A DNA stretch of 64,000 nt from Albidovulum marisflavi (GTDB lineage Bacteria; Pseudomonadota; Alphaproteobacteria; Rhodobacterales; Rhodobacteraceae), in the NCBI RefSeq assembly GCF_025751435.1, contig NZ_JAOWKY010000002.1, positions 248,001-312,000 of the forward strand, given 5' to 3'. Made by a program: the position numbers and the translations under genes. Positions 1 to 64,000 of the stretch are shown piece after piece. The notes below the pieces were generated by a model. It did no database searches. It was not told where the DNA came from and saw only the letters and a list, made by a program, of their open reading frames with translations. How positions within the stretch are numbered: position 1 is the stretch's first letter; each line of letters begins with the position of its first letter.

Positions 1-20
1 GGGCGAGCGAACGGCTGTAA

Positions 21-38
21 ATATCCCTCTTGGGATAT
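21..38 (-). terminator. possible weak terminator after the luxR-type gene
   Basis: Perfect 7-bp inverted repeat ATATCCC/GGGATAT with a 4-base loop, lying about 35 bases past the stop of the minus-strand regulator. The T run that follows on the minus strand is only three bases, so termination is uncertain. Confidence 0.35.
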
Positions 39-72
39 GTGTTGCGGGGGTGGGACCGAAAAACGGGATCGC

Positions 73-864
73 TCAGGATTTGGTCATTTCAGACAGGAGC
101 AGGTTGAAAAGCTCACCCTGCGAGGAAATGCCAAGCTTGCGGTAGATGTTCTTGCGATGCAGCTTGACGGTGCCCCCCGAGATGGCGATCAGCCGCGCGA
201 TCGCCTCGGTCGAGTGCCCCTTCAGGATCAGGGCCGCGATCTGGCTTTCACGGGGCGACAGGCAGGCGCCCGCGCCCTGGGTCAGAACCTCTTCGATGTT
301 GACGGCAAGCGATCCCGCCTCGCCGGGTTCGTAGCGGTCGAAGTGGCGACGACAAAGCGCCGAAAGCACCGGGAGCACGCGTTTGAGCGCACGCACGTCG
401 ATCGCCGTGAACTCCCGCTCCGCGCCCATGGGACCGATCGAGAAGAACAGCGTCTTGCCGTTGGCCAGGGCGACGAAGATGCCGATCTCGTCCTTCAGCC
501 GGATATGGCTGTAGTAGCTTTGGTAATAGGTCGAGTTGCGGAAGCGGTCCGGCGCGACATCGCGCATGCGGGCGACCGCGTCCCCACGGCCGCTCAGGAA
601 ATATTCCCTGAACGGGTCCAGCAGGTAGGCGCCATCCAGGTAGCGGTCGATCACGATCGCCCGACGCTCGGCGCGGACATTGTCATAGACGTGAACGGGG
701 CGCTTGGCGTTTTCGAAGATCAGCGCAAGGCATCCGTGGAACGGCGCGGTCAGCCGCAGATAGTCGAGCGTCGCCGGCACGAACTCGGCACGACCAACCG
801 CGTCGATCGCCATGGCCAGCGCCTCTTCCGAGGAGACGGCCGGAAAGGATGCTGGTACGTGCAC
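73..864 (-). CDS. LuxR-family transcriptional regulator
   Basis: A 263-residue protein with a C-terminal LuxR/GerE helix-turn-helix (about residues 198-258: LSPRESQIAALILKGHS, then GTVKLHRKNIYRKLGI). The N-terminal 190 residues have no recognisable receiver or autoinducer-binding signature and presumably form a sensory domain of unknown ligand. It is read in the same direction as the dcw genes, 85 bases past the mraY stop, so it may be transcribed by read-through from them, although murD would be expected here in many relatives. The start ATG at 864 is the first in frame. The DNA-binding assignment is secure; the regulon is unknown. Confidence 0.85.
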   Translation of the reverse strand: MHVPASFPAVSSEEALAMAIDAVGRAEFVPATLDYLRLTAPFHGCLALIFENAKRPVHVYDNVRAERRAIVIDRYLDGAYLLDPFREYFLSGRGDAVARMRDVAPDRFRNSTYYQSYYSHIRLKDEIGIFVALANGKTLFFSIGPMGAEREFTAIDVRALKRVLPVLSALCRRHFDRYEPGEAGSLAVNIEEVLTQGAGACLSPRESQIAALILKGHSTEAIARLIAISGGTVKLHRKNIYRKLGISSQGELFNLLLSEMTKS

Positions 865-949
865 GCGCCGCCGCTCCCGGGATTACATGTCCCGATCATA
901 GCCGCCAGCCGCCCGCAGGCAACAGCCCGCAGGCGGAAATTCCGCACGC

Positions 950-2032
950 CTAGCGCAGCTTGAGCGTGGCGAGCCCGATGAGCGCGAGGATCAGAGAAAT
1001 GATCCAGAAGCGGATCACGATCTGCGGCTCGGCCCATCCCTTCTTTTCGAAATGGTGGTGAATCGGCGCCATCAGGAACACGCGCTTGCCGGTGCGCTTG
1101 AAGTAGACGACCTGGATGATCACGCTAAGCGCCTCGACCACGAACAGACCGCCGACGATGGCCAGCACGATTTCGTGCTTGGTCACGACGGCGATCGCCC
1201 CAAGCGCGCCGCCCAGCGCGAGCGAACCGGTATCGCCCATGAAAACCGCCGCGGGCGGCGCATTGTACCAAAGGAAACCAAGCCCGCCCCCGATCAGGGC
1301 CGCACAGAAGATCAGGATCTCGCCGGTGCCGGGAACATAGTGAACCTCAAGGTACTGGGTGAAGTCGACCCGGCCCACGGCGTAGGCGATCACGCCCAGC
1401 GTGGCTGCGGCGATCATCACCGGCATCACCGCCAGACCGTCCAGACCGTCGGTCAGGTTCACGGCGTTCGCGGCCCCCACGATCACGATCATCGCGAAGG
1501 GCACGAAGACGATGCCGAGATTGATCAGCAGGTTCTTGAAGAACGGAACCGCCAGCTGGTTCGTCAGCTCGGCAGGATGCAGCCAGGACGCGGCCGCGCC
1601 GGCAAGCGCCGCGATCGCCAGCCCGATCATGAAGCGCACGCGCGATGACACGCCCTTGGTGTTCTGTTTCGTCACCTTGGCGTAGTCGTCGGCAAAGCCG
1701 ATCAGACCGAAAGCATAGGTCACGAACAGCACGATCCACACATAGGCGTTGTCGAGCCGGGCCCACAGAAGGGTCGCCACCAGGATCGCCGACAGAATCA
1801 GCAAGCCCCCCATGGTCGGCGTTCCGGCCTTGGCGAAGTGGGTCTGCGGTCCGTCGTTGCGGATCGGCTGGCCCTTCTTCTGCTTGCGCCTGAGCAGGTT
1901 GATCAGCGGCTTGCCGAACAGGAAGCCGAACAGCAGCGCCGTGAAGAAGGCGCCGCCCGCCCGGAACGTGATGTAGCGGAAGAGGTTGAAAACATCCCCG
2001 CCATCCGAGAGGCGCTCAAGCCAATAAAGCAT
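950..2032 (-). CDS. mraY: phospho-N-acetylmuramoyl-pentapeptide-transferase
   Basis: Integral membrane enzyme (360 residues, the usual length) that transfers phospho-MurNAc-pentapeptide from UDP to undecaprenyl phosphate, giving lipid I. Family motifs are visible: [15 protein letters not shown] with the catalytic Asp pair, [25 protein letters not shown] and the histidine-rich [13 protein letters not shown] near the C-terminus, separated by about ten hydrophobic segments. The start codon directly abuts the murF stop, so it is the last peptidoglycan gene of this operon in the window. Assignment is essentially certain. Confidence 0.98.
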
Positions 2033-3481
2033 CTAGTCGGTTCCCCGCGTTTCGTAGGCGACCGGTTGCCCGAGTTTCCTCAGGCCGTCAACAACCATGC
2101 TGACTTTCGACCCTTTCGATCCCTTGACCAGAACCACATCGCCCGCATCCACGATCTGATGCGAACGCTGCGCCAGTTCAGCCGCCGTTTCGTGCCATTC
2201 GCCGCGCTTCGTCGCCGGAAGCGCGGTCCAAAGATGGCGCATGCGCGGTCCGACGCAGTGAATCAGGTGAAGGCCCGCGATCATGGGGTGGCGAGCCAGG
2301 TCGGCGTGCAGCGCCGCCTCGGTCGGCCCGAGTTCAAGCATGTCGCCCAGTATGGCGATGCGCCGTCCCTCGTATCGCCGGCCCACGCCATCGCGGGGCA
2401 GAGACGCGCCCAGCACATCCAGCGCCGCCGCCATGGAGGCGGGATTGGCGTTGAAGGCGTCGTCGATAAGGTCGAAGGACAGCGTTTCGTCCACGATGTC
2501 CAGCTGGATGCGTTCGCGCGTCCCGCGCCCCGCGGGCGGAGCCCACAGGCCAAGATCGCAGGCAGCGATCGCCGGATCGGCGCCAAGCGCGGCTGCGGCG
2601 GCCAGCACGCCAAGCGCGTTGGCGGCAAAGTGCCGGCCCGCCGTCCGAAGCTTGAACAGCACCACCTGCCCGGTGTGTTCGGCCTTCACGACGGTTGCAT
2701 CCTGCGACAGCGTAACGGACACAAGGCGCCAATCGTCATCCGCTTCGGCACCGAAACGGATCGTCCGCGCCGCGATCGCGGCGGCATCGGCAAGGATCGG
2801 CGTCACGGAAAGCCCCGAGGGGATGACCGCGATGCCACCGCGCTCAAGTCCTTCGAAGATCGCGGCTTTTTCCCGCGCGATCCCCTCGACGCCATCTTCA
2901 AAGGCTTCTAGGTGCACGGGCGCGACCGTCGTGATCATCGCTACGTGCGGTCGCGCGATACGCGACAGCGGCGCAATCTCGCCCGGGTGGTTCATGCCGA
3001 TCTCGATCACGGCGAAATCGGCGTCTCGGGGCAGGCGCGCAAGCGTCAGCGGCACCCCCCAGTGATTGTTGTAGCTCGCTTCCGCGGCGTGGACCTTGCC
3101 CTGCGCGGCAAGCACCGCGCGCAGCATTTCCTTGGTCGAGGTCTTTCCGACCGAGCCCGTGACCGCGACGACCCGCGCGGAGGATCTGGCCCGGCCCGCG
3201 CGGCCAAGCGCTTCGAGCGCCTCCAGAACGTCGGGCACGATCAGCAGCGGCGCGTCGTCGTCACACCCCTCGGGGATGCGGGATACGAAGGCCGCCGCCG
3301 CCCCCTTCTTCAAGGCGTCGGCGACAAAGTCATGCCCGTCGCGAACGTCCTTCAAGGCGACGAAAAGATCGCCCGGCTGCAGGGTACGCGTGTCGATCGA
3401 GACGCCCGTCGCGGCGAAATCGCGTGTTGCACGGCCGCCGGTCGCGGCCTCTGCCTCTGACGCTGTCCAGATAGGTTCCAT
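2033..3481 (-). CDS. murF: UDP-N-acetylmuramoyl-tripeptide--D-alanyl-D-alanine ligase
   Basis: Cytoplasmic Mur ligase (482 residues) that adds D-Ala-D-Ala to UDP-MurNAc-tripeptide using ATP. It shows the three-domain Mur layout: the N-terminal substrate domain, a central ATPase domain with P-loop VTGSVGKTSTKEML, YNNHWGVPLTL and EIGMNHPGEI, and a C-terminal domain with DDAFNANPASM and GDMLELG. The start ATG shares one base with the murE stop, and the stop abuts mraY, indicating co-transcription and probably coupled translation. Confidence 0.97.
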   Translation of the reverse strand: MEPIWTASEAEAATGGRATRDFAATGVSIDTRTLQPGDLFVALKDVRDGHDFVADALKKGAAAAFVSRIPEGCDDDAPLLIVPDVLEALEALGRAGRARSSARVVAVTGSVGKTSTKEMLRAVLAAQGKVHAAEASYNNHWGVPLTLARLPRDADFAVIEIGMNHPGEIAPLSRIARPHVAMITTVAPVHLEAFEDGVEGIAREKAAIFEGLERGGIAVIPSGLSVTPILADAAAIAARTIRFGAEADDDWRLVSVTLSQDATVVKAEHTGQVVLFKLRTAGRHFAANALGVLAAAAALGADPAIAACDLGLWAPPAGRGTRERIQLDIVDETLSFDLIDDAFNANPASMAAALDVLGASLPRDGVGRRYEGRRIAILGDMLELGPTEAALHADLARHPMIAGLHLIHCVGPRMRHLWTALPATKRGEWHETAAELAQRSHQIVDAGDVVLVKGSKGSKVSMVVDGLRKLGQPVAYETRGTD

Positions 3482-4962
3482 CAGATTTTCCCGTCCAGCG
3501 CCGCGACCGCCACGCTTGCCTGTTCGGCGTCATCGAAGGGGTAGATGTCGTTGCCGATGATCTGCCCGGTTTCGTGCCCCTTGCCCGCAATCAGAAGCGC
3601 ATCGCCCGGATGCAGCGCGTCCACGCCGCGCAGGATCGCCTCGGCCCGGTCCGCGACCTCGGTCGCCTCGGGGCAGCCTGCCATGACCTCGGAGCGGATC
3701 GCCGCCGGATCCTCGCTGCGGGGGTTGTCGTCCGTCACGATCACAACGTCGGCGAATTGCGCCGCCGCCTGTCCCATCAGCGGGCGCTTCAGCCGGTCGC
3801 GGTCCCCGCCCGCCCCGAAGACGCAGACGATGCGCCCCAAGACATGGGGCCGAAGCGATTGCAGCGCCGAGGCCAGCGCGCCAGGCTTGTGCGAATAGTC
3901 GACGAACACCGTCGCCCCGTTTTCGCGCTTGGCGGCCAATTCCATCCGCCCGCGCACCGTCGTCAGGTCATGCAGCGTTTTGAAGACGGCTTCGGGTTCT
4001 TCGCCGCCAGCGATGGCAAGCCCCGCGGCGGCCAGCACGTTTTCGGCCTGAAAGCCGCCGATCAGAGCCAGACGCACCAGATGGGGCGCACCCTTCCAAG
4101 TGAACCGCAGGTCCTGGCCCGTGGCGTCGAAGCGCTGCGAGGCGATGCAAAGATCCGCGACCGGGGTCCGCCCGACCGTGATCAGGTCAAGCCCGCGACC
4201 GCCGGCGATCTTGGCGACCTCGCGCCCGCGGGCATCGTCTATGTTGATCACGGCGGTCGCGTCATCGGGCAGCACCCGGTTGAACAGCCCCGCCTTGGCC
4301 GCGAAATACTCCTCGAAGGTCGCGTGATAATCCAGGTGGTCCTGGCTGAAGTTCGTGAAGGCCCCCGCCTTCAGGTTCACCCCGTCAAGCCGCCCCTGAT
4401 CCAGCCCATGCGAAGACGCCTCCATCGCCGTGTGGGTTATGCCGGCGTCGACCATGTCCGCCAGGACGCGGTGAAGCGTGATCGGCTCGGGCGTGGTGTG
4501 TGCCAGGGGCGCCGTGTAGTCGCCCAGAACCCCCATCGTTCCCAGGTTCGCCGCCGACAGCCCAAGCGCCTGCCAGATCTGTCGCGTGAAGGTCGCAACC
4601 GAGGTCTTCCCCGAAGTGCCCGTCACCGCCACGACGGTTTCGGGCTGACGCCCAAACCACAGCGCCGCGGCGAAGGCCAGGGCATGGCGCGGGTCCTCGG
4701 TCAGGACGACGGCCGCGGTCGACCCTGCAAGTTCCGCCGCCGCGATCTCGGCCCCCTTGCGGTCGGTCAGGATCGCGCCCGCGCCCATTCTCAGAGCATA
4801 CTGGATGAATTCGCCGCCATGCACCCGGCTTCCGGGCAGGGCCGCGAACAGGTAGCCGGGCTTGACAACCCGGCTGTCGACCGCAAGTCCCGTTACCCGC
4901 GCCTCGCGCCCGGCTTGCGCTGTCAGCCCAAGTTCCGCCAGCGATTTCGTCGCGCTCGTCAT
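3481..4962 (-). CDS. murE: UDP-N-acetylmuramoyl-L-alanyl-D-glutamate--2,6-diaminopimelate ligase
   Basis: Mur ligase that adds meso-diaminopimelate to UDP-MurNAc-dipeptide. The P-loop VTGTSGKTSVATFTRQ and the DNPR motif (TDDNPRSEDP), which recognises meso-DAP rather than lysine, are both present. I place the start at ATG 4962 (MTSATKSLAELGL); an in-frame GTG six codons upstream (4980) is possible but gives an atypical N-terminus. Only about 20 bases separate it from ftsI, so it belongs to the same operon. Confidence 0.96.
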   Translation of the reverse strand: MTSATKSLAELGLTAQAGREARVTGLAVDSRVVKPGYLFAALPGSRVHGGEFIQYALRMGAGAILTDRKGAEIAAAELAGSTAAVVLTEDPRHALAFAAALWFGRQPETVVAVTGTSGKTSVATFTRQIWQALGLSAANLGTMGVLGDYTAPLAHTTPEPITLHRVLADMVDAGITHTAMEASSHGLDQGRLDGVNLKAGAFTNFSQDHLDYHATFEEYFAAKAGLFNRVLPDDATAVINIDDARGREVAKIAGGRGLDLITVGRTPVADLCIASQRFDATGQDLRFTWKGAPHLVRLALIGGFQAENVLAAAGLAIAGGEEPEAVFKTLHDLTTVRGRMELAAKRENGATVFVDYSHKPGALASALQSLRPHVLGRIVCVFGAGGDRDRLKRPLMGQAAAQFADVVIVTDDNPRSEDPAAIRSEVMAGCPEATEVADRAEAILRGVDALHPGDALLIAGKGHETGQIIGNDIYPFDDAEQASVAVAALDGKI

Positions 4963-4985
4963 CGTCGAGGGCCCCCGCACCCGGT

Positions 4986-6770
4986 TCAGTTGCTGACGAG
5001 TGTTACTCCGCTCTCGGGGGAAGGTTCAACCTCGGGTCTGAGCCCCATGAGCGGCGCGACGCGCCGAATGATTTCCGCCGCGACAGGCACTGCGGTCCAG
5101 CCGGCGGTGCGCCGGGGCTCGGAGCCCGAGGTTTCAACCGGTTCGTCCAGGGAAACCACCAGCACGTATTGCGGATCATGCGCGGGGAAGACCGAGGCGA
5201 AGGTGGCCATCACCTTGTCCTTGTAGTAGCCGCCCCCGTTCGGCAGCGGCTTGTCCGCCGTCCCGGTCTTACCGCCCACGGCGTAGCCCGGCACCTCGGC
5301 GAAGGTGGCGGTTCCGCGTACGACCACTGCGCGCAGCATTCCGCGGATCTCGGTCGAGGTTTGTTCGGACACGATGCGCGCACCGGTCTTGGGCGCCTTG
5401 GCGCGCAACAGCGTGGGCGTCACCCGCGTCCCGCCATTGACCATGCCGGCATAGGCCGCCGCGAGATGCAGGGGGCTTGCCGATAGGCCGTGACCGTAGG
5501 AAACCGTCATCGTCGTGATCTCGGGCCATTTCTTGGGCACGATTGGCCGCGCCGAGGCCGCCTCGGCCAGTTCCACGGCCGTCGGCTCGAAGAAGCCCAG
5601 GGACTTCAGGAACTCCTGCTGGCGCTCGGCGCCGATCTGCTGGGCAATATGCGCGGTGCCGATGTTCGAAGACTTGATGATCACGTCGCGGACCGTCAGC
5701 GATGGCCCGTAATTGTGGAAATCGCGGATCCGGAACTTGCCCCAGACCATCGGGCTTTGCGTTTCCACCCTGGTTTCCGGATTGACGAGCCCGATATCCA
5801 GCGCCTGTCCAACCGCGAATATCTTGAAGGTGGAGCCAAGTTCGTAGACGCCCTGGACCGAACGATTGAACAGCGGGCTGTCGCCTGCGTCACCCTTCGT
5901 CAGCGGTGCGGGCCGGTCGTTGGGGTCGAAATCGGGAAGCGAGGCGAGCGAGATGATCTCGCCCGTGTCGACCTTCATCAGGACCGCCGCGGCGCCCTTG
6001 GCGTTCATCAGCTTCATGCCGCCGTCCAGAACCTCTTCCACCGTCGACTGCACGGTCAGGTCCAGCGACAGCTCCAGCGGCGCGCCGCCATTGGCCGGGT
6101 CGCGCAGCCAACCGTCGAAGGTGCGCTCCACCCCGGCCGTTCCGATGACCTCGGCCGAAGCCACGCCTTCGCGCCCGAAGCTCGCGCCGCCCAGGACATG
6201 GGCCGCGATGGAGCCGTTCGGATAAAGTCGCATCTCGCGGGGCCCGAACAGAAGGCCGGGGTCGCCGATCTCATGCACCAACTGCATCTGTTCGGGCGAT
6301 ATCTTCTTCTTGATCCACAGGAACTTGCGCGATCCCGTGAAGTCCTTGACCAGCTTCTGCTCGTCCAGGTCGGGGAAGATCATCGCCAGCCCCTTGGCCG
6401 CGCGCGCGGGGTCGACCATCAGCTGAGGCTGGGCATAGAGCGCGTGGGTCACAAGGTTCGTTGCAAGGACCCTGCCGCGCCGGTCCACGATGTCGGCCCG
6501 CTGCGCCAGGATCGAGGCGCCAGAGGCGACCGCCTGAGGTTCCTCCGGCTCGGTTGTCGCCAGGACCCCCATGCGGATCCCCACCACGCAGAACACGGCA
6601 AAGAACGCGGCACCCAGAAGAAGAAGCCGGCCTTCGGCTCGCGCGCGGGCCTTGTCGCGCATGGCCTCGTGCCGTTCGCGGACGTTCGCGCGCTCGATGT
6701 CATCGGGGTTCTCGCCCTTGGCGCGGGCCGAAAGGATGCGGGCAAGCGGGCGAAGCGGCGTCCGGATCAT
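4986..6770 (-). CDS. ftsI: peptidoglycan D,D-transpeptidase FtsI (PBP3)
   Basis: Septal class B penicillin-binding protein (594 residues) that cross-links peptidoglycan during division. It has an N-terminal cytoplasmic tail, one membrane anchor (about residues 48-72, LLLLGAAFFAVFCVVGIRM), a PBP-dimerisation region, and a transpeptidase domain with the active-site triad GSTFK (SxxK), SSN (SxN) and KTGTA. The start overlaps the ftsL stop by four bases. It should work with FtsL, FtsW and FtsQ at mid-cell. Confidence 0.97.
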   Translation of the reverse strand: MIRTPLRPLARILSARAKGENPDDIERANVRERHEAMRDKARARAEGRLLLLGAAFFAVFCVVGIRMGVLATTEPEEPQAVASGASILAQRADIVDRRGRVLATNLVTHALYAQPQLMVDPARAAKGLAMIFPDLDEQKLVKDFTGSRKFLWIKKKISPEQMQLVHEIGDPGLLFGPREMRLYPNGSIAAHVLGGASFGREGVASAEVIGTAGVERTFDGWLRDPANGGAPLELSLDLTVQSTVEEVLDGGMKLMNAKGAAAVLMKVDTGEIISLASLPDFDPNDRPAPLTKGDAGDSPLFNRSVQGVYELGSTFKIFAVGQALDIGLVNPETRVETQSPMVWGKFRIRDFHNYGPSLTVRDVIIKSSNIGTAHIAQQIGAERQQEFLKSLGFFEPTAVELAEAASARPIVPKKWPEITTMTVSYGHGLSASPLHLAAAYAGMVNGGTRVTPTLLRAKAPKTGARIVSEQTSTEIRGMLRAVVVRGTATFAEVPGYAVGGKTGTADKPLPNGGGYYKDKVMATFASVFPAHDPQYVLVVSLDEPVETSGSEPRRTAGWTAVPVAAEIIRRVAPLMGLRPEVEPSPESGVTLVSN

Positions 6771-7120
6771 TCGCTGCCCCCCGTGATCGCGATGGCGTCC
6801 ACTGCCTCGCTCACCGGCAGAAGGCTCAGACCGGGGTAGGAAACCTCGCGCACGTCGCCGAACTGTCGCGGCTCCATCGGCAGAAGGCCCAAGCGCGCAA
6901 AGTTGATGTCAGCCAGGACTCTGAGGCGGTCAGGCCTGTTCAGATACGCCCATTCCGCCTTCAGGACGCCAACACGTTCGCGCAGGTCCGCGATCTCGGA
7001 CTGAAGCTTTCGCGCCTCAGCCAGTTCGGCCTGGGTCCGGTAGTTTTCCCGGTAAGCCCAGAAGGCGAGTCCCATCACGGCGAAGGCGGTCAGAACGTAA
7101 AGCAGGCTGCGCATGATCAA
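6767..7120 (-). CDS. ftsL: cell division protein FtsL
   Basis: A 117-residue bitopic protein with an N-terminal transmembrane helix (residues 3-22) followed by a leucine/glutamate-rich coiled coil (about 30-65). Sequence conservation in FtsL is low, so the call leans on topology and on the invariant position between rsmH and ftsI. It overlaps both neighbours by four bases. Expected role: scaffold of the FtsQLB subcomplex that activates septal peptidoglycan synthesis. Confidence 0.88.
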
Positions 7121-8103
7121 AGCCCCATCAGCGCGGGTTTCGGAAGGCCAAGCGCAGAGCGGTCGGCGGGTTCGGCGGGAGCGTCGGTGCGGATGCCGAC
7201 GCGCAAAAGCGCGGATCGGGCGCGCGGGTTTTCGGCCAGCTCCTGCTCATCCGGCCCGATGGCGCGCCGCGTGAGCAGCGTGAAGGCCGGGGCGCGGGCT
7301 TCGCGGGCGGGTGCGTAGCGGCTGCCCTGCCCCTCGCCGCCCGAGCGCTGCTGGAAAAAGCGCTTCACGATGCGGTCCTCAAGCGAGTGAAAGCTGACGA
7401 CGGCCAGCTTTCCGCCGGGCTTCAGCGCACGCTCTGCCGCTTCCAGCCCCTTGACGAGCTGCCCGAACTCGTCGTTCACGGCGATCCGCAGTGCCTGGAA
7501 GCTGCGGGTTGCGGGATGGCTTTGGCCGGGCTTCGGACGCGGAAGGCAACGTTCGATCACGGCCACAAGCTCAAGCGTCCGGGAAAAGGGACGCGCGGCC
7601 GCGATCGCCCTTGCGATCCGGCGCGATGCGCGTTCTTCGCCGTAGTGATAAAGGATGTCGGCGATCTCCGCCTCGGTCGCGGTGTTGACCAGGTCCGCGG
7701 CGGTCGGTCCGCTGTCAGCCATCCGCATGTCCAGGGGGCCGTCCTTCTGGAACGAGAACCCGCGCTCTGCCTGATCAAGCTGCATCGAGGAGACGCCCAG
7801 ATCCAGCACGACACCATCGACAGGCACGCCCGCAAGGTCGTCCAGGTCGGAGAACGTACCCTCGACCAGCGTCAGGCGGTCCCCGAACGCGCCCGCCCAA
7901 GGCTTGGAAAGTTCGAAAACGCTGGGATCGCGGTCGATGCCGATGACCTTTTCCGCACCGGCCGCCAGCAGGCCCCGCGCATAACCGCCTGCGCCGAAGG
8001 TGCCGTCAACCCAAACCCCAAAGACAGGAGCGACCGCCTTTAGCAGCGGCCGCAGCAGAACGGGTTTGTGGGGGGCATCACCTGGAGAAGGAGCATTGGC
8101 CAT
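7117..8103 (-). CDS. rsmH: 16S rRNA (cytosine(1402)-N(4))-methyltransferase
   Basis: SAM-dependent methyltransferase (328 residues, formerly MraW) that modifies C1402 in the ribosomal P site. Motifs: [10 protein letters not shown] at the N-terminus, [14 protein letters not shown] and GIDRDPSVF (SAM binding), [19 protein letters not shown], and [11 protein letters not shown] near the end. It lies three bases after mraZ and overlaps ftsL by four bases, the conserved dcw order. Confidence 0.97.
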
Positions 8104-8106
8104 GCG

Positions 8107-8613
8107 TCACGCCTTCTGCGGCAGGGGCGGGAGAAGACTTCTGGGGTCGAAGTCCTCGGGATACTGGTCGGAAAGCTGCTGGCTGCGGCGCGCGGCTTTT
8201 TCCTCGTAGGCGGCGGGGCTCCAGATGCGGAAATAGTCGCCCGCAGAGATGAAGAAGGCTTCCCCCTGCAGGCCCACCTTTTCGCGCAGCTTCTGCGGAA
8301 TTGTCAGGCGGCCATCGTCGTCGATCTGGGTTTCCAGCGACTGACCGTACATCCGCTCTTCGACCAACAGGCGTTCGGTTGATCCGCGCTGCATCAGCGC
8401 GATCTGTTCGTCCATCTCGTGCACGGCTTCCATGGAGAAGACTTCAAGCCAGTTCTGGCTGTCGGGGCCGTAGACGATGACGATGTTGGGGCGCAGGCCC
8501 TCTTTCCAATCGGGATCGGATGCCTCGATGACGCGGCGGAAGGGGGCGGGAATGGAAACGCGACCCTTCGCGTCCACCTTGAACGTATCCGACCCTCTGA
8601 ACCTGCGTGCCAC
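8107..8613 (-). CDS. mraZ: transcriptional regulator MraZ
   Basis: A 168-residue protein with two tandem SpoVT/AbrB-like MraZ modules, marked by DAKGRVSIPAPFR (about residues 15-27) and DDDGRLTIPQKLR (about 97-109). In other bacteria MraZ binds direct repeats upstream of its own gene and controls the dcw cluster. It is the first gene of the operon here and is preceded by a 640-base leader containing repeat groups that fit such boxes (see separate entries). Confidence 0.97.
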   Translation of the reverse strand: MARRFRGSDTFKVDAKGRVSIPAPFRRVIEASDPDWKEGLRPNIVIVYGPDSQNWLEVFSMEAVHEMDEQIALMQRGSTERLLVEERMYGQSLETQIDDDGRLTIPQKLREKVGLQGEAFFISAGDYFRIWSPAAYEEKAARRSQQLSDQYPEDFDPRSLLPPLPQKA

Positions 8614-8694
8614 CGGCCCGCGCTCCTGCTACTACCCCTCCCCCAGATATCGTCGCCAGCAAGCGGACCAGTTCCGGTCCCCTGGAACGACAAC

Positions 8695-8728
8695 GGCGGA
8701 TCGGGCTGCTGCCACTGCCCGATCCGCC
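8695..8728 (-). other. strong 12-bp hairpin in the mraZ leader
   Basis: Perfect inverted repeat GGCGGATCGGGC (8695-8706) and GCCCGATCCGCC (8717-8728) around a 10-base loop, about 80 bases upstream of the mraZ start. It has no T run on either side, so it is not a plain intrinsic terminator. It could be an attenuator, an RNase-processing stem or the 3' stem of a leader-derived sRNA. Confidence 0.65.
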
Positions 8729-8892
8729 GCCCTCGTTCCCACTACTGGGTTGTCCGACTGCCCTGCCACCTGGGGGATGTCTGCTCGCATGAGCGCCGGA
8801 TCTCGTCGTTCGATGAAGCGGGTGCCTGTATGAAACCTGACTTCTGCCGTTTGGGTCTTTTCGCCCTTAGAGCCCGTCTTCATCCGTAAACA

Positions 8893-8917
8893 AGGGATGC
8901 CATGGGAATTCATGGGA
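8893..8917 (+). promoter_or_regulatory. candidate MraZ box A (three repeats)
   Basis: Three GGGA-containing pentamers at exact 10-base spacing: AGGGA at 8893, TGGGA at 8903 and TGGGA at 8913. This is the TGGGN-N5 pattern known for MraZ operators. They read on the plus strand, opposite to mraZ. Confidence 0.6.
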
Positions 8918-9071
8918 AGCAAGAGAAATCTGGCCCTGAGAACCAAGGAAACACGCGTGGAAAGCGCGGATAAATAGCAGAGGCAGCCGCTTTGAACGCC
9001 ACCCTCTGGCATAAATTGGGGTAGGAACATTTCACAGCACAACATATGGAACAACGAGAGCATCAGATTAC

Positions 9072-9086
9072 TCCCATTAAATCCCA
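9072..9086 (-). promoter_or_regulatory. candidate MraZ box B (two repeats)
   Basis: Two TGGGA pentamers on the minus strand (plus-strand TCCCA at 9072-9076 and 9082-9086), 10 bases apart and in the orientation of mraZ. They sit in an AT-rich stretch upstream of mraZ. Confidence 0.55.
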
Positions 9087-9206
9087 AAAATTTTCTGGAT
9101 CAGTTCGACAGGGCCCGAAAATCGGCAGCCGGATATCGATATTCTGCCTAGGATTTCGCCGTCCGTATGTGATTCGCCAACGCATCCGACACAGGACGGG
9201 CGTTAT

Positions 9207-9251
9207 TCCCATAAGATCCCATTCGCGCTGCAGCGTTCCCGTGATTTCCCG
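9207..9251 (-). promoter_or_regulatory. candidate MraZ box C (four in-phase repeats)
   Basis: Minus-strand CGGGA, CGGGA, TGGGA and TGGGA (plus-strand TCCCG at 9247 and 9237, TCCCA at 9217 and 9207), all in one 10-base phase, with only the unit at 9227 degenerate. The group starts directly past the mrp stop codon and reads toward mraZ. Confidence 0.6.
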
Positions 9252-9253
9252 GA

Positions 9254-10330
9254 TCAGGCCATTCCACCCGCGATCAAGCGGCGCGCAAGCTGGGCGTAGG
9301 CGTCGGCAACCGGCCCCTCACCCGCAGCGATGGGCGTGCCCGCGTCGCCCGCAAGGCGAATGTCGAGGTTCAACGGTATTTCTCCCAGGAACGGCACGCC
9401 CAGCTTGGCCGCCTCTGCCGCGACGCCGCCGTGACCGAACAGGTGCGCCTCGTGCCCACAGTTGGGGCAGACGTAGGTAGACATGTTCTCGACCAGCCCC
9501 AGGATCGGGGTCTTGAGCTTGCCGAACATGTCGATCGCGCGGCGCGCATCCAGAAGCGCCACGTCCTGCGGCGTGGACACGACGATGGCGCCGGTCAGGT
9601 GCGTGCGCTGGCACAGTGTAAGCTGCACATCCCCGGTTCCAGGCGGCAGATCGACGATCAGCACGTCAAGTTCGCCCCAGGCCACCTGCCCCAGCATCTG
9701 CTGCAGCGCCCCCATGAGCATCGGGCCGCGCCACACGACGGCCTCATCCTCTTTCAGCATCAGCCCGATCGACATCATCGTGACGCCATGCGCCGTCAGC
9801 GGGATGATCGTCTTCCCATCGGGCGAGGCGGGCCGCTTGGAAACGCCCATCATCCGAGGCTGCGACGGGCCGTAGATGTCGGCGTCCAGAAGCCCCACCT
9901 TGCGCCCCTGCCGCGCAAGCGCGACGGCCAGGTTAGACGAAAGCGTGGACTTGCCGACCCCACCCTTTCCCGAGGCGATCGCGATGATCCGGTTTATGCC
10001 CGCCACCGGCTGCGGACCGGCCTGCGGCGTGGGATGGCCGCCGATCTTGAGCGATGGCGCCGGCGCAGCAGCCTTCGGCGCGGGCCCGTGTGCGGTCAGG
10101 ACAACCGACACCGAGGCCACGCCGGGAAGCGCGCGAACGGCGGCCTCGGCGGCCTGGCGAACGGGCTCCATGCGACGGGCCGCTTCCGGATCGGGCGCCT
10201 CCAGCACGAAGCGCACCTTGTCGCCCTCAACCGCCAGCGCCCTGACCAGGTCACGGGTCACGACGTCGCCGCCTTCGGGCAGTGTCACGCGACCAAGGGC
10301 TTTGAGAACGGCGTCACGTGTCAGGCTCAT
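9254..10330 (-). CDS. apbC: Mrp/NBP35 family iron-sulfur carrier ATPase
   Basis: Cytoplasmic P-loop ATPase (358 residues from the chosen start) that is thought to carry or insert Fe-S clusters. An N-terminal MIP18/DUF59 domain (residues 1-75) precedes a deviant Walker [19 protein letters not shown], the motif [14 protein letters not shown], and a C-terminal CPNCG pair for cluster bridging. I start at ATG 10330 ([12 protein letters not shown]); the 32 upstream codons in frame look like non-coding leader. It is transcribed alone, upstream of the mraZ leader. Also called mrp. Confidence 0.93.
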
Positions 10331-10440
10331 CGCAGGCTCCTTCGCTTTCGCGACACAGTTGTGACGGATAATCGGCAAGGGCAAGGGGCGTCGTCCGCGG
10401 CATGCTGGAAAATCACTCAGAAACAAGGCAAACGCCCGAT

Positions 10441-10457
10441 AATACGTCAGAATACGT
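10441..10457 (+). promoter_or_regulatory. phased repeat upstream of the DUF1127 gene
   Basis: AATACGT occurs twice, at 10441 and 10451, with 10-base phase, in the intergenic region ahead of the DUF1127/CcsR transcription unit. It could be a binding site. In Rhodobacter this unit is driven by RpoHI/RpoHII; no clear promoter of that class could be fixed by eye. Confidence 0.3.
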
Positions 10458-10601
10458 TATGCAATTGCTGCATGGCGGCATTGATGCGAAGCGGTATTGT
10501 GCACCTGCAGCATTGAACGCATGTTAGCCCCAACAGCGCCAATGACGGCGCCAGACGACCGGCGCCCAGGACGGCGCCTAAGAAGACGAACAGGTGAACA
10601 A

Positions 10602-10817
10602 ATGGCAAATGTATCGGCGCTCAGCGGAATGGAGCTCGGCCTGACGGACCGGATCGGCGCGTTCCTTCGCAACCTGCAAGACGCCCGCGGCCGCCACAAG
10701 GTCTACCGCCAGACTGTCAAGGAACTGAGCGCACTGACCGAACGCGAACTTCTCGACCTGGGCATCAGCCCCTCGATGATCACATCGATCGCGATGGAGG
10801 CCGCTTACGGCAAGTAA
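10602..10817 (+). CDS. DUF1127 small protein (CcaF1-like)
   Basis: A 71-residue protein starting at ATG 10602 after AGGTG; the C-terminal half (YRQTVKELSALTERELLDLG, then ISPSMI) is the DUF1127 signature. In Rhodobacter sphaeroides the homologous gene ccaF1 (RSP_6037) encodes a small RNA-binding protein and is co-transcribed with the CcsR1-4 sRNAs, which are cut from its 3' UTR. The same arrangement is seen here: eight anti-Shine-Dalgarno hairpins begin nine bases after the stop. The protein probably has the same role in RNA processing under stress. The ortholog assignment rests on family plus synteny; the exact symbol would need alignment. Confidence 0.88.
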   Translation: MANVSALSGMELGLTDRIGAFLRNLQDARGRHKVYRQTVKELSALTERELLDLGISPSMITSIAMEAAYGK

Positions 10818-10825
10818 GGAACTCT

Positions 10826-10891
10826 CCGGACCAATCCTCCTCCCTGGTCCGGGAACAGCGGCGGCATCAACCTCCTCCCTGATGCTGCCGC
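10826..10891 (+). ncRNA. ccsR1: CcsR/cuckoo-type sRNA 1 (two hairpins)
   Basis: Hairpin 1 (10826-10852) has the 8-bp stem CCGGACCA/TGGTCCGG; hairpin 2 (10858-10891) has a 12-bp stem GCGGCGGCATCA/TGATGCTGCCGC with one G-U pair. Each loop holds CCTCCTCCC (10836-10844 and 10871-10879), an anti-Shine-Dalgarno sequence. Two such hairpins make one CcsR unit in Rhodobacter; stress-induced CcsRs act on C1 metabolism and glutathione-related functions there. Confidence 0.85.
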
Positions 10892-10901
10892 AAGATACGC
10901 G

Positions 10902-10974
10902 GACCCCCTTCCTCCTCCCTGGGGGTTTCGCGACGAAGCGCGGCGGTGGCAACCTCCTCCCTGCCACCGCCGCG
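10902..10974 (+). ncRNA. ccsR2: CcsR/cuckoo-type sRNA 2 (two hairpins)
   Basis: Hairpin 3 (10902-10927) has the short stem ACCCCC/GGGGGT; hairpin 4 (10939-10974) has a perfect 13-bp stem beginning CGCGGCGGTGGCA. Loops again carry CCTCCTCCC (10911-10919 and 10953-10961). It is followed by a 58-base spacer, the longest in the array, which contains small GC hairpins (CCGG/CCGG and GGGCC/GGCCC) of unknown meaning. Confidence 0.85.
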
Positions 10975-11032
10975 ACTTCCACCCGGCACATGGCCGGACA
11001 AATTCAGGGCCGATGGGCCCGAAAGAATGCGA

Positions 11033-11104
11033 TCGCTCCCTCCTCCTCCCTGGAGCGACGCTGTGAAGACGGTGGCAGCCCTACCTCCTCCCAGGGTTGC
11101 CACC
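11033..11104 (+). ncRNA. ccsR3: CcsR/cuckoo-type sRNA 3 (two hairpins)
   Basis: Hairpin 5 (11033-11058) has the stem TCGCTCC/GGAGCGA; hairpin 6 (11071-11104) has a 12-bp stem GGTGGCAGCCCT/AGGGTTGCCACC with one G-U pair. Loop motifs CCTCCTCCC lie at 11042-11050 and 11084-11092. Confidence 0.85.
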
Positions 11105-11124
11105 GGACCTTCACCCGATAACGA

Positions 11125-11198
11125 GGGCCCCCTCCTCCTCCCTGGGGCTCGCGTCATGACGGCGGCCCCTCCTCCTCCCTGGGGCCGCCGTTTTTTTT
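11125..11198 (+). ncRNA. ccsR4: CcsR/cuckoo-type sRNA 4 with terminal terminator
   Basis: Hairpin 7 (11125-11150, stem GGGCCCC/GGGGCTC) and hairpin 8 (11160-11190, perfect 10-bp stem CGGCGGCCCC/GGGGCCGCCG), loops with CCTCCTCCC at 11134-11142 and 11171-11179. Hairpin 8 is followed by eight T (11191-11198), so it also serves as the Rho-independent terminator of the whole DUF1127-CcsR transcript. Confidence 0.85.
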
Positions 11199-11322
11199 CG
11201 TCCAGATCTTTCAGGCTGCGCCCGGATACCGGCGGCAAGCCGTCATCCGCGGGGCGCTTCGCGCGCGCCGTTCACCGGGGCGTGGCGCCAGGCGTTCCTG
11301 CGTGGCGCAACAACTGGCGGGA

Positions 11323-13683
11323 TCAGAAGGGAACGTCGTCAGCAGTTTCGGCGGCGACGACGAAGCTGGACACCACGTGCTTCACGCCCGCCTTGTCGAA
11401 GGCGATTTCCAGCTTGTCGCCCTCGGTCGCCTCGACCGTGCCGTAGCCGAACTTCTTGTGAAATACGCGGTCACCCTCGGTGAAGGCGGACACGGCTTCA
11501 AGGTCGATGATCTGGTTTCGGGAGTCGCGCGGCTGCGAGATGCTGCGATGCCCGGCGCGATCCTGCATCCGCTTCCAGCCGGGGGAGTTGTAGACATCGG
11601 CGCGCGTCGCCCGGTCTTCCATGGCGCTTTCCCCCGCGCGCGGCGCCGCCGCCCCGAATCCGCCTCCGTATAGGCCCGGCGGGGTCAGCACCTCGACGTG
11701 ACTGGCGGGAAGTTCGTCGATGAAGCGCGAAGGAAGCTGGCTTTGCCATTGACCGTAGACGCGGCGATTGCCCGCGAAGGAAATAGTGCAAAGTTCCTCG
11801 GCCCGCGTGATGCCGACGTAGGCCAGGCGGCGTTCTTCCTCCAGCCCCCTCAGGCCGCTTTCGTCCATGCTGCGCTGGCTGGGGAAAAGCCCGTCTTCCC
11901 ACCCCGGCAGGAAGACGACCGGGAACTCCAGCCCCTTGGCGGCGTGAAGCGTCATGATGGTGATCTTGTCCTCGGCATCCTCGCTGTCATTGTCCATGAT
12001 CAGCGAGACATGTTCGAGGAAACCTTGCAGGTTCTCGAAACTCTCCAGAGCCTTGACGAGTTCCTTGAGGTTTTCCAGCCGGCCGGGCGCCTCGGGCGTC
12101 TTGTCGTTCTGCCACATCTCGGTGTAGCCGGATTCGTCCAGGATCGTTTCGGCCAGCCGAATGTGATCATAGCCCGGCGCCGCCGTCTCCTTGTGCCAGC
12201 GGTCGATCTGCTCAACCAGCAGCCGCAGCTGCGCGCCGCCCTTGCCGCCGATCTGGCCCGAGGCCACGACGTAGCGCGCGCCTTCCAGAAGGCTCACGCC
12301 GTCTTCACGCGCCTGCCGCTGGATCACCTGCTGGGCCTTGTCGCCCAGGCCGCGTTTGGGGGTGTTCACGATCCGCTCGAACGCAAGATCGTCGGCAGGC
12401 GACACGGCAAGCCGGAAATAGGCCATTGCGTCGCGAATCTCGAGCCGTTCATAGAACCGCGGGCCGCCCACGACACGGTAGGGAAGGCCGATGGTCAGGA
12501 AGCGGTCCTCGAACGCGCGCATCTGGTGGGAGGCACGCACGAGGATCGCTTGCTGCGTCAGGCGGAACGGGCCCAGCCCGCGGGTGCCGCGCTGCAGCGC
12601 CTCGGCCTCTTCGCCGATCCAGCGCGCTTCTTCGTCGCCGTCCCAGTGACCGATCAACCGGACCTTTTCACCGCCCTCTGCCTCGGTCCAAAGCGTCTTG
12701 CCAAGCCGTCCGGCGTTGGCTGCGATCAGACCCGAGGCAGCGGCAAGGATGTGTTCGCCCGAGCGGTAGTTCTGTTCCAGCCGAATGACCTTGGCGCCGG
12801 GAAAGTCCTTTTCGAACCGCAGGATGTTGCCGACCTCGGCGCCGCGCCAGCCGTAGATCGACTGGTCGTCATCGCCGACGCAGCAGATGTTTTTGTGCTT
12901 CGCGGCCAAAAGGCGCAGCCAAAGATACTGGGCGACGTTGGTGTCCTGGTATTCGTCCACCAGGATGTAGCGGAACCAGCGCTGGTATTGTTCCAGCACA
13001 TCCGGGTGCTTCTGGAAGATCGTCACGACGTGAAGAAGCAGGTCGCCGAAGTCGCAGGCGTTCAGCGTCAGCAGACGCGCCTGGTAGGCTGCATAAAGTT
13101 CGGTCCCCATGTGGTTGAAGGCCGAGGCTTCCGCGGACGGCACCTGTTCGGGGCCCCACGCTCGGTTCTTCCAGTGATCGATCAGCCCCGCCAACTGCCG
13201 GGCGGGCCAACGTTTTTCGTCGATGTTCGCCGCCGCGATCACCTGCTTGAGCAGACGGATCTGGTCGTCGGTGTCGAGGATGGTGAAGTTCGACTTGAGG
13301 CCCACCAGTTCGGCATGGCGGCGCAGGATCTTGACGCTGATCGAATGGAAGGTGCCCATCCAGGGCATCCCCTCGACCGTTCCGCCAGTCAGTCTGCCCA
13401 CGCGTTCCTTCATTTCCCGCGCGGCCTTGTTGGTGAAGGTGACCGCCAGGATCTCGTTCGGGCGGGCCAGCCCGCGGGCCAAAAGGTGCGCGATCCGCGC
13501 CGTCAGCGCCCGCGTCTTTCCCGTCCCTGCCCCCGCCAGCATCAGGACAGGACCGTCCAGCGCCTCGACCGCCTCGCGTTGCGCGGGGTTAAGCCCTTCC
13601 AGATAAGGCGCGGGCCGCGCGGCCATGGCGCGTGCGGACAGGGATAGGCCTTCGAAGGCGTCGAATTCGTCGGAACTGCTCAT
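11323..13683 (-). CDS. uvrD: ATP-dependent DNA helicase UvrD/PcrA
   Basis: Superfamily 1A 3'-5' helicase (786 residues) for nucleotide excision and mismatch repair. All helicase motifs are present: I GAGTGKTR (residues 51-58), II VDEYQDTN, III GDDDQSIYGWRGA, IV LEQNYRS, V TLHAAKGLEFP, VI VGITRAEE. A C-terminal Tudor-like tail (FGYGTVEATEGDKLEIAF) is typical of PcrA/UvrD. A GTTC-N7-GTTC SOS box lies 41 bases upstream, so LexA control is likely. It is divergent from the hydroxy-acid dehydrogenase gene. Confidence 0.96.
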   Translation of the reverse strand: MSSSDEFDAFEGLSLSARAMAARPAPYLEGLNPAQREAVEALDGPVLMLAGAGTGKTRALTARIAHLLARGLARPNEILAVTFTNKAAREMKERVGRLTGGTVEGMPWMGTFHSISVKILRRHAELVGLKSNFTILDTDDQIRLLKQVIAAANIDEKRWPARQLAGLIDHWKNRAWGPEQVPSAEASAFNHMGTELYAAYQARLLTLNACDFGDLLLHVVTIFQKHPDVLEQYQRWFRYILVDEYQDTNVAQYLWLRLLAAKHKNICCVGDDDQSIYGWRGAEVGNILRFEKDFPGAKVIRLEQNYRSGEHILAAASGLIAANAGRLGKTLWTEAEGGEKVRLIGHWDGDEEARWIGEEAEALQRGTRGLGPFRLTQQAILVRASHQMRAFEDRFLTIGLPYRVVGGPRFYERLEIRDAMAYFRLAVSPADDLAFERIVNTPKRGLGDKAQQVIQRQAREDGVSLLEGARYVVASGQIGGKGGAQLRLLVEQIDRWHKETAAPGYDHIRLAETILDESGYTEMWQNDKTPEAPGRLENLKELVKALESFENLQGFLEHVSLIMDNDSEDAEDKITIMTLHAAKGLEFPVVFLPGWEDGLFPSQRSMDESGLRGLEEERRLAYVGITRAEELCTISFAGNRRVYGQWQSQLPSRFIDELPASHVEVLTPPGLYGGGFGAAAPRAGESAMEDRATRADVYNSPGWKRMQDRAGHRSISQPRDSRNQIIDLEAVSAFTEGDRVFHKKFGYGTVEATEGDKLEIAFDKAGVKHVVSSFVVAAETADDVPF

Positions 13684-13723
13684 GGGGGCAATCTAACCGG
13701 CGCCGTCGGGAAATTAAAGATAC

Positions 13724-13738
13724 GTTCACATTCCGTTC
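13724..13738 (-). promoter_or_regulatory. LexA (SOS) box upstream of uvrD
   Basis: GTTC-ACATTCC-GTTC exactly matches the alphaproteobacterial LexA consensus GTTC-N7-GTTC. It is 41 bases upstream of the uvrD start and 49 bases from the divergent gene at 13787, so it could affect both. Confidence 0.7.
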
Positions 13739-13786
13739 CCCTTTCCGGCACTGGACATTTCGCGGCCTTTGGCGATGGATTGCGCC

Positions 13787-14923
13787 ATGGACCTTCACCA
13801 GCGCTATCCTGCGATCTCGGACCTGAAAGCGCGCGCGCAGGCGCGCATCCCGCATTTCGTCTGGGAATATCTTGACAGCGCCACGGGAACCGAGGCGACG
13901 CAGCGGCGCAACCGTGCCGAGATGGACAAGATTCTGTTCCGCCCCTCGATCCTTCACGGAGAGTTGTCGCCGGACCTGACGACCAGGCTCTTCGGGCACG
14001 ATTTCCCCCTGCCCTTCGGCATCGCGCCGGTGGGCATGTCCGGGCTGATCTGGCCCGACGCCGAGCGCCGGCTGGCACGGTCGGCGGCGCAAACCAACCT
14101 GCCCTATTGCCTGTCCACCGTGGCGAGCTGCACGCCGGAACATGTTGCGCCCGTCCTGGGCGCTCACGGATGGTTCCAGCTTTACCCACCGCGCGACCCG
14201 GAAATCCGCGCCGACATCCTGAAGCGCGCGCGGGCCGCCGGTTTCTCGGCGCTGATCCTGACTGCCGACGTGCCGGTCGCCAGCCGACGCGAGCGCCAGA
14301 CCCGCTCTGGCCTGACGCAGCCGCCCCGCCTGACGCCACGGCTGTTCGCGCAGGTCGCGATGCGCCCGGCCTGGGCGTTCGGCACGCTTGGAACCGGAAT
14401 GCCCCGGATGCGGCTGATGGACGGCTACGCGGAAAACCGGGTCAGCCTCTCATCGACCGCCCATATCGGCTACCTGCTGCGCACTTCGCCCGACTGGGAC
14501 TACCTGCGCGCCCTGCGCGATGCCTGGGACGGGCCGCTGATAGTCAAGGGAGTGCTGAACCCCGACGATGCCGCCCGCCTGCAGGATGAAGGCGTGGATG
14601 CGGTCTGGGTGTCGAACCACGCCGGCCGACAGTTCGACGCCGCGCCCTCGACGATCGAGGCCCTGCCAGATATCCGCGCGGCCACCACGCTGCCGGTCAT
14701 CTTCGACGGCGGCATCGAGGGCGGCCTCGACATCCTGCGGGCGCTGGCCGCGGGCGCGGACTTTGTAATGCTGGGACGCGCCTGGCACTACGCGCTTGGG
14801 GCGTTGGGAGACCGGGGACCCGCGCACCTGGCCGACCTTCTGGCAAGGGACATGACGGCGAACATGGGGCAGCTTGGCGCGCGGCGCATTTCGGACCTTC
14901 CGGGACGCCTGCTTCGCGGCTGA
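13787..14923 (+). CDS. FMN-dependent alpha-hydroxy-acid oxidase/dehydrogenase (LldD-like)
   Basis: A TIM-barrel flavoprotein (378 residues) of the L-lactate dehydrogenase/glycolate oxidase family, which oxidises 2-hydroxy acids to 2-keto acids. Seen: PFGIAPVGMSGLIWPDAE near the N-terminus, the catalytic-histidine motif SNHAGRQFDAAPST (the family usually has SNHGGRQ, so one Gly is Ala), and the FMN-phosphate motif FDGGIEGGLDILRALA followed by VMLGRAW. I start at ATG 13787 (MDLHQRYPAI) rather than two codon choices upstream. It may be L-lactate dehydrogenase or a relative with another 2-hydroxy-acid substrate, such as mandelate. Confidence 0.85.
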   Translation: MDLHQRYPAISDLKARAQARIPHFVWEYLDSATGTEATQRRNRAEMDKILFRPSILHGELSPDLTTRLFGHDFPLPFGIAPVGMSGLIWPDAERRLARSAAQTNLPYCLSTVASCTPEHVAPVLGAHGWFQLYPPRDPEIRADILKRARAAGFSALILTADVPVASRRERQTRSGLTQPPRLTPRLFAQVAMRPAWAFGTLGTGMPRMRLMDGYAENRVSLSSTAHIGYLLRTSPDWDYLRALRDAWDGPLIVKGVLNPDDAARLQDEGVDAVWVSNHAGRQFDAAPSTIEALPDIRAATTLPVIFDGGIEGGLDILRALAAGADFVMLGRAWHYALGALGDRGPAHLADLLARDMTANMGQLGARRISDLPGRLLRG

Positions 14924-15085
14924 GGTCGCGTTTCGCACGCTTTGCTTCGCTTGCGCGTCAGAGTGCGCGGCCACGGGGGATATGCAGAACGAAATGTTAC
15001 CGAATTCTGACGGTTTGACGATTCCGGGTCTTGCGCCGCACTGCGGCAAGCCTAAAGTCCGCGCCGTCGTTTGGGAGGACCGCCT

Positions 15086-18000
15086 ATGACCGAGTTCAAA
15101 AAGATCCTTGTCGCCAACCGGGGCGAAATCGCGATCCGCGTGATGCGGGCAGCGACAGAACTGGGCAAGAAGACCGTGGCGGTCTATGCGGAGGAGGACA
15201 AGCTGTCGCTTCACCGCTTCAAGGCGGACGAGGCCTACCGCATCGGCGCGGGGCTGGGGCCTGTCGCAGCCTACCTGTCGATCCCGGAAATCATCCGCGT
15301 CGCCAAGGAATGCGGCGCCGACGCGATCCACCCGGGCTACGGGCTTCTGTCGGAAAACCCCGACTTCGTGGAAGCCTGCGCGGCGAACGGCATCACCTTC
15401 ATCGGCCCCAAGGCCGAAACCATGCGCGCCCTTGGCGACAAGGCCAGCGCGCGGCGCGTGGCTGTCGCCGCGGGCGTTCCGGTGATCCCCGCGACCGAAG
15501 TGCTGGGCGACGACTTCGACGCGATCAAGAAGGAAGCGGCCGAGATCGGCTATCCCCTGATGCTCAAGGCAAGCTGGGGCGGTGGCGGTCGCGGCATGCG
15601 CCCGATCAACGGCCCCGACGAGGTAATCGAAAAGGTCCGCGAGGGCCGGCGCGAGGCCGAGGCCGCCTTTGGCAACGGCGAGGGTTATCTGGAAAAGATG
15701 ATCACCCGCGCCCGCCACGTCGAGGTGCAGATTCTGGGCGACAGCCACGGCAATATCTTCCATCTCTTCGAACGCGACTGCACCGTTCAGCGCCGCAACC
15801 AGAAGGTCGTCGAACGCGCGCCCGCCCCCTACCTGAGCGAGGCGCAGCGCGCCGAGATCTGCGAGCTTGGCCGCCGGATCTGCGCCCATGTGAACTACGA
15901 ATGCGCGGGCACCGTAGAATTCCTGATGGATATGGAGTCGGGCAAGTTCTACTTCATCGAGGTGAACCCCCGCGTCCAGGTCGAACACACCGTCACCGAA
16001 GAGGTGACCGGCATCGACATCGTCCAGGCGCAGATCAAGATCGCCGAGGGCAAGACGCTTGCCGAGGCGACGGGCGTTTCCCGGCAGGAGGATATCGTGC
16101 TGAAGGGCCACGCGCTTCAGTGCCGCGTGACGACCGAGGATCCCCAGAACAACTTCATCCCGGATTACGGCCGCATCACCGCCTACCGTTCCGCGACCGG
16201 CATGGGCATCCGCCTTGACGGCGGCACGGCCTATGCAGGCGGCGTCATCACGCGCTACTACGACTCCCTTCTGGTGAAGGTCACCGCTTGGGCGCCGACA
16301 CCGGAACAGGCAATCGCCCGCATGGACCGCGCGCTGCGCGAATTCCGGATCCGCGGCGTCTCCACGAACATCGCCTTCGTCGAGAACCTGCTCAAGCACC
16401 CGACCTTCCTCGACAACACCTACACGACGAAGTTCATCGACACGACGCCCGAACTGTTCCAGTTCAAGAAGCGCCGTGACCGCGCGACCAAGATCCTGAC
16501 CTACATCGCCGACATCACGGTGAACGGGCACCCCGAAACCGCCGGACGCCCGAAGCCCCCGGCCGAAGCGCGCGGACCGAAGGTCCCCGTGCTGAGGGCC
16601 GAGCCCGCCAAGGGTACGCGCAACCTGCTTGAGGAAAAGGGCCCGCAGGCCGTGGCCGACTGGATGGCCAGCCAGAAGAAGCTTCTGCTGACCGACACGA
16701 CCATGCGCGACGGGCACCAGAGCCTTCTGGCAACGCGCATGCGCTCGATCGACATGATCAAGATCGCGCCGACCTATGCCGCGAACCTGCCCGAGCTGTT
16801 CAGCGTCGAGTGCTGGGGCGGCGCGACGTTCGACGTCGCCTACCGCTTCCTTCAGGAATGTCCCTGGCAGCGCCTGCGCGACCTGCGCAAGGCCATGCCG
16901 AACCTGATGACGCAGATGCTGCTGCGCGCCTCGAACGGCGTGGGCTACACCAACTATCCCGACAACGTGGTGCAGGAATTCGTCCGACAAGCGGCCACGA
17001 CCGGCATCGACGTGTTCCGCGTCTTCGACAGCCTGAACTGGGTCGAGAACATGCGCGTCGCGATGGATGCGGTGATCGAGAACAACAAGGTTTGCGAAGC
17101 CGCCATCTGCTACACAGGCGACATCCTGAACCCGGACCGGGCCAAGTATGACCTGAACTACTATGTCGACATGGGCAAGGCCTTGCGCGACGCGGGCGCA
17201 CATGTGCTTGGGCTCAAGGACATGGCGGGGCTTCTGAAGCCCGCCGCAGCGCGCGTCCTGTTCAAAGCGCTGAAGGAAGAGGTTGGCCTTCCGATCCACT
17301 TCCACACGCACGACACCTCGGGCATCGCGGGCGCCACGATCCTGGCTGCAGCCGACGCGGGCGTAGCCGCCGTCGACGCAGCGATGGACGCCTTCTCGGG
17401 CGGGACATCGCAGCCCTGCCTCGGCTCCATCGTCGAGGCGATGGCCCACACCGACCGCGACACCGGGATCGACATTTCCGCGATCCGCGAGATTTCGAAC
17501 TACTGGGAAGCGGTTCGCCACCAGTACCGCGCCTTCGAATCCGGGCTGGAGGCGCCCGCGTCCGAGGTCTACCTGCACGAAATGCCGGGCGGTCAGTTCA
17601 CCAACCTCAAGGCGCAGGCACGGTCGCTGGGCCTTGAAGAACGCTGGCACGAGGTCGCACAGGCCTATGCCGACGCGAACCAGATGTTCGGCGATATCGT
17701 GAAGGTCACGCCCTCGTCGAAGGTCGTGGGCGACATGGCGCTGATGATGGTCGCGCAGAACCTCACCCGCAAACAGGTCGAGGATCCCGCGGTCGACGTG
17801 GCCTTCCCCGACTCGGTCGTCGACATGATGCGCGGCAACCTGGGCCAGCCGCCGGGCGGCTTCCCCGATGGCATTGTCAGGAAGGTGCTCAAGGGCGAGA
17901 CACCCAACACCGAGCGTCCGGGCAAGCACCTGCCGCCCGTCGACCTTGAGGCGGTCCGCCGCAGCGTGTCGAAAGAGCTGCTGGGCTTCGCCGTCGATGA

Positions 18001-18526
18001 CGAGGATCTGAACGGCTACCTGATGTATCCCAAGGTCTTCCTGGACTACATGGGACGCCATCGCCTCTACGGACCCGTCCGGACGCTGCCGACGCGCACA
18101 TTCTTCTATGGCATGCAGCCGGGCGAAGAGATCACCGCCGAGATCGACCCCGGCAAGACACTGGAGATCCGGCTTCAGACCGTTGGCGACACCGACGCGC
18201 AGGGGGAGGTCAAGGTGTTCTTCGAACTCAACGGCCAGCCCCGCGTGATCCGGGTTCCGAACCGGCTGGTCAAGTCGAAGACCGTCGCGAAGCCCAAGGC
18301 ACAGGACGGCAACGCCAACCACATCGGTGCGCCGATGCCCGGCTCGGTCGCCTCTGTCGCCGTCACCGCGGGCCAGAAGGTCAACGCAGGCGACCTGCTG
18401 CTTACGATCGAGGCGATGAAGATGGAAACCGGTATCCACGCGGAACGCGCCGCGACCGTCAAGGCCGTGCTGGTGCAGGCCGGCAGCCAGATCGAAGCCA
18501 AGGACCTGCTTATCGAGCTGGAGTGA
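15086..18526 (+). CDS. pyc: pyruvate carboxylase
   Basis: Large biotin enzyme (1146 residues) that makes oxaloacetate from pyruvate, bicarbonate and ATP. Domain order is biotin carboxylase (about 1-450; WGGGGRGMR ATP-grasp loop), carboxyltransferase TIM barrel (about 530-830; LLTDTTMRDGHQSLLATRMR split around the metal-binding Asp), allosteric linker, and a C-terminal biotinyl domain with AMKMETGI, the Lys being biotinylated. ATG 15086 follows GGGAGG at a good distance. Single-gene unit with a strong terminator 58 bases downstream. Confidence 0.98.
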   Translation: MTEFKKILVANRGEIAIRVMRAATELGKKTVAVYAEEDKLSLHRFKADEAYRIGAGLGPVAAYLSIPEIIRVAKECGADAIHPGYGLLSENPDFVEACAANGITFIGPKAETMRALGDKASARRVAVAAGVPVIPATEVLGDDFDAIKKEAAEIGYPLMLKASWGGGGRGMRPINGPDEVIEKVREGRREAEAAFGNGEGYLEKMITRARHVEVQILGDSHGNIFHLFERDCTVQRRNQKVVERAPAPYLSEAQRAEICELGRRICAHVNYECAGTVEFLMDMESGKFYFIEVNPRVQVEHTVTEEVTGIDIVQAQIKIAEGKTLAEATGVSRQEDIVLKGHALQCRVTTEDPQNNFIPDYGRITAYRSATGMGIRLDGGTAYAGGVITRYYDSLLVKVTAWAPTPEQAIARMDRALREFRIRGVSTNIAFVENLLKHPTFLDNTYTTKFIDTTPELFQFKKRRDRATKILTYIADITVNGHPETAGRPKPPAEARGPKVPVLRAEPAKGTRNLLEEKGPQAVADWMASQKKLLLTDTTMRDGHQSLLATRMRSIDMIKIAPTYAANLPELFSVECWGGATFDVAYRFLQECPWQRLRDLRKAMPNLMTQMLLRASNGVGYTNYPDNVVQEFVRQAATTGIDVFRVFDSLNWVENMRVAMDAVIENNKVCEAAICYTGDILNPDRAKYDLNYYVDMGKALRDAGAHVLGLKDMAGLLKPAAARVLFKALKEEVGLPIHFHTHDTSGIAGATILAAADAGVAAVDAAMDAFSGGTSQPCLGSIVEAMAHTDRDTGIDISAIREISNYWEAVRHQYRAFESGLEAPASEVYLHEMPGGQFTNLKAQARSLGLEERWHEVAQAYADANQMFGDIVKVTPSSKVVGDMALMMVAQNLTRKQVEDPAVDVAFPDSVVDMMRGNLGQPPGGFPDGIVRKVLKGETPNTERPGKHLPPVDLEAVRRSVSKELLGFAVDDEDLNGYLMYPKVFLDYMGRHRLYGPVRTLPTRTFFYGMQPGEEITAEIDPGKTLEIRLQTVGDTDAQGEVKVFFELNGQPRVIRVPNRLVKSKTVAKPKAQDGNANHIGAPMPGSVASVAVTAGQKVNAGDLLLTIEAMKMETGIHAERAATVKAVLVQAGSQIEAKDLLIELE

Positions 18527-18583
18527 GGCCGCCCGCGCACCCGGCGGCGCCCCGTTGGCAGGCGTTTCCAGTAGCACAAGACG

Positions 18584-18609
18584 AAGGGGCGGACGATGGT
18601 CCGCCCCTT
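18584..18609 (+). terminator. terminator after pyc
   Basis: Perfect 11-bp stem AAGGGGCGGAC/GTCCGCCCCTT with loop GATG, followed by a pyrimidine-rich CTGCCTTT tail. Confidence 0.75.
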
Positions 18610-18706
18610 CTGCCTTTCCGGGGCCCGCGCGAAAATTTATCGCCCTTCCCTTCGTTTTCCCCCTTGCACGCCCCCCCCGAAGTTTATAAATCGCCCTCCA
18701 CGGAGT

Positions 18707-18781
18707 GCGGGCGTAGCTCAGGGGTAGAGCATAACCTTGCCAAGGTTAGGGTCGTGAGTTCGAATCTCATCGCCCGCTCCA
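18707..18781 (+). tRNA. tRNA-Gly (GCC), copy 1
   Basis: Cloverleaf with acceptor GCGGGCG/CGCCCGC, anticodon loop TTGCCAA (GCC at 18739-18741), T loop TTCGAAT and an encoded CCA end (18779-18781). Identical to the copy 188 bases downstream. Followed by its own terminator. Confidence 0.97.
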
Positions 18782-18789
18782 AACAAACA

Positions 18790-18817
18790 AGGCACCTTCG
18801 GGTGCCTTTTTGTTTTT
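18790..18817 (+). terminator. terminator after tRNA-Gly copy 1
   Basis: AGGCACC/GGTGCCT stem with a TTCG tetraloop followed by TTTTTGTTTTT. Confidence 0.85.
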
Positions 18818-18894
18818 CGGGACAAGACCATGAAAAAACGCGCGAATTCGCCTTGCGCTCAGCTGGCGGCGGCGCTATCAGATCGTCACGGAGC

Positions 18895-18969
18895 GCGGGC
18901 GTAGCTCAGGGGTAGAGCATAACCTTGCCAAGGTTAGGGTCGTGAGTTCGAATCTCATCGCCCGCTCCA
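18895..18969 (+). tRNA. tRNA-Gly (GCC), copy 2
   Basis: Same 75 bases as copy 1, CCA included; both copies are preceded by CACGGAG, so the duplicated unit extends at least seven bases upstream. A weak ATCTTC/GAAGAT hairpin follows. Confidence 0.97.
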
Positions 18970-19107
18970 AATCTTCCCAAATATGAAGATCCGACGATCC
19001 GGAAGGACACTGACCCGAGCGGTGTCGTCATTTCTCAATTGTGTCTTTTTAATGTCTTCGCGACAGATTGTTGCCGTATGGATCGGCATTATTCGTCGCT
19101 TTCGCCT

Positions 19108-19118
19108 TATTCTTGACA
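19108..19118 (+). promoter_or_regulatory. shared TATTCTTGACA element, first paralog
   Basis: TATTCTTGACA, containing a consensus -35 hexamer TTGACA (19113-19118), lies 77 bases upstream of ATG 19195. The identical 11-mer is found 82 bases upstream of the paralogous gene at 19681. No clear -10 could be paired. Confidence 0.4.
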
Positions 19119-19194
19119 TTGTTGGTGCGTTCAGGCGTCCTCATGTTGGTGCATAGCTGCACAAACTAGCGGCTATGCTGCGGAGTTTGTGAGT

Positions 19195-19500
19195 ATGAGT
19201 GCAGTTGTAAGAGCCAAAACCGCTGTCCTTCGGCCACTCCTGGTCGCGATCATGGCGACTTCCATGGTCTCTGGCGCGCAGGCATCGCTTCCGGATCAGA
19301 CCGTCACCGACCAGGGACTTCAGCTGCTGTGCCAGGGCGCAGCCCTTTCCTCGGCAGAGATCGACGCGCTCAGAAAGTCCGCGATATTTGCGGATGTCAT
19401 TGAATTCACTTTGGAATACTGCCCCGAGGTTGCCGCCCTCCTGACGGACGGAGCAACCTCGGTCCTACCCGGCAGCGCGCCCGCAGCTGCAGGAAAGTAA
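19195..19500 (+). CDS. small exported protein, paralog of the next gene
   Basis: A 101-residue protein starting at ATG 19195, nine bases after CGGAG (a GTG two codons upstream is too close to it). Residues 1-31 form a Sec signal peptide ending near GAQA; the mature part is about 70 residues with two cysteines (LLCQGA and EYCPEV). I do not recognise a family. Its core (FADVIEFTLEYCPEVAALL then TDGAT) matches YFADLLEYTLENCPAVAAVL and TNGAT in the neighbour at 19681, so the pair arose by tandem duplication. Probably periplasmic; function unknown. Confidence 0.7.
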   Translation: MSAVVRAKTAVLRPLLVAIMATSMVSGAQASLPDQTVTDQGLQLLCQGAALSSAEIDALRKSAIFADVIEFTLEYCPEVAALLTDGATSVLPGSAPAAAGK

Positions 19501-19588
19501 GGTGGGCGCGACGCGCCGAGATGCCGGAACGAAGGATAGAGACGAGAGAGGATACCCTAATGGTCACTTTTTGGACACAATTTAGACG

Positions 19589-19599
19589 TATTCTTGACA
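19589..19599 (+). promoter_or_regulatory. shared TATTCTTGACA element, second paralog
   Basis: Exact copy of the 11-mer upstream of the first paralog, here 82 bases before ATG 19681. Its conserved position suggests a promoter -35 region or regulator site kept after duplication. Confidence 0.4.
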
Positions 19600-19680
19600 C
19601 GACCCCGCTTGTCCGGGGCAGACTGAACGAAGTTACGGGCCGTGCAACGGGCACAGCCCGATGGTGTGGGGAGTAATGTG

Positions 19681-20217
19681 ATGACTATCAGGACCGGAAC
19701 CATGCTGTTCACGGCACTGGTTCTTTCGACGGCCACTTCGGCCTCGCTTTACGCGACGAGCAGCTCCGCTGCGATACGCAATATCTCGATGTCCAAAGAT
19801 TTCTTGTATGAACTTTGCGCGCGGACGGAATTCAGACGCAGCGAACTGACGCAAATCCAGAGAAGCGAGTATTTCGCGGACCTTCTTGAATACACGCTTG
19901 AGAACTGCCCGGCGGTGGCGGCTGTCCTGACCAACGGGGCAACAGCGGCGATCACGCCGACGACGACTGACGGCGATGGAACGCCACCATCGCCCGCCCC
20001 CGATCCCGATCCGGGCACCGATCCTGATCCGGGAACAGATCCCGATCCGGGCACCGATCCCGATCCGGGAACCGATCCTGATCCCGGAACGGATCCCGAC
20101 CCGGGAACCGATCCTGAAGATCCGGGCAAGGATAACAACGGCCTTGGCAATGGCGACGAGGGCGGCTGCAAGGGTGGCGGCTGCGAAGATGCCGGCAATC
20201 CTGGCCATAACCGCTAA
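19681..20217 (+). CDS. exported protein with Pro-Asp-Pro-Gly-Thr repeats
   Basis: A 178-residue protein from ATG 19681, after GGGGAG. It has a signal peptide (about 1-30), a paralogous core shared with the previous gene (about 35-90), then six consecutive DPDPGT units and a Gly/Cys-rich tail (GGCKGGGCEDAGNPGHNR). The six-residue units are encoded by an 18-base DNA repeat (about 20000-20115). Proline/acidic tandem repeats of this kind usually form stiff, cell-wall-spanning or surface-exposed spacers, possibly binding calcium; that is inference. The repeat number may vary between strains. Confidence 0.7.
   Translation: MTIRTGTMLFTALVLSTATSASLYATSSSAAIRNISMSKDFLYELCARTEFRRSELTQIQRSEYFADLLEYTLENCPAVAAVLTNGATAAITPTTTDGDGTPPSPAPDPDPGTDPDPGTDPDPGTDPDPGTDPDPGTDPDPGTDPEDPGKDNNGLGNGDEGGCKGGGCEDAGNPGHNR
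19998..20117 (+). repeat. 18-bp coding tandem repeat (DPDPGT)n
   Basis: Near-perfect direct repeats of an 18-base unit (type CCCGATCCGGGCACCGAT) in the coding sequence of the exported protein, about six copies with synonymous variation. Confidence 0.85.
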
Positions 20218-20236
20218 CGGCTGATCTGCGGTTCGT

Positions 20237-20281
20237 CAGCAAGGGGAACCCGGTGCAATTGTTGCCGGGTTTCCTTTGCTG
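20237..20281. terminator. bidirectional terminator between convergent genes
   Basis: A 17-bp stem (20237-20253 with 20265-20281, two G-U pairs) around an 11-base loop, placed between the convergent stops at 20217 and 20287. Confidence 0.7.
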
Positions 20282-20286
20282 GCATC

Positions 20287-20955
20287 TCAGGTGCTCTGAC
20301 GCTCGAACATGCCGCCGGCGAACACTGCCTGCCAGCGCGAGGGCGCGTTGGGATCCTGCATCCGCAGGAAGGTGTATCCGGTGTCCTTCCATCCGCTGAT
20401 GCGATTGCGCAGGTTGTCCAGGACGAAATCCCCCGCGTCGGTCCGCAAGACCAGCACCGCGTGAAGCTCTTTCTTCCGGTTCAGCGCCGTGGCGATCAGA
20501 AGCCGCGCCGGGGACACCCCCGCCTCGATCAGGGCCATCTTCTTGGCCAGCGCGAAATCTTCGCAGTCACCGCCACGTGCCGCGGTCGGCAGCGCCCAGA
20601 ACTCTTCCGTTCCATACTGACGGCGATCCGTGACCTGGCGATAGCGGCGATTGACCTTGGTGTTGACGTCTTGCGCAAGCGCCAGAAGCGTCTTGGCGCT
20701 CATCCGATCGTCGCGGCCAGTGGCGCAAGCCCACTGATAGCGGTCGCAGACATCACCAAATCCCGTGGGTGCTGAAATGGCCTTGCGCGCGCTCAGAACT
20801 CCGTTTTCCGCCGCCACCGCCGGCATCGCACCTTGTACGCCGATGGCGCACGCCAAAGCCGCGGCAACGGCCAGCCTTGCAGCCGCGCGACCCGCTGGCG
20901 CGCGCGCATGTTCGGTCCCGTTTCTGGAAAGACGCATCCGCATCGGCAGCCTCAT
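20287..20955 (-). CDS. bacterial transglutaminase-like cysteine peptidase (BTLCP, LapG-like)
   Basis: A 222-residue exported protein: basic N-terminus, signal peptide to about residue 49 (PAVAAEN), then a papain-like transglutaminase fold. The catalytic triad is visible as Cys in RGGDCEDFALAKKMAL, His in KELHAVLVLRT and Asp in DFVLDNLRNRI. The family includes LapG, which cleaves surface adhesins in the periplasm under c-di-GMP control, but no lapD or adhesin gene is in the window, so the target is unknown. Convergent with the repeat protein gene. Confidence 0.85.
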   Translation of the reverse strand: MRLPMRMRLSRNGTEHARAPAGRAAARLAVAAALACAIGVQGAMPAVAAENGVLSARKAISAPTGFGDVCDRYQWACATGRDDRMSAKTLLALAQDVNTKVNRRYRQVTDRRQYGTEEFWALPTAARGGDCEDFALAKKMALIEAGVSPARLLIATALNRKKELHAVLVLRTDAGDFVLDNLRNRISGWKDTGYTFLRMQDPNAPSRWQAVFAGGMFERQST

Positions 20956-21156
20956 CTTTTGTCCCCACGAAAGAGGAAGCCTCTGGTGCGTGGCGAAAAT
21001 TGGTCCGCAAGGTGTCTTTTCTGCGAATGACGAACAGTTGCGGGCTTGGATTTCCGATTTGGAAACGCTGGTCAGGTATGAAGCGGCCTAACCAACGCTT
21101 GGCGCGGAGGGAAGTCCTGCCTATAAGGCGCGCAAGATCACGAGCGGGGGATCGCC

Positions 21157-21744
21157 ATGCGTAAGGCCAAGATCACGCGGAATACTGCCGAAACGGAAAT
21201 CAGCGTGTCGCTGAACCTCGACGGGACGGGTGAGTATTCGAATGAAACCGGCGTCGGTTTCTTTGACCACATGCTGGACCAGCTTTCGCGCCATTCGCTT
21301 ATCGACCTTTCAGTGCGCGCCAAGGGCGACCTGCACATCGACGACCACCACACTGTCGAGGACACCGGCATCGCCATCGGGCAGGCTCTGGCGAAGGCGC
21401 TTGGCGACAAGCGTGGCATCCGCCGCTACGGCCATTTCGCGCTGGCCATGGACGACGCGAAGGTCGACTGCGCGCTTGACCTGTCGGGACGGCCCTACCT
21501 GGTGTGGAACCTCGAGATGCCGACGGCCAAGATCGGCACCTTCGACACCGAACTGGTGCGCGAGTTCTTTCAGGCGCTGTCGACCCATGGCGGCATCACG
21601 CTGAACGTAGACAAGATCCACGGCCTTAACAGCCACCACATCGCGGAAGCGGCCTTCAAGGCGGTCGCGCGGGCGTTGCGGATGGCGGTCGAACCCGACC
21701 CCCGCATGGGCGGCGCGCTTCCCTCCACCAAAGGTGCGCTGTGA
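21157..21744 (+). CDS. hisB: imidazoleglycerol-phosphate dehydratase
   Basis: Monofunctional HisB (195 residues), step 6 of histidine synthesis, forming imidazole-acetol phosphate. Manganese-binding motifs [26 protein letters not shown] and [12 protein letters not shown] are intact. No phosphatase domain is fused, unlike enterobacterial HisB. First gene of a his operon; its stop overlaps the GTG start of hisH. Confidence 0.97.
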
Positions 21745-22382
21745 GCCTGACGGTCCTTGTCGACTACGATAGCGGAAACCTTCATTCCGCCGAAAAGGCG
21801 TTTCAGCGGATGGCCGCGGAAACCGGCGCCGGCGCTGTGATCGTATCATCGCGCCCCGAGGACGTGGCCCGCGCCGACCGGATCGTTCTGCCTGGCGATG
21901 GCGCCTTTCCGTCCTGCCGGGAGGCGCTGACCCGCTTCACCGGCCTGTTTGAAGCGATCGAGGACGCGGTCACCCGTAACGGCCGCCCCTTCCTGGGTAT
22001 CTGCATCGGCATGCAGATGCTGGCGACCTGGGGGCGGGAATACCGAGATACCCGAGGCTTCGGCTGGATACCGGGCGAGGTCGTCCGGATCACGCCCTCG
22101 GACCCAGCCATGAAGGTGCCGCACATGGGTTGGAACGATCTGGTGATAGATCACCCGCACCCGGTGCTTGAAGGGATCGCGACGGGCCAGCACGCTTACT
22201 TCGTCCACTCCTACCACTTCAAGGTGGACGACACTGCGCACCGCCTTGCGCATGTCGATTACGGCGGCGACATCACCGCCATCGTCGGGCGCGACAACAT
22301 GGTCGGCGCGCAATTCCACCCGGAAAAAAGCCAGGCCGTCGGGCTGAAGCTTATCGCCAACTTCCTGAACTGGCGGCCCTAA
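21741..22382 (+). CDS. hisH: imidazole glycerol phosphate synthase, glutaminase subunit
   Basis: Class I glutamine amidotransferase (213 residues) that gives ammonia to HisF. The nucleophile elbow GICIGMQML (Cys) and the C-terminal QFHPEKSQ (His, Glu) form the triad. The start is GTG 21741, overlapping hisB by four bases (GTGA), which indicates translational coupling. Confidence 0.96.
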
Positions 22383-22481
22383 GCTGCGGCTTGGACTGCG
22401 GGCGAGCTGCGGCGGTCAAGCGCCTCTTTCCATCGACCTCCCCCTGTGGCATGAGCCCGCCAAGACCTGACGGAGAAAGCC

Positions 22482-23198
22482 ATGATCCTGTATCCCGCCA
22501 TCGACCTGAAAGACGGCCAATGCGTGCGGCTTCTGCACGGAGAAATGGACAAGGCCACCGTCTTTGGCGACGATCCCGCCGCGCAGGCCGCGAAGTTCCA
22601 GGAGGCCGGCTGCGAGTGGATCCACCTGGTCGACCTGAACGGCGCATTCGCCGGTCAGCCCGTCAACGCCGCGGCGGTCGAGGCTATTCTTTCGCGCGTG
22701 ACCGTTCCCTGCCAGTTGGGCGGCGGCATCCGGGACATGGCGACGATCTCGACCTGGCTCGAGAAAGGGCTGGCGCGCGTGATCCTTGGAACCGTCGCGG
22801 TTGAAAACCCGGACCTAGTGCGCGAAGCGGCGCGTGCCTTCCCGGGCAAGATCGCGGTCGGCATCGACGCGCGCGGCGGCCGCGTGGCGACAAAGGGCTG
22901 GGCCGAAGAGACCAACGTTCTGGTCACCGACCTTGCGAGAAGCTTTGAGGACGCGGGCGTGGCCGCGATCATCTACACCGACATCATGCGCGACGGCGCA
23001 ATGAAGGGTCCCAACATCGCGGCGACCGAGGCGCTGGCCCGCGCCGTCACGATCCCCGTCATCGCCTCGGGCGGCGTGTCGTCTCTGGATGACCTGATTG
23101 CGCTGCGCGACACGGGCGTCATCGCTGGGGCGATATCGGGACGAGCGCTTTATGACGGCGCGATCGATCTGGGACAGGCGATCGCGGCGTTGCGCTAA
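22482..23198 (+). CDS. hisA: phosphoribosylformimino-5-aminoimidazole carboxamide ribotide isomerase
   Basis: TIM-barrel isomerase (238 residues), step 4 of histidine synthesis. It begins [20 protein letters not shown], the Asp being catalytic, and has the two half-barrel phosphate sites (LGGGIRDMA and [11 protein letters not shown]) typical of HisA/HisF. It lies 99 bases after hisH, and its 3' end overlaps the convergent methyltransferase gene by four bases. Confidence 0.96.
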
Positions 23199-24322
23199 CC
23201 CAAGGCCCCTGTCTTCCAAAGCCTGACCTTGATCCCGCCGTGCGGGATCTCTGGCCCCGGCGCGACGAAGGGTAGCCCCGTCGCCTTGGCCAGCCCCGCG
23301 TCCGATGTGACAAGCCCCACGCGCCAGCCAGCGAACCGCTCTTTAAGGACGCTTCCAAGGGCTGCGTAAAGCCCGAAAAGCAGGTTCCGGTTGCCGCCGA
23401 TCCGCGCCCCATAGGGCGGGTTGACCATCACGAGGCCGGGTGGGCCATCGGGACGAACCAGATCGCTGACGGGATGGCAGGCGAAGGTGCAGAATTCAGC
23501 CACCCCTGCCCTTTCGGCATTGTCCTTCGACATGCGCACCGCGCCCGCGTCGCGGTCCGACCCATGGAAACGCACGGCGGGCCGTTTCGGCCCTGTCGCC
23601 GCCTTCATGGTAGCCCAGGCGCCCGCATCGAAGCCCTCGAAACCCTCGAACGCGAAGGCGCGGCTTCGCCCCGGCATCAGGCCCGCCGCGATCTCTGCTG
23701 CCTCGATCACGAAGGTGCCCGATCCGCACATCGGATCAAGGACCGGCTCCGCCCCCATATAGCCGCAGTCGCGCAGGAACATCGCCGCCATGGTTTCACG
23801 CAGCGGCGCCTTGTTCACGGCCACCTTGTGTCCGCGTCGGTGCAGAGGCTCGCCCGAGGTGTCCAGCGAAAAGGTCACCAGGTCATCCTCGATCCGTGCC
23901 ATGATCCGGATCGCCGCCTCGCCGTCCTCGGCCTCGCGCGCGCCCACCGACTCAAAGATCGCCCGCACGATCCGCTGGGTCGCAGCCCCTGCGTGGTAGA
24001 TCTTGGAGCGGCGGCAGGTTGCCTCGACCTTTACCGGCAGATCTGGGCGCAGGAAATTCGCCCACGGAAACCGCCGCGCGCGCTTGTCAAGCTGCGCCAG
24101 GTGAAACGCCCGGAACCCGCCGATACGCACCAGCACGCGGCTTGCACCGCGAAGGGTCAGGTTGGCGCGCCAGACCTCGGACCAGCCGCCGCGGCAGGTC
24201 ACGCCACCGGGGCTTTCCTCGATGCCTGAAAAGCCCGCCTCGCGCGCCTCCGAGGCCAGAAGCGGCTCAAAACCCGGCAGGGCGGCAAGGAAGATCTCGT
24301 AAGGGGCGTTCGCAGGTTCCAT
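23195..24322 (-). CDS. THUMP-domain class I RNA methyltransferase (RlmL N-terminal-like)
   Basis: A 375-residue enzyme with an N-terminal ferredoxin-like/THUMP RNA-binding region (about 1-165) and a Rossmann methyltransferase domain: SAM motif [17 protein letters not shown] and catalytic NPPYGARIG, the NPPY box of N2-guanine or N6-adenine methylases. It resembles the RlmL half of RlmKL (23S rRNA m2G2445) and YpsC-type proteins; the exact base is not determined. It sits on the opposite strand between hisA and hisF and splits the his operon. Confidence 0.85.
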
Positions 24323-24418
24323 ACGCCGGCCATAGCGTGATTTCCCGGCAGGCGCGAGGGGGCGAAGACTTGGCGCGACCCGCGATCCGGTCTAGACACG
24401 GCAGCGAAAGGACCGCCC

Positions 24419-25180
24419 ATGCTGAAAACCCGCATCATCCCCTGCCTTGACGTGGCTGATGGCCGCGTGGTCAAGGGCGTAAACTTCGTCGACCTGATCG
24501 ACGCGGGCGACCCGGTCGAGGCGGCGAAGGCCTATGACGCGGCGGGCGCGGACGAACTTTGCTTTCTGGACATCCACGCGACGCATGAAAACCGCGGCAC
24601 GATGTTCGACCTTGTCACCCGCACGGCCGAACAATGCTACATCCCCCTGACCGTGGGTGGCGGCGTGCGCAGCCACGAGGACGTGCGCGCACTGCTTCTG
24701 GCCGGGGCAGACAAGGTCAGCTTCAACTCCGCCGCCGTCGCGGACCCCGACGTCGTGGCCGAGGCCGCGGACCGCTTCGGGTCGCAGTGCATCGTCGTGG
24801 CGATCGACGCCAAGACCGTCGAACCCGGACGTTGGGAAATCTTCACCCACGGCGGACGCAAATCCACCGGCATCGACGCGGTCGAGTTCGCGCGAACGGT
24901 CGCGGCCAAGGGGGCGGGGGAAATCCTGCTGACCTCGATGGATCGCGACGGCACGCGCGCGGGCTTCAACCTGCCCCTGACCCGCGCCATCGCCGATTCG
25001 GTCGACCTGCCGGTGATCGCCTCGGGCGGCGTCGGAACGCTTGATCACCTGGTCGAAGGCGTGACCGAGGGCCATGCCTCGGCCGTCCTCGCCGCATCCA
25101 TCTTCCACTTCGGCACCCACACCATCCGCGAGGCCAAGGAACACATGGCCCGCGCCGGCATCCCGATGAGGCTGGAATGA
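24419..25180 (+). CDS. hisF: imidazole glycerol phosphate synthase, cyclase subunit
   Basis: TIM-barrel cyclase (253 residues) that pairs with HisH to form imidazole glycerol phosphate and AICAR. It opens with [20 protein letters not shown] (catalytic Asp in CLDV) and has a second Asp in [13 protein letters not shown]. It must be transcribed separately from hisB-H-A because an opposing gene intervenes. Its stop overlaps hisE (ATGA). Confidence 0.97.
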
Positions 25181-25488
25181 CACCGCTAGATCGCCTTGCT
25201 ACCACCATCGCCGCCCGAAAGGGCGCCGATCCCGAAAGCTCCTGGACCGCCAAGCTTCTGGCCAAGGGGCCCGAGAAATGCGCCGAGAAATTCGGCGAAG
25301 AGGCAGTCGAAGCCATCATCGAGGCGGTCAAGGGCGACCGCGCGCGCCTGACGGCTGAGGCGGCGGATGTCCTTTACCATCTCCTCGTCATGCTCGCCGC
25401 ACGCGATGTCACGCTTCAGGACGTCGAGGCGGAACTGGCGCGGCGCGAAGGCACATCTGGCATTGCGGAAAAGGCCTCGCGCGGCTGA
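25177..25488 (+). CDS. hisE: phosphoribosyl-ATP pyrophosphatase
   Basis: Small all-alpha pyrophosphohydrolase (103 residues), step 2 of histidine synthesis. The MazG-like metal motif is visible as [14 protein letters not shown] with downstream [13 protein letters not shown]. It is not fused to HisI, as is usual in alphaproteobacteria. Coupled to hisF by a four-base overlap and convergent with the next gene. Confidence 0.95.
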
Positions 25489-25532
25489 CTGTGCCGCTCA
25501 CGGGGGCCATGTCTCCTTGGTCAGCGATCCTA

Positions 25533-26009
25533 TCAGAGCTTTGACGAAATCACCCCGGTCGCGAAACCACCCTTGCGGAGTTCCCCGAACAGTCGCTGAT
25601 ATTCGATCTTGGGGCAACGGTTCTGAATTACGCGAATGCCACGCGCCTCGGCCATGGCGGCGGCCTCGGGGTTTTCCACGCCGATCTGCATCCAGATGAC
25701 CTTCAGGTGCGGCAGGGTGTACAGGGCTTCCTCGACGATCGCGGGCACGGCGTCCGACCGCCGAAAGATGTCGACCATATCGACCCGGGCCACCTTGGGG
25801 ATCGAGCTCAGGTCGGCGCGAATCGTTTCGCCCAGCACGGTTTCCCCGTCATGGCCGGGATTGACGGGAATCACCCGGTATCCCCGCAACCCAAGATAGC
25901 GCGCGACGAAGTACGACGGCCGCACCGGGTTCGGAGAAAAGCCCACGACCGCAACGGTTCGCACCATTTTCAGCGTCTGGGAAAGAAAGGCGTCGGAATA
26001 ATCTGGCAT
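25533..26009 (-). CDS. CoA-binding protein (YccU family)
   Basis: A 158-residue single-domain Rossmann protein of the CoA-binding family (succinyl-CoA synthetase alpha-like nucleotide fold). The glycine motif VAVVGFSPNPVRPSYFVARY and VIPVNPG near the N-terminus, and QIGVENPEAAAMAEARGI with VIQNRCPKIEY at the C-terminus, are diagnostic. Its physiological role is not known. Confidence 0.9.
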   Translation of the reverse strand: MPDYSDAFLSQTLKMVRTVAVVGFSPNPVRPSYFVARYLGLRGYRVIPVNPGHDGETVLGETIRADLSSIPKVARVDMVDIFRRSDAVPAIVEEALYTLPHLKVIWMQIGVENPEAAAMAEARGIRVIQNRCPKIEYQRLFGELRKGGFATGVISSKL

Positions 26010-26025
26010 AACGTACCCCTGCCAG

Positions 26026-26057
26026 AAAAAGGCGCCCGATCCAAGGGGCCGGGCGCC
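26026..26057 (-). terminator. terminator after the YHS-protein gene
   Basis: Perfect 8-bp stem GGCGCCCG/CGGGCGCC (26031-26038 and 26050-26057) followed on the minus strand by TTTTT. It is downstream of the gene ending at 26173. Confidence 0.75.
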
Positions 26058-26172
26058 AGTCGCGGAACGAGGGACAGTGAACTGAAGCTCGGCAGTTCCG
26101 GTGCCGTGCCTCTGTAGATCTATATTGGCATGTTGAAGGCTTTATGAAAGCCCCATCGCCATAATGTGATCG

Positions 26173-26634
26173 TCAGCGTCCGATCACGGCCGGCCAATGG
26201 GAATCGGCATGCGCGATATTTGCCTCCAGATCCTCGCGCCACAGCGACAGCGCCTCGAGGCTGCGGTTGAGGTAAAGCTTCCCGTCGAGCACCATGAAAG
26301 CCCAAGGCATCGAAGACGCGATTCCACCCTTTGAGACCGCGTAGGCGCAGTAGCCCCCGTACTGGGGCGCGAAGGCTGCCGGGTTCATCTCGAACTCCAT
26401 CAGCGCTTCGGCGGACGCAAAGCGCCACATGGCGCCATGCCACATGATTTCGAACTCTTCAGATCCCAGAACCGGCCGGCCCTCGGAAAAATAGGCGACA
26501 ACATCGTAACCGCCCAGGGCAATGCCGTCGGGTGCGAAGATCACCGGTTCCTGCGCCAGGGCGGGCCGCAAGATCGTGCCGGCGACCGGAATGGTGACGG
26601 CGGCCGCCAAGAGGGCGCGACGGCTGAAGCGCAT
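26173..26634 (-). CDS. exported YHS-domain protein
   Basis: A 153-residue protein with an N-terminal export signal bearing a twin arginine (FSRRALLAAAV), cleaved near ALAQ at residue 28. The mature part is a YHS domain (GIALGGYDVVAYF, WHGAMWRFASAEALMEFEMN, FAPQYGGYCAYAV), a small fold often linked to metal sites or metal-handling enzymes. Probably periplasmic; substrate unknown. Single-gene unit. Confidence 0.85.
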   Translation of the reverse strand: MRFSRRALLAAAVTIPVAGTILRPALAQEPVIFAPDGIALGGYDVVAYFSEGRPVLGSEEFEIMWHGAMWRFASAEALMEFEMNPAAFAPQYGGYCAYAVSKGGIASSMPWAFMVLDGKLYLNRSLEALSLWREDLEANIAHADSHWPAVIGR

Positions 26635-26750
26635 CTATCTCTCCGTAGTGATTGGGCCCCGACGGATCAGGGTTGTCGCGTCACAAGATGCCACTGCGCG
26701 AACGCCTTGAAAACCACGCTCCCGAAACCGTGAAGGCCGGTGCGCGTTCG

Positions 26751-27548
26751 TTACCGATTGCGTGCGGCGTAAAGGGATATCGCCGCAGCGTTCGAAACAT
26801 TGAGCGACCCGAACCCGCCCGCGAAGGGGATCTTGACCAGCGCGTCGCAGGTTTCGCGCGTCTTGTCCCGAAGACCCGGCCCCTCTGCGCCCAGGACCAG
26901 GCCGACCGGCTTGCCCTCCAGATCGGATAAGGCCCCGGCCAGCGTGGTCTCTGCCTCACCGTCCAACCCCAGAAGGACATAGCCCATGTCCTTCAAGGCC
27001 ACCATCGCATCGGCCAGGTTGGCCACGCGCACATAGGGCTGACGCTCAAGCGCGCCGCTTGCCGTCTTGGCAAGGGCCCCGGTCTCCGGCGCGGAATGGC
27101 GGTGCGGGGCGATGACCGCACGCGCGCCGAAGACCTCGGCCGAACGAAGAATGGCGCCGACGTTGTGCGGGTCCGTCACACGGTCCAGAAGCACCACCAG
27201 CGGTGCGTCACGGCCTGGCGCGCAGATGTCGGCAACCTTGCCCCAATCCAGCGGCCGAACCTCAAGCGCGGCGCCCTGGTGCACGCTTTCCGCGTCGATG
27301 GGAACATGGCTGTCGAAGCTGCGGGCATCGACGATCTCTGGCGCCAGGCCCGAAGCCGCCACGGCATCGCCCAGTCGGTCGGCGGCATTCTTGGTCAGCA
27401 CCAGGCGAAGCTTGTCGCGCATCGGGTTGCCCAGAGCGTCGCGCACCGCGTGCAGGCCGAAAAGCCAGACCGTCTCGGCGGCGGAGGCCCGGCGAGAGCG
27501 TTCCTTCTCGATCACCCACTTGGGTTTCTTGGTCTTCTGTCCGGCCAT
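26751..27548 (-). CDS. rlmB: 23S rRNA (guanosine(2251)-2'-O)-methyltransferase RlmB (TrmH/SpoU family)
   Basis: SPOUT methyltransferase (265 residues from ATG 27548, MAGQKTKKPKW). An N-terminal L30e-like substrate domain begins VWLFGLHAVRDALGNP; the C-terminal knotted domain has LLDRVTDPHNVGAILRSAEV, LVLGAEGPGLR and the terminal GFGSLNVSNAAAISLYA. The longer reading frame upstream (to 27674) runs into untranslated DNA before tRNA-Tyr and lacks family similarity, so it was rejected as the start. Confidence 0.92.
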   Translation of the reverse strand: MAGQKTKKPKWVIEKERSRRASAAETVWLFGLHAVRDALGNPMRDKLRLVLTKNAADRLGDAVAASGLAPEIVDARSFDSHVPIDAESVHQGAALEVRPLDWGKVADICAPGRDAPLVVLLDRVTDPHNVGAILRSAEVFGARAVIAPHRHSAPETGALAKTASGALERQPYVRVANLADAMVALKDMGYVLLGLDGEAETTLAGALSDLEGKPVGLVLGAEGPGLRDKTRETCDALVKIPFAGGFGSLNVSNAAAISLYAARNR

Positions 27549-27686
27549 GTCGGTCCCCTTTCGACCCGCTCTGACATGCCCCGCAACGGGTGGCAAGCCT
27601 TTGCACGCGCAAGCCCCATTTTGCAGTTGACGCCCAGCGGACGGGGCGGTATCCACCGCCTCGCGTCGGGTCAAGCATCCGGCTGC

Positions 27687-27770
27687 GGGCGACGAGCTGC
27701 AAGGTGCGGCAGCGGACTGTAACTCCGCCGGGGAGACCCACGCCTGGTTCGATTCCAGGGTCGCCCACCA
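27687..27770 (+). tRNA. tRNA-Tyr (GTA)
   Basis: Class II tRNA: perfect acceptor GGGCGAC/GTCGCCC, anticodon stem GCGGA/TCCGC with loop CTGTAAC (GTA), 14-base variable arm with GGG-AGA-CCC stem, T arm CCTGG-TTCGATT-CCAGG and encoded CCA (27768-27770). Position 8 is G instead of the near-universal T, and the D stem is only GCT/GGC, so automatic tools may score it low. Confidence 0.88.
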
Positions 27771-27977
27771 TATCTTCCACGATCAGCAACTTTGTACGCG
27801 ACAGGATCGCCCGACGAACGAGCGTGTGCGCTCGCACACTTGCGGTTGCGGTCTTCGGGCGATGAGCAGCTGCCTAAGCCTCCCGCAACCGCGCGGTCAA
27901 AGTCCGAACGCATGAGTCCGCGAATTCCGCGGCCGCGGTCCGCCCGAAGCGGTTCTGGCTGGTCTCGATGTAATCGC
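27771..27977. other. intergenic region between tRNA-Tyr and uvrB end
   Basis: No gene seen. It holds a 10-bp inverted repeat GCGGTTGCGG/CCGCAACCGC (27842-27851 and 27883-27892) with a 31-base loop, possibly a weak terminator for uvrB. Confidence 0.4.
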
Positions 27978-30155
27978 TCACCCCCGCCTCCGCTTGCCCC
28001 CCCTCTGCCCCGCCCGCCCGGCGGTCGAACGGCCGGAGGATTTGACGGCGGCCTCCACCGCCTCGTCCACGGCGGACTGGCGGGCGAGAGGATCATCGGC
28101 GACGGCAAGCTCGACGGCCTCAAGCCGCTTGATCTCGTCACGCAGCCTCGCGGCCTCTTCGAACTCCAGGTTCTCGGCGGCCTTGCGCATCTGCAGGCGC
28201 AGCGCGTCCAGATGGGCGGCAAGGTTCGCACCCGCCATCGGCCGCTCCACCTTGGCCGTCACGCGGGACTGGTCGGTGTCGCCCTTGTAGAGCCCCGCCA
28301 GGATATCCTCGACGTTCTTCTTCACCGTCGCCGGCGTGATCCCGTGTTCAAGGTTGTAGGCGATCTGCTTTTCCCGCCGCCGATTGGTTTCGGCAAGGGC
28401 ACGCTCCATGCTGCCTGTGATGCGGTCGGCATACATGATGACGCGGCCATCGGCGTTGCGCGCTGCCCGCCCGATCGTCTGGATCAAAGAGGTCTCCGAA
28501 CGCAGGAACCCCTCCTTGTCCGCGTCCAGAATTGCGACCAGGCCGCACTCGGGAATATCCAACCCCTCGCGAAGCAGGTTGATGCCCACCAGCACATCGA
28601 AGGCGCCAAGGCGCAAATCGCGCAGGATCTCGATCCGTTCGATCGTGTCGATGTCGGAATGCATGTAGCGGACCCGGATGCCCTGCTCGTGCATGTATTC
28701 CGTCAGATCCTCGGCCATGCGCTTGGTCAGGGTGGTTACAAGGGTCCGATAGCCCTTGGCGGCGACCTTGCGCACTTCGTCCAGAAGGTCGTCCACCTGG
28801 GTTTCGACGGGCCGGATCTCGACCTCAGGGTCCAGCAGGCCGGTGGGTCGGATCACCTGTTCGGTGAAGACGCCGCCCGCCTGCTCAAGTTCCCACGCCG
28901 CCGGGGTGGCGGAAACGAAGACCGATTGCGGGCGCATCGCGTCCCATTCCTCGAACTTCAGCGGGCGGTTGTCCATGCAGGACGGCAGCCGGAATCCGTG
29001 TTCTGCCAGCGTGTACTTGCGGCGGTAGTCGCCCCGGTACATGCCCCCGATCTGCGGGACGGAAACGTGGCTTTCGTCGGCGAAGACGATCGCGTGATCT
29101 GGGATGAATTCGAAGAGCGTGGGCGGCGGCTCGCCCGGTGCGCGGCCAGTCAGGTAGCGCGAATAGTTCTCGATCCCGTTGCAGACACCCGTGGCCTCCA
29201 GCATCTCGAGGTCGAAGTTGCAGCGTTGCTCAAGCCGTTGTGCCTCAAGCAGTTTCCCTTCCTCGGTCAGCTGCTTCAGCCGCAGGGTCAGTTCCTTGCG
29301 AATGCCGATGATCGCCTGCTGCAGCGTGGGTCGCGGGGTCACGTAGTGGCTGTTCGCATAGATGCGGATCTTGTCGAAGCTGTCGGTCTTCGATCCCGTC
29401 AGGGGATCGAATTCGGTGATCGCCTCAAGTTCCTCTCCGAAGAAGGAAAAGCGCCAGGCGCGGTCCTCAAGGTGCGCGGGCCACAGGTCCACGGTATCGC
29501 CCTTCACGCGGAAGGCGCCCCGCTGGAAGGCCGCGTCCAGACGGCGGTATTGCTGCGCCACCAATTCGGCCAGGAACTTGCGCTGGTCATAGATGCCGCC
29601 CACCGCCAGATCCTGCGTCATCGCGGAATAGGTTTCGACCGAACCGATGCCGTAGATGCAGGACACCGAGGCGACGATGATCACGTCGTCCCGCTCCAGC
29701 AGCGCCCGAGTGGCCGAGTGGCGCATCCGGTCGATCTGTTCGTTGATCTGGCTTTCCTTCTCGATATAGGTGTCGGTCCGGGGCACATAGGCTTCGGGCT
29801 GATAGTAGTCATAGTAACTGACGAAATATTCGACCGCGTTGTCGGGAAAGAAGCCCTTGAACTCGCCGTAAAGTTGGGCCGCCAGCGTCTTGTTGGGGGC
29901 AAGGATGATCGCCGGACGTTGGGTTTCCTCGATCACCTTGGCCATCGTGAAGGTCTTGCCGGTACCGGTCGCGCCCAGCAGCACCTGGTCGCGTTCGCCT
30001 GAGGTTACGCCTGCGGAGAGTTCCGCGATCGCCGTCGGCTGGTCGCCCGCGGGGGCGAAGTCGGTCTTCATCACGAACCGCCGCCCACCTTCCAGTTTCG
30101 GCCGTGTCAGGACCTCGGGTCGGTGCATCGGCATGTTGGTGTTGTTGTGCGGCAT
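27978..30155 (-). CDS. uvrB: excinuclease ABC subunit B
   Basis: Damage-verifying helicase of nucleotide excision repair (725 residues from ATG 30155, preceded by AAGGGAA). Seen: Walker [16 protein letters not shown], the beta-hairpin region [37 protein letters not shown], helicase motifs [11 protein letters not shown] and [18 protein letters not shown], and a C-terminal UVR motif ([19 protein letters not shown]) that binds UvrC. A longer upstream start (30239) is in frame but unlikely. No clear SOS box was found upstream. Confidence 0.97.
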
Positions 30156-30335
30156 GGTCGATTCCCTTCGCGGTCCGACAAAGTTGATCACTTTTTGTTC
30201 CGGTTCAAGATGAAGCCCGCGCCGATATCGGTCTCGCAATCACGAACGAACGCGACACGAGGCAAAAGCGCCGCCTGTCCCCCTTGCCTTCGGCGGCAGG
30301 TTTCAGGATAAGGAACCTATACCTCGGAGGTCCAA

Positions 30336-30647
30336 ATGCGCGCGCGTATCTATCAGCCGGCCCGCAATGCCATGCAGTCCGGCACGGCGAAAACCAAGGT
30401 CTGGATTCTTGAGTTCCCGCAGTCGGAATCGCGCGAGATCGATCCACTGATGGGCTGGACCGGCTCCTCGGACACGCAGGCGCAGGTTCGGCTCCGCTTC
30501 GACAGCCGCGAGGCCGCTGAAGCCTATGCGCGCGACAAGGGGATCGACTACACGGTCATCGCGCCGCACAAGCGCGCGCCGAACATCCGCGTGCGTGGCT
30601 ACGGTGAAAACTTCGCCACCGACCGCAAGAGCGCCTGGACTCACTGA
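30336..30647 (+). CDS. NADH dehydrogenase accessory subunit (NDUFS4-like, ETC complex I subunit)
   Basis: A 103-residue protein of the NDUFS4/18-kDa complex I subunit family, present in alphaproteobacteria and mitochondria; it stabilises the NADH-oxidising arm. It begins [16 protein letters not shown] and has [20 protein letters not shown] and the conserved C-terminal [20 protein letters not shown] lies nine bases before the ATG. It is divergent from uvrB and not near the nuo operon here. Confidence 0.92.
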
Positions 30648-30676
30648 CACCCGGCTGGCCGCCGACTTCCCTTATC

Positions 30677-32185
30677 TCAGCCTTGCGGCGCACTCGCGAA
30701 TCCCGCGCCACGCAGACGTGTTCGAAGCTCCTGCATCCGATTGTCGGCCAGAGGCAAGCGCTCCGCGTCCAGGATCGTGATCCACGGTAGCGCCTCATGA
30801 CACGCATCGGCTGCGGCGCGGGCATGCTCGGTTCGGCCCAGCGCCATGTTGCTGGCCGCAAGCACCAGATAGGCGAAATGCCAGCGTGGCATGCGATGGA
30901 TCGCGTGAGAGGCCCATTCGATCGCCCGGTCGTGGCAGCCGTCGATGTAGTACGCCAGCGAGAGCCCTGAAAAGCAGAAGAAAATGCTTGGGTCCCGCGG
31001 GTTCATCTCCATGGCGGTCATGAGGTGCGAAATGGCATCCTCGACCCGTCCCGTAATCACGAGAGCGGTGCCAAGACCGCAGCAGGCGGCCGAGCAGTTC
31101 GGGTTAAGCTCAACAGCAGTTTCCAGCGCCGCGATCCCTTCCCCTGGCCGGCGCAGACCCAGGCAGCTGATCCCCAGCGCCCACTGCGCGTATTCGTTGC
31201 AGGGGTCCAGCCTCGTGGCGCAACGCGCAAGGGTGTGGGCGGCCTCCATCGCAGGACCTGGGTTCGCCACGAAGCCAAGCAGCGCTGCATGGTGATGGAT
31301 CAACGACAGCACCATGTTCGCTTCGGCGCTGTCAGGATCCATCGCAAGCGCCCTTTTCAGCAGGATCCTGGCGGATGCGTAGGACTCGGGTGTGAAGTCG
31401 TAGAGCAGACGCCAGGACCGCATGGTCAGCTCCCAAACAGTCAGGTCCGGACGGGATTGGCGTTCGACCGGCTCTTCGATCGTGCGGCGCTGGACGGCGG
31501 TCTGGATCGATGCAACCACCTGCCGCGTGATCAGGTCCCGCAACTCGAACAGGTCGCGTGTTTGGCCTTGGTACCGGTCGCACCAGACATAGCCGCCGGT
31601 CAAACCGTCAATCAACTCTGCGGTGATCCGCACCCGGTCGTCGGCGCGGCACAAGGTGCCTTGCAGGACGAAACGCACGCCAAGCTCTGCCGAGACGCGA
31701 CGCACGTCAACGCTCTGGCCCTTGTAGGTGTAGGCCGTGTGACGGGCGATGATGAACAGCCAAGGCGAGCGGGACAACGCGGTCACGATGTCCGCAGCGA
31801 TCCCGTCCGAAAGTATGTCCTGACTGGGGTCGCCCGTCATGTTCTCAAACGGCAGGACAGCGATCGACGGCTTTCCGGATAGCAAGGGCGTGAGGTTTCC
31901 CGAACCGCGCTCCGCTTTTGTTTCGATCAGATTGCGCAGCTCCAGCTTGGTCGACACGCCAAGCTTGCGATAGATCCGTGCAAGGTGGGTTCGCACCGTG
32001 GAGGGCGCGATGTTCAGCCTTTCCGAGATCATCTGATAGGTATCGCCCTGCGCATAGGCGCGGGCGACCTCGACCTCTCTGGCGCTGAGCAATTTCTCGG
32101 GCGACACGATGGCACCGCCGTTTTGGTCGCTAAGGGTCAATCTTGAGCCAGCCTCGGCGTCCTGGCAACCCCTCGCATACCGCAA
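30677..32185 (-). CDS. LuxR-type regulator with TolB-like and TPR domains
   Basis: A 502-residue three-part protein: LuxR/GerE helix-turn-helix (about residues 33-90; LSAREVEVARAYAQGDTYQ, STVRTHLARIYRKLGV), a TolB/FlgO-like nucleotide-cyclase-associated region (about 107-225; SIAVLPFENMTGDPSQDILS), and at least five TPR units (about 265-490). Such proteins are probably soluble DNA-binding regulators sensing through protein contacts. The start is uncertain (a GTG at 32107 is an alternative). It is divergent from the NTF2-like gene at 32296, a likely target. Confidence 0.82.
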   Translation of the reverse strand: MRYARGCQDAEAGSRLTLSDQNGGAIVSPEKLLSAREVEVARAYAQGDTYQMISERLNIAPSTVRTHLARIYRKLGVSTKLELRNLIETKAERGSGNLTPLLSGKPSIAVLPFENMTGDPSQDILSDGIAADIVTALSRSPWLFIIARHTAYTYKGQSVDVRRVSAELGVRFVLQGTLCRADDRVRITAELIDGLTGGYVWCDRYQGQTRDLFELRDLITRQVVASIQTAVQRRTIEEPVERQSRPDLTVWELTMRSWRLLYDFTPESYASARILLKRALAMDPDSAEANMVLSLIHHHAALLGFVANPGPAMEAAHTLARCATRLDPCNEYAQWALGISCLGLRRPGEGIAALETAVELNPNCSAACCGLGTALVITGRVEDAISHLMTAMEMNPRDPSIFFCFSGLSLAYYIDGCHDRAIEWASHAIHRMPRWHFAYLVLAASNMALGRTEHARAAADACHEALPWITILDAERLPLADNRMQELRTRLRGAGFASAPQG

Positions 32186-32295
32186 ATGCTTTAGGCAAAT
32201 ACTGCATCATGGCCCTGCAGATTACAGCATCTGCCCGATATGACCAAAGACGCGCCGGGCGCATCCTGTTTCCGTTCGCAAGGGAGGACAGACAG

Positions 32296-32709
32296 ATGAC
32301 CATCGAAAAGACAGCGCGCGACTTTTTCGAGGCCTGCGAAACGGGCAAGGGTTGGGATGCATGCAAGTCGTATTGCCACGACGACGCGGGCTTTGACTGT
32401 CAGGCGGATGCCCTGGCCGACACCAAGACCTTGGCGGGCTATACCGAATGGACGAAGGGGATTCTGGGACCGATACCCGATGGGCACTATGAGCTTACCG
32501 CCTTCGCAACCGATGCAGATCGCGGCACCGTCGTCGCCACGGCGGTGTTTCATGGCAAGCAGACCGGACCGGGTGGCCCAGATGTCCCGACAGGCCGGAC
32601 TGTCGCATCGGACTACGCCTATGTCATCAACTTCGATGGCGACCGGATCCGGCACATGACCAAGATATGGAACGATGCCCAAGCGCTGCGCCAGCTTGGC
32701 TGGGCGTGA
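32296..32709 (+). CDS. NTF2/SnoaL-like protein
   Basis: A 137-residue cone-fold protein of the nuclear transport factor 2/SnoaL-like superfamily (EKTARDFFEACETGKGWDAC at the N-terminus, HYELTAFATDADRGTVVATA mid-protein, HMTKIWNDAQALRQLGW at the end). ATG 32296 has a near-perfect AGGGAGGA ribosome site; the longer frame upstream to 32143 overlaps the divergent gene and was rejected. Superfamily members are isomerases, dehydratases or ligand binders, so the reaction cannot be named. Divergent from a LuxR-TPR regulator. Confidence 0.8.
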   Translation: MTIEKTARDFFEACETGKGWDACKSYCHDDAGFDCQADALADTKTLAGYTEWTKGILGPIPDGHYELTAFATDADRGTVVATAVFHGKQTGPGGPDVPTGRTVASDYAYVINFDGDRIRHMTKIWNDAQALRQLGWA

Positions 32710-32921
32710 CCGGCCATACATCGCCGCGCCGCGCATCGGCGCCCCCGAAAACTGAGGCTCCGCACCCGCGACCAGAGAAACCGTCGCGCATTGGCGGGCA
32801 GCGGAGGTCGGCCGCCGCGGGCCGTGGCCACAAGATGATTGCAGCAGGATCCTGAACGCATGTATCCACTTGACCACGCGCGGCAAATCCGCACTCGCCC
32901 CGCTGGTCGAAGGAGTTGACA

Positions 32922-33386
32922 ATGCCTGCCATCCGCCGCGAGAGTCCGCTTACCCCCGACCTTTCGCTTCTGATGGAACGCCACTCCACGGCAATGCATG
33001 CGGAGACTCCGCCAGAAAGCATCCACATGCTTGATGCATCCGCCCTTGCCGTGCCGGGGATCGATTTCTTCGTGATGCGAGAATCCGACGGTCGCGCGGT
33101 GGGAATGGGCGCGCTCAAGCGGATCTCGGATGATCACGCCGAAATCAAATCCATGCACATTCTTGCAGAGGAACGCGGACGGGGCTTGGCGCAGGCGATG
33201 CTGGACCATCTGCGGACCGAGGCGCGCGCGGCAGGATACGGGCGCCTGAGTCTTGAGACCGGGTCGCAACCGGGTTTTGCACCGGCGCGCTCTCTTTACG
33301 CGCGTGCGGGCTTTTCGGAATGCGCCCCGTTCGAGGGGTATCTCGATGACCCAAGCAGCGTCTTCATGACGCTTCGACTTGCGTGA
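32922..33386 (+). CDS. GNAT-family N-acetyltransferase
   Basis: A 154-residue acetyltransferase. The acetyl-CoA motif A is visible (IKSMHILAEERGRGLAQAML) with the LSLETGSQPGFAPARSLYAR segment and the C-terminal YLDDPSSVFMTLRL. ATG 32922 is six bases after AGGAG. It resembles the YsnE/PhnO-type small GNATs; the acceptor is unknown. It lies 29 bases upstream of tRNA-Arg. Confidence 0.88.
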   Translation: MPAIRRESPLTPDLSLLMERHSTAMHAETPPESIHMLDASALAVPGIDFFVMRESDGRAVGMGALKRISDDHAEIKSMHILAEERGRGLAQAMLDHLRTEARAAGYGRLSLETGSQPGFAPARSLYARAGFSECAPFEGYLDDPSSVFMTLRLA

Positions 33387-33415
33387 CGCCGCGGTCTGGC
33401 GCAAAAGGGGGCCAC

Positions 33416-33492
33416 GGTCCCGTAGCTCAGTTGGATAGAGCAGCTGCCTTCTAAGCAGTAGGTCGGGGGTTCGAATCCTCCCGGGATCGCCA
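33416..33492 (+). tRNA. tRNA-Arg (TCT)
   Basis: Cloverleaf with acceptor GGTCCCG/CGGGATC, anticodon loop CTTCTAA (TCT at 33450-33452), T loop TTCGAAT and encoded CCA (33490-33492). Confidence 0.96.
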
Positions 33493-33847
33493 ATCTGCTT
33501 GGCACAAAGGTTCGATAACCGACGGCGCAGCGACCGCGGCGCCCGATTGCGCGGCATGGTTGCGAATCTGGAGCGCTCCACAAGCTATGGTAGCCACGCA
33601 AGAAGTGACGGTCATTCCCGTTTCGGCAAAACTTTGCCCAGCTTGCAAGCTCAAAGTTCGCTAAATATTCTGATTGAGCGACATTCCGATCAACTCAAAA
33701 GCATTGTCCAGCGAATTGCCGCCAAAGGTCATTTTTCAGACAAAATATTGCCTCGGAAAAGCTCGTCGGTCGGATATTTTGTATCTATCAGATCCGTACC
33801 GACACCGCGCGCAGGCAAGGCGCGCCAAACGAGCAAGGAACCGAGTG
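33493..33847. other. AT-rich intergenic region
   Basis: 355 bases without a credible gene. The stretch 33640-33790 is clearly AT-rich compared with the flanks and probably contains the promoter of the exported protein gene at 33848. No terminator for tRNA-Arg could be fixed. Confidence 0.45.
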
Positions 33848-34726
33848 ATGGGAAAGTTTGAAAAGACAAATGGGTCGAGCCTGGCCGCACTGCTGTCGTG
33901 CTGCGCGCTGGCCGTGGTCTTGGCGGCGGCTCCGAGCTTCGTGCCGTTCGCGGGCGATGGCTGGGATGGTGCGGCACACGCCAAATCGGACAACGCCGGC
34001 GGCAATGGCGGCAACAACGGGAACGGCGGCAACAAGGGCAACTCCGGCAACAAAGGCAACAACGGCAAGTCCGCGTCCTCCAAGGGCAAGGCTGCGGCTG
34101 TCGCCTCGGTTGAGACGGAGACGGCCACCCTTCCTGCGTACAAGAAGGGCAAGTGGAACGCGATGAACGCCAACCCGCAGGCTCTGGCAGCTCATGTCGC
34201 CAACGGCAACTTCAACGGGACGATCGGCGCGCTGGCTCAGGCCAATCTCGCCGCCAAGGCGGCAAGCGGCGCGGAGCTGACGCCCGAGGAAATGGCGGCG
34301 CTCGCCGGCTTCGTGGACACCAGCGACATCATGGCGGATCCCGAAGCCGTAGCCGCTGCTCTGAACGAAGGAACCGATCCGGGTGTGGACCCGCAGTGGG
34401 GCGTCGACGAAAATGGTGTAGTGTCCTGTAACGCCAACTGCGACGGGATCGAGCAGTCGACCATCGACGAAAAGCAGGCCGAGGCCGATGGCATTGCCGA
34501 GGATCTTGAGGCCGAGGCGATCGAGGCAGCCTACGATCAATTCCTTGAGGACTCGAAGCAGCGCATCATCAACGAGTCGAACAAGGCGCTGTCCGAAGCC
34601 GAGCAAGAGCAGCTTTTCGATGAGATGGGCGACAAATGGGGCCTGGACCTGACGCCCGAGGAAGAAGCCGCGGCCGTTGAAGGCGAAGAAGTCCCCGCCG
34701 AGGAAGTGCTTCCGGTCGAAGGATAA
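33848..34726 (+). CDS. exported Gly/Asn-rich protein of unknown function
   Basis: A 292-residue protein from ATG 33848 (AAGGAA ribosome site; the upstream in-frame extension is AT-rich leader). A signal peptide (about 5-45, ending near AHAKS) leads into a low-complexity tract of GGN/GNN/GNK triplets (about residues 48-76), a central region with NPQALAAHVANGNFNGTIG, one possible disulfide pair (VVSCNANCDGI), and a long acidic, alanine/glutamate-rich helical C-terminus. No enzyme motif is visible. Likely a secreted or periplasmic structural protein; function not recognised. A terminator follows. Confidence 0.75.
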   Translation: MGKFEKTNGSSLAALLSCCALAVVLAAAPSFVPFAGDGWDGAAHAKSDNAGGNGGNNGNGGNKGNSGNKGNNGKSASSKGKAAAVASVETETATLPAYKKGKWNAMNANPQALAAHVANGNFNGTIGALAQANLAAKAASGAELTPEEMAALAGFVDTSDIMADPEAVAAALNEGTDPGVDPQWGVDENGVVSCNANCDGIEQSTIDEKQAEADGIAEDLEAEAIEAAYDQFLEDSKQRIINESNKALSEAEQEQLFDEMGDKWGLDLTPEEEAAAVEGEEVPAEEVLPVEG

Positions 34727-34753
34727 TTCGGCCGATATCGACCGGATCCGGAA

Positions 34754-34783
34754 CGGGCGGCCACTGGCCGCCCGCTTCATTTT
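34754..34783 (+). terminator. terminator after the Gly/Asn-rich protein gene
   Basis: Perfect 9-bp stem CGGGCGGCC/GGCCGCCCG with a 3-base loop followed by CTTCATTTT. It overlaps the end of the convergent methyltransferase gene. Confidence 0.7.
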
Positions 34784-36366
34784 GCGATGGGCCGCATCCG
34801 TTCGGCGGGCAGGCGGATCGGAAACCGGTCACGAATGCGCGCATCCAGTTCTGGTCCGATCGCGTCTGGAAAGTGATCCGACAGCAGCGAAGCCGCTGCG
34901 GCCCTTGCACGTTCCTCCATCGTCGCGGCGCCTTCGCCGGCCCATACCTGGGCCGGCGCGCGGTCCGCCATCTGCGGATAGACAAACTCTGTCTCCATGC
35001 TTTTCAGCGTGTCCGCAGCACCAAGGAAGTGCCCCTCCCCCAGCACCGCCGCCCGGATTGTCTCGACCGAAAGCGTCTCTTCATTGACTTCGATCCCGCG
35101 TATGACCCGCTGCGCCATGCCCAGCATGTCATTGTCGATGACAAGGGATTCATAGGACACGCCCATCAGGCTTGCCATCATGCCCGCCGACTCCAGCACG
35201 CGGTTGGCGCCTGCAAGGCCGGCGACAACGGCAGTGATGCCCTTTTCGTAGCCCATTTGCGCATCGGGCATCTTGGCGTCCGTCATCGACGCGGCAACCG
35301 TGGTCGGCAGATCATAGAAGCGTCCGATCTGGGCGATGGCCGCCATCGAAACGGCCACTTCGGCAGCGCCACCGGAAAAGGCGCCGCTGCGCAGGTCAAC
35401 CGCGAAAGGCCAAGCTGCGAAGGACATGGGACAACCGGGATTGACCATGTTGACGACCGAAAGGCAGGCAAGCGTTTCCGCCACAACCTGCGCCAGCGTA
35501 CCCGCCAGATAGGCCGGCGCAGTCGCCCCGGCCTGCGGCGCCACGGCGATGTCGTTGACAAGCCCCAGCCGACTGGTCGCCACCAGCACATCCAGATTTT
35601 CCGGCGCGAACCTGAGGGGCGAAACGATCGGACAGCCTCCGAAGGACACAAAAGGCCGATCGCGGAACCTCTTCTCTGATCCGGCGACCATCGCATAAAG
35701 TTCCATCGCGGCGGGCAAAGACGCGACGGTGTTGAACGTATGCTCAACCGGCTTCGTCGTTCCGGACAGGACGGCATAGACGACGTTGATGTCGTGCTCA
35801 AACAGGTCTTCGATCTCGGTCGGCACGACCATCTGACCGTACTGGTGAATGTTGGGCAGGGCGTCGGTCACGCGGGCGGTGTCGTAAACGTCCTGAAGGG
35901 TCGAGGGACGATATCGCCGCGCCCCGAAATCCAGGACCGAAACCGCCTCGCCCGAAGTTGCGTAGTGTACGCGACCACCGCCGACATTCAGATCGGCGTG
36001 GGCAGGATCGCGACTGTAGATCATGTACTCTCTGGCAGCCTTCGTCAGAAGATCCTCGACCAGCGCGGACGGGAAGACGAGCCGTCCGTGAGCGTTCAGG
36101 TGGCAACCCTTCGCTGTCGCGATCTCGATCACCTCGGGTGTTGCCTGCCCGATGCCGACGCTGCCCAGAAGCTCAAGCGCGGCTCGGTGGATCGAAAGCA
36201 GGTCCGATGGGGACAGCGGATTGTATTGCCCGCCCTCGATCCCGGCCCAGACGGGCTTGCGATCCGGCTCGGGGGCAGCCGCCCGAAGGGCAAGCCTCGC
36301 CGCCCGCCCGCCTGCGCGTGTGCGTGCCCCTCGTCTTTCCCTCTCGCCAGTCGGATTCTCGAACAT
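34777..36366 (-). CDS. MttB-family trimethylamine/quaternary-amine methyltransferase
   Basis: A 529-residue TIM-barrel protein of the trimethylamine:corrinoid methyltransferase (MttB) superfamily, non-pyrrolysine branch (the frame has no internal amber codon). Segments such as YNPLSPSDLLSIHRAALELL, TSGEAVSVLDFGARRYRPST and SFGGCPIVSPLRFAPENLDV are characteristic. Known relatives demethylate glycine betaine, proline betaine, carnitine or similar quaternary amines. No cognate corrinoid protein gene is in the window. I start at ATG 36366, seven bases after GGAG; ATG 36372 is the alternative. Divergent from a TetR gene with an operator-like palindrome between. Confidence 0.85.
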   Translation of the reverse strand: MFENPTGERERRGARTRAGGRAARLALRAAAPEPDRKPVWAGIEGGQYNPLSPSDLLSIHRAALELLGSVGIGQATPEVIEIATAKGCHLNAHGRLVFPSALVEDLLTKAAREYMIYSRDPAHADLNVGGGRVHYATSGEAVSVLDFGARRYRPSTLQDVYDTARVTDALPNIHQYGQMVVPTEIEDLFEHDINVVYAVLSGTTKPVEHTFNTVASLPAAMELYAMVAGSEKRFRDRPFVSFGGCPIVSPLRFAPENLDVLVATSRLGLVNDIAVAPQAGATAPAYLAGTLAQVVAETLACLSVVNMVNPGCPMSFAAWPFAVDLRSGAFSGGAAEVAVSMAAIAQIGRFYDLPTTVAASMTDAKMPDAQMGYEKGITAVVAGLAGANRVLESAGMMASLMGVSYESLVIDNDMLGMAQRVIRGIEVNEETLSVETIRAAVLGEGHFLGAADTLKSMETEFVYPQMADRAPAQVWAGEGAATMEERARAAAASLLSDHFPDAIGPELDARIRDRFPIRLPAERMRPIAK

Positions 36367-36429
36367 CGGCATTCTCCGGTCCGCAGATCCGGCAAGGCTA
36401 GAAATAACTGAGCGCTGAGTCAATTTTTT

Positions 36430-36445
36430 TTGAGCATACACTCAA
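36430..36445. promoter_or_regulatory. palindromic operator candidate
   Basis: TTGAG-CATACA-CTCAA, a perfect inverted repeat in the 118-base divergent region between mttB-like and tetR genes; TGAG-CGC-TGAGTCAA just to the left (36410-36423) carries further half-sites. It fits a binding site for the adjacent TetR regulator. Confidence 0.55.
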
Positions 36446-36484
36446 ATATATTGACCGCACCAACAATCGGCGGATACTGCGCGC

Positions 36485-37099
36485 ATGATGGACACGGACA
36501 CACCGCTTTCCCCAACCAGCCGCCGGATGCAGGCGCGCATCATCGAAGCGGTGATCGACACCGTGGCCGAACACGGAATCTCTGCGACCACGCTTGCCCT
36601 GGTCGCGCAGACGGCAGGCGTGTCGCAGGGGGTGCTTGTTTTTCATTTCCGCTCGAAGGAAGGGCTTCTGACCGCGACGCTGCGCCGACAGAATGCCGAA
36701 TACCGGGACCTCTGGCTGCAAGCGCAGACAAAGGCCGATCCCCTGGACCGCGTTCTGGCCTTGCTTCGGGCGGACTACAGCCCAGAAATCTGTACCCGGC
36801 GCACGCTCGCGCTTTGGTTTGCGTTCTGGGGCGAAGCTGCCGCCAGGCCGGTCTATCGCGACCTGTGCGAAGCGGCAGAACGCGACCGGGCTCAGGCGAT
36901 GGAGCAAGCCGCGCACGATCTGGTCGCCATTTACGGCGGGCCGGACGCCGGCCTTCTGGCGCGCGCAGTCGATTCCATGACCGACGGCCTGTGGCTGCAG
37001 ATGCATCTTCATGGTGCGCGGATGCCCCGCAAGCGGGCGTTGGAACAGGCGCTGGCCCATCTGCGGCTGCTGATGCCGCACCTGGCCGACCGCATTTGA
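36485..37099 (+). CDS. TetR/BetI-like transcriptional regulator
   Basis: A 204-residue repressor with an N-terminal TetR helix-turn-helix (about residues 17-62: IIEAVIDTVAEHGISATTLA, VSQGVLVFHFRSKEGLL) and a BetI-type C-terminal ligand domain (ALWFAFWGEAAARPVYRDLC, AVDSMTDGLWLQMHLHG). BetI relatives respond to choline or related quaternary amines, in keeping with the divergent MttB-family gene. Alternative start one codon later. Confidence 0.88.
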   Translation: MMDTDTPLSPTSRRMQARIIEAVIDTVAEHGISATTLALVAQTAGVSQGVLVFHFRSKEGLLTATLRRQNAEYRDLWLQAQTKADPLDRVLALLRADYSPEICTRRTLALWFAFWGEAAARPVYRDLCEAAERDRAQAMEQAAHDLVAIYGGPDAGLLARAVDSMTDGLWLQMHLHGARMPRKRALEQALAHLRLLMPHLADRI

Positions 37100-37102
37100 C
37101 CC

Positions 37103-38398
37103 CTACCCGGTTCTGCGTGCCTGTTCCCGCGCCAGCATCAGGATGCGTTCGGCCGCAAGCTCGACACCCGACTGCGCCTGCATCCAGGCCGCGTTCGAGG
37201 CCAATCGATCCCGCATCGCGGCATCGTTCAACAACTCCTCGATGGCTCCGATCAAGGCATCCTCGGTCCAGTTCGCGCGCTCAAGGCGGCCTCCGGTGCC
37301 TGTTTCGACGGCCCGCACCGCGTTGTCATGGCCGTCCCAGCAATAGGGCATGATCAGCGATGGCACGCCGTGAAACAGCGCCTCACAGAAGCTGTTGTTG
37401 CCGCCGTGATGGATGAAGAGATCGGCCATCGCAACGACCGAAGGCTGCGGATACCAGCTGTCCAGATGCACATTGTCCGGCACCGCGCGGTATAGGCTGC
37501 GAAGCGCGCCGACATTGACCAGGAAACGCGCGGGGACCTTGGCGAAGGCGGCGATCATCCGCTCCATCAGCGCGACATCCATCGCGCCAAGACTGCCGAA
37601 CGAGACGTAGATCAGCGGCCCCTCTCCTTTGGGGAAATCCGGCATGTCGAACGGCCCCTCTTTCCGCACCGCGCCCTCGAGCATTACGAAACGATCGGGA
37701 TCAAGCGGACTGACACGTTCATGGCGCAGGATCGCTGGCGCCAACATCAGGTTGAGATACGGCGAAGGCTCAAGAAATTCCCCTTCCGGCAACGGGGCAA
37801 GGCCAGCCTCCAGGCGGAACCGGTTGTAGCGGCCCTGAACAGGACCCACGGACTTCATGTAGCGCGCCTTGAAGGCCGCCCAGCCGGCAGTGTCGTCAGA
37901 GGCGAGACCGGAACAATAGGGCGGCACCGCCTTGTCCGCGATTTCCGTTTCGGCACAGGATACCACCCGCACCCATGGGCAGCCCGCCCGCGCGACGGCC
38001 GGGAACATGACGACATTGTCCAGGACGACGGCGTCGGGGCGCATGCGCGCCAGCAGGGCCGCAAGCGGCGCTTCGGCACGGATCGCGGTGTCGACTATCG
38101 CCTCCCAAGTGGGCGCGACATAAGTCTCGATCTGGTCGATCGGGGAGAGATTGAAGTGCGGCAGGTGGCGGCGGATGAACTCTTGCCAGTAGTCCGCCGA
38201 GGGCTGCGCCCCGACCGCGGGCAGGTGGTGCTCCTGAAAACCGTAATCAGCGAATATGCCGGTGAACCCCGGATGGCAGATGAACACCGGCCGCGCGCCG
38301 CGTGCCCTGAGCGCCCGCGCGATGCCCACGCAGTTCAACGCGGCGCCGAAGCTCGCCTCGGGGAAGAAGGCGATGACGGGGGCGTCAGCCATCCCCAC
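37103..38398 (-). CDS. GT-B glycosyltransferase (UGT/MGT-like), paralog 1
   Basis: A 431-residue GT1-type glycosyltransferase, like macrolide and UDP-glucuronosyl transferases. The N-terminus has FFPEASFGAALNCVGIARAL; the C-terminal donor-binding motif is WYPQPSVVAMADLFIHHGGN followed by NSFCEALFHGVPSLIMPYCW and DGHDNA. It is clearly paralogous along its whole length to the protein at 43264-44541. The 5' end overlaps the GntR gene by 14 bases, so the two are one transcription unit. Start may be ATG 38392 (MADAPVIAFF). Donor and acceptor unknown. Confidence 0.85.
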   Translation of the reverse strand: MGMADAPVIAFFPEASFGAALNCVGIARALRARGARPVFICHPGFTGIFADYGFQEHHLPAVGAQPSADYWQEFIRRHLPHFNLSPIDQIETYVAPTWEAIVDTAIRAEAPLAALLARMRPDAVVLDNVVMFPAVARAGCPWVRVVSCAETEIADKAVPPYCSGLASDDTAGWAAFKARYMKSVGPVQGRYNRFRLEAGLAPLPEGEFLEPSPYLNLMLAPAILRHERVSPLDPDRFVMLEGAVRKEGPFDMPDFPKGEGPLIYVSFGSLGAMDVALMERMIAAFAKVPARFLVNVGALRSLYRAVPDNVHLDSWYPQPSVVAMADLFIHHGGNNSFCEALFHGVPSLIMPYCWDGHDNAVRAVETGTGGRLERANWTEDALIGAIEELLNDAAMRDRLASNAAWMQAQSGVELAAERILMLAREQARRTG

Positions 38399-39347
38399 CG
38401 CCCCGGAAGGTCAGCCCGAACAGCGGGGGCGCGCCACGGTTCGCGGCCTGCGGCCGCTGGCTGCGCGAGAGACGCAGGTGAACCCGCAAGAGATCGGCCG
38501 CCACGTCAAAGCGCCCCGCCTCGAGTTGATCCAATATGCTTAGATGCTCTTGCATCGCCTGCCTGAGCCGCACCACGTTCGCGCGGGCGGTTGCGCCCGG
38601 AAGCTCTCGCAGGCGCAGGTGCTGCGTCAGCGCCTCGGCCACGAAACGGTTGGCGGCTCCACGCGCGATCAGCCCGTGAAACTCGGCATCAAGCGCCTGA
38701 AAGCCGCGCGGGTCGAGCCGGTCGTCAGGCTCAGCCAGGAACGCGACCATCGCCCGGCGCAGGGCGGCGGCGCGGTCCGGGTCCAGCTTGAAGCCGGGGG
38801 CGGAAAGCGCCTCGGGTTCAAGCATCAGGCGGAATTCAAAGCTGTCGGCCTGCGATTCGGGCGCGTCGGGAAGCGGCGCGAAGACCCAAGACTGTCCCGG
38901 TGCGCGGCTCAGAAGCCCATCTTCGGCGAGCCGCGCCACGGCCTTGGCCACAGCTGAACGCGCCGCGCCGTAGCGGCGGATCAACCCTCCGACCGTGACC
39001 GTTTCGTCCAGCCGGCGCGCCGCGCGGTCACGCAGGATGCGCCCCGCCAGTTCCGTTTCAACCGCATTCGGCAGTTGGCCCGCCAACACCGAGGCGGGCG
39101 AGAAATCCGACGCAAGCCGATAGCCGGTTGACGTCTCATGCCGCGCAAGCCCTTGATCCACCAACAGATCCAGCGCCGCGCGCACAGGCGTGCGCGACAC
39201 GTTGCAGGCGCTGGCCAGCACTTGCTCGGGCAGATGCGCACCGGGCCCCAGCCCACGTGAGCGGACGTGTTCAAGGATCTGTTGCGCAAGCTCAAGATGG
39301 CTGGCGCGGGGCTTGGTCTTGCGGTCCGGGCTGGCGGATCTGTCCAT
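38385..39347 (-). CDS. GntR-family regulator with FCD domain
   Basis: A 320-residue regulator with an N-terminal GntR winged helix (about residues 18-80: ILEHVRSRGLGPGAHLPEQV, VSRTPVRAALDLLVDQGLAR), a second winged-helix-like segment (about 105-150: GAARSAVAKAVARLAEDGLL), and a C-terminal FCD ligand domain of helices (about 175-300). It is divergent from the polyamine-type transporter operon at 39518 and probably controls both directions. Confidence 0.88.
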   Translation of the reverse strand: MDRSASPDRKTKPRASHLELAQQILEHVRSRGLGPGAHLPEQVLASACNVSRTPVRAALDLLVDQGLARHETSTGYRLASDFSPASVLAGQLPNAVETELAGRILRDRAARRLDETVTVGGLIRRYGAARSAVAKAVARLAEDGLLSRAPGQSWVFAPLPDAPESQADSFEFRLMLEPEALSAPGFKLDPDRAAALRRAMVAFLAEPDDRLDPRGFQALDAEFHGLIARGAANRFVAEALTQHLRLRELPGATARANVVRLRQAMQEHLSILDQLEAGRFDVAADLLRVHLRLSRSQRPQAANRGAPPLFGLTFRGGGDG

Positions 39348-39396
39348 TTCGCTCCTGCACCGTCACGGTTGCCGTTGTCGCGCGGCAAGGTTTCTG

Positions 39397-39424
39397 TTGA
39401 CGTATTTTTTCGCGCAATAATACT
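39397..39424 (+). promoter_or_regulatory. candidate sigma70 promoter of the transport operon
   Basis: TTGACG (39397-39402) and AATACT (39419-39424) with a 16-base spacer, about 95 bases upstream of ATG 39518, in an AT-rich divergent region next to the GntR gene. Confidence 0.45.
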
Positions 39425-39517
39425 CTTTGGTCAAGAAACGCGCCGCTTCATTTAGAAATGACGGGCGGAATAAAGGAAAAAAGACCAACTCAAAAGTCCA
39501 GCCAGAGAGGAACAGCC

Positions 39518-40567
39518 ATGACCCGACCCTTCTTGCCCTTGCGGACATTGATCGCCGGCGCCGCGCTTTCGCTGCCCGCCGCCCCCGCGCTGGCCGATCT
39601 CGTGATTTCGAACTGGGACGGGTACATGGCGCCGGACGCAGTCGCGAACTTCAGCGCAGAGACCGGAGAGCCGGCCGAGATGGTCGTGCACGCCACCAAC
39701 GAAGAGATCATGGGCAAGATCATCGCCTCGGGCGGTGAAGGGTTCGACGTCGCCTTCGTGTCATCTCCGTTCGCGGAAGTGCTGAACAACCTTGGCCTGC
39801 TGGAACCGATCGACGCCGACAAGGTGCCGAACCTCGCCAACCTCTACCCCGAGGCCGCGAACCTGTCGCACGATCCCGGCAATGGTTTTTCCGTGCCCTA
39901 TGCATGGGGCACGACTGGGCTTTGCTATCGCTCGGACCTCGTGTCGCCCGAGCCTGCGTCCTGGAACGACCTCTTGCACCCGGCCGAGGCGCAGGCGGGC
40001 AAGGTCACGCTTCTGGGAACCGACCGCTGGCTTCTGGCAGCCGGCTTCCTGGCGCATGGCTATTCGGTGAACGAAACCGACCAGGCGAAACTTGATGAGG
40101 TGACGGCCGACCTGATCGCGGCGAAGAAGACCATGCTCGCCTTCGACGACACCACCTTCTATTCGAAACTGGTGTCGGGGGAGGCGACACTGGTTCATGC
40201 CTGGGACGGATGGTGCAACTACGGTATCGCCGAAAACCCCGACATCAAGTTCGTCGTACCGTCCGAAGGATCCGATCTGTGGGTCGATACGATGGTGGTG
40301 CTGAAGGCGTCCGACAACAAGGATGGCGCGTTCAAGTTCATCAACTACATCCTTGACGCAGCAAATCATCGCTGGGCGGCCGAGAACATCCTTTACAAGG
40401 TGCCGAACCAGGCCGCGATGGACGGGCTGTCGCCGGACCTGATCGCGCAATTCCCCAACATGGGAATGACACCGGCCGATCTGCTGAAGCTTGAGCAGCT
40501 TCGCGACGTCGGCGACGCCACACGCGCCTATGCCAAGGCGGTTTCCGCCATCAAGGCCGCGAACTGA
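39518..40567 (+). CDS. polyamine-type ABC transporter, periplasmic binding protein (PotD-like)
   Basis: A 349-residue solute-binding protein from ATG 39518 (ribosome site AGAGAGG), with a signal peptide ending near PALA and mature start DLVISNWDGYMAPDAVANFS, typical of the PotD/PotF family of spermidine/putrescine receptors. WDGYM and the WADTM-like LWVDTMVVLKAS segment line the binding site in relatives. The frame upstream of 39518 is not used. First gene of a transporter operon; the actual ligand may be another cationic amine. Confidence 0.9.
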   Translation: MTRPFLPLRTLIAGAALSLPAAPALADLVISNWDGYMAPDAVANFSAETGEPAEMVVHATNEEIMGKIIASGGEGFDVAFVSSPFAEVLNNLGLLEPIDADKVPNLANLYPEAANLSHDPGNGFSVPYAWGTTGLCYRSDLVSPEPASWNDLLHPAEAQAGKVTLLGTDRWLLAAGFLAHGYSVNETDQAKLDEVTADLIAAKKTMLAFDDTTFYSKLVSGEATLVHAWDGWCNYGIAENPDIKFVVPSEGSDLWVDTMVVLKASDNKDGAFKFINYILDAANHRWAAENILYKVPNQAAMDGLSPDLIAQFPNMGMTPADLLKLEQLRDVGDATRAYAKAVSAIKAAN

Positions 40568-40572
40568 GCACT

Positions 40573-41481
40573 GTGGCGGGCCTACTGGCCCGCCCTTTCA
40601 CCCGGAATCCGCTCGTGAACGCATCCAATGCCCGCTCGACCGCGCTGATGGCTCCGGCTCTGGCCTGGCTGACCGCGCTGATGGTCATTCCCTGCGGGCT
40701 GATCCTTGCCTTGGGGTTCTTCCGGCGCGGGATCTACGGAGGGATCGAATACAGCTTCACCCTTGAAAATTTCGCGCTTCTTCTTGACCCGCTCTACGCG
40801 GGCATCTTCCTGACCTCGGCCAGGATCGCGGGTACGGCGACACTGATCGCGGTCGTCATCGGATATGCCGCCGCCTACGCCATTGCCGCCGCTCCCCGTC
40901 ACCGCCAGCCGCTTCTCTTGTTCCTGGCCGTCCTGCCCTTCTGGTCGAACTACCTGATCCGCACCTATGCCTGGATCGTTCTTCTGAACCGCGAAGGACT
41001 GATCACCCAGTTTCTGCGAATGATGGGATACGAGGGGGAGCCGCCCTCGCTTCTTTACACCGAGGGCGCGGTGATAGTGGGGCTGGTCTACAACTACCTG
41101 CCCTTTGTCATCCTCGCCTGCTATGCGCCCCTTTCCCGGCTGAACCCGGAACTGGCCGAGGCGTCGCGCGATCTGGGCGCCAGCGCCTTTACCACCTTCC
41201 GCCGCGTGATCCTGCCGATGACCCTGCACGGGATAGCCGCCGGCGCGGTGTTCGTCTTTGTCCTTTCCATCGGGAACTTCATCACGCCGGCACTCCTGGG
41301 AGGCGGACGGTTCCAGATGATCGGCAACCTGATCTACGCCCAGTTCCTCACGGCGAACGACTGGCCCTTTGGCGCGGCGCTGTCGATGGCGCTGATCGCG
41401 ATCATGCTGGGGCTGCTCACGCTGCAGGCGATGGCCGCGGAAAAGGGCGCGGGTGAAAGGCGGGAGGTTCTGGATGGCTGA
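40573..41481 (+). CDS. polyamine-type ABC transporter permease (PotB-like)
   Basis: A 302-residue inner-membrane protein with about six transmembrane helices and the EAA contact loop LAEASRDLGASAFTTFRRVI. The GTG at 40573 is the listed start; GTG 40615 (MNASNARSTALMAP) is plausible and neither has a strong ribosome site. The 3' end overlaps the next permease by eight bases. Confidence 0.88.
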   Translation: MAGLLARPFTRNPLVNASNARSTALMAPALAWLTALMVIPCGLILALGFFRRGIYGGIEYSFTLENFALLLDPLYAGIFLTSARIAGTATLIAVVIGYAAAYAIAAAPRHRQPLLLFLAVLPFWSNYLIRTYAWIVLLNREGLITQFLRMMGYEGEPPSLLYTEGAVIVGLVYNYLPFVILACYAPLSRLNPELAEASRDLGASAFTTFRRVILPMTLHGIAAGAVFVFVLSIGNFITPALLGGGRFQMIGNLIYAQFLTANDWPFGAALSMALIAIMLGLLTLQAMAAEKGAGERREVLDG

Positions 41482-42268
41482 ACGCCCCCTCGCCACCCGG
41501 CGCAGCTTGGCGGCACTTCTGGCCGCCGTCTTCGCCTTCCTCTACATACCGATAGGCGTTCTTGTCGCGCTGTCTTTCAATGAAGGCGGGCTTCCCACCG
41601 CCTGGACCGGCTTTTCGGTCAAGTGGTACGGCGCCTTGCTGTCCAATGGCGACATCCTTTCGGCGGCGGGCAACACGCTGATCGTCGGCGCGGTCTCGAC
41701 CCTGATCGCGACGGTCCTGGGCACGCTGCTGGCGCTTGGCATAGAAACCCGCCGCCGAAAGGGCCGCGCGCTTGAGGCGCTGGTCTTCGCCCCCATGATC
41801 ATCCCCGACATCGTGCTGGCCATCGCGCTGCTGTCCTTCTTTTCTCTGCTCAAGCTGCCGATGGGGCTGCACACCATCATTGTCAGCCACGTCGTCTTCA
41901 ACCTTGCCTTCGTCTCGGCCGTGGTGCGCGCACGCCTGAAGACCTTTGACTGGTCGGTGGCCGAGGCATCGCTGGATCTTGGTGCCTCGGCGTTCACGAC
42001 GTTCCGCCGGGTGACGCTGCCGCTGATCCTGCCCGCCGTCGTCGCGGGCGCCCTGCTGGCCTTCACGCTTTCGATCGACGAATTCATCATCGCCTTCTTC
42101 ACCGCCGGCGCGGGCCGATCATCGGTCACGCTGCCGATGCAGATCTTCGCCATGATCCGCTTTGGCGTCACACCAGAGATCAATGCGCTGGCGACGCTGG
42201 TGATGATCGTGTCGGTCACCGCGCTGACGCTTTCCCAACGGCTCAACAAGGGGGTGATCGCGCCGTGA
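41474..42268 (+). CDS. polyamine-type ABC transporter permease (PotC-like)
   Basis: A 264-residue permease with six predicted membrane spans and EAA loop VAEASLDLGASAFTTFRRVT. ATG 41474 follows GGGAGG by seven bases and is preferred to an in-frame GTG at 41453. It overlaps the ATPase gene by four bases (GTGA). Confidence 0.9.
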   Translation: MAERPLATRRSLAALLAAVFAFLYIPIGVLVALSFNEGGLPTAWTGFSVKWYGALLSNGDILSAAGNTLIVGAVSTLIATVLGTLLALGIETRRRKGRALEALVFAPMIIPDIVLAIALLSFFSLLKLPMGLHTIIVSHVVFNLAFVSAVVRARLKTFDWSVAEASLDLGASAFTTFRRVTLPLILPAVVAGALLAFTLSIDEFIIAFFTAGAGRSSVTLPMQIFAMIRFGVTPEINALATLVMIVSVTALTLSQRLNKGVIAP

Positions 42269-43248
42269 CGACGCTTCTATCCATCGACGGCGTGACCAAG
42301 CGGTTTGGCCGCGTGACGGCGGTGGACCGGCTTTCGCTGGACATCCGGGAGAACGAGTTCTTTGCTCTGCTCGGCGCTTCGGGGTCAGGCAAGACCACGC
42401 TTCTGCGCATGCTCGCGGGTTTCGAGACGCCCGAGGAAGGCGCGATCTGCCTGGACGGCGCCGACATTGCTCATGTGCCACCGAACCGCCGGCCCGTAAA
42501 CCTGATGTTCCAGTCCTACGCGCTGTTCCCGCACATGACGGTCGAGGGCAACATCGCCTACGGACTTGAAATGGAGCGCCTACCAAGGGCCGAGATCGCC
42601 ACCCGCGTCGGCGAGATCATGGAGATCACCGAGCTTTCCCAAATGGCGCGGCGCAAGCCCGACCAGCTGTCAGGCGGACAAAGGCAGCGCGTCGCACTGG
42701 CGCGCGCACTGGTCAAACGACCCCGGCTGCTGCTTCTGGACGAACCGCTGGGTGCGCTCGACAAGAAACTGCGGGCCGCGATGCAGCTGGAACTGAAGCG
42801 GTTGCAGGACGAGGTGGGCATAACCTTCATCGTCGTCACCCACGATCAGGAAGAGGCGCTGGTCATGGCCGACCGCATCGCAATCCTCAAGGACGGACGG
42901 CTGTTGCAGGTGGGAACCCCGCACGAGGTTTATGAAGCTCCTGCAAGCCGTTATGCCGCAGACTTCATCGGAGTTATGAACTTCATCAACAGCGCGGGGC
43001 GGACCATTGCGATCCGCCCCGAGCGCATCCGCCTTTTTCCCGATACCGCCGACCGCACCGTCGAGGGCCGGGTCACAGCGCGGGCATATCACGGGTTGGA
43101 CCTAATGCTGCATGTCGCGACCGGGCTTTCTCCCACGCCTCTTGTCGTGCGCCTGACAGCCGAGGCCGCGGATCGCCGACCGGTGGCCCAGGGCGACACC
43201 GTCACGCTCGGCTGGAACGATGCCGACACACGAACCTTCACCGATTAG
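42265..43248 (+). CDS. polyamine-type ABC transporter ATPase (PotA-like)
   Basis: A 327-residue ATPase with Walker A GASGSGKTTLLRML, signature LSGGQRQRVALARAL, Walker B LLLLDEPLGALD and a C-terminal TOBE domain (about 245-325) that may sense substrate. It begins with GTG 42265, coupled to the permease stop. It completes a PotABCD-type importer whose gene order is binding protein, permease, permease, ATPase. Confidence 0.92.
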   Translation: MTTLLSIDGVTKRFGRVTAVDRLSLDIRENEFFALLGASGSGKTTLLRMLAGFETPEEGAICLDGADIAHVPPNRRPVNLMFQSYALFPHMTVEGNIAYGLEMERLPRAEIATRVGEIMEITELSQMARRKPDQLSGGQRQRVALARALVKRPRLLLLDEPLGALDKKLRAAMQLELKRLQDEVGITFIVVTHDQEEALVMADRIAILKDGRLLQVGTPHEVYEAPASRYAADFIGVMNFINSAGRTIAIRPERIRLFPDTADRTVEGRVTARAYHGLDLMLHVATGLSPTPLVVRLTAEAADRRPVAQGDTVTLGWNDADTRTFTD

Positions 43249-43263
43249 ACCAAGGAGACAAAC

Positions 43264-44541
43264 ATGGCCCAGAAGACCTTTGCCTTCTTTCCCGAAGCGG
43301 CATTCGGCCCCGCGCTCAACTCCGTCGGCATCGCCCAGGCGGTCGAGGCGTTGGGCCACAAGGCGGTGTTCCTCTCGGATCCCGGCTTTGTCGAAGTGTA
43401 TCAGGGCTACGGGTTCGAGGCGCATCCGGTGGCGCTGTCAGAACCGATGCCGCCCGAGCAGATGGCCAAGTTCTGGGAGGACTTCATCAACGGCCACATC
43501 CCGAACTTCAGAAAGTCCCCGATCGACCAGATCGACAACTATGTGAAAGACTGCTGGGAAGCGATCGTCGACAGCGCAAAATGGGCGCAGAAGGATCTGC
43601 CGGGTGTGCTTGCCAAGGTGAAGCCCGACGTCATTGCGGTTGACAACGTCATCCTGTTCCCGGCGATCAAGCAATACGGCGTGCCGTGGGTCCGCGTCAT
43701 CTCGTGTTCTGAAAACGAGATCGAGGACGAGGGCATCCCGCCCCACCTGTCGGGCTGCGGCGAAAAGGACTTTGCCTGCCACAAGGCCTTCCGCGACCGG
43801 TTCAACGAAGTGATCAAGCCGATCCACGACGACTTCAACGCCTTCCTTGGCGAGTGCGGCGAAGACGCCTACCCCATCGGCCAGTTCTTCGAAGCCTCGC
43901 CCGATCTGAACCTGCTGCTTTATCCGGAACCGGTGAAGTTCCACCGCAAGGAACCGCTGGACCCCTCCCGCTTTCAGTACCTCGAAGGCTGCGTGCGCAA
44001 GGAAGAGCCCTATACTGTGCCGACCTTCGCCAGGAACAATGACGGCCCGCTGATCTATGTCTCCTTCGGATCACTCGGCGCCGGCGACACCGAGCTTCTG
44101 AAGCGGATCATTGCGACCATCGGGAGATCGCGCTTCCGGGCTCTGGTAAACATTGGAGATTATGAAAGTGAATACAGTGATCTGCCAGAAAATGTTAAAG
44201 TTGCAGGCTGGTTCCCGCAACCCTCGGTCATCCCGCAGGTTGACGCGGTGATCCACCACGGCGGCAACAACTCGTTCACCGAGTGCCTGTACTTCGGCAA
44301 GCCCGCGATCATCATGCCCTACGTCTGGGACGGGCATGACAACGCGACGCGCGTGCAGGAAACGGGCCACGGCTTCAAGATGCCGCGCTACGACTGGACC
44401 GAGGCGGAGCTTCTGGCAAAGCTGGAAACCTGCATCTCCGACCCGGCGATGGGGGCGAAGCTTGCGGCGACCTCTGCACACATGCAGGCGCAAAGCGGGC
44501 CGGCAAAGGCAGCGAAGCTTCTGGAAGGGCTGCTCAAATGA
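43264..44541 (+). CDS. GT-B glycosyltransferase (UGT/MGT-like), paralog 2
   Basis: A 425-residue glycosyltransferase paralogous to the one at 37103-38398 (shared FFPEAAFGPALNSVGIAQAV, SPIDQIDNYVKDCWEAIVDS, and donor-site WFPQPSVIPQVDAVIHHGGN). It follows the transporter ATPase by 15 bases with AAGGAG before the ATG and overlaps the cupin gene by four bases, so it is an operon member. It may glycosylate the imported compound or a product; the reaction is not known. Possible UDP-sugar donor by family. Confidence 0.85.
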   Translation: MAQKTFAFFPEAAFGPALNSVGIAQAVEALGHKAVFLSDPGFVEVYQGYGFEAHPVALSEPMPPEQMAKFWEDFINGHIPNFRKSPIDQIDNYVKDCWEAIVDSAKWAQKDLPGVLAKVKPDVIAVDNVILFPAIKQYGVPWVRVISCSENEIEDEGIPPHLSGCGEKDFACHKAFRDRFNEVIKPIHDDFNAFLGECGEDAYPIGQFFEASPDLNLLLYPEPVKFHRKEPLDPSRFQYLEGCVRKEEPYTVPTFARNNDGPLIYVSFGSLGAGDTELLKRIIATIGRSRFRALVNIGDYESEYSDLPENVKVAGWFPQPSVIPQVDAVIHHGGNNSFTECLYFGKPAIIMPYVWDGHDNATRVQETGHGFKMPRYDWTEAELLAKLETCISDPAMGAKLAATSAHMQAQSGPAKAAKLLEGLLK

Positions 44542-45254
44542 CATCCTCCGCCCCCCATCTTTCCGCCGCCTCGACCCGCACCGATCTGATCGACTGGGGC
44601 CCGCAACCGGACGCCATCGAGGGCGCATCGCACTCGACCGGGCGGCTGGTTCACAAGGGACCGGACAATCGCCCCGAAATCGGCATCTGGGTCTGTACGC
44701 CCGGACGCTGGCGGCTGAAGGTGCCACGGGACGAATTCTGCTACTTCGTCACAGGCCGCGCCACGAGCGTCAGCGACACGGGTGAGGTCGTCGAGGTCGG
44801 ACCGGGCACCGCCGTGATGTACCCCGGCGGCTGGAGCGGCGAGTGCACGGTGCACGAGACGATCCGAAACAGCTACATGCTGACCGCGGACGAGCCGGTT
44901 AAGGCCGCTGAAGGGGCATCGCTTCTTCAGGACCCGCTTGGCCAGACCGATCTGGTGGACTGGGGCGTGATCCCGACCATGCTGGAAGGGGAAAGCCGCA
45001 CCTCGGGCCGCGTGATCCACAAGGGGACGAATGGCGAGAGCGAGTGCGGCCTTTGGGTCTGCACGCCCGGAAAGTGGGTCTGCCATGTCACGCGCGACGA
45101 ATTCTGCCACTTCCTCGAGGGGCGCTGCACCTACGTTCACGAAAGCGGGGAAGTGATTGAAATCACGCCGGATACCGCCGCCTTCTTTCCGAGAGACTGG
45201 ATCGGCGTCTGCACCGTCCACGAGACGATCAAGAAAGTCTACATGATCCGCTGA
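44538..45254 (+). CDS. duplicated cupin-domain protein (DUF861-like)
   Basis: A 238-residue protein made of two tandem cupins of about 105 residues each: both begin TDLI/VDWG, contain IWVCTPGRWRLKVPRDEFCY or LWVCTPGKWVCHVTRDEFCH, and end with CTVHETI. The sequence is the EutQ/ureidoglycine-aminohydrolase-like cupin_3 type. Metal-binding His residues are few (the first copy has DEFCYF, the second DEFCHF), so only the second may retain a metal site. Overlaps the glycosyltransferase stop (ATGA). Confidence 0.82.
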   Translation: MTSSAPHLSAASTRTDLIDWGPQPDAIEGASHSTGRLVHKGPDNRPEIGIWVCTPGRWRLKVPRDEFCYFVTGRATSVSDTGEVVEVGPGTAVMYPGGWSGECTVHETIRNSYMLTADEPVKAAEGASLLQDPLGQTDLVDWGVIPTMLEGESRTSGRVIHKGTNGESECGLWVCTPGKWVCHVTRDEFCHFLEGRCTYVHESGEVIEITPDTAAFFPRDWIGVCTVHETIKKVYMIR

Positions 45255-45260
45255 GGCCCG

Positions 45261-46769
45261 ATGACCTTCGATCCCGCCACGCCCACCTTTTTTCTTGCAC
45301 CCGGATACCGGCCGCTTTCTGGCATGTCCTCGCCGGTCATCGACCCTGCCACGATGGATGAGGTCGGCCGCATCGCCGAGACGACCGAAGAAGAGGCCGT
45401 CACTGTCCTGCGCGCCGTGAACGCCGCGCAGGCTGGATGGAAGCGGCTGGACGCCAAGTCGCGGGCAAGGGCGCTGCATGACCTCGCGAACCGGATCGAG
45501 GCGGCGGACCACCGCCCCGCCGCGATCCTGATGAGCCGGGAAATGGGCAAGCCCTACCCCGAGGCGATCGGAGAGATCGCGAACTGTGCCCCGATCTTCC
45601 GCTACTACGCCGAAATGGCGCGGGATGAGGCAGGCAAGGTCGCGGGCACGACGCAGGAAGGATCGTTCCAATATGCGCGCTACGAACCCTACGGCGTGTC
45701 TGTCCACATCATGCCATTCAATTTCCCGATCCTGCTGATGTGCTGGACGGTCGCCGCGTCTCTGGCGGCAGGGAACGGCTGCGTGGTCAAGCCTGCCCCG
45801 GCGACAACTCTTTCGACACTGGAGTTCATGAAGCATTTCAGCGGCCTGCCGGCGGATCTTGTCGCTTGCCTGCCGGGTGGGGCCGACGTGGCGGCAGGGC
45901 TGATCGCCTCTCCCATGACCCATGCCGTCGCCTTTACCGGGTCGGTCGCGGCGGGACGCGCGGTGGGGTCCGCGGCGGCTGCGGCCATGAAGCCCGCCGT
46001 GATCGAAGCCGGCGGCAGCGATCCCCTGATCGTCTGCGAAAGCGCCCCGCTTGACGTCGCGGCGGCAGGCGCCGTCACCGCGGCGTTCCACCTGTCGGGA
46101 CAGGTCTGCACCTCGGCCGAGCGCTTCTATGTTGTGGATGCGATCCATGACGCCTTCATCGCCGCGTTCGCGCGCCATACCCGCAAGTTGCGAATCGGAA
46201 ATGGGCTGGAACGGTCGGAAATCGGTCCGCTGGTCAGCGAGGCCGCCCGCGCCAAGGTCATCCGTCTTGTCGATGACGCCCGCGCGCGGGGCGCGACGGT
46301 GGTGACGGGCGGACGCATCCCACCGGACCTGCTCAAGGGATGGTTCTACGAACCAACCATCCTGACCGGGTGTTCCGAGGATATGGAGATCCTGCAGACA
46401 GAGTGCTTCGGGCCGGTCGCCTCGGTCGTGCGGGTCAGGGATTTCGACGAGGCGATCGAGCGTGCGAACGCGTCACCCTTCGGATTGGGGGCATCGGTCT
46501 TCACCACCCGGCTTGACGAGGCGATGGAAGCGGCGGACCGGCTGGAGGCCGGGATGGTCTGGGTCAACAACCCCCTGATCGACAACGACGCCCTGCCCTT
46601 CGGTGGCTGGAAGGCGTCCGGCCTGGGACGTGAGCTGGGTCGACAAGGGCTGGATGCCTTCCGGCGCTCGAAGATGGTGATCATGGATCACAGGCCGCAG
46701 GTGCAGGACTGGTGGTATCCCTACCCCGAAGACTGGTTCCTGGACGCAGGCGGCCGCAAGACGGAGTGA
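45261..46769 (+). CDS. NAD(P)-dependent aldehyde dehydrogenase
   Basis: A 502-residue class I/II ALDH that oxidises an aldehyde to an acid. Catalytic Cys lies in HLSGQVCTSAERFYV, the general base Glu in VIEAGGSDPLIV, and the cofactor region is VAFTGSVAAGRAVGSAA. The sequence resembles succinate-semialdehyde and aminoaldehyde dehydrogenases such as those in polyamine breakdown, but the substrate cannot be fixed. It follows the cupin gene by six bases. Confidence 0.9.
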   Translation: MTFDPATPTFFLAPGYRPLSGMSSPVIDPATMDEVGRIAETTEEEAVTVLRAVNAAQAGWKRLDAKSRARALHDLANRIEAADHRPAAILMSREMGKPYPEAIGEIANCAPIFRYYAEMARDEAGKVAGTTQEGSFQYARYEPYGVSVHIMPFNFPILLMCWTVAASLAAGNGCVVKPAPATTLSTLEFMKHFSGLPADLVACLPGGADVAAGLIASPMTHAVAFTGSVAAGRAVGSAAAAAMKPAVIEAGGSDPLIVCESAPLDVAAAGAVTAAFHLSGQVCTSAERFYVVDAIHDAFIAAFARHTRKLRIGNGLERSEIGPLVSEAARAKVIRLVDDARARGATVVTGGRIPPDLLKGWFYEPTILTGCSEDMEILQTECFGPVASVVRVRDFDEAIERANASPFGLGASVFTTRLDEAMEAADRLEAGMVWVNNPLIDNDALPFGGWKASGLGRELGRQGLDAFRRSKMVIMDHRPQVQDWWYPYPEDWFLDAGGRKTE

Positions 46770-46882
46770 ACAAATCCTGAAGCTTTGGCCGAGGGTGGTT
46801 CACGACCTATGCTGGCCGGGTCGCAAAGGCACTTGCCCGAATCGACCGGCCTTGACCAAATAGTAAAAAATTACCAGCGGGG

Positions 46883-47917
46883 ATGACCATGACCAACAAA
46901 AGCAAGGCGGGCGCGATGCTGTCGCGCCGCAAGGTGATTCAATCCACCGGCGCGCTGACCGCGACCGGGCTTATCGGCCTGCCCTCGCGGCTCTTGGCCG
47001 CCGAGCCGGTCAGCGTGGCGGGCATCTACACCGTCCCCGTGGAACAGCAGTGGGTCAGCCGCATCCACAAGGCCGCGATGTCCCAGCAGGACGCCGGCGC
47101 GGTAACCTACACCTATTCGGAAAACACCGCGAACACCGACTACGCCCGCGTGATGCGGGAATATGCCGAAGGCGGCGCGAAACTGATCGTGGGCGAAATC
47201 TTCGGTGTCGAGGACGAGGCGCGCGAGGTCGTGGGCGATTATCCTGAAGTGGCCTTCCTGATGGGGTCCAGCTTCATGCACGACCCGGCCTATCCTAACC
47301 TTGCCGTCTTCGACAACTACATCCAGGACGCATCCTACCTGTCCGGCATCATCGCGGGCGCGATGACCCAGAGCGGCAACATCGGCATGGTCGGCGGCTT
47401 TCCGATCCCCGAGGTGAACCGTCTGATGAACGCCTTCATGGCGGGCGTCAGGGAAACCCGGGCGGACGCCAAGTTCCAGGTCAGCTTCATCGGCTCATGG
47501 TTCGATCCCCCGAAGGCCAAGGAAACCGCGTTCGCGATGATCGACGCGGGCGCGGACGTGATGTACGCCGAACGCTTCGGTGTGTCGGACGCCGCGATGG
47601 AGCGTGGCGTGCTTGCCGTCGGCAACGTGATCGACACGCAGGCCGATTACCCCGACACCGTCGTCGCCTCGGCCCTGTGGCACTTCGAACCGTCCTTCAA
47701 TGCCGCCCTGGCAAAGGTACAGGACGGCAGCTTCACCGCCGACAACTACGGCGTCTATTCCTACATGAAGGAAGGCGGATGTTCGCTCGCGCCCCTGGGT
47801 ACGTTCGAGGGCAAGGTACCCGAAGCGGCCATGGCTTTGGTCGCGGAACGCGAGGCGGCGATCAAGGACGGCAGCTTCTCGGTCGAGATCGACGACAGCG
47901 AACCGACCGCAGGCTGA
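46883..47917 (+). CDS. BMP-family ABC transporter substrate-binding protein (nucleoside type)
   Basis: A 344-residue basic-membrane-protein/PnrA-like receptor; relatives bind purine nucleosides or other nitrogenous ligands. The N-terminus has a twin-arginine signal (LSRRKVIQSTGALTATGLIG) with cleavage near LLAAEP. The mature domain shows YTYSENTANTDYARVMREYA and FETIVGMVGGFPIPEVNRLM-type segments. Start may be ATG 46889. Its stop overlaps the ATPase start by one base. Confidence 0.87.
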   Translation: MTMTNKSKAGAMLSRRKVIQSTGALTATGLIGLPSRLLAAEPVSVAGIYTVPVEQQWVSRIHKAAMSQQDAGAVTYTYSENTANTDYARVMREYAEGGAKLIVGEIFGVEDEAREVVGDYPEVAFLMGSSFMHDPAYPNLAVFDNYIQDASYLSGIIAGAMTQSGNIGMVGGFPIPEVNRLMNAFMAGVRETRADAKFQVSFIGSWFDPPKAKETAFAMIDAGADVMYAERFGVSDAAMERGVLAVGNVIDTQADYPDTVVASALWHFEPSFNAALAKVQDGSFTADNYGVYSYMKEGGCSLAPLGTFEGKVPEAAMALVAEREAAIKDGSFSVEIDDSEPTAG

Positions 47918-49461
47918 TGGGCGGGCAGGCGCAGGCGCGGGCCGTCCTGCGCCTTTCGGGCATCACGAAGCGGTTCGGATCGCTTGTGGCAAATGACGCG
48001 ATCACCTTCGACCTGCATGAGGGCGAGGTGATCGCGCTTTTGGGCGAAAACGGCGCGGGCAAGACCACGCTGATGAACATCCTGTTCGGCCACTACTCTG
48101 CCGACGAAGGATCGGTTAAATTGTTCGGCGCCCCCTTGCCCCCCGGAAATCCGCGCGCGGCTCTGGCCGCGGGCGTGGGCATGGTGCACCAGCACTTCAC
48201 CCTTGCCGACAACCTGACGGTGACAGAAAACATCACGCTGGGAACGGAGCCGCTGTGGCGGATGGGCCGAAGCCGCGCGGCGGCACGCAAGCGTGTCGAA
48301 GACCTGTCGCGCGATTTCGGGCTGGCCGTTCATCCGGACGCGCGCGTTGGCAACCTGAGCGTGGGCGAACGGCAGCGGGTCGAGATCCTCAAGGCGCTCT
48401 ACCGCGATGCGCGCATCCTCATCCTGGACGAACCGACCGCCGTTCTGACCCCGCAGGAGGCGGACGACCTGTTCGCGACGCTGAAGAAGGCCGTCGCGCG
48501 CGGCATGTCCGTCATCTTCATCAGTCACAAGCTGCACGAGGTGATGGCGATTTCGTCGCGCGTGCTGGTCCTGCGCCACGGCAAGCTGGTGGGCGAGGTT
48601 CGGACCGCCGACACGGACAAGCATCAACTGGCGACAATGATGGTCGGCGCCGAGGTGGCCGAGCTTGAGGTCAGGCCACACGCGCCAGGCCCTGTGCTGC
48701 TGGCCCTGAAAGGCGTGTCCACACCCGCGCGAGGCAACGTCACGGGTCTGCGGAACGTGACGCTCGACCTGCGCGCGGGCCAGATCACAGGGCTTGCCGG
48801 CGTGTCGGGCAACGGCCAGGCGGCGCTGGCCGCCCTGATCGGAGGCCTGGAGTTGCCGGACAAGGGCGAGATGACGCTGGACGGCGCAAGCGTCGAGGGC
48901 TGGTCACCCCGCCAGGCGGTCGATGCGGGCGTGGCGCGCATCCCCGAGGACCGGCACACGACCGGCACCGTCGCGGATTTCACGCTGACGGAAAACGCGA
49001 TCCTGGAAAGCTACGGCGATGCGAAGTTCAGCCGGAAAGGCTGGATGGACTGGCGCGCGGCGGAGGGCTTCGCACAGGATATCATCGCAAGATACGACGT
49101 GCGCTGCCCAGGCCCCGCCACCCGCATCCGGCTTCTGTCGGGGGGCAACATGCAAAAGCTGATCCTGGGCCGCGTTCTTGAGCGCGGGCCGAAGATCATC
49201 CTGGCGAACCAGCCGGTCCGCGGGCTCGACATCGGGGCTGTGACCTATGTTCACCAGCGCCTTCTGCAAGCGCGCGACGAGAGCGCGGCGGTTCTGCTGA
49301 TTTCCGAGGACCTGGACGAGGTCATGGCGCTGTCGGACGTGATCCACGTGATCTCCGAGGGCAGGCTGTCCCCCGGCTTTGCGCGGGGCGCGATGACACC
49401 CGCGCAGCTGGGCGTGTGGATGGCCGGGCACGGGTTCGAAAGATCTGATCATGCGGCTTGA
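47917..49461 (+). CDS. ABC transporter ATPase with two nucleotide-binding domains
   Basis: A 514-residue protein of the sugar/nucleoside (YufO/RbsA-like) class. The first domain is canonical (Walker A GENGAGKTTLMNILF, signature LSVGERQRVEI, Walker B ILILDEPTAVLT); the second has the usual degenerate Walker A (VSGNGQAALAAL, no Lys) with signature LSGGNMQKLILGRVL. ATG 47917 shares its A with the preceding TGA. It overlaps the permease gene by 11 bases. Confidence 0.92.
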   Translation: MGGQAQARAVLRLSGITKRFGSLVANDAITFDLHEGEVIALLGENGAGKTTLMNILFGHYSADEGSVKLFGAPLPPGNPRAALAAGVGMVHQHFTLADNLTVTENITLGTEPLWRMGRSRAAARKRVEDLSRDFGLAVHPDARVGNLSVGERQRVEILKALYRDARILILDEPTAVLTPQEADDLFATLKKAVARGMSVIFISHKLHEVMAISSRVLVLRHGKLVGEVRTADTDKHQLATMMVGAEVAELEVRPHAPGPVLLALKGVSTPARGNVTGLRNVTLDLRAGQITGLAGVSGNGQAALAALIGGLELPDKGEMTLDGASVEGWSPRQAVDAGVARIPEDRHTTGTVADFTLTENAILESYGDAKFSRKGWMDWRAAEGFAQDIIARYDVRCPGPATRIRLLSGGNMQKLILGRVLERGPKIILANQPVRGLDIGAVTYVHQRLLQARDESAAVLLISEDLDEVMALSDVIHVISEGRLSPGFARGAMTPAQLGVWMAGHGFERSDHAA

Positions 49462-50500
49462 GCCGATTGCAGACCCCGGCCTCGGCCGGACACTGGGCTT
49501 TCCTGCTGCGGCGCTTGCGGCGACGTTGGCCTTTGCGATGGCGCTGGCAATGGCGGCAGGCGCCGATCCGCTGGTGGTGCTGGGGCTGATGATAAAGGGC
49601 GCGGCGGGGTCGAAATTCGCGCTTCTGGAAACGCTGAACCGCGCGACGCCGTTGATCTTCACCGGGCTCGCGGTCGCGGTCGCGTTTCGCGCGAAGCTGT
49701 GGAACATCGGCGCCGAGGCGCAGCTTTACGCGGGCGCAATAATCGCCGTGCTTCTGGGCACCGGCGCGGTCGCCCTGCCCTGGCCGCTTCTTCTACCCCT
49801 GTCCGCACTGGCTGCCGCGGTCGCAGGATCGCTGGTGCTGCTGGGCCCCGCGACGCTGAAACTTCGCTTCGGCGTGGATGAGGTCGTGACCACGCTGCTG
49901 TTCAATTTCATCATGCTCCTGTTCGTGTCCTACCTGCTGGAAGGGCCGATGAAGGATCCTGCGGGCATGGGATGGCCCAAGTCGCAAAGACTGATCGCTG
50001 ACGCGCGGCTGCCCCGGATCGCGGATGGTCTGAGGCTGCACTGGGGCTTCCTCCTGGCGCTGATCGCGGCCGCGGGCGTCTGGATCGTCCAGACCCGCAC
50101 CACGCTCGGATACGAAATGCGCGCCGTCGGCCTGAACCCAACGGCCGCGCGCTTTGCCGGGCTGCCCGTCGGCCGCATCATGATCAAGACCGCGCTTCTA
50201 TCGGGCGGGCTGGCCGCGCTTGCGGGCTGGTCCGAGGTCGCGGGCCTGAAAGGAAGCCTGACGCTCGATCTGTCGCCGGGCTTCGGCTACACCGGGATCA
50301 TCGTCGCGATGCTGGCCTTGCTGAACCCTTTGGGCGTGGTGGTGTCCGCGCTGTTTGTCGCAGGCGTCTTCGTCGGCGCGGATTCCATGAGCCGGGCGAT
50401 TGGCGTGCCCACCTACATCGCCGATGCGCTGCTGGCTGCGTCGCTTCTGTTCATGGTGCTCGCGCTGCTTCTGGCGCGGGTGAGGGTCAGGAGGGGCTGA
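49451..50500 (+). CDS. BMP-type ABC transporter permease 1
   Basis: A 349-residue permease of the branched/BPD_transp_2 class (YufP-like) with about eight to ten hydrophobic segments; LWNIGAEAQLYAGAIIAVLL and LKLRFGVDEVVTTLLFNFIM are characteristic. It overlaps both the ATPase (11 bases) and the next permease (one base). Confidence 0.9.
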   Translation: MRLEPIADPGLGRTLGFPAAALAATLAFAMALAMAAGADPLVVLGLMIKGAAGSKFALLETLNRATPLIFTGLAVAVAFRAKLWNIGAEAQLYAGAIIAVLLGTGAVALPWPLLLPLSALAAAVAGSLVLLGPATLKLRFGVDEVVTTLLFNFIMLLFVSYLLEGPMKDPAGMGWPKSQRLIADARLPRIADGLRLHWGFLLALIAAAGVWIVQTRTTLGYEMRAVGLNPTAARFAGLPVGRIMIKTALLSGGLAALAGWSEVAGLKGSLTLDLSPGFGYTGIIVAMLALLNPLGVVVSALFVAGVFVGADSMSRAIGVPTYIADALLAASLLFMVLALLLARVRVRRG

Positions 50501-51444
50501 TGGAGATCCTCGACATCCTTCTGTCGGCAACCTTCTGGGCCGCGGCAATCCGCATCGCGAGCCCGCTGATCTTCGCCACGATGGGCGAGCTGATCTGCGA
50601 ACGCGCAGGCGTCCTGAATCTGGGCATCGAGGGGATCATGATCGCGGGCGCCTTCACCGGCTGGTTCGCGGTCTACGCGGGCATGCCTCTGCCAGCCGGG
50701 GTCTTGATGGCGCTTCTGATCGGGATGGCGTTCGGCGCGCTGCACGGCATGCTGACGGTGCCCTTCGGCCTGTCGCAGCATGTCGTGGGCCTGGGCGTCA
50801 CGCTGCTTGCGACCTCGATGACCTATTTCACCTACCGCCTCGCCCTGCCCGAGGTAACCTCGCCCCCACGGATCGAGGCCTTTGCGGAATGGCCGGTTCC
50901 AGTTCTGTCAGACCTGCCGCTGGTCGGCCCGGCGCTGTTCAGCCAGTCCCCCTTGACCTACCTCGCTTTCGCGACAGTCGCGGCGGTGGCGTTCACCCTT
51001 CACCGGACGCCGCTCGGCCTTGCTCTGCGCGCGGTCGGCGAAAACCCGGCCTCGGTCGAGGCGCAGGGATTGTCCGTCACCGGCCTTCGGATCGGCGCGG
51101 TCATGGCAGGATCCGGGCTCATGGCGGTCGGGGGGGCGTTCCTGACGATGTCGGCCTTCAATTCCTTCTTCTTCGAGATGGTGAACGGGCGCGGATGGAT
51201 CTGCATCGCGCTGGTAGTGTTCGGCGCCTGGAAGCCCTGGAAATCGCTGTTGGGCGCGATCCTTTTCGCCGCATTCGACGCGCTGCAGATCAGGCTCCAG
51301 CAGACGCCGATCGGCGCGCATGTGCCCTACCAGGTCTTCCTGATGATGCCCTTCGCGCTTTCGATCCTGGCGCTGATCCTGATGTCGCGGCGAGCCGAGG
51401 TTCCTGCGGCGCTCATGGTGCCCTACAACAAGGGGGAAAGGTGA
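50500..51444 (+). CDS. BMP-type ABC transporter permease 2
   Basis: A 314-residue permease (YufQ-like), companion of the previous one; GELICERAGVLNLGIEGIM is the family signature. The stop shares one base with the ATG of the deaminase-like gene, so the whole importer and the enzyme are co-transcribed. Confidence 0.9.
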   Translation: MEILDILLSATFWAAAIRIASPLIFATMGELICERAGVLNLGIEGIMIAGAFTGWFAVYAGMPLPAGVLMALLIGMAFGALHGMLTVPFGLSQHVVGLGVTLLATSMTYFTYRLALPEVTSPPRIEAFAEWPVPVLSDLPLVGPALFSQSPLTYLAFATVAAVAFTLHRTPLGLALRAVGENPASVEAQGLSVTGLRIGAVMAGSGLMAVGGAFLTMSAFNSFFFEMVNGRGWICIALVVFGAWKPWKSLLGAILFAAFDALQIRLQQTPIGAHVPYQVFLMMPFALSILALILMSRRAEVPAALMVPYNKGER

Positions 51445-52736
51445 TGTTCGATCTGATCGTGAAGGGCGGCACCCTGCCCGATGGCCGCGTCACCGACATC
51501 GGGATCAAGGGCGACCGGATCGCCGCGGTCGAGCTGCTTGAGGACGCCGAGGCGCGCGAGGTGATCGATGCGACGGGCGATCTTGTCTGCCCACCCTTCG
51601 TGGACCCCCATTTCCACATGGACGCGACACTTTCCTACGGGCTGCCGCGCGTAAACGCTTCGGGCACGCTCCTGGAGGGCATCGCGCTTTGGGGAGAGCT
51701 GCGGGAAATCGCGACAGTGGAAGAGATGGTGGAACGCGCGCTCGCCTATTGCGACTGGGCGGTTGGAATGGGCCTTCTGGCGATCCGCACCCATGTGGAC
51801 ACGACCCCCGACCACTTGCGGGGCGTCACCGCGATGCTTGAGGTCAAGCGCAGGGTCGCGGACTACATCGACCTGCAGCTCGTGGCCTTTCCCCAGGACG
51901 GGCTTTATCGCACCACGACCGGGCGCGAAAACCTGATCCGCGCGCTCGACATGGGTGTCGACGTTGTGGGCGGCATCCCGCATTTCGAACGCACGATGGA
52001 GGACGGCCGCGACAGCGTACGGGACCTGGCGCGCATCGCCGCCGACCGCGGGCTGATGCTGGACCTGCACTGTGACGAAACCGACGACCCCATGAGCCGT
52101 CACGTTGAAACACTCGCGGCCGAGGTCACGCGCCACGGCCTTGGCGCACGCGCGGCAGGCAGCCACCTGACCTCGATGCACTCGATGGATAACTACTACG
52201 TCTCGAAACTGCTGCCGCTGATCGCAGAAAGCGGCATGACGGCGATCCCCAACCCCCTGATCAACATCACGCTGCAGGGTCGTCACGATACTTTCCCCAA
52301 GCGCAGGGGACTGACCCGCGTGAAAGAGATGCTGGGCCTCGGCATCACTGTGGGCTGGGGGCAGGATTGCGTCCTCGACCCCTGGTATTCGCTTGGCACC
52401 GCCGACATGCTGGACGTTGCCTTCATGGGGTTGCACGTCGCGCAGATGACCCATCCGGCCGAGATGGCGAAATGCTTCGACATGGTGACCGAGGGCAACG
52501 CTCGGATCATGAACCTCGACGGCTACGGAATACGCCCCGGAGCGAAGGCATCACTGGTGCTCCTGGACGCAGGCAGCCCGACCGAGGCGCTGCGACTGCG
52601 GCCTGCCCGGCTTGCGGTGATTTCCAAGGGCAAGGTCGTGTCCCGGACAGCACGTGGAAATCACGACCTCGCCATCGATGGTCGCCCCCCTATTGCCCGT
52701 CGGCGCGCACTGGATATTTCACGAGACACAGCATGA
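51444..52736 (+). CDS. cytosine-deaminase-like metal-dependent amidohydrolase
   Basis: A 430-residue TIM-barrel amidohydrolase of the CodA branch. Metal ligands are visible in PPFVDPHFHMDATLSYG (HxH), a His in LDLHCDETDDP and SHLTSMHSM, and the metal-bridging Asp in GWGQDCVLDPWYS. CodA-type enzymes deaminate cytosine, isoguanine or related rings; here co-transcription with a nucleoside-type importer suggests a purine/pyrimidine-like or other cyclic nitrogen substrate. Last gene of the accessory run, 46 bases before tRNA-Ser. Confidence 0.87.
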   Translation: MFDLIVKGGTLPDGRVTDIGIKGDRIAAVELLEDAEAREVIDATGDLVCPPFVDPHFHMDATLSYGLPRVNASGTLLEGIALWGELREIATVEEMVERALAYCDWAVGMGLLAIRTHVDTTPDHLRGVTAMLEVKRRVADYIDLQLVAFPQDGLYRTTTGRENLIRALDMGVDVVGGIPHFERTMEDGRDSVRDLARIAADRGLMLDLHCDETDDPMSRHVETLAAEVTRHGLGARAAGSHLTSMHSMDNYYVSKLLPLIAESGMTAIPNPLINITLQGRHDTFPKRRGLTRVKEMLGLGITVGWGQDCVLDPWYSLGTADMLDVAFMGLHVAQMTHPAEMAKCFDMVTEGNARIMNLDGYGIRPGAKASLVLLDAGSPTEALRLRPARLAVISKGKVVSRTARGNHDLAIDGRPPIARRRALDISRDTA

Positions 52737-52781
52737 CTTTGCCCTTGTTTCGCCCCCCCTACCCCTGATAGAGCGGCAGGC

Positions 52782-52871
52782 GGAGTGGTGGCCGAGTGGT
52801 CGAAGGCACACCCCTGCTAAGGGTGCAGACGGGAAACCGTCTCGAGGGTTCGAATCCCTTCCACTCCGCCA
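52782..52871 (+). tRNA. tRNA-Ser (GCT)
   Basis: Class II tRNA with acceptor GGAGTGG/CCACTCC, anticodon loop CTGCTAA (GCT at 52816-52818), a long variable arm (GACGG/CCGTC) and encoded CCA (52869-52871). The accessory island begins right after it, which fits use of its 3' end as an integration site. Confidence 0.97.
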
Positions 52872-52978
52872 CAATCCCTGTTGCGAACACCGACAGGCGC
52901 CTATCGCGGCGCGGAAATAGTCGTGTTTTCAAAGGGCTTTGCTACTCCCATGCGAACCTCTGAGGCCGCGCGCCGGGC

Positions 52979-53209
52979 CTATTCCGGGCTCTGAACGGCG
53001 CTCCGTCTCTGTTCGAGCGAACCTCGCCGAAATCGGTTCGGTCGGATTTTCCCTCGTTTTTCCAATGACCTGAGTTTTAACCCCGCCAAAACTTCGCCCC
53101 TTGTGTCCATCCCCTTCGTGGGGAACAAAGCCGTAACACCGGAGAGGCGCAGTTGGTCATCAACCAACGTGATGCTGACGGCAGATGCGGGGCGCGAAGT
53201 CAGTTTCAT
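52979..53209 (-). CDS. possible small third ORF of the PLD module
   Basis: A 76-residue frame whose ATG overlaps the PLD-gene stop as ATGA (53206-53209), the same coupling seen between the two larger genes. It is basic, especially near the C-terminus, and matches no family I recognise. Because the start signal is exactly of the operon type I list it, but it may be chance or the remnant of a longer gene. Confidence 0.35.
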   Translation of the reverse strand: MKLTSRPASAVSITLVDDQLRLSGVTALFPTKGMDTRGEVLAGLKLRSLEKRGKIRPNRFRRGSLEQRRSAVQSPE

Positions 53210-55539
53210 ATCCCGAGCGCTGGTCCAAACCGCGAGGCCAGTTTGGCGTCCAGTTCTTGCAGCCGGGCGAGGTCAGCTTCGTCGGCGGAGGCGATCGCCT
53301 TGATCTGAGTTTCCAGGTCTGCAGTGAGCGCGCCGAGGGCTTTCTGAATCGGAGCAAGCGACCGACTGGCCTGAGCCCCTCGAACGGCCATCTGTGCTGC
53401 GAATTTCGCCGTTGCGAGGTAATCCAGAACCCGCGTGTGCTCGCTCTCATCGTCTTCGACCTGAAGGGACTGTAGCGCGCGGATCGTCCCAAAATGCTGG
53501 CGCAGCAATCGCCCAATCAGACGCGGCCACTCAGTGCTATCCTTCGTTTCCAATGGAAGCACCTGATGGTCTTTTGCTTGTCCGGCAACGGGCATCGCCC
53601 CAGCCAAGACGATTTGCAGGAGGGCGCGCAAGCGAACCAGTTCAGCTGTTGTTATGGGGCTGCACTTGAGCGCCGTTGTTCGCTTCTCAAAGGCCTTCAC
53701 AGCGTCGACATACTTCTTGGCTGTTGCTGTGACGTGAGCTCGCCGAGCTGGATTGGTTGTATTGTCAGCAGAATTCAGCCCTTCGGCATCTGTATCCTCA
53801 GCCTTGGCCGGTTCGGTAGTTCGCAGGTCGGTGGCTGCGTCTTCCAGCATGGCGCGTTCTTCGTCTTCTGACAGATCTTCAGATACAAGGCCGATGAGGC
53901 GGTTAAGGCAGGCATTGATCATCCCGGCCGGGTCATCCTCGCGCGTGCGAGACCACGCCGTCTGTGTGTCCTTCTCTGCTCTTGATCGATTGCGTGCAGC
54001 CACGAACGCCTCGTAGGGCAGCACTTGATGGGACTGCTCTGTGTCGGTCTGCGTAGTCGGCGTCACGCTGCGGGATGACACGATGCCCGAGTTCCTGCTC
54101 TGCTCGGATTCCTCGAGCATCTCCAGTTCGTTGAGAGCTTCTAAAATTGTCAGATCTTCCTGGTCGAGCTCGGCTAGGCTATCGACAAGCGTTCGCTTCC
54201 GCCCCCTTCGGACAGGAAGCGTGGAGGACGACAGTATCTCAAGATCAACGATTGAGGCTGGTGCAGACCAGGTTCCGGCGTGGCCAACGAGGCGTGCGAC
54301 CCTCGGGCGTCGGAGATCAGGATCGATGGCCCACCTGTTGTTTCCGCCGGTTTCGATTTGAAGTACCTGCGTCAGTTCCTGGTAGTCGCGGTCAAACAAC
54401 CTGATTTCGGAAGCATCCAGCGCACCATCGTTCGGGGGGCGCCAGACCAATTCTCCACCACGGAGTTCGAAATTGCCTGCATCGGCGGGCAATACTTCTA
54501 CAGATGCGGGTCGCTCCCGCTCTTCGCGTGCAGGCAAATCTGACAGGCTGACGGGGTTTTCTTCGTATCCCTCCAGGTCGAGCGCTGCCAGCGCCGTGCC
54601 GATTGGAACGCGTTTGTAAATCCCGGCCTCGGCATTGCCCGGGACATCGGCAGATCCAAGCAATGCAGGGGTCGAGCAATTCATGCTGCCTGAGATCACA
54701 TGATCCGACTCTTCACCAAGGGCCACAATGAGCTTGGCGTGAGTGAAGCGCGACGAGCGCTCAGACCCAGCATTGAAGATGCGCAGATTCTCATGCCTTC
54801 CGAGGTTTTCAACGGGAAACAGGCCTGCAGCGGGTTGAATAAGGATGTCCGTTGGCGGCATCCCCAGGACCGACCGTAGGCGTCTCAATCCTTCCAGTCT
54901 TTCGTCCCAATAAGGCGACAGGACAATGAGGCGGCGGATCGGGTCAGTACCGATACTGGCTGCGATCTGATCAAGAATGGTGTCCTCGGGACGGTCGATG
55001 ATCAGACGGATGTCGTCGCGGTCGGTCATGGTTTCGTCGGCCATGGCTGTTCGCAGCCAAGATGCGTGCCTCAAGGCTCGGTCAAGTGCCGAGGAAAACC
55101 ACGGATCGTCGTTGGGCACGTGGCGCGCTATGTACCGCATTGCCTGTCCGAAGAGCGGGATGAATTCAGGGTTGTCTGCGGTGTAGGCAAGATCGGCGAC
55201 CAATTCTCGATTTCCGCCAAGACCCAATCCAGTCAGGTTTGCGGAACCGATCATCAGCCGGCCCTTCGCGGCACCTGCCAAAAGAGTGATCTTGGGGTGG
55301 AAGGCGCCAGGCATCGTGGCCTTCACCACATGGTAGAGTGTGCCGGCATAGCGTGGCGGTCCGAACTCATCAAAGCTCATGTTGAGCATTCCGCGGTCCG
55401 CCAGAACGGTGATGTTCCGGCATCCGCCACCCCGCAGCCTCGGGAACGGCACATCTTCAAATGCCTGCGCCGAGAAGGCGTAGGTCGTCATGAAAGCGGA
55501 GTCGTATCCACTTCCCGAGAAAGCTTCGTAATACTTCAT
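53206..55539 (-). CDS. phospholipase-D-fold (HKD) protein, putative defence nuclease
   Basis: A 777-residue protein with two PLD half-sites in the first 310 residues: HPK (H81, K83) with GSANLTGLGLGGNRE, and THAK (H267, K269) with GSMNCSTPALLG. These HxK...GSxN patterns mark the PLD/Nuc superfamily, whose members include nucleases in restriction and anti-phage systems. The C-terminal part (from about 420) is acidic, helical and unlike known domains. Base composition is lower in GC than the chromosome. Coupled by ATGA to the upstream DUF6361-like gene. Function inferred, not shown. Confidence 0.75.
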   Translation of the reverse strand: MKYYEAFSGSGYDSAFMTTYAFSAQAFEDVPFPRLRGGGCRNITVLADRGMLNMSFDEFGPPRYAGTLYHVVKATMPGAFHPKITLLAGAAKGRLMIGSANLTGLGLGGNRELVADLAYTADNPEFIPLFGQAMRYIARHVPNDDPWFSSALDRALRHASWLRTAMADETMTDRDDIRLIIDRPEDTILDQIAASIGTDPIRRLIVLSPYWDERLEGLRRLRSVLGMPPTDILIQPAAGLFPVENLGRHENLRIFNAGSERSSRFTHAKLIVALGEESDHVISGSMNCSTPALLGSADVPGNAEAGIYKRVPIGTALAALDLEGYEENPVSLSDLPAREERERPASVEVLPADAGNFELRGGELVWRPPNDGALDASEIRLFDRDYQELTQVLQIETGGNNRWAIDPDLRRPRVARLVGHAGTWSAPASIVDLEILSSSTLPVRRGRKRTLVDSLAELDQEDLTILEALNELEMLEESEQSRNSGIVSSRSVTPTTQTDTEQSHQVLPYEAFVAARNRSRAEKDTQTAWSRTREDDPAGMINACLNRLIGLVSEDLSEDEERAMLEDAATDLRTTEPAKAEDTDAEGLNSADNTTNPARRAHVTATAKKYVDAVKAFEKRTTALKCSPITTAELVRLRALLQIVLAGAMPVAGQAKDHQVLPLETKDSTEWPRLIGRLLRQHFGTIRALQSLQVEDDESEHTRVLDYLATAKFAAQMAVRGAQASRSLAPIQKALGALTADLETQIKAIASADEADLARLQELDAKLASRFGPALGI

Positions 55540-57095
55540 TGACTCTCGATTTCAGCAAGTCCAAGGGGCGTTGGGCCTTTGTCGTCCAACAATTTTGCGT
55601 CGTGCAGAAACTGAACTGCCTGATCGATCCGTGGACTGCTGGGAGACACGGAAAACCGGCTGCGGAAGCGCAACTGGCCGTCGTCCGGCTCCATGAGGAA
55701 TGTATAGGCCTTCTGATTGCGGAACTTGCGCGAAGCCACCCACAGATGGCGCTTGATCACGCGAGAGGAAATCATCTCCTCAAATGCGGATCTTGCCGGT
55801 GTCGACATTCGCTGCTCAAGAAAGCGTATCTCGGTAGCATACGACTGAAAGTGATCGGCCGAGCGGAGCCGTCTGAGAACGGAATTCGAATAATCCGAGC
55901 TCTTTCTCCAAAGCGCCGAAAGCAGACGAATGGACGCTCTGACCTCACCGTCGACGTCGCAAGTCTTTTCAGCCTCCAGAAGTTCGGAAGCAGCCTGCTT
56001 CGCCACGGTTTCCGGTTCTTCGTCTGCCGTCTGATTCCGCAGATATTCTGCGAGCGTTGTGGTATTTTCCAAATCGGTTGGCTCGATCAGATCGGCGACA
56101 ATCTCGCGAAGTGTTTTCCTGCGGTACGGGGCGGCCTCGAGCGACTGAAGCGCTGCCGACAGAAAGCCTTCATATGCGAGGCGGCAAAGGTCGCTGGCTT
56201 GATACAGAGACCAAAGCCCGAGAACATCGATGCGGTCGGTCTCTTTTGAATTTCCCTCATTCAACCATGCCCACTTCGCGTCATCGGCCCGCGGAATTCT
56301 TTTTAGCTCGCCGGCTAACCGCAGCAGTTCAATGAGCGTTTGGCGCCTCATGACATCCGGCTCACGCGCGATCTGCTGTCGTCCCATCAAGACGGCAGCC
56401 AGCGCCTCTTGCTCGACGCTGTCGGCGGGCACTCTCGACGGTTTCATCAGCGCAAGCCGGTCGAGTGCTTCAATCGTTACCTGGCCCTTCTCAACAGCGC
56501 TGAGAAAGACTTCTGCGAGATCGCCAAGCTGATCAGACATGGCGTCTGCCAGGTCCATCGCAGCATTTGTACAATACGGAATGGGTATGTTGGGGTCATC
56601 GACGCGCACCAAGCCCATCTCACGAAGCTGGCTGGCGTAGATCCCGCCAAATGCACCCCCCTTGTTCTCAAGGTAGCGGTTCTGGCGGGAATCCGGGTCT
56701 GCGGCTGACGAGAAATCAACTATTGCATTCGGATCGGCTTCTTCGGCCATAACCTGCAGTTCCCGACCGGCCCAGAGTATCCCGGCGATGCCGAGCTCAT
56801 AGTCACCATGGGCACAGAGTAGCGCATAGAGAGCTTCCGCCTTTCGTTGAAAGAACCGAAACTCCTGCATATCGGTGCTTCCATTGCGTCGCGCATACGA
56901 CTCCAGAAGCCAGGGAAAAAACGAATAGTAGCGAAGTCGAAGCGTGATGGTGCTGATGCCCGGCAAAAGGGATTGATAGACGACCTCGATTGGTCGCTGC
57001 ATCCCAAGTGGATCAAGACCCGTCTCCTGCCCAAGTTCTGTCCATTCGGGAAAACCGGGCCCCAGTGCACTCTCGTCAAGCAAAACCAACCTCAA
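55536..57095 (-). CDS. DUF6361-like protein of the PLD module
   Basis: A 519-residue, mostly helical protein; the N-terminal region with LLPGISTITLRLRYYSFFPW resembles the DUF6361 family (compare its usual PG-T-S-T-I-x-T-R-x-R-Y-F pattern). No catalytic motif is obvious. The frame starts with TTG 57095 (an in-frame TAA lies three codons upstream and no ATG is available), with no strong ribosome site. It begins only 77 bases from an IS6 element. Co-expression with a PLD-fold protein suggests a two-component system, the role of which is unknown. Confidence 0.7.
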   Translation of the reverse strand: MRLVLLDESALGPGFPEWTELGQETGLDPLGMQRPIEVVYQSLLPGISTITLRLRYYSFFPWLLESYARRNGSTDMQEFRFFQRKAEALYALLCAHGDYELGIAGILWAGRELQVMAEEADPNAIVDFSSAADPDSRQNRYLENKGGAFGGIYASQLREMGLVRVDDPNIPIPYCTNAAMDLADAMSDQLGDLAEVFLSAVEKGQVTIEALDRLALMKPSRVPADSVEQEALAAVLMGRQQIAREPDVMRRQTLIELLRLAGELKRIPRADDAKWAWLNEGNSKETDRIDVLGLWSLYQASDLCRLAYEGFLSAALQSLEAAPYRRKTLREIVADLIEPTDLENTTTLAEYLRNQTADEEPETVAKQAASELLEAEKTCDVDGEVRASIRLLSALWRKSSDYSNSVLRRLRSADHFQSYATEIRFLEQRMSTPARSAFEEMISSRVIKRHLWVASRKFRNQKAYTFLMEPDDGQLRFRSRFSVSPSSPRIDQAVQFLHDAKLLDDKGPTPLGLAEIESQ

Positions 57096-57171
57096 AAAAG
57101 GTTACTTGCTTTGACGGTAGCCCCGAAATTGATTGCTTGGAATGATTTTCTATTGGGTCAGTCGAACACCC

Positions 57172-57999
57172 GGCCCGGTGCTGTCAGACGAATGCGAACC
57201 AGTCTCAGTTTACCCGAACCCACCCGATATCAGGCAGCGCAGAGGTCGCGCCACTCGGCGAGAGCGGCGGCGCGGTTCAGCTTGAAATTGTCGCGTGAGT
57301 AGAGGTGGCGTTCCTGGTTGAAATGGTTGTGAACTGATGAATGGACGGCGACAAATTTCTGCAAACTTCGCATCTGCCGAAAGCGGAGCATCGCCCGTTC
57401 CCGTCGTCGAAACGGCAAGTGAGAATTCTCGGCCCTGTTGTTCTGCCAGCGACCCGTTTCTTGCTTGGGCGCATTGCCAATGACCTTCATCGCGGCGCCA
57501 TAGGAGCGAAGTTTATCCGTCACGATCACTCTTGGATTGCCATGGCGTTTCATTGATTTCCTGAGGAATTTCAATGCAGATTTGCGATCCCGGCGCTTGG
57601 TGACGTAGCTTTCCAGCACCTCGCCTTCGTGATCCACAGCCCGCCACAGGTAATGTGCCTCGCCGTTGATTTTCACGAAAACCTCATCCAGATGCCACTG
57701 CCAGTTCGAGTGCGAGCGCATCCGGCTTGCCCGATTGCGCCGGATTTCGGCGGCAAACATCGGGCCAAATCTGTTCCACCAGAACCGAACCGTTTCATGG
57801 CTGACGTCGATGCCGCGCTCGTGCAGGAGATCTTCAACGTTCCTGAGTGATAGCGGAAACCGGATATACATCATGACGGCCAGGCGAATGATTTCCGGAC
57901 TTGTCTTGAAGTAGCGAAAGGGACTGCGTTTTGTCATCCGGCAAGGCTACGAAACCGATCAGCCCGCCTCAAGCCGGTTTTGTGTGACAAGACCGGGCC
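57172..57999 (-). mobile_element. IS6-family insertion sequence
   Basis: About 828 bp, the IS6 size. Imperfect terminal inverted repeats GGCCCGGTGCTGTCAGAC (left, from 57172) and GGCCCGGTCTTGTCACAC (right, minus strand from 57999), 17 of the first 21 positions matching. The eight-base flanks (GAACACCC and GATGTCTT) differ, so there is no target-site duplication. Confidence 0.85.
57230..57937 (-). CDS. IS6-family transposase
   Basis: A 235-residue DDE transposase of the IS26/IS6 type: Asp in WHLDEVFVKING, Asp in VIVTDKLRSYG and Glu in NRAENSHLPFRRRE form the catalytic triad; the N-terminus has the family DNA-binding region (RNVEDLLHERGIDVSHETVR). It appears intact. It reads toward the DUF6361-like gene, so outward transcription from the IS could reach the PLD module. 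Confidence 0.95.
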   Translation of the reverse strand: MTKRSPFRYFKTSPEIIRLAVMMYIRFPLSLRNVEDLLHERGIDVSHETVRFWWNRFGPMFAAEIRRNRASRMRSHSNWQWHLDEVFVKINGEAHYLWRAVDHEGEVLESYVTKRRDRKSALKFLRKSMKRHGNPRVIVTDKLRSYGAAMKVIGNAPKQETGRWQNNRAENSHLPFRRRERAMLRFRQMRSLQKFVAVHSSVHNHFNQERHLYSRDNFKLNRAAALAEWRDLCAA

Positions 58000-58128
58000 G
58001 ATGTCTTCCATGAACTCGGTCGCGACGCTCGCCTCGTGTCAGCGCGTGTCGATGTTTTCCACGAACTCGGACGAGACGCGCGGCTGGTCTCCGCCCGTGT
58101 CGATATCTTCATCGAGGTAATCCCATGA
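58000..58128 (+). pseudogene. 3' remnant of a phage gene cut by IS6
   Basis: An open frame runs from the IS edge to TGA 58128. It encodes two identical 17-residue repeats (DVFHELGRDARLVSARV) and a tail DIFIEVIP. The two DNA copies (58000-58050 and 58051-58101) differ at 10 codons, all synonymous, which proves that this was selected coding sequence. The stop overlaps the ATG of the next phage gene. The 5' part is lost. Confidence 0.75.
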
Positions 58129-59120
58129 CCCATATCCTCCATCTTGGCCACCAGGTCAGCGACCTCTCCGGCGTGGCAGGTCTCATCAGCACCGACGCGG
58201 TCGGGTTCGATCCGGCCTATGACGTGAACTGCATCAAGATCTCCACGACCAACGGGACGCCAATCCCGTTTTCAGCGCGATGGCGCGAGCCCACCGGAGA
58301 TGTCTGGCTCGGGTTTCGCTATCGGGCACCCTCGACCAACGCAGCGTGGATCGCTCAGGACGGCCTCTTTCTCGAGTTCTCCGACAGCCAGAGCCGCCAG
58401 ATCGGGATGATCCGCACCGAGCGCGACGACGATCGCTACCGCGCCATGGTGACGGGGGATACCAACGTCGATGGTGCCTCGACCTTCATTGCAGCGACGA
58501 ACCAGACCTACTGGATTGACGTGAAGATCGCCGTAGGCGCGAACATCACAATCGAGTTCTACGTCGATGGCGTGCTCTACAGCACGGCGACCTCTGCCAA
58601 CGCCGGCGGAAAGGGCCGTCCCGTGCACTGCCTCTGGCGCAATCTGCATCTCTTCGACAACTTCACCACGGCCACCTGGTATTACGCCCATATCGCGGTG
58701 CTCGATGGGGTCTCCACGATCGGTCGACGCTTCGCACGGCGCACGCCCGATCTGGTCGCGACCTACGATGGTTTCTCGGGCGGGATCGAAGCGATCAAGG
58801 ACGATGATATCGTCACCCGCGTGGCGAGCGATATCGCCGGCCAGCGGCTTTCCTTCTCGCTCGCGGGTCCGACGGGCCCGGTTGCGGCCACGACCATCGC
58901 GGGTGTGCACGTCAAGCAGCTGGCCCAGCTCGGCACGGCCGGCCCGACGGGCGTCGCGGGCTTCCTTCGGATGGGAGGAGTGGATTACGACGCGGCGCCG
59001 GGAACGCCCTCAGCCGACATGGCTAGCGCCATCTATTCGAGCTGGGATCTGAACCCGGCGGACAGCACCCCCTGGACGGCGGCAACGCTGCCGGCGGAAG
59101 CGGGGATCGTTTCGTCATGA
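58125..59120 (+). CDS. phage tail/receptor-binding-region protein
   Basis: A 331-residue protein of prophage type. It has a long beta-rich region with lectin-like features (PIPFSARWREPTGDVWLGFR, GLFLEFSDSQSRQIGMIRTE, NITIEFYVDGVLYSTATSAN) and a C-terminal stretch common to tail-assembly proteins of Rhodobacterales prophages (VHVKQLAQLGTAGPTG, MGGVDYD). Likely a distal tail or fibre component; no enzyme motif. Starts in a four-base overlap with the truncated upstream gene. Confidence 0.65.
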   Translation: MTHILHLGHQVSDLSGVAGLISTDAVGFDPAYDVNCIKISTTNGTPIPFSARWREPTGDVWLGFRYRAPSTNAAWIAQDGLFLEFSDSQSRQIGMIRTERDDDRYRAMVTGDTNVDGASTFIAATNQTYWIDVKIAVGANITIEFYVDGVLYSTATSANAGGKGRPVHCLWRNLHLFDNFTTATWYYAHIAVLDGVSTIGRRFARRTPDLVATYDGFSGGIEAIKDDDIVTRVASDIAGQRLSFSLAGPTGPVAATTIAGVHVKQLAQLGTAGPTGVAGFLRMGGVDYDAAPGTPSADMASAIYSSWDLNPADSTPWTAATLPAEAGIVSS

Positions 59121-59407
59121 TCTTGCCCCGCACGGAAAAGGGTGAGCTCAGGATGTCGGAGGCCGAGTTCAGCGCACTCCTGTCCGAAGCTGCTGAGGCG
59201 GGGGCGAAGCGTGCGCTCGCCGATGCCGGCATCGACGGCAAGGACGCCGCCCTCGACATCCGCGATCTCCGCTCGCTGCTCGACTGCATCCGCTTCGTCC
59301 GCCGCACCGCCGTGCAGACAGCCGTCCATCTCATCACCACCGGCATCATGCTCGCGCTTCTCGCCGGCATCGCGCTGAAGCTGAAGATCTTCGGCGGAAG
59401 CCCCTGA
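59117..59407 (+). CDS. small phage membrane protein (DUF6127-like), possible holin
   Basis: A 96-residue protein: a conserved soluble part (MSEAEFSALLSEAAEAGAKR, GIDGKDAALDIRDLRSLLD) and one C-terminal transmembrane helix (about residues 68-90). It matches the DUF6127 pattern found next to endolysin genes in Rhodobacterales prophages. Position before the endolysin suggests a holin-like or lysis-accessory role; that is inference. Overlaps the previous gene by four bases. Confidence 0.65.
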   Translation: MILPRTEKGELRMSEAEFSALLSEAAEAGAKRALADAGIDGKDAALDIRDLRSLLDCIRFVRRTAVQTAVHLITTGIMLALLAGIALKLKIFGGSP

Positions 59408-59438
59408 CCCGACCGAGCAGCGATTTCGTCACCACCAG

Positions 59439-59467
59439 ACCCGCCCGCGAGGCGGGTTCTTTGTTTC
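59439..59467 (+). terminator. terminator-like hairpin between phage lysis genes
   Basis: 7-bp stem ACCCGCC/GGCGGGT, loop CGCGA, then TCTTTGTTTC. It lies between the small membrane protein and the endolysin genes and may limit transcription of the latter. Confidence 0.6.
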
Positions 59468-59479
59468 TGGAGGATCCCC

Positions 59480-60154
59480 ATGACCACGACCTACTATGAC
59501 CACTGGCGCGATGTGCCGGAGAAAGCCTGGCGCTGGCCAAATTTCAGCCCGGCAGAGATCGCCTGCCGGGGCACCGGCAAGTTGCTCATCAACGAACCGG
59601 CACTCGACAAGCTGCAGGCGCTGCGCGACCGGCTGGGCAAGCCGCTGATCGTCCGCTCCGCCTATCGCAGCCCCGAGCATAATCGCGCTGTCGACGGCGC
59701 CACCCGCTCCAAGCACCTCGACGGCGCCGCCTTCGACATTGCCATGGCGAACCACGACCCGGCTGCGTTCGAGGCGGCGGCGCGGGAGGTCGGGTTCCTC
59801 GGCTTCGGCTTCTACCCACGCTCCGGGTTCATCCATGTTGACCTCGGGCCCGCGCGGCAGTGGGGCGAGCGATTCCCGGTCCGTGGGACGGCTTTCGCGG
59901 CGGAAACGCCTCCAGCGCGCGAGGTTCTAGCTGACAGCCGCACCATGAAGGGGGGTGGCGCAGCCGGAGTGGCGACGCTTGGCGCAGCCGGCGTGGAGGT
60001 GGCCCAGCAAGCGCTGGCGGAGACGCAATCCGCAATCCTGCCGCTTGTGCCGTATCTCGACACCCTGCGTTGGGTGTTCATCGCCGTGGCGCTCGGCGGC
60101 ATCGCGGTCACGATTTACGCGCGTCTCGATGACTGGAAGCGGGGGCGGCGGTGA
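59480..60154 (+). CDS. phage endolysin, peptidase M15 (D-Ala-D-Ala carboxypeptidase type) with membrane tail
   Basis: A 224-residue protein. The N-terminal M15_3 domain has zinc ligands in RSKHLDGAAFDIA (His, Asp) and RSGFIHVDLGPARQW (His). The C-terminal third carries a transmembrane helix (about residues 198-215, VFIAVALGGIAVTIYA), unusual for a soluble endolysin, suggesting membrane anchoring or a signal-arrest-like arrangement. GGAGG precedes the ATG. It overlaps the next gene by four bases. Confidence 0.85.
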   Translation: MTTTYYDHWRDVPEKAWRWPNFSPAEIACRGTGKLLINEPALDKLQALRDRLGKPLIVRSAYRSPEHNRAVDGATRSKHLDGAAFDIAMANHDPAAFEAAAREVGFLGFGFYPRSGFIHVDLGPARQWGERFPVRGTAFAAETPPAREVLADSRTMKGGGAAGVATLGAAGVEVAQQALAETQSAILPLVPYLDTLRWVFIAVALGGIAVTIYARLDDWKRGRR

Positions 60155-60408
60155 TCGGCGGGCTCCTCGCCGCGCTCGTCGGATCGGCATGGGCGCGCGC
60201 GGAGATTCGCTACGGCGTCACCGCGCTCGCGATCTGTCTGTTCCTGCTGGCCCTTCGCCGCTCAGGTGAACGGGCCGGCCGGCTGGTCGAGCGGCTCGAG
60301 ACGATGGAGAGAACTGATGACTTACAGAGGCGGATGCTCGAAGCTGCGGCGCGGCGGCCTCGTTCTCGCGACGATCTGGCTGAGCGGCTGCGCGACGGTC
60401 AGTTCTGA
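60151..60408 (+). CDS. Rz-like i-spanin
   Basis: An 85-residue protein with an N-terminal membrane helix (about residues 3-35) and a charged, helical C-terminus (RLVERLETMERTDDLQRRML). The layout (TM then coiled coil), and the o-spanin gene embedded in a second frame, identify it as an inner-membrane spanin. ATG is not used: the start codon is the GTG overlapping the endolysin stop. Confidence 0.7.
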   Translation: MIGGLLAALVGSAWARAEIRYGVTALAICLFLLALRRSGERAGRLVERLETMERTDDLQRRMLEAAARRPRSRDDLAERLRDGQF

Positions 60409-60568
60409 CGGTGGCAGCTCTGGTTCATGTCTGCCCGTCGTCTGGTACAGCCGGGAATTCCAGGCGCGCGCGGCCGAGGAACTCACCTTGCTGCCAGAGG
60501 GCTCGGCGATCGCGGAGATGATGGTCGACTACGCCGTGATGCGGGAACAGGCGCGGGCTTGTGAGTGA
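60317..60568 (+). CDS. Rz1-like o-spanin lipoprotein
   Basis: An 83-residue protein from ATG 60317 that begins inside the i-spanin gene in another frame and continues past its stop. The N-terminus is a lipoprotein signal (RRGGLVLATIWLSGC, lipobox LSGC), with a short mature domain. Nested Rz/Rz1 pairs break the outer membrane at the end of the phage lytic cycle. Confidence 0.75.
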   Translation: MTYRGGCSKLRRGGLVLATIWLSGCATVSSDGGSSGSCLPVVWYSREFQARAAEELTLLPEGSAIAEMMVDYAVMREQARACE

Positions 60569-60753
60569 ACCCCGACACTCCGGTCAAGAACGACGCGCTT
60601 CCTGTGCGAGACGTTCGTGATTCGTATCTCACTGACGACCTGGCGAGCCTCTGGTGTGGGTTTCTTCGGCCCCTTTGGATCCACTGCAAAATGCTAGACA
60701 ACTCCAAGCCGCCGCACCCACAGTTGCAGCAAGGTGTCGTGGAACAAAGTTGA
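60565..60753 (+). CDS. possible small phage-derived ORF at the island junction
   Basis: A 62-residue frame that starts with GTG overlapping the o-spanin stop (GTGA). The first half resembles a plausible phage product (NPDTPVKNDALPVRDVRDSY) but the second half runs into less GC-rich DNA of the restriction-modification locus, so it may be a truncated gene fused to unrelated sequence. No family recognised. Confidence 0.3.
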   Translation: MNPDTPVKNDALPVRDVRDSYLTDDLASLWCGFLRPLWIHCKMLDNSKPPHPQLQQGVVEQS

Positions 60754-60828
60754 ATGCCCCTGGACTTTGCCGCCTGAATCGTGCACGGTCGCGCTGACTG
60801 CCACTCCAAACTGAGCGTTCAAAGACTC

Positions 60829-62286
60829 ATGAAAAACACGTCGCAAATCCCATTCGCCATGGTAGACCTCTTTGCCGGTTGCGGCGGATTATCGCTTGGC
60901 ATGGAGAACGCCGGCTTCACGCCGGTCTTCGTAAACGAACTCAACCCTGATGCGATGGCAACCTATCTTGCCAATCGACACCACCAAGTCGGTGGCAAAC
61001 CGTTCGCCGATCAGGCCCACCTTCACTGCAATGATGCCAATGAGCTGCAAGGCCCGCGGCTCGAGAAGATGGTGGCTGATCTCTCGGCGCTAGGGCTAAC
61101 GCTCCCCGACTTGGCGGAGGCGGAAAGCGCGAGCAACAAGGGCAACCTCGACCTGCTTGCCGGTGGCCCCCCATGCCAAGGCTATTCTGGTATCGGCCAT
61201 CGCCGATCCTACGCTGTCGACAAGAAGGACCTTCCCTCGAACCAGCTTTTTGGGCGGATGACGAAAATTATCCGCAGGTTGCGCCCACGGATCTTCTTAT
61301 TTGAGAATGTTCGGGGGATTCTGACCTCGAAATGGACCCGAGACGGCGATGATATGATTTGGCCCGACGTATGGGGTGAATTCCGCAAGATCCCCGGGTA
61401 CCACGTGCGTTACACGCTCGTAAAGGCATCGGACTACGGCGTTCCGCAAAACCGCCCGCGCGTCCTGCTCGTCGGCATTCGGGAAGATATCGTCAAGGCC
61501 AGCTCGCTCGTTGACCTTTCTGCCGATGATGAGGATGCAGTTAAATGTGGCTTCCTGCCGAAAGGTGACCCTTCAGAAGCCCCGGGAATCGAGGAGCTGC
61601 TCGGCGACCTCGTCGATCCGGCGATTAAGCGCGCTCTCGAGAAGCAAGATTTCCCGAAAGGCAAATTCGAAACCCGCGAGTACCCGCGCGCTCCGCAGTC
61701 CTCAATTCAGGAGAAATTGCGGGCCGCGCCGCCTGCCCACGAGGAACGGAGTGGCCAGTTGACGGACCACGAGTACTCGAAACACGCGAAGCGGATCGTC
61801 GACAAGTTCTCTTACATGATCAAGAACGGCGGGGAGATCCCCGAGGGAGCACGGACGAAGAAGTTTGCGCAGAAGGTTCTTCCCAAGACCTGGGGTAACG
61901 GGCGCCCGACGATCACTGCGACTTCGATGCCCGACGACTATGTCCATTATTCACAGCCGCGCATCCTCACGGTTCGCGAGTGGGCAAGGTTGCAACTCTT
62001 CCCGGACTGGTACAGATTTATGGGTAAGCGAACGACCGGCGGTATCCGCCGTGCTGGCAACCCAAGAGAAGGCATCTTTGACCGTGAAGTGCCCAAGTAC
62101 ACGCAAATTGGTAATGCCGTTCCAGTTGGGTTGGCCGAGCGGGTCGGCGCGCACTTCAAGCTCTTGCTTGAGGATGCGATAGGCGATGCTGGCAAAGGCC
62201 GACTTTCCAGCGGCGACGGCGCTGGAGATGCTGACCAGGCACGCTATCGAGGCGGCCTTGTTGGTGCCAACACCGACCGGCCTTGA
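60829..62286 (+). CDS. DNA (cytosine-5-)-methyltransferase of a restriction-modification system
   Basis: A 485-residue Dcm-type methylase. Motif I DLFAGCGGLSLGM (from residue 13), motif IV GGPPCQGYS with catalytic C116, motif VI FLFENVRG, motif VIII QNRPRVLLVGIR and motif X YTQIGNAVPVGLAERVG are complete. The start is ATG 60829; the frame extends upstream to GTG 60781. The last 33 codons overlap the endonuclease gene and look unconserved. Methylates an unknown site, protecting it from the next gene's product. Confidence 0.93.
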   Translation: MKNTSQIPFAMVDLFAGCGGLSLGMENAGFTPVFVNELNPDAMATYLANRHHQVGGKPFADQAHLHCNDANELQGPRLEKMVADLSALGLTLPDLAEAESASNKGNLDLLAGGPPCQGYSGIGHRRSYAVDKKDLPSNQLFGRMTKIIRRLRPRIFLFENVRGILTSKWTRDGDDMIWPDVWGEFRKIPGYHVRYTLVKASDYGVPQNRPRVLLVGIREDIVKASSLVDLSADDEDAVKCGFLPKGDPSEAPGIEELLGDLVDPAIKRALEKQDFPKGKFETREYPRAPQSSIQEKLRAAPPAHEERSGQLTDHEYSKHAKRIVDKFSYMIKNGGEIPEGARTKKFAQKVLPKTWGNGRPTITATSMPDDYVHYSQPRILTVREWARLQLFPDWYRFMGKRTTGGIRRAGNPREGIFDREVPKYTQIGNAVPVGLAERVGAHFKLLLEDAIGDAGKGRLSSGDGAGDADQARYRGGLVGANTDRP

Positions 62287-63385
62287 GAAGTCGATATTCG
62301 ATGCGACGGACGGCCTGCGGGAATACCTCGCGGAACGTGGCTACCATGATTACGCGACGCAAGCTCAGGGGCAAGATCACAAGGTCCTGAAGCAAGCTTA
62401 TCTCGTGAGGCCGCATTCGCTGGAGCCATCGCAGGTCTCGCTTTACCGGCCGACCACAAAGAACGGGGATCCCAGGATCTGGCTGGGACATCCCGTGCGT
62501 TCTTACGCCAGTGCTTTCAACTTGCTGGCCCTAACCGTGATCGGCGGCACGTTGTACGTCCTGAACATGAGTGATCCGTCCGTGCAGGTGTCGCTGGATG
62601 ACGCTGGATCGCCGTTCCGGAAGTTGGTCGACCGCGCTGATCAGGGTGATGTGGTGGCGAGCGAATTGCTCGGCCTTCTGCGACAGATATCGTCCAAGGG
62701 TTACTTGCGAACGCTCCGTCCCGGAGACACCGGGATCGGCTTCACGCTTGAAACAATGCTCGGAATCTCCGCGAATTCGAATCAAGCCCCCGATTATAAG
62801 GGGATCGAGATCAAGGCCAAGCGCAGTCGGATTGGTGCCGACAAGAGTCGCTCCACATTGTTTTCAAAAGTCCCGAACTGGAAGTTGAGCCCGGTCGGGA
62901 ATGCTCTCGGCCTTCTCAAAGCCCGTGGCTATGTCGATAGTGGCGGACGCCTTTCGCTTTATCACACGCTTTCTGCGCTTGGGCCAAATTCGCTTGGTCT
63001 CGCGCTCGACATCGACGCGGAAAAGGATTGGCTTCGCCAGGTCTACCATAGCCCATCAACGCGTACTGTGATCCATGACGTGACCTGGGAAATCCCTGTT
63101 CTGAAAAGTGACTTGGCAGCGAAGCATCGCCAGACGTTCTGGGTTCGGGCGATGTGCCGAGGAGCTGGCCAAGACGAGGAGTTCCACTACGTCGAAGTTC
63201 AGCGTACGCGTCGACCAATGACTGCAAACTTCGTCGCACTCGTCGAAGCGGGCGTCATCACGGTCGACTATGCGCTCCACAAGAAGTCCGAGACGCGCGC
63301 GCGTGACCACGGCTACCTGTTCAAAATTCACCCCGACAAGCTCGGGGCTCTCTTCCCACCACCAGAAGTTCATGCCCTCTCCTGA
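62186..63385 (+). CDS. MvaI/BcnI-family type II restriction endonuclease
   Basis: A 399-residue protein of the MvaI/BcnI-like PD-(D/E)xK restriction family; the catalytic core is visible as PDYKGIEIKAKRSR (D203, E208, K210). MvaI and BcnI cut CCWGG and CCSGG, so a CCNGG-like or related target is possible but not shown. The listed ATG gives a 101-base out-of-frame overlap with the methylase; ATG 62228 (MLTRHAIEAALL) is an alternative. Confidence 0.82.
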   Translation: MLAKADFPAATALEMLTRHAIEAALLVPTPTGLEKSIFDATDGLREYLAERGYHDYATQAQGQDHKVLKQAYLVRPHSLEPSQVSLYRPTTKNGDPRIWLGHPVRSYASAFNLLALTVIGGTLYVLNMSDPSVQVSLDDAGSPFRKLVDRADQGDVVASELLGLLRQISSKGYLRTLRPGDTGIGFTLETMLGISANSNQAPDYKGIEIKAKRSRIGADKSRSTLFSKVPNWKLSPVGNALGLLKARGYVDSGGRLSLYHTLSALGPNSLGLALDIDAEKDWLRQVYHSPSTRTVIHDVTWEIPVLKSDLAAKHRQTFWVRAMCRGAGQDEEFHYVEVQRTRRPMTANFVALVEAGVITVDYALHKKSETRARDHGYLFKIHPDKLGALFPPPEVHALS

Positions 63386-64000
63386 CCATGTTACACCTGG
63401 CGAGAAGCGCAAGCTGACTAGGCTAGCAAAGGACCTGAAGCACTGGGCGAAGGTTAATGGCAGGGACTTCCCTTGGCGCTCGAGCGAGGCCAACACATAC
63501 CAGCAGGTCGTCGTCGAGGTCCTCCTCCAGCGCACGACAGCCGCGGCCGTGGCAGGATTTTTCGAAGCTTTCGTTGCAAAATATCCCAGCTGGGGCCAGC
63601 TTGCCTCGGCCAATGTCGAAGACCTGGAGGAATTCCTTAGGCCTCTTGGGTTGTGGCGTCGCCGGGCTCAGTCCCTCCTTGGTATTGCGAAGTATGCTGC
63701 TGAGAAAGAAGGACAATTCCCATCTGATCCCCTGGAACATCGCCAGATCCCTGCGGTCGGGCAATATGTTTCCAATGCGATCATGCAATTCCAACACGGA
63801 CAGCCTGCACCTTTGCTTGACGTGAACATGGCCCGCGTGATCGAGCGGTTCGTTCGCCCACGGAAGCTCGCTGACATCCGACATGACAAATGGCTGCAAG
63901 AAGCTGCCCACTGGCTCGTGCGTCAAGATCCGCGAGAGGTGAACTGGGCCGTACTGGATTTCGCAGCACTCATATGCCGTTCACGCAGTCCGCTCTGTAC
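63372..64000 (+). CDS. HhH-GPD (MutY/Nth-like) mismatch DNA glycosylase, partial
   Basis: An open frame starting at ATG 63372 (14-base overlap with the endonuclease gene) and running off the window after 209 codons. VEVLLQRTTAAAVAGFFEAF, the helix-hairpin-helix IPAVGQYVSNAI and catalytic-Asp motif LLDVNMARVIERF match the MutY/EndoIII superfamily, and CRSRSPLC looks like the start of the Fe-S cysteine cluster. Next to a C5-cytosine methylase it most likely repairs T:G mismatches from deaminated 5-methylcytosine, as Mig.MthI does. Confidence 0.85.
   Translation, partial: MPSPDHVTPGEKRKLTRLAKDLKHWAKVNGRDFPWRSSEANTYQQVVVEVLLQRTTAAAVAGFFEAFVAKYPSWGQLASANVEDLEEFLRPLGLWRRRAQSLLGIAKYAAEKEGQFPSDPLEHRQIPAVGQYVSNAIMQFQHGQPAPLLDVNMARVIERFVRPRKLADIRHDKWLQEAAHWLVRQDPREVNWAVLDFAALICRSRSPLC

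Follow-up and report, generated by a model that had tools for sequence, protein, structure and literature searches.

A single loop is presented eight times by a row of hairpins that lies behind a small DUF1127 gene of Albidovulum marisflavi, within a 64,000-nucleotide stretch of DNA that was analysed as a whole and is called the window here. The locus raises two questions: do hairpins in its linkers set the sites at which RNase E and CcaF1 cut the transcript, and does a LysR-type regulator act on it besides RpoH? Taken as a whole, it is very probably an operon of the ccaF1-CcsR type (CIN1, cuckoo RNA) that makes processed anti-Shine-Dalgarno (anti-SD) small RNAs. Sequence, layout, covariation, conservation, linker hairpins and promoter boxes were observed directly; transcription, processing and pairing with Shine-Dalgarno (SD) sequences are carried over from the literature on R. 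sphaeroides and S. meliloti.

Structure of the Hairpin Array

The exact motif CCTCCTCCC begins at positions 10836, 10871, 10911, 10953, 11042, 11084, 11134 and 11171 of the forward strand. These eight are part of 27 copies found on both strands of the 3.8-Mb genome, in which the reversed-pattern control yields 30 copies, and the other 19 are scattered. The hairpins span 10823-11192 (+), directly 3' of the 71-aa DUF1127 gene, and are designated here as A-hairpins and B-hairpins of four units, all on the forward strand: H1 (10823..10854) and H2 (10858..10891) in unit 1, H3 (10898..10932) and H4 (10935..10979, with outer GAAG/CTTC pairs) in unit 2, H5 (11029..11061) and H6 (11063..11114) in unit 3, H7 (11121..11154) and H8 (11158..11198, including a terminal T8 tract) in unit 4. 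H1 to H5 were assigned by fold, covariation and shuffles and H8 by sequence, fold and shuffles. In H6 an outer GTGAAG/CTTCAC helix is invariant in 6/6 sequences of alignment A4 (the window and five arrays of the same genus), and in H7 three of ten pairs show double changes among relatives.

When the array was folded with the motif held unpaired, all eight copies fell into the apical loop of a stem, inside loops of 10-12 nt, and the unconstrained fold returned the identical eight hairpins, so the preliminary description of eight hairpins sharing one loop is borne out. The fold of the 381-nt array has an energy of -207.7 kcal/mol, whereas 100 shuffles average -143.5 +/- 6.0 (z -10.7). Folded singly, the hairpins other than H7 reach z values of -3.2 to -7.2, each beating at least 199 of 200 shuffles, while H7 alone is no better than its shuffles (z -1.04; 26/200 fold as well). 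The T8 tract (11191-11198) follows the last hairpin, and H8 with T8 probably doubles as an intrinsic terminator; an automatic terminator scan, limited to loops of 3-8, gave no match at the locus.

Two-Hairpin Units and Their Linkers

Arrays from other genomes were used to examine how the hairpins are grouped. From 105 arrays, 63 entered the unit analysis and 42 were skipped because they had fewer than four loops, contained or directly followed variant loops, or had a first gap above 55. Five of the arrays hold a single exact loop, the larger cluster was taken at loci with two (L100, L104, L107, L116), loci L049-L058, L060 and L061 duplicate other arrays in the set, L012 and L013 alone among L001-L030 were used as such, and one of two G381 copies was included. 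Because the sequences are related, none of the alignments or array counts given here consists of independent observations. Within units the spacing has a median of 39, with 4/256 values above 55, and between units a median of 60.5, with 108/210 above 55, the mean being larger between units than within them in 54 of the 63 arrays. The motif CGGYR occurs in the 5' arm of 200/256 even-numbered hairpins versus 50/273 odd-numbered ones in the same arrays. Both the spacing and this even/odd bias indicate that such arrays are strings of A-B pairs. The spacings in the window are, in order, 35, 40, 42, 89, 42, 50 and 37. To describe its stems as completely different, as was done at first, overstates the case, since the four even-numbered ones have CGGCGG or CGGTGG in common.

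A pattern scan of named genomes gave six stretches, including loci of Cereibacter johrii (L150, with L152 as a second contig of this species) and Luteovulum azotoformans (L149), which we take to be Cereibacter azotoformans. Both Cereibacter loci consist of four pairs with spacings of 39, 66, 37-38, 76, 39-40, 73-74 and 39-40. Together with the spacing in 54/63 arrays and the CGGYR alternation, this layout supports the pairing H1+H2, H3+H4, H5+H6 and H7+H8 that was proposed at the outset.

The long spacer between H4 and H5 measures 49 nt by folded boundaries and contains two small hairpins. The first, C1 (10983..10997, +; CCGGC-ACATG-GCCGG), carries no anti-SD loop; its stem is invariant in 6/6 A4 sequences while its loop varies, and pairs that never vary give no covariation evidence. 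The second, C2 (11003..11023, +), has a GGGCC-GATG-GGCCC core, and 75.0% of its A4 cells are paired. The other two linkers of the window, between units 1 and 2 and units 3 and 4, are about 6 nt long, and the one between H2 and H3, AAGATA (10892-10897), is rich in A and unpaired in the fold.

In C. johrii and C. azotoformans a hairpin free of the motif is predicted in all three inter-unit linkers. More widely, 112/146 long linkers can form a stem of 5 bp or longer, whereas 200 dinucleotide shuffles average 57.9 and never exceed 69; counting a single linker from each genome gives 58/72 against 24.6 (maximum 35). As a script picked the best stem per linker, the pair types are not independent evidence and the shuffle comparison alone counts. 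By an energy criterion the excess is smaller, with 111/121 linkers at or below -4 kcal/mol versus 87.0 expected. Alignment A1 covers the genus with 15 sequences out of 16 candidate references (L040 is omitted because of its longer linker), and from it RNAalifold recovered the A, B and C stems unaided, the C hairpin lying between units 1 and 2 with 97.3% of its cells paired. One of its five pairs is G-C in nine sequences, A-U in five and G-U in one; double changes occur in only one pair, and two pairs never vary. From the 51 family sequences of alignment A2 (59 candidate references), RNAalifold recovered only the B stem, and we think that A and C were lost there owing to variable loop and linker lengths. 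Judged by eye, a linker of this kind separates units 1 and 2 in 17/20 genus arrays. It is absent there from the window, G399 and G400, in which two small hairpins separate units 2 and 3, and in G010, G402 and G406 both linkers are structured.

The preliminary description had treated the long spacer as something that the CcsR1-4 model does not explain. This was not borne out, and the apparent anomaly disappears: because linker hairpins are common in Cereibacter and in other arrays, the spacer belongs to the usual kind and it is the collapsed linkers that deviate. The long spacer is probably an ordinary inter-unit linker whose motif-free hairpins serve as a cutting or end-protecting element. The repeat can be read as A and B, which carry the loop motif, followed by C, a small hairpin without it, and C is missing from two of the three linkers here. 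Given this loss, either four RNAs of about 80 nt, as usual, or two four-hairpin RNAs are predicted.

The collapsed linkers also bear on a different reading, in which one long multivalent RNA, or two four-hairpin RNAs, would soak up ribosome-binding sites or RNA-binding proteins, uncut into two-hairpin RNAs. Two linkers of about 6 nt suit it, as does the frequency of compact arrays, 102/210 between-unit gaps being 55 or less. Array size does so as well: the 105 arrays hold 1 to 26 exact loops, and one of them has 20. The 26-loop array (L137, genome G165) has near-identical three-hairpin repeats, 16/22 comparisons of segments three apart reaching at least 0.90, and its growth seems to reflect recent duplication of such blocks. 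Even so, the reference CcsR RNAs are reported to be cut into units (PMC8625941; PMC7866481), and the A-rich H2-H3 linker, single-stranded in the predicted fold, could be cut too. This reading as a whole is considered unlikely, and processing into two-hairpin RNAs is preferred. The range of 1 to 26 exact loops per array extends what has been read of this sparsely covered RNA family.

Relation to Rfam Families

A covariance search with the Rfam CcsR model, which had been suggested as a check, fell short. No unit of the window reaches the gathering threshold of CcsR1 (RF02791; 65.3 bits), the scores being 46.8 bits for unit 1 (10818-10896), 33.3 for unit 3 (11025-11111) and 52.2, the best, for unit 4 (11117-11196), and unit 2 gave no CcsR1 match up to E 1. 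The first unit of both Cereibacter loci scores 106.2 bits with the same model. The supposed match to the CcsR1-4/CcaF1 layout of R. sphaeroides is supported by the two Cereibacter loci, which have the layout of the window. No Rfam threshold is reached by L012 and L037 of the same genus or by L139 of the family.

The Rfam model ar14 (RF02344; threshold 58.8 bits) does match at 10852-10978 with 64.2 bits, and again at 11064-11196 with 57.9 bits, just below threshold. These scores favour a reading of the array as two or more three-hairpin RNAs of the alpha-r14/NfeR1 kind in place of two-hairpin CcsR units. The first match, however, starts with H2 and thus runs across the boundary between units that the B-stem motif and the spacing mark in other arrays, and L012 and L037 do not share it. 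The alpha-r14/NfeR1 RNAs are described as having three hairpins and a sigma-70 promoter (PMC10746234); the eight hairpins of the window lie directly behind a DUF1127 gene and differ from this stand-alone layout. Such a composition is thus very unlikely. The array is filed here under neither CcsR1, whose threshold it misses, nor ar14. It is a locus of the CcsR/cuckoo (CIN1) type, in which, as in the Cereibacter loci, a ccaF1-like gene precedes four units of two hairpins.

Other RNA matches were noted elsewhere in the window. Two tandem tRNA-Gly(GCC) genes (18707-18781 and 18895-18969) have the identical Rfam score of 68.7 bits. PYLIS_3, the pyrrolysine insertion sequence of mttB, is over threshold at 35194-35286 (-), inside a 554-aa MTTB-family reading frame (34777-36441; PF06253) without an internal stop; the match is no sign of pyrrolysine, as the frame has no stop in the matched stretch. 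No Rfam model exceeds its threshold in the stretch upstream of mraZ (mraZ, 8107-8613, -; upstream stretch, 8614-9040); the mraZ 5' UTR of R. sphaeroides is reported as the source of the sRNA UpsM (PMC7866481).

Gene Context, Covariation and Distribution

The gene ahead of the array (10602..10817, +) encodes a ccaF1-like DUF1127 protein of 71 aa (Pfam PF06568, E 1.3e-11), and its stop codon lies 21 nt ahead of the first loop motif. The start that gives 71 codons is the same in 19/20 genus loci, and none was found in L045. The upstream neighbour, divergently oriented, encodes an Mrp/NUBPL-type ATPase, and downstream of the array a UvrD-type helicase is encoded on the opposite strand. By a short sequence pattern, 98 of the 105 arrays have a DUF1127-like ORF in front of them. 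Most of these arrays were picked through a pattern at the DUF1127 stop codon (77/394 genomes by that pattern), and such an ORF is also present before 20/20 genus arrays and 8/9 other arrays picked without it; Pfam confirms DUF1127 at 5/5 named loci. The gene context recognised earlier is therefore well founded. Not all DUF1127 proteins are reported to bind RNA: for Salmonella YjiS no such binding was seen, and small Agrobacterium DUF1127 proteins are described as acting through PhoR (PMC12501420).

A lack of stem covariation in relatives had been named beforehand as evidence against the reading, and the covariation was found. In A4, whose structure was taken from the window, 91.0% of cells hold standard pairs versus 86.9% in shuffles, 20 pairs, in 31 cells, show double changes versus 9.5, and the covariation score is 0.180 versus 0.109, none of 500 shuffles being as high in any of the three. 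Further pair types number 42 versus 36.8, a level reached by 6/500 shuffles. When one side was slid by 1-3 columns, paired cells fell to 36%-50%, a comparison in which the window-derived structure has an edge over the slid controls. The loop, which had been called invariant, is exact in 8/8 copies in the window but in 45/48 hairpins across the six A4 arrays.

At least one loop pair at hairpin spacing is present in 296/394 genomes of the family, in a scan whose reversed-pattern control also matches some genomes, including one match in the window's own. Within the genus, 20/22 genomes have such a pair, and G408 and G410 gave no loop-pair match. Outside the family the count is 6/150 (8/152 with two family members) in a scan restricted to exact loop pairs at 20-50 nt, the six being pattern matches.

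Since the hairpins form the 3' UTR of the DUF1127 gene and end in a terminator-like hairpin, they might be cis attenuators or stability elements of its mRNA, with no targets in trans. For stabilising an mRNA a 9-nt loop common to eight stems would be superfluous, the motif persists in those 45 of 48 hairpins while stem letters change, and the same loop is reported to work in trans in NfeR1 (PMC10746234), all of which makes a purely cis role highly improbable. A functionless chance repeat can be dismissed. Although the DNA here is rich in GC, with short inverted repeats frequent in such regions, and H7 alone stays within its shuffles, the z of -10.7 for the array and the covariation (0/500 shuffles) refute it, and loop pairs in 296 family genomes tell against it as well.

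Promoter and Upstream Boxes

Upstream of the DUF1127 gene, a conserved block with twin boxes occupies 10457-10535 of the window and the same region in relatives. In the 19 genus upstream regions aligned, it ends in TTGTGC-N17-CATGTT (window 10497-10525), which constitutes a putative promoter with a -35-like TTGTGC (10497..10502, +) and, 17 nt after it, a -10-like CATGTT (10520..10525, +). The pattern TTGTGC-N3-5-GCAGCA was found in 20/20 genus and 68/78 other upstream regions, and in 0/98 control stretches behind the arrays. In the 88 promoters anchored by it, CATNTT follows TTGTGC at a spacing of 17 in 54 and of 18 in one, and was not found in 33; the anchor is absent from the remaining ten of 98 regions. 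The -10-like CATGTT resembles what we take to be the sigma-32 element CCCCATNT. A simple scan of 10300-11350 for sigma-70 promoters gave no match (0.1 expected by chance). The ccaF1 promoter is reported to depend on RpoHI/RpoHII (PMC10253847; PMC3320616), and the sigma-32-like -10 sequence predicted here fits such a promoter.

The twin boxes, both TGCA-N6-GCAT, are located at 10460..10473 (+) and at 10500..10513 (+), the second overlapping the -35-like element and the spacer. In the form TGCR-N6-GCAW, at least one box occurs in 94/98 promoter regions and at least two in 79/98; the total of 173 matches compares with 0.74 expected after shuffles that preserve single-base content only. The boxes sit at +3 from TTGTGC and, in 81/88 anchored promoters, at -37/-36, thus 39-40 bp apart; the +3 offset is partly forced by the anchor pattern, whereas the -37/-36 box is not. 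In the window and in 5/5 named loci they are exactly 40 bp apart.

In the NfeR1 promoter, TGCA-N6-GCAT (a T-N11-A site) is reported to be the site of LsrB, spanning -72 to -60 (PMC10746234), and with a transcription start guessed near 10532, box 1 of the window lies at about -72 to -59. LsrB itself was considered as the regulator and set aside: the box matches, but a passage of PMC11975290 states LsrB/VtlR to be unique to Rhizobiales. For this reason another regulator, perhaps a related LysR protein, is assumed here. Judged from their sequence, the twin boxes are a lead on regulation and no result. They might serve the divergent mrp gene as well. The mrp P-loop is present in 42/47 loci with enough upstream DNA, and two of the five loci without it have two boxes, two have one and one has none; with boxes at such loci, synteny does not separate mrp from ccaF1 as the box target.

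PhaR was also tried as regulator of the TGC-rich block. At a phaC-phaP-phaR locus of the same genome (L160), where PhaC_N and PHB_acc_N are over cut-off and the phasin scores 23.2 bits against a cut-off of 24.9, a PhaR-like palindrome, TGCTGCGCCGCAGCA, lies between phaC and the phasin gene (1501-1515), with phaR downstream. The S. meliloti PhaR core is given as YGCRNYGCR (PMC12542648). Across the genome the general pattern shows no enrichment (13 and 8 matches versus 9 and 11 in the control), and the ccaF1 boxes do not, as we read them, agree with YGCRNYGCR and fit TGCA-N6-GCAT exactly, leaving PhaR a minor alternative.

Proposed Mechanism

In the mechanism proposed for this CcsR-type operon, a single stress-responsive promoter ahead of the DUF1127 gene would drive a transcript through four A-B units that ends at H8 and T8. 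By analogy with R. sphaeroides, RNase E, aided by the DUF1127 protein, would cut between the units to release small RNAs. There, the ccaF1 3' UTR is reported to give rise to CcsR1-4, and both RNase E and CcaF1 to play an important part in maturing them (PMC8625941; PMC10253847), and three differential 3' ends among CcsR1-4 are described as common to pnp and rne mutants (PMC7866481). By the same analogy, these three ends fit cutting in three linkers. With two linkers collapsed, cutting into four RNAs is not assured here, and the window may yield two four-hairpin RNAs instead.

The CCUCCUCCC loops would be the working part, pairing with ribosome-binding sites resembling GGGAGGAGG and thereby blocking translation, and the stems would be scaffolds free to drift as long as pairing holds. 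CCUCCUCCC has CCUCCU in common with the 16S anti-Shine-Dalgarno end. As a model for such action, NfeR1 is reported to silence ntrB through pairing of its anti-SD loops (PMC10746234). CcsR1-4 are called Hfq-dependent (PMC7866481) and NfeR1 Hfq-independent (PMC10746234), so the helper protein may differ from one such system to another.

A joint reading of linkers and promoter can be offered tentatively, as a possibility that is somewhat doubtful: the array would be an A-B-C repeat in which C is a cutting or end-protecting signal, under a composite promoter with a sigma-32-like element and two LysR-type boxes 40 bp apart. If so, a missing C would fuse neighbours into four-hairpin multivalent RNAs, and the number of C hairpins would set how many loops each RNA carries. 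The spacing of the LysR-type box from the start would be about that of the NfeR1 LsrB site, and anti-SD RNAs of Rhizobiales and Rhodobacterales would have an ancestral LysR-type control in common, exerted in Rhodobacterales by a regulator different from LsrB but related to it. In the literature passages searched, with Billenkamp 2015, Grutzner 2021 and Reinkensmeier 2015 outside them, neither linker hairpins as part of the repeat nor the twin boxes are described, which is no proof of novelty.

Comparison With Known Systems

The closest counterpart is CcsR1-4/ccaF1 (RSP_6037) of Rhodobacter sphaeroides, for which the label CIN1 is quoted in PMC10253847; sequences were compared through the Cereibacter loci, R. 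sphaeroides itself not being among them. A 71-aa DUF1127 gene (PMC10253847), four units of two CCUCCUCCC hairpins and one or more hairpin-bearing linkers are common to both, and the upstream boxes of C. johrii and C. azotoformans are the same as those of the window, 40 bp apart. The window differs in that two of three linkers have collapsed while the third holds two small hairpins, and its stems have diverged until the Rfam CcsR1 scores fall under threshold.

With alpha-r14 (RF02344)/NfeR1 of Sinorhizobium meliloti the locus has in common CCUCCUCCC loops on changeable stems, one Rfam match over threshold and the TGCA-N6-GCAT promoter box (PMC10746234). NfeR1 is described with three hairpins and a sigma-70 promoter (PMC10746234), whereas here eight hairpins follow a DUF1127 gene under a putative sigma-32-like promoter. 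SmelA075 and SmelA099 of Rhizobiales, reported with three and four hairpins and similar CCUCCUCCC loops (PMC3927594, in which the term DUF1127 is absent), likewise have fewer hairpins than the eight of the present array.
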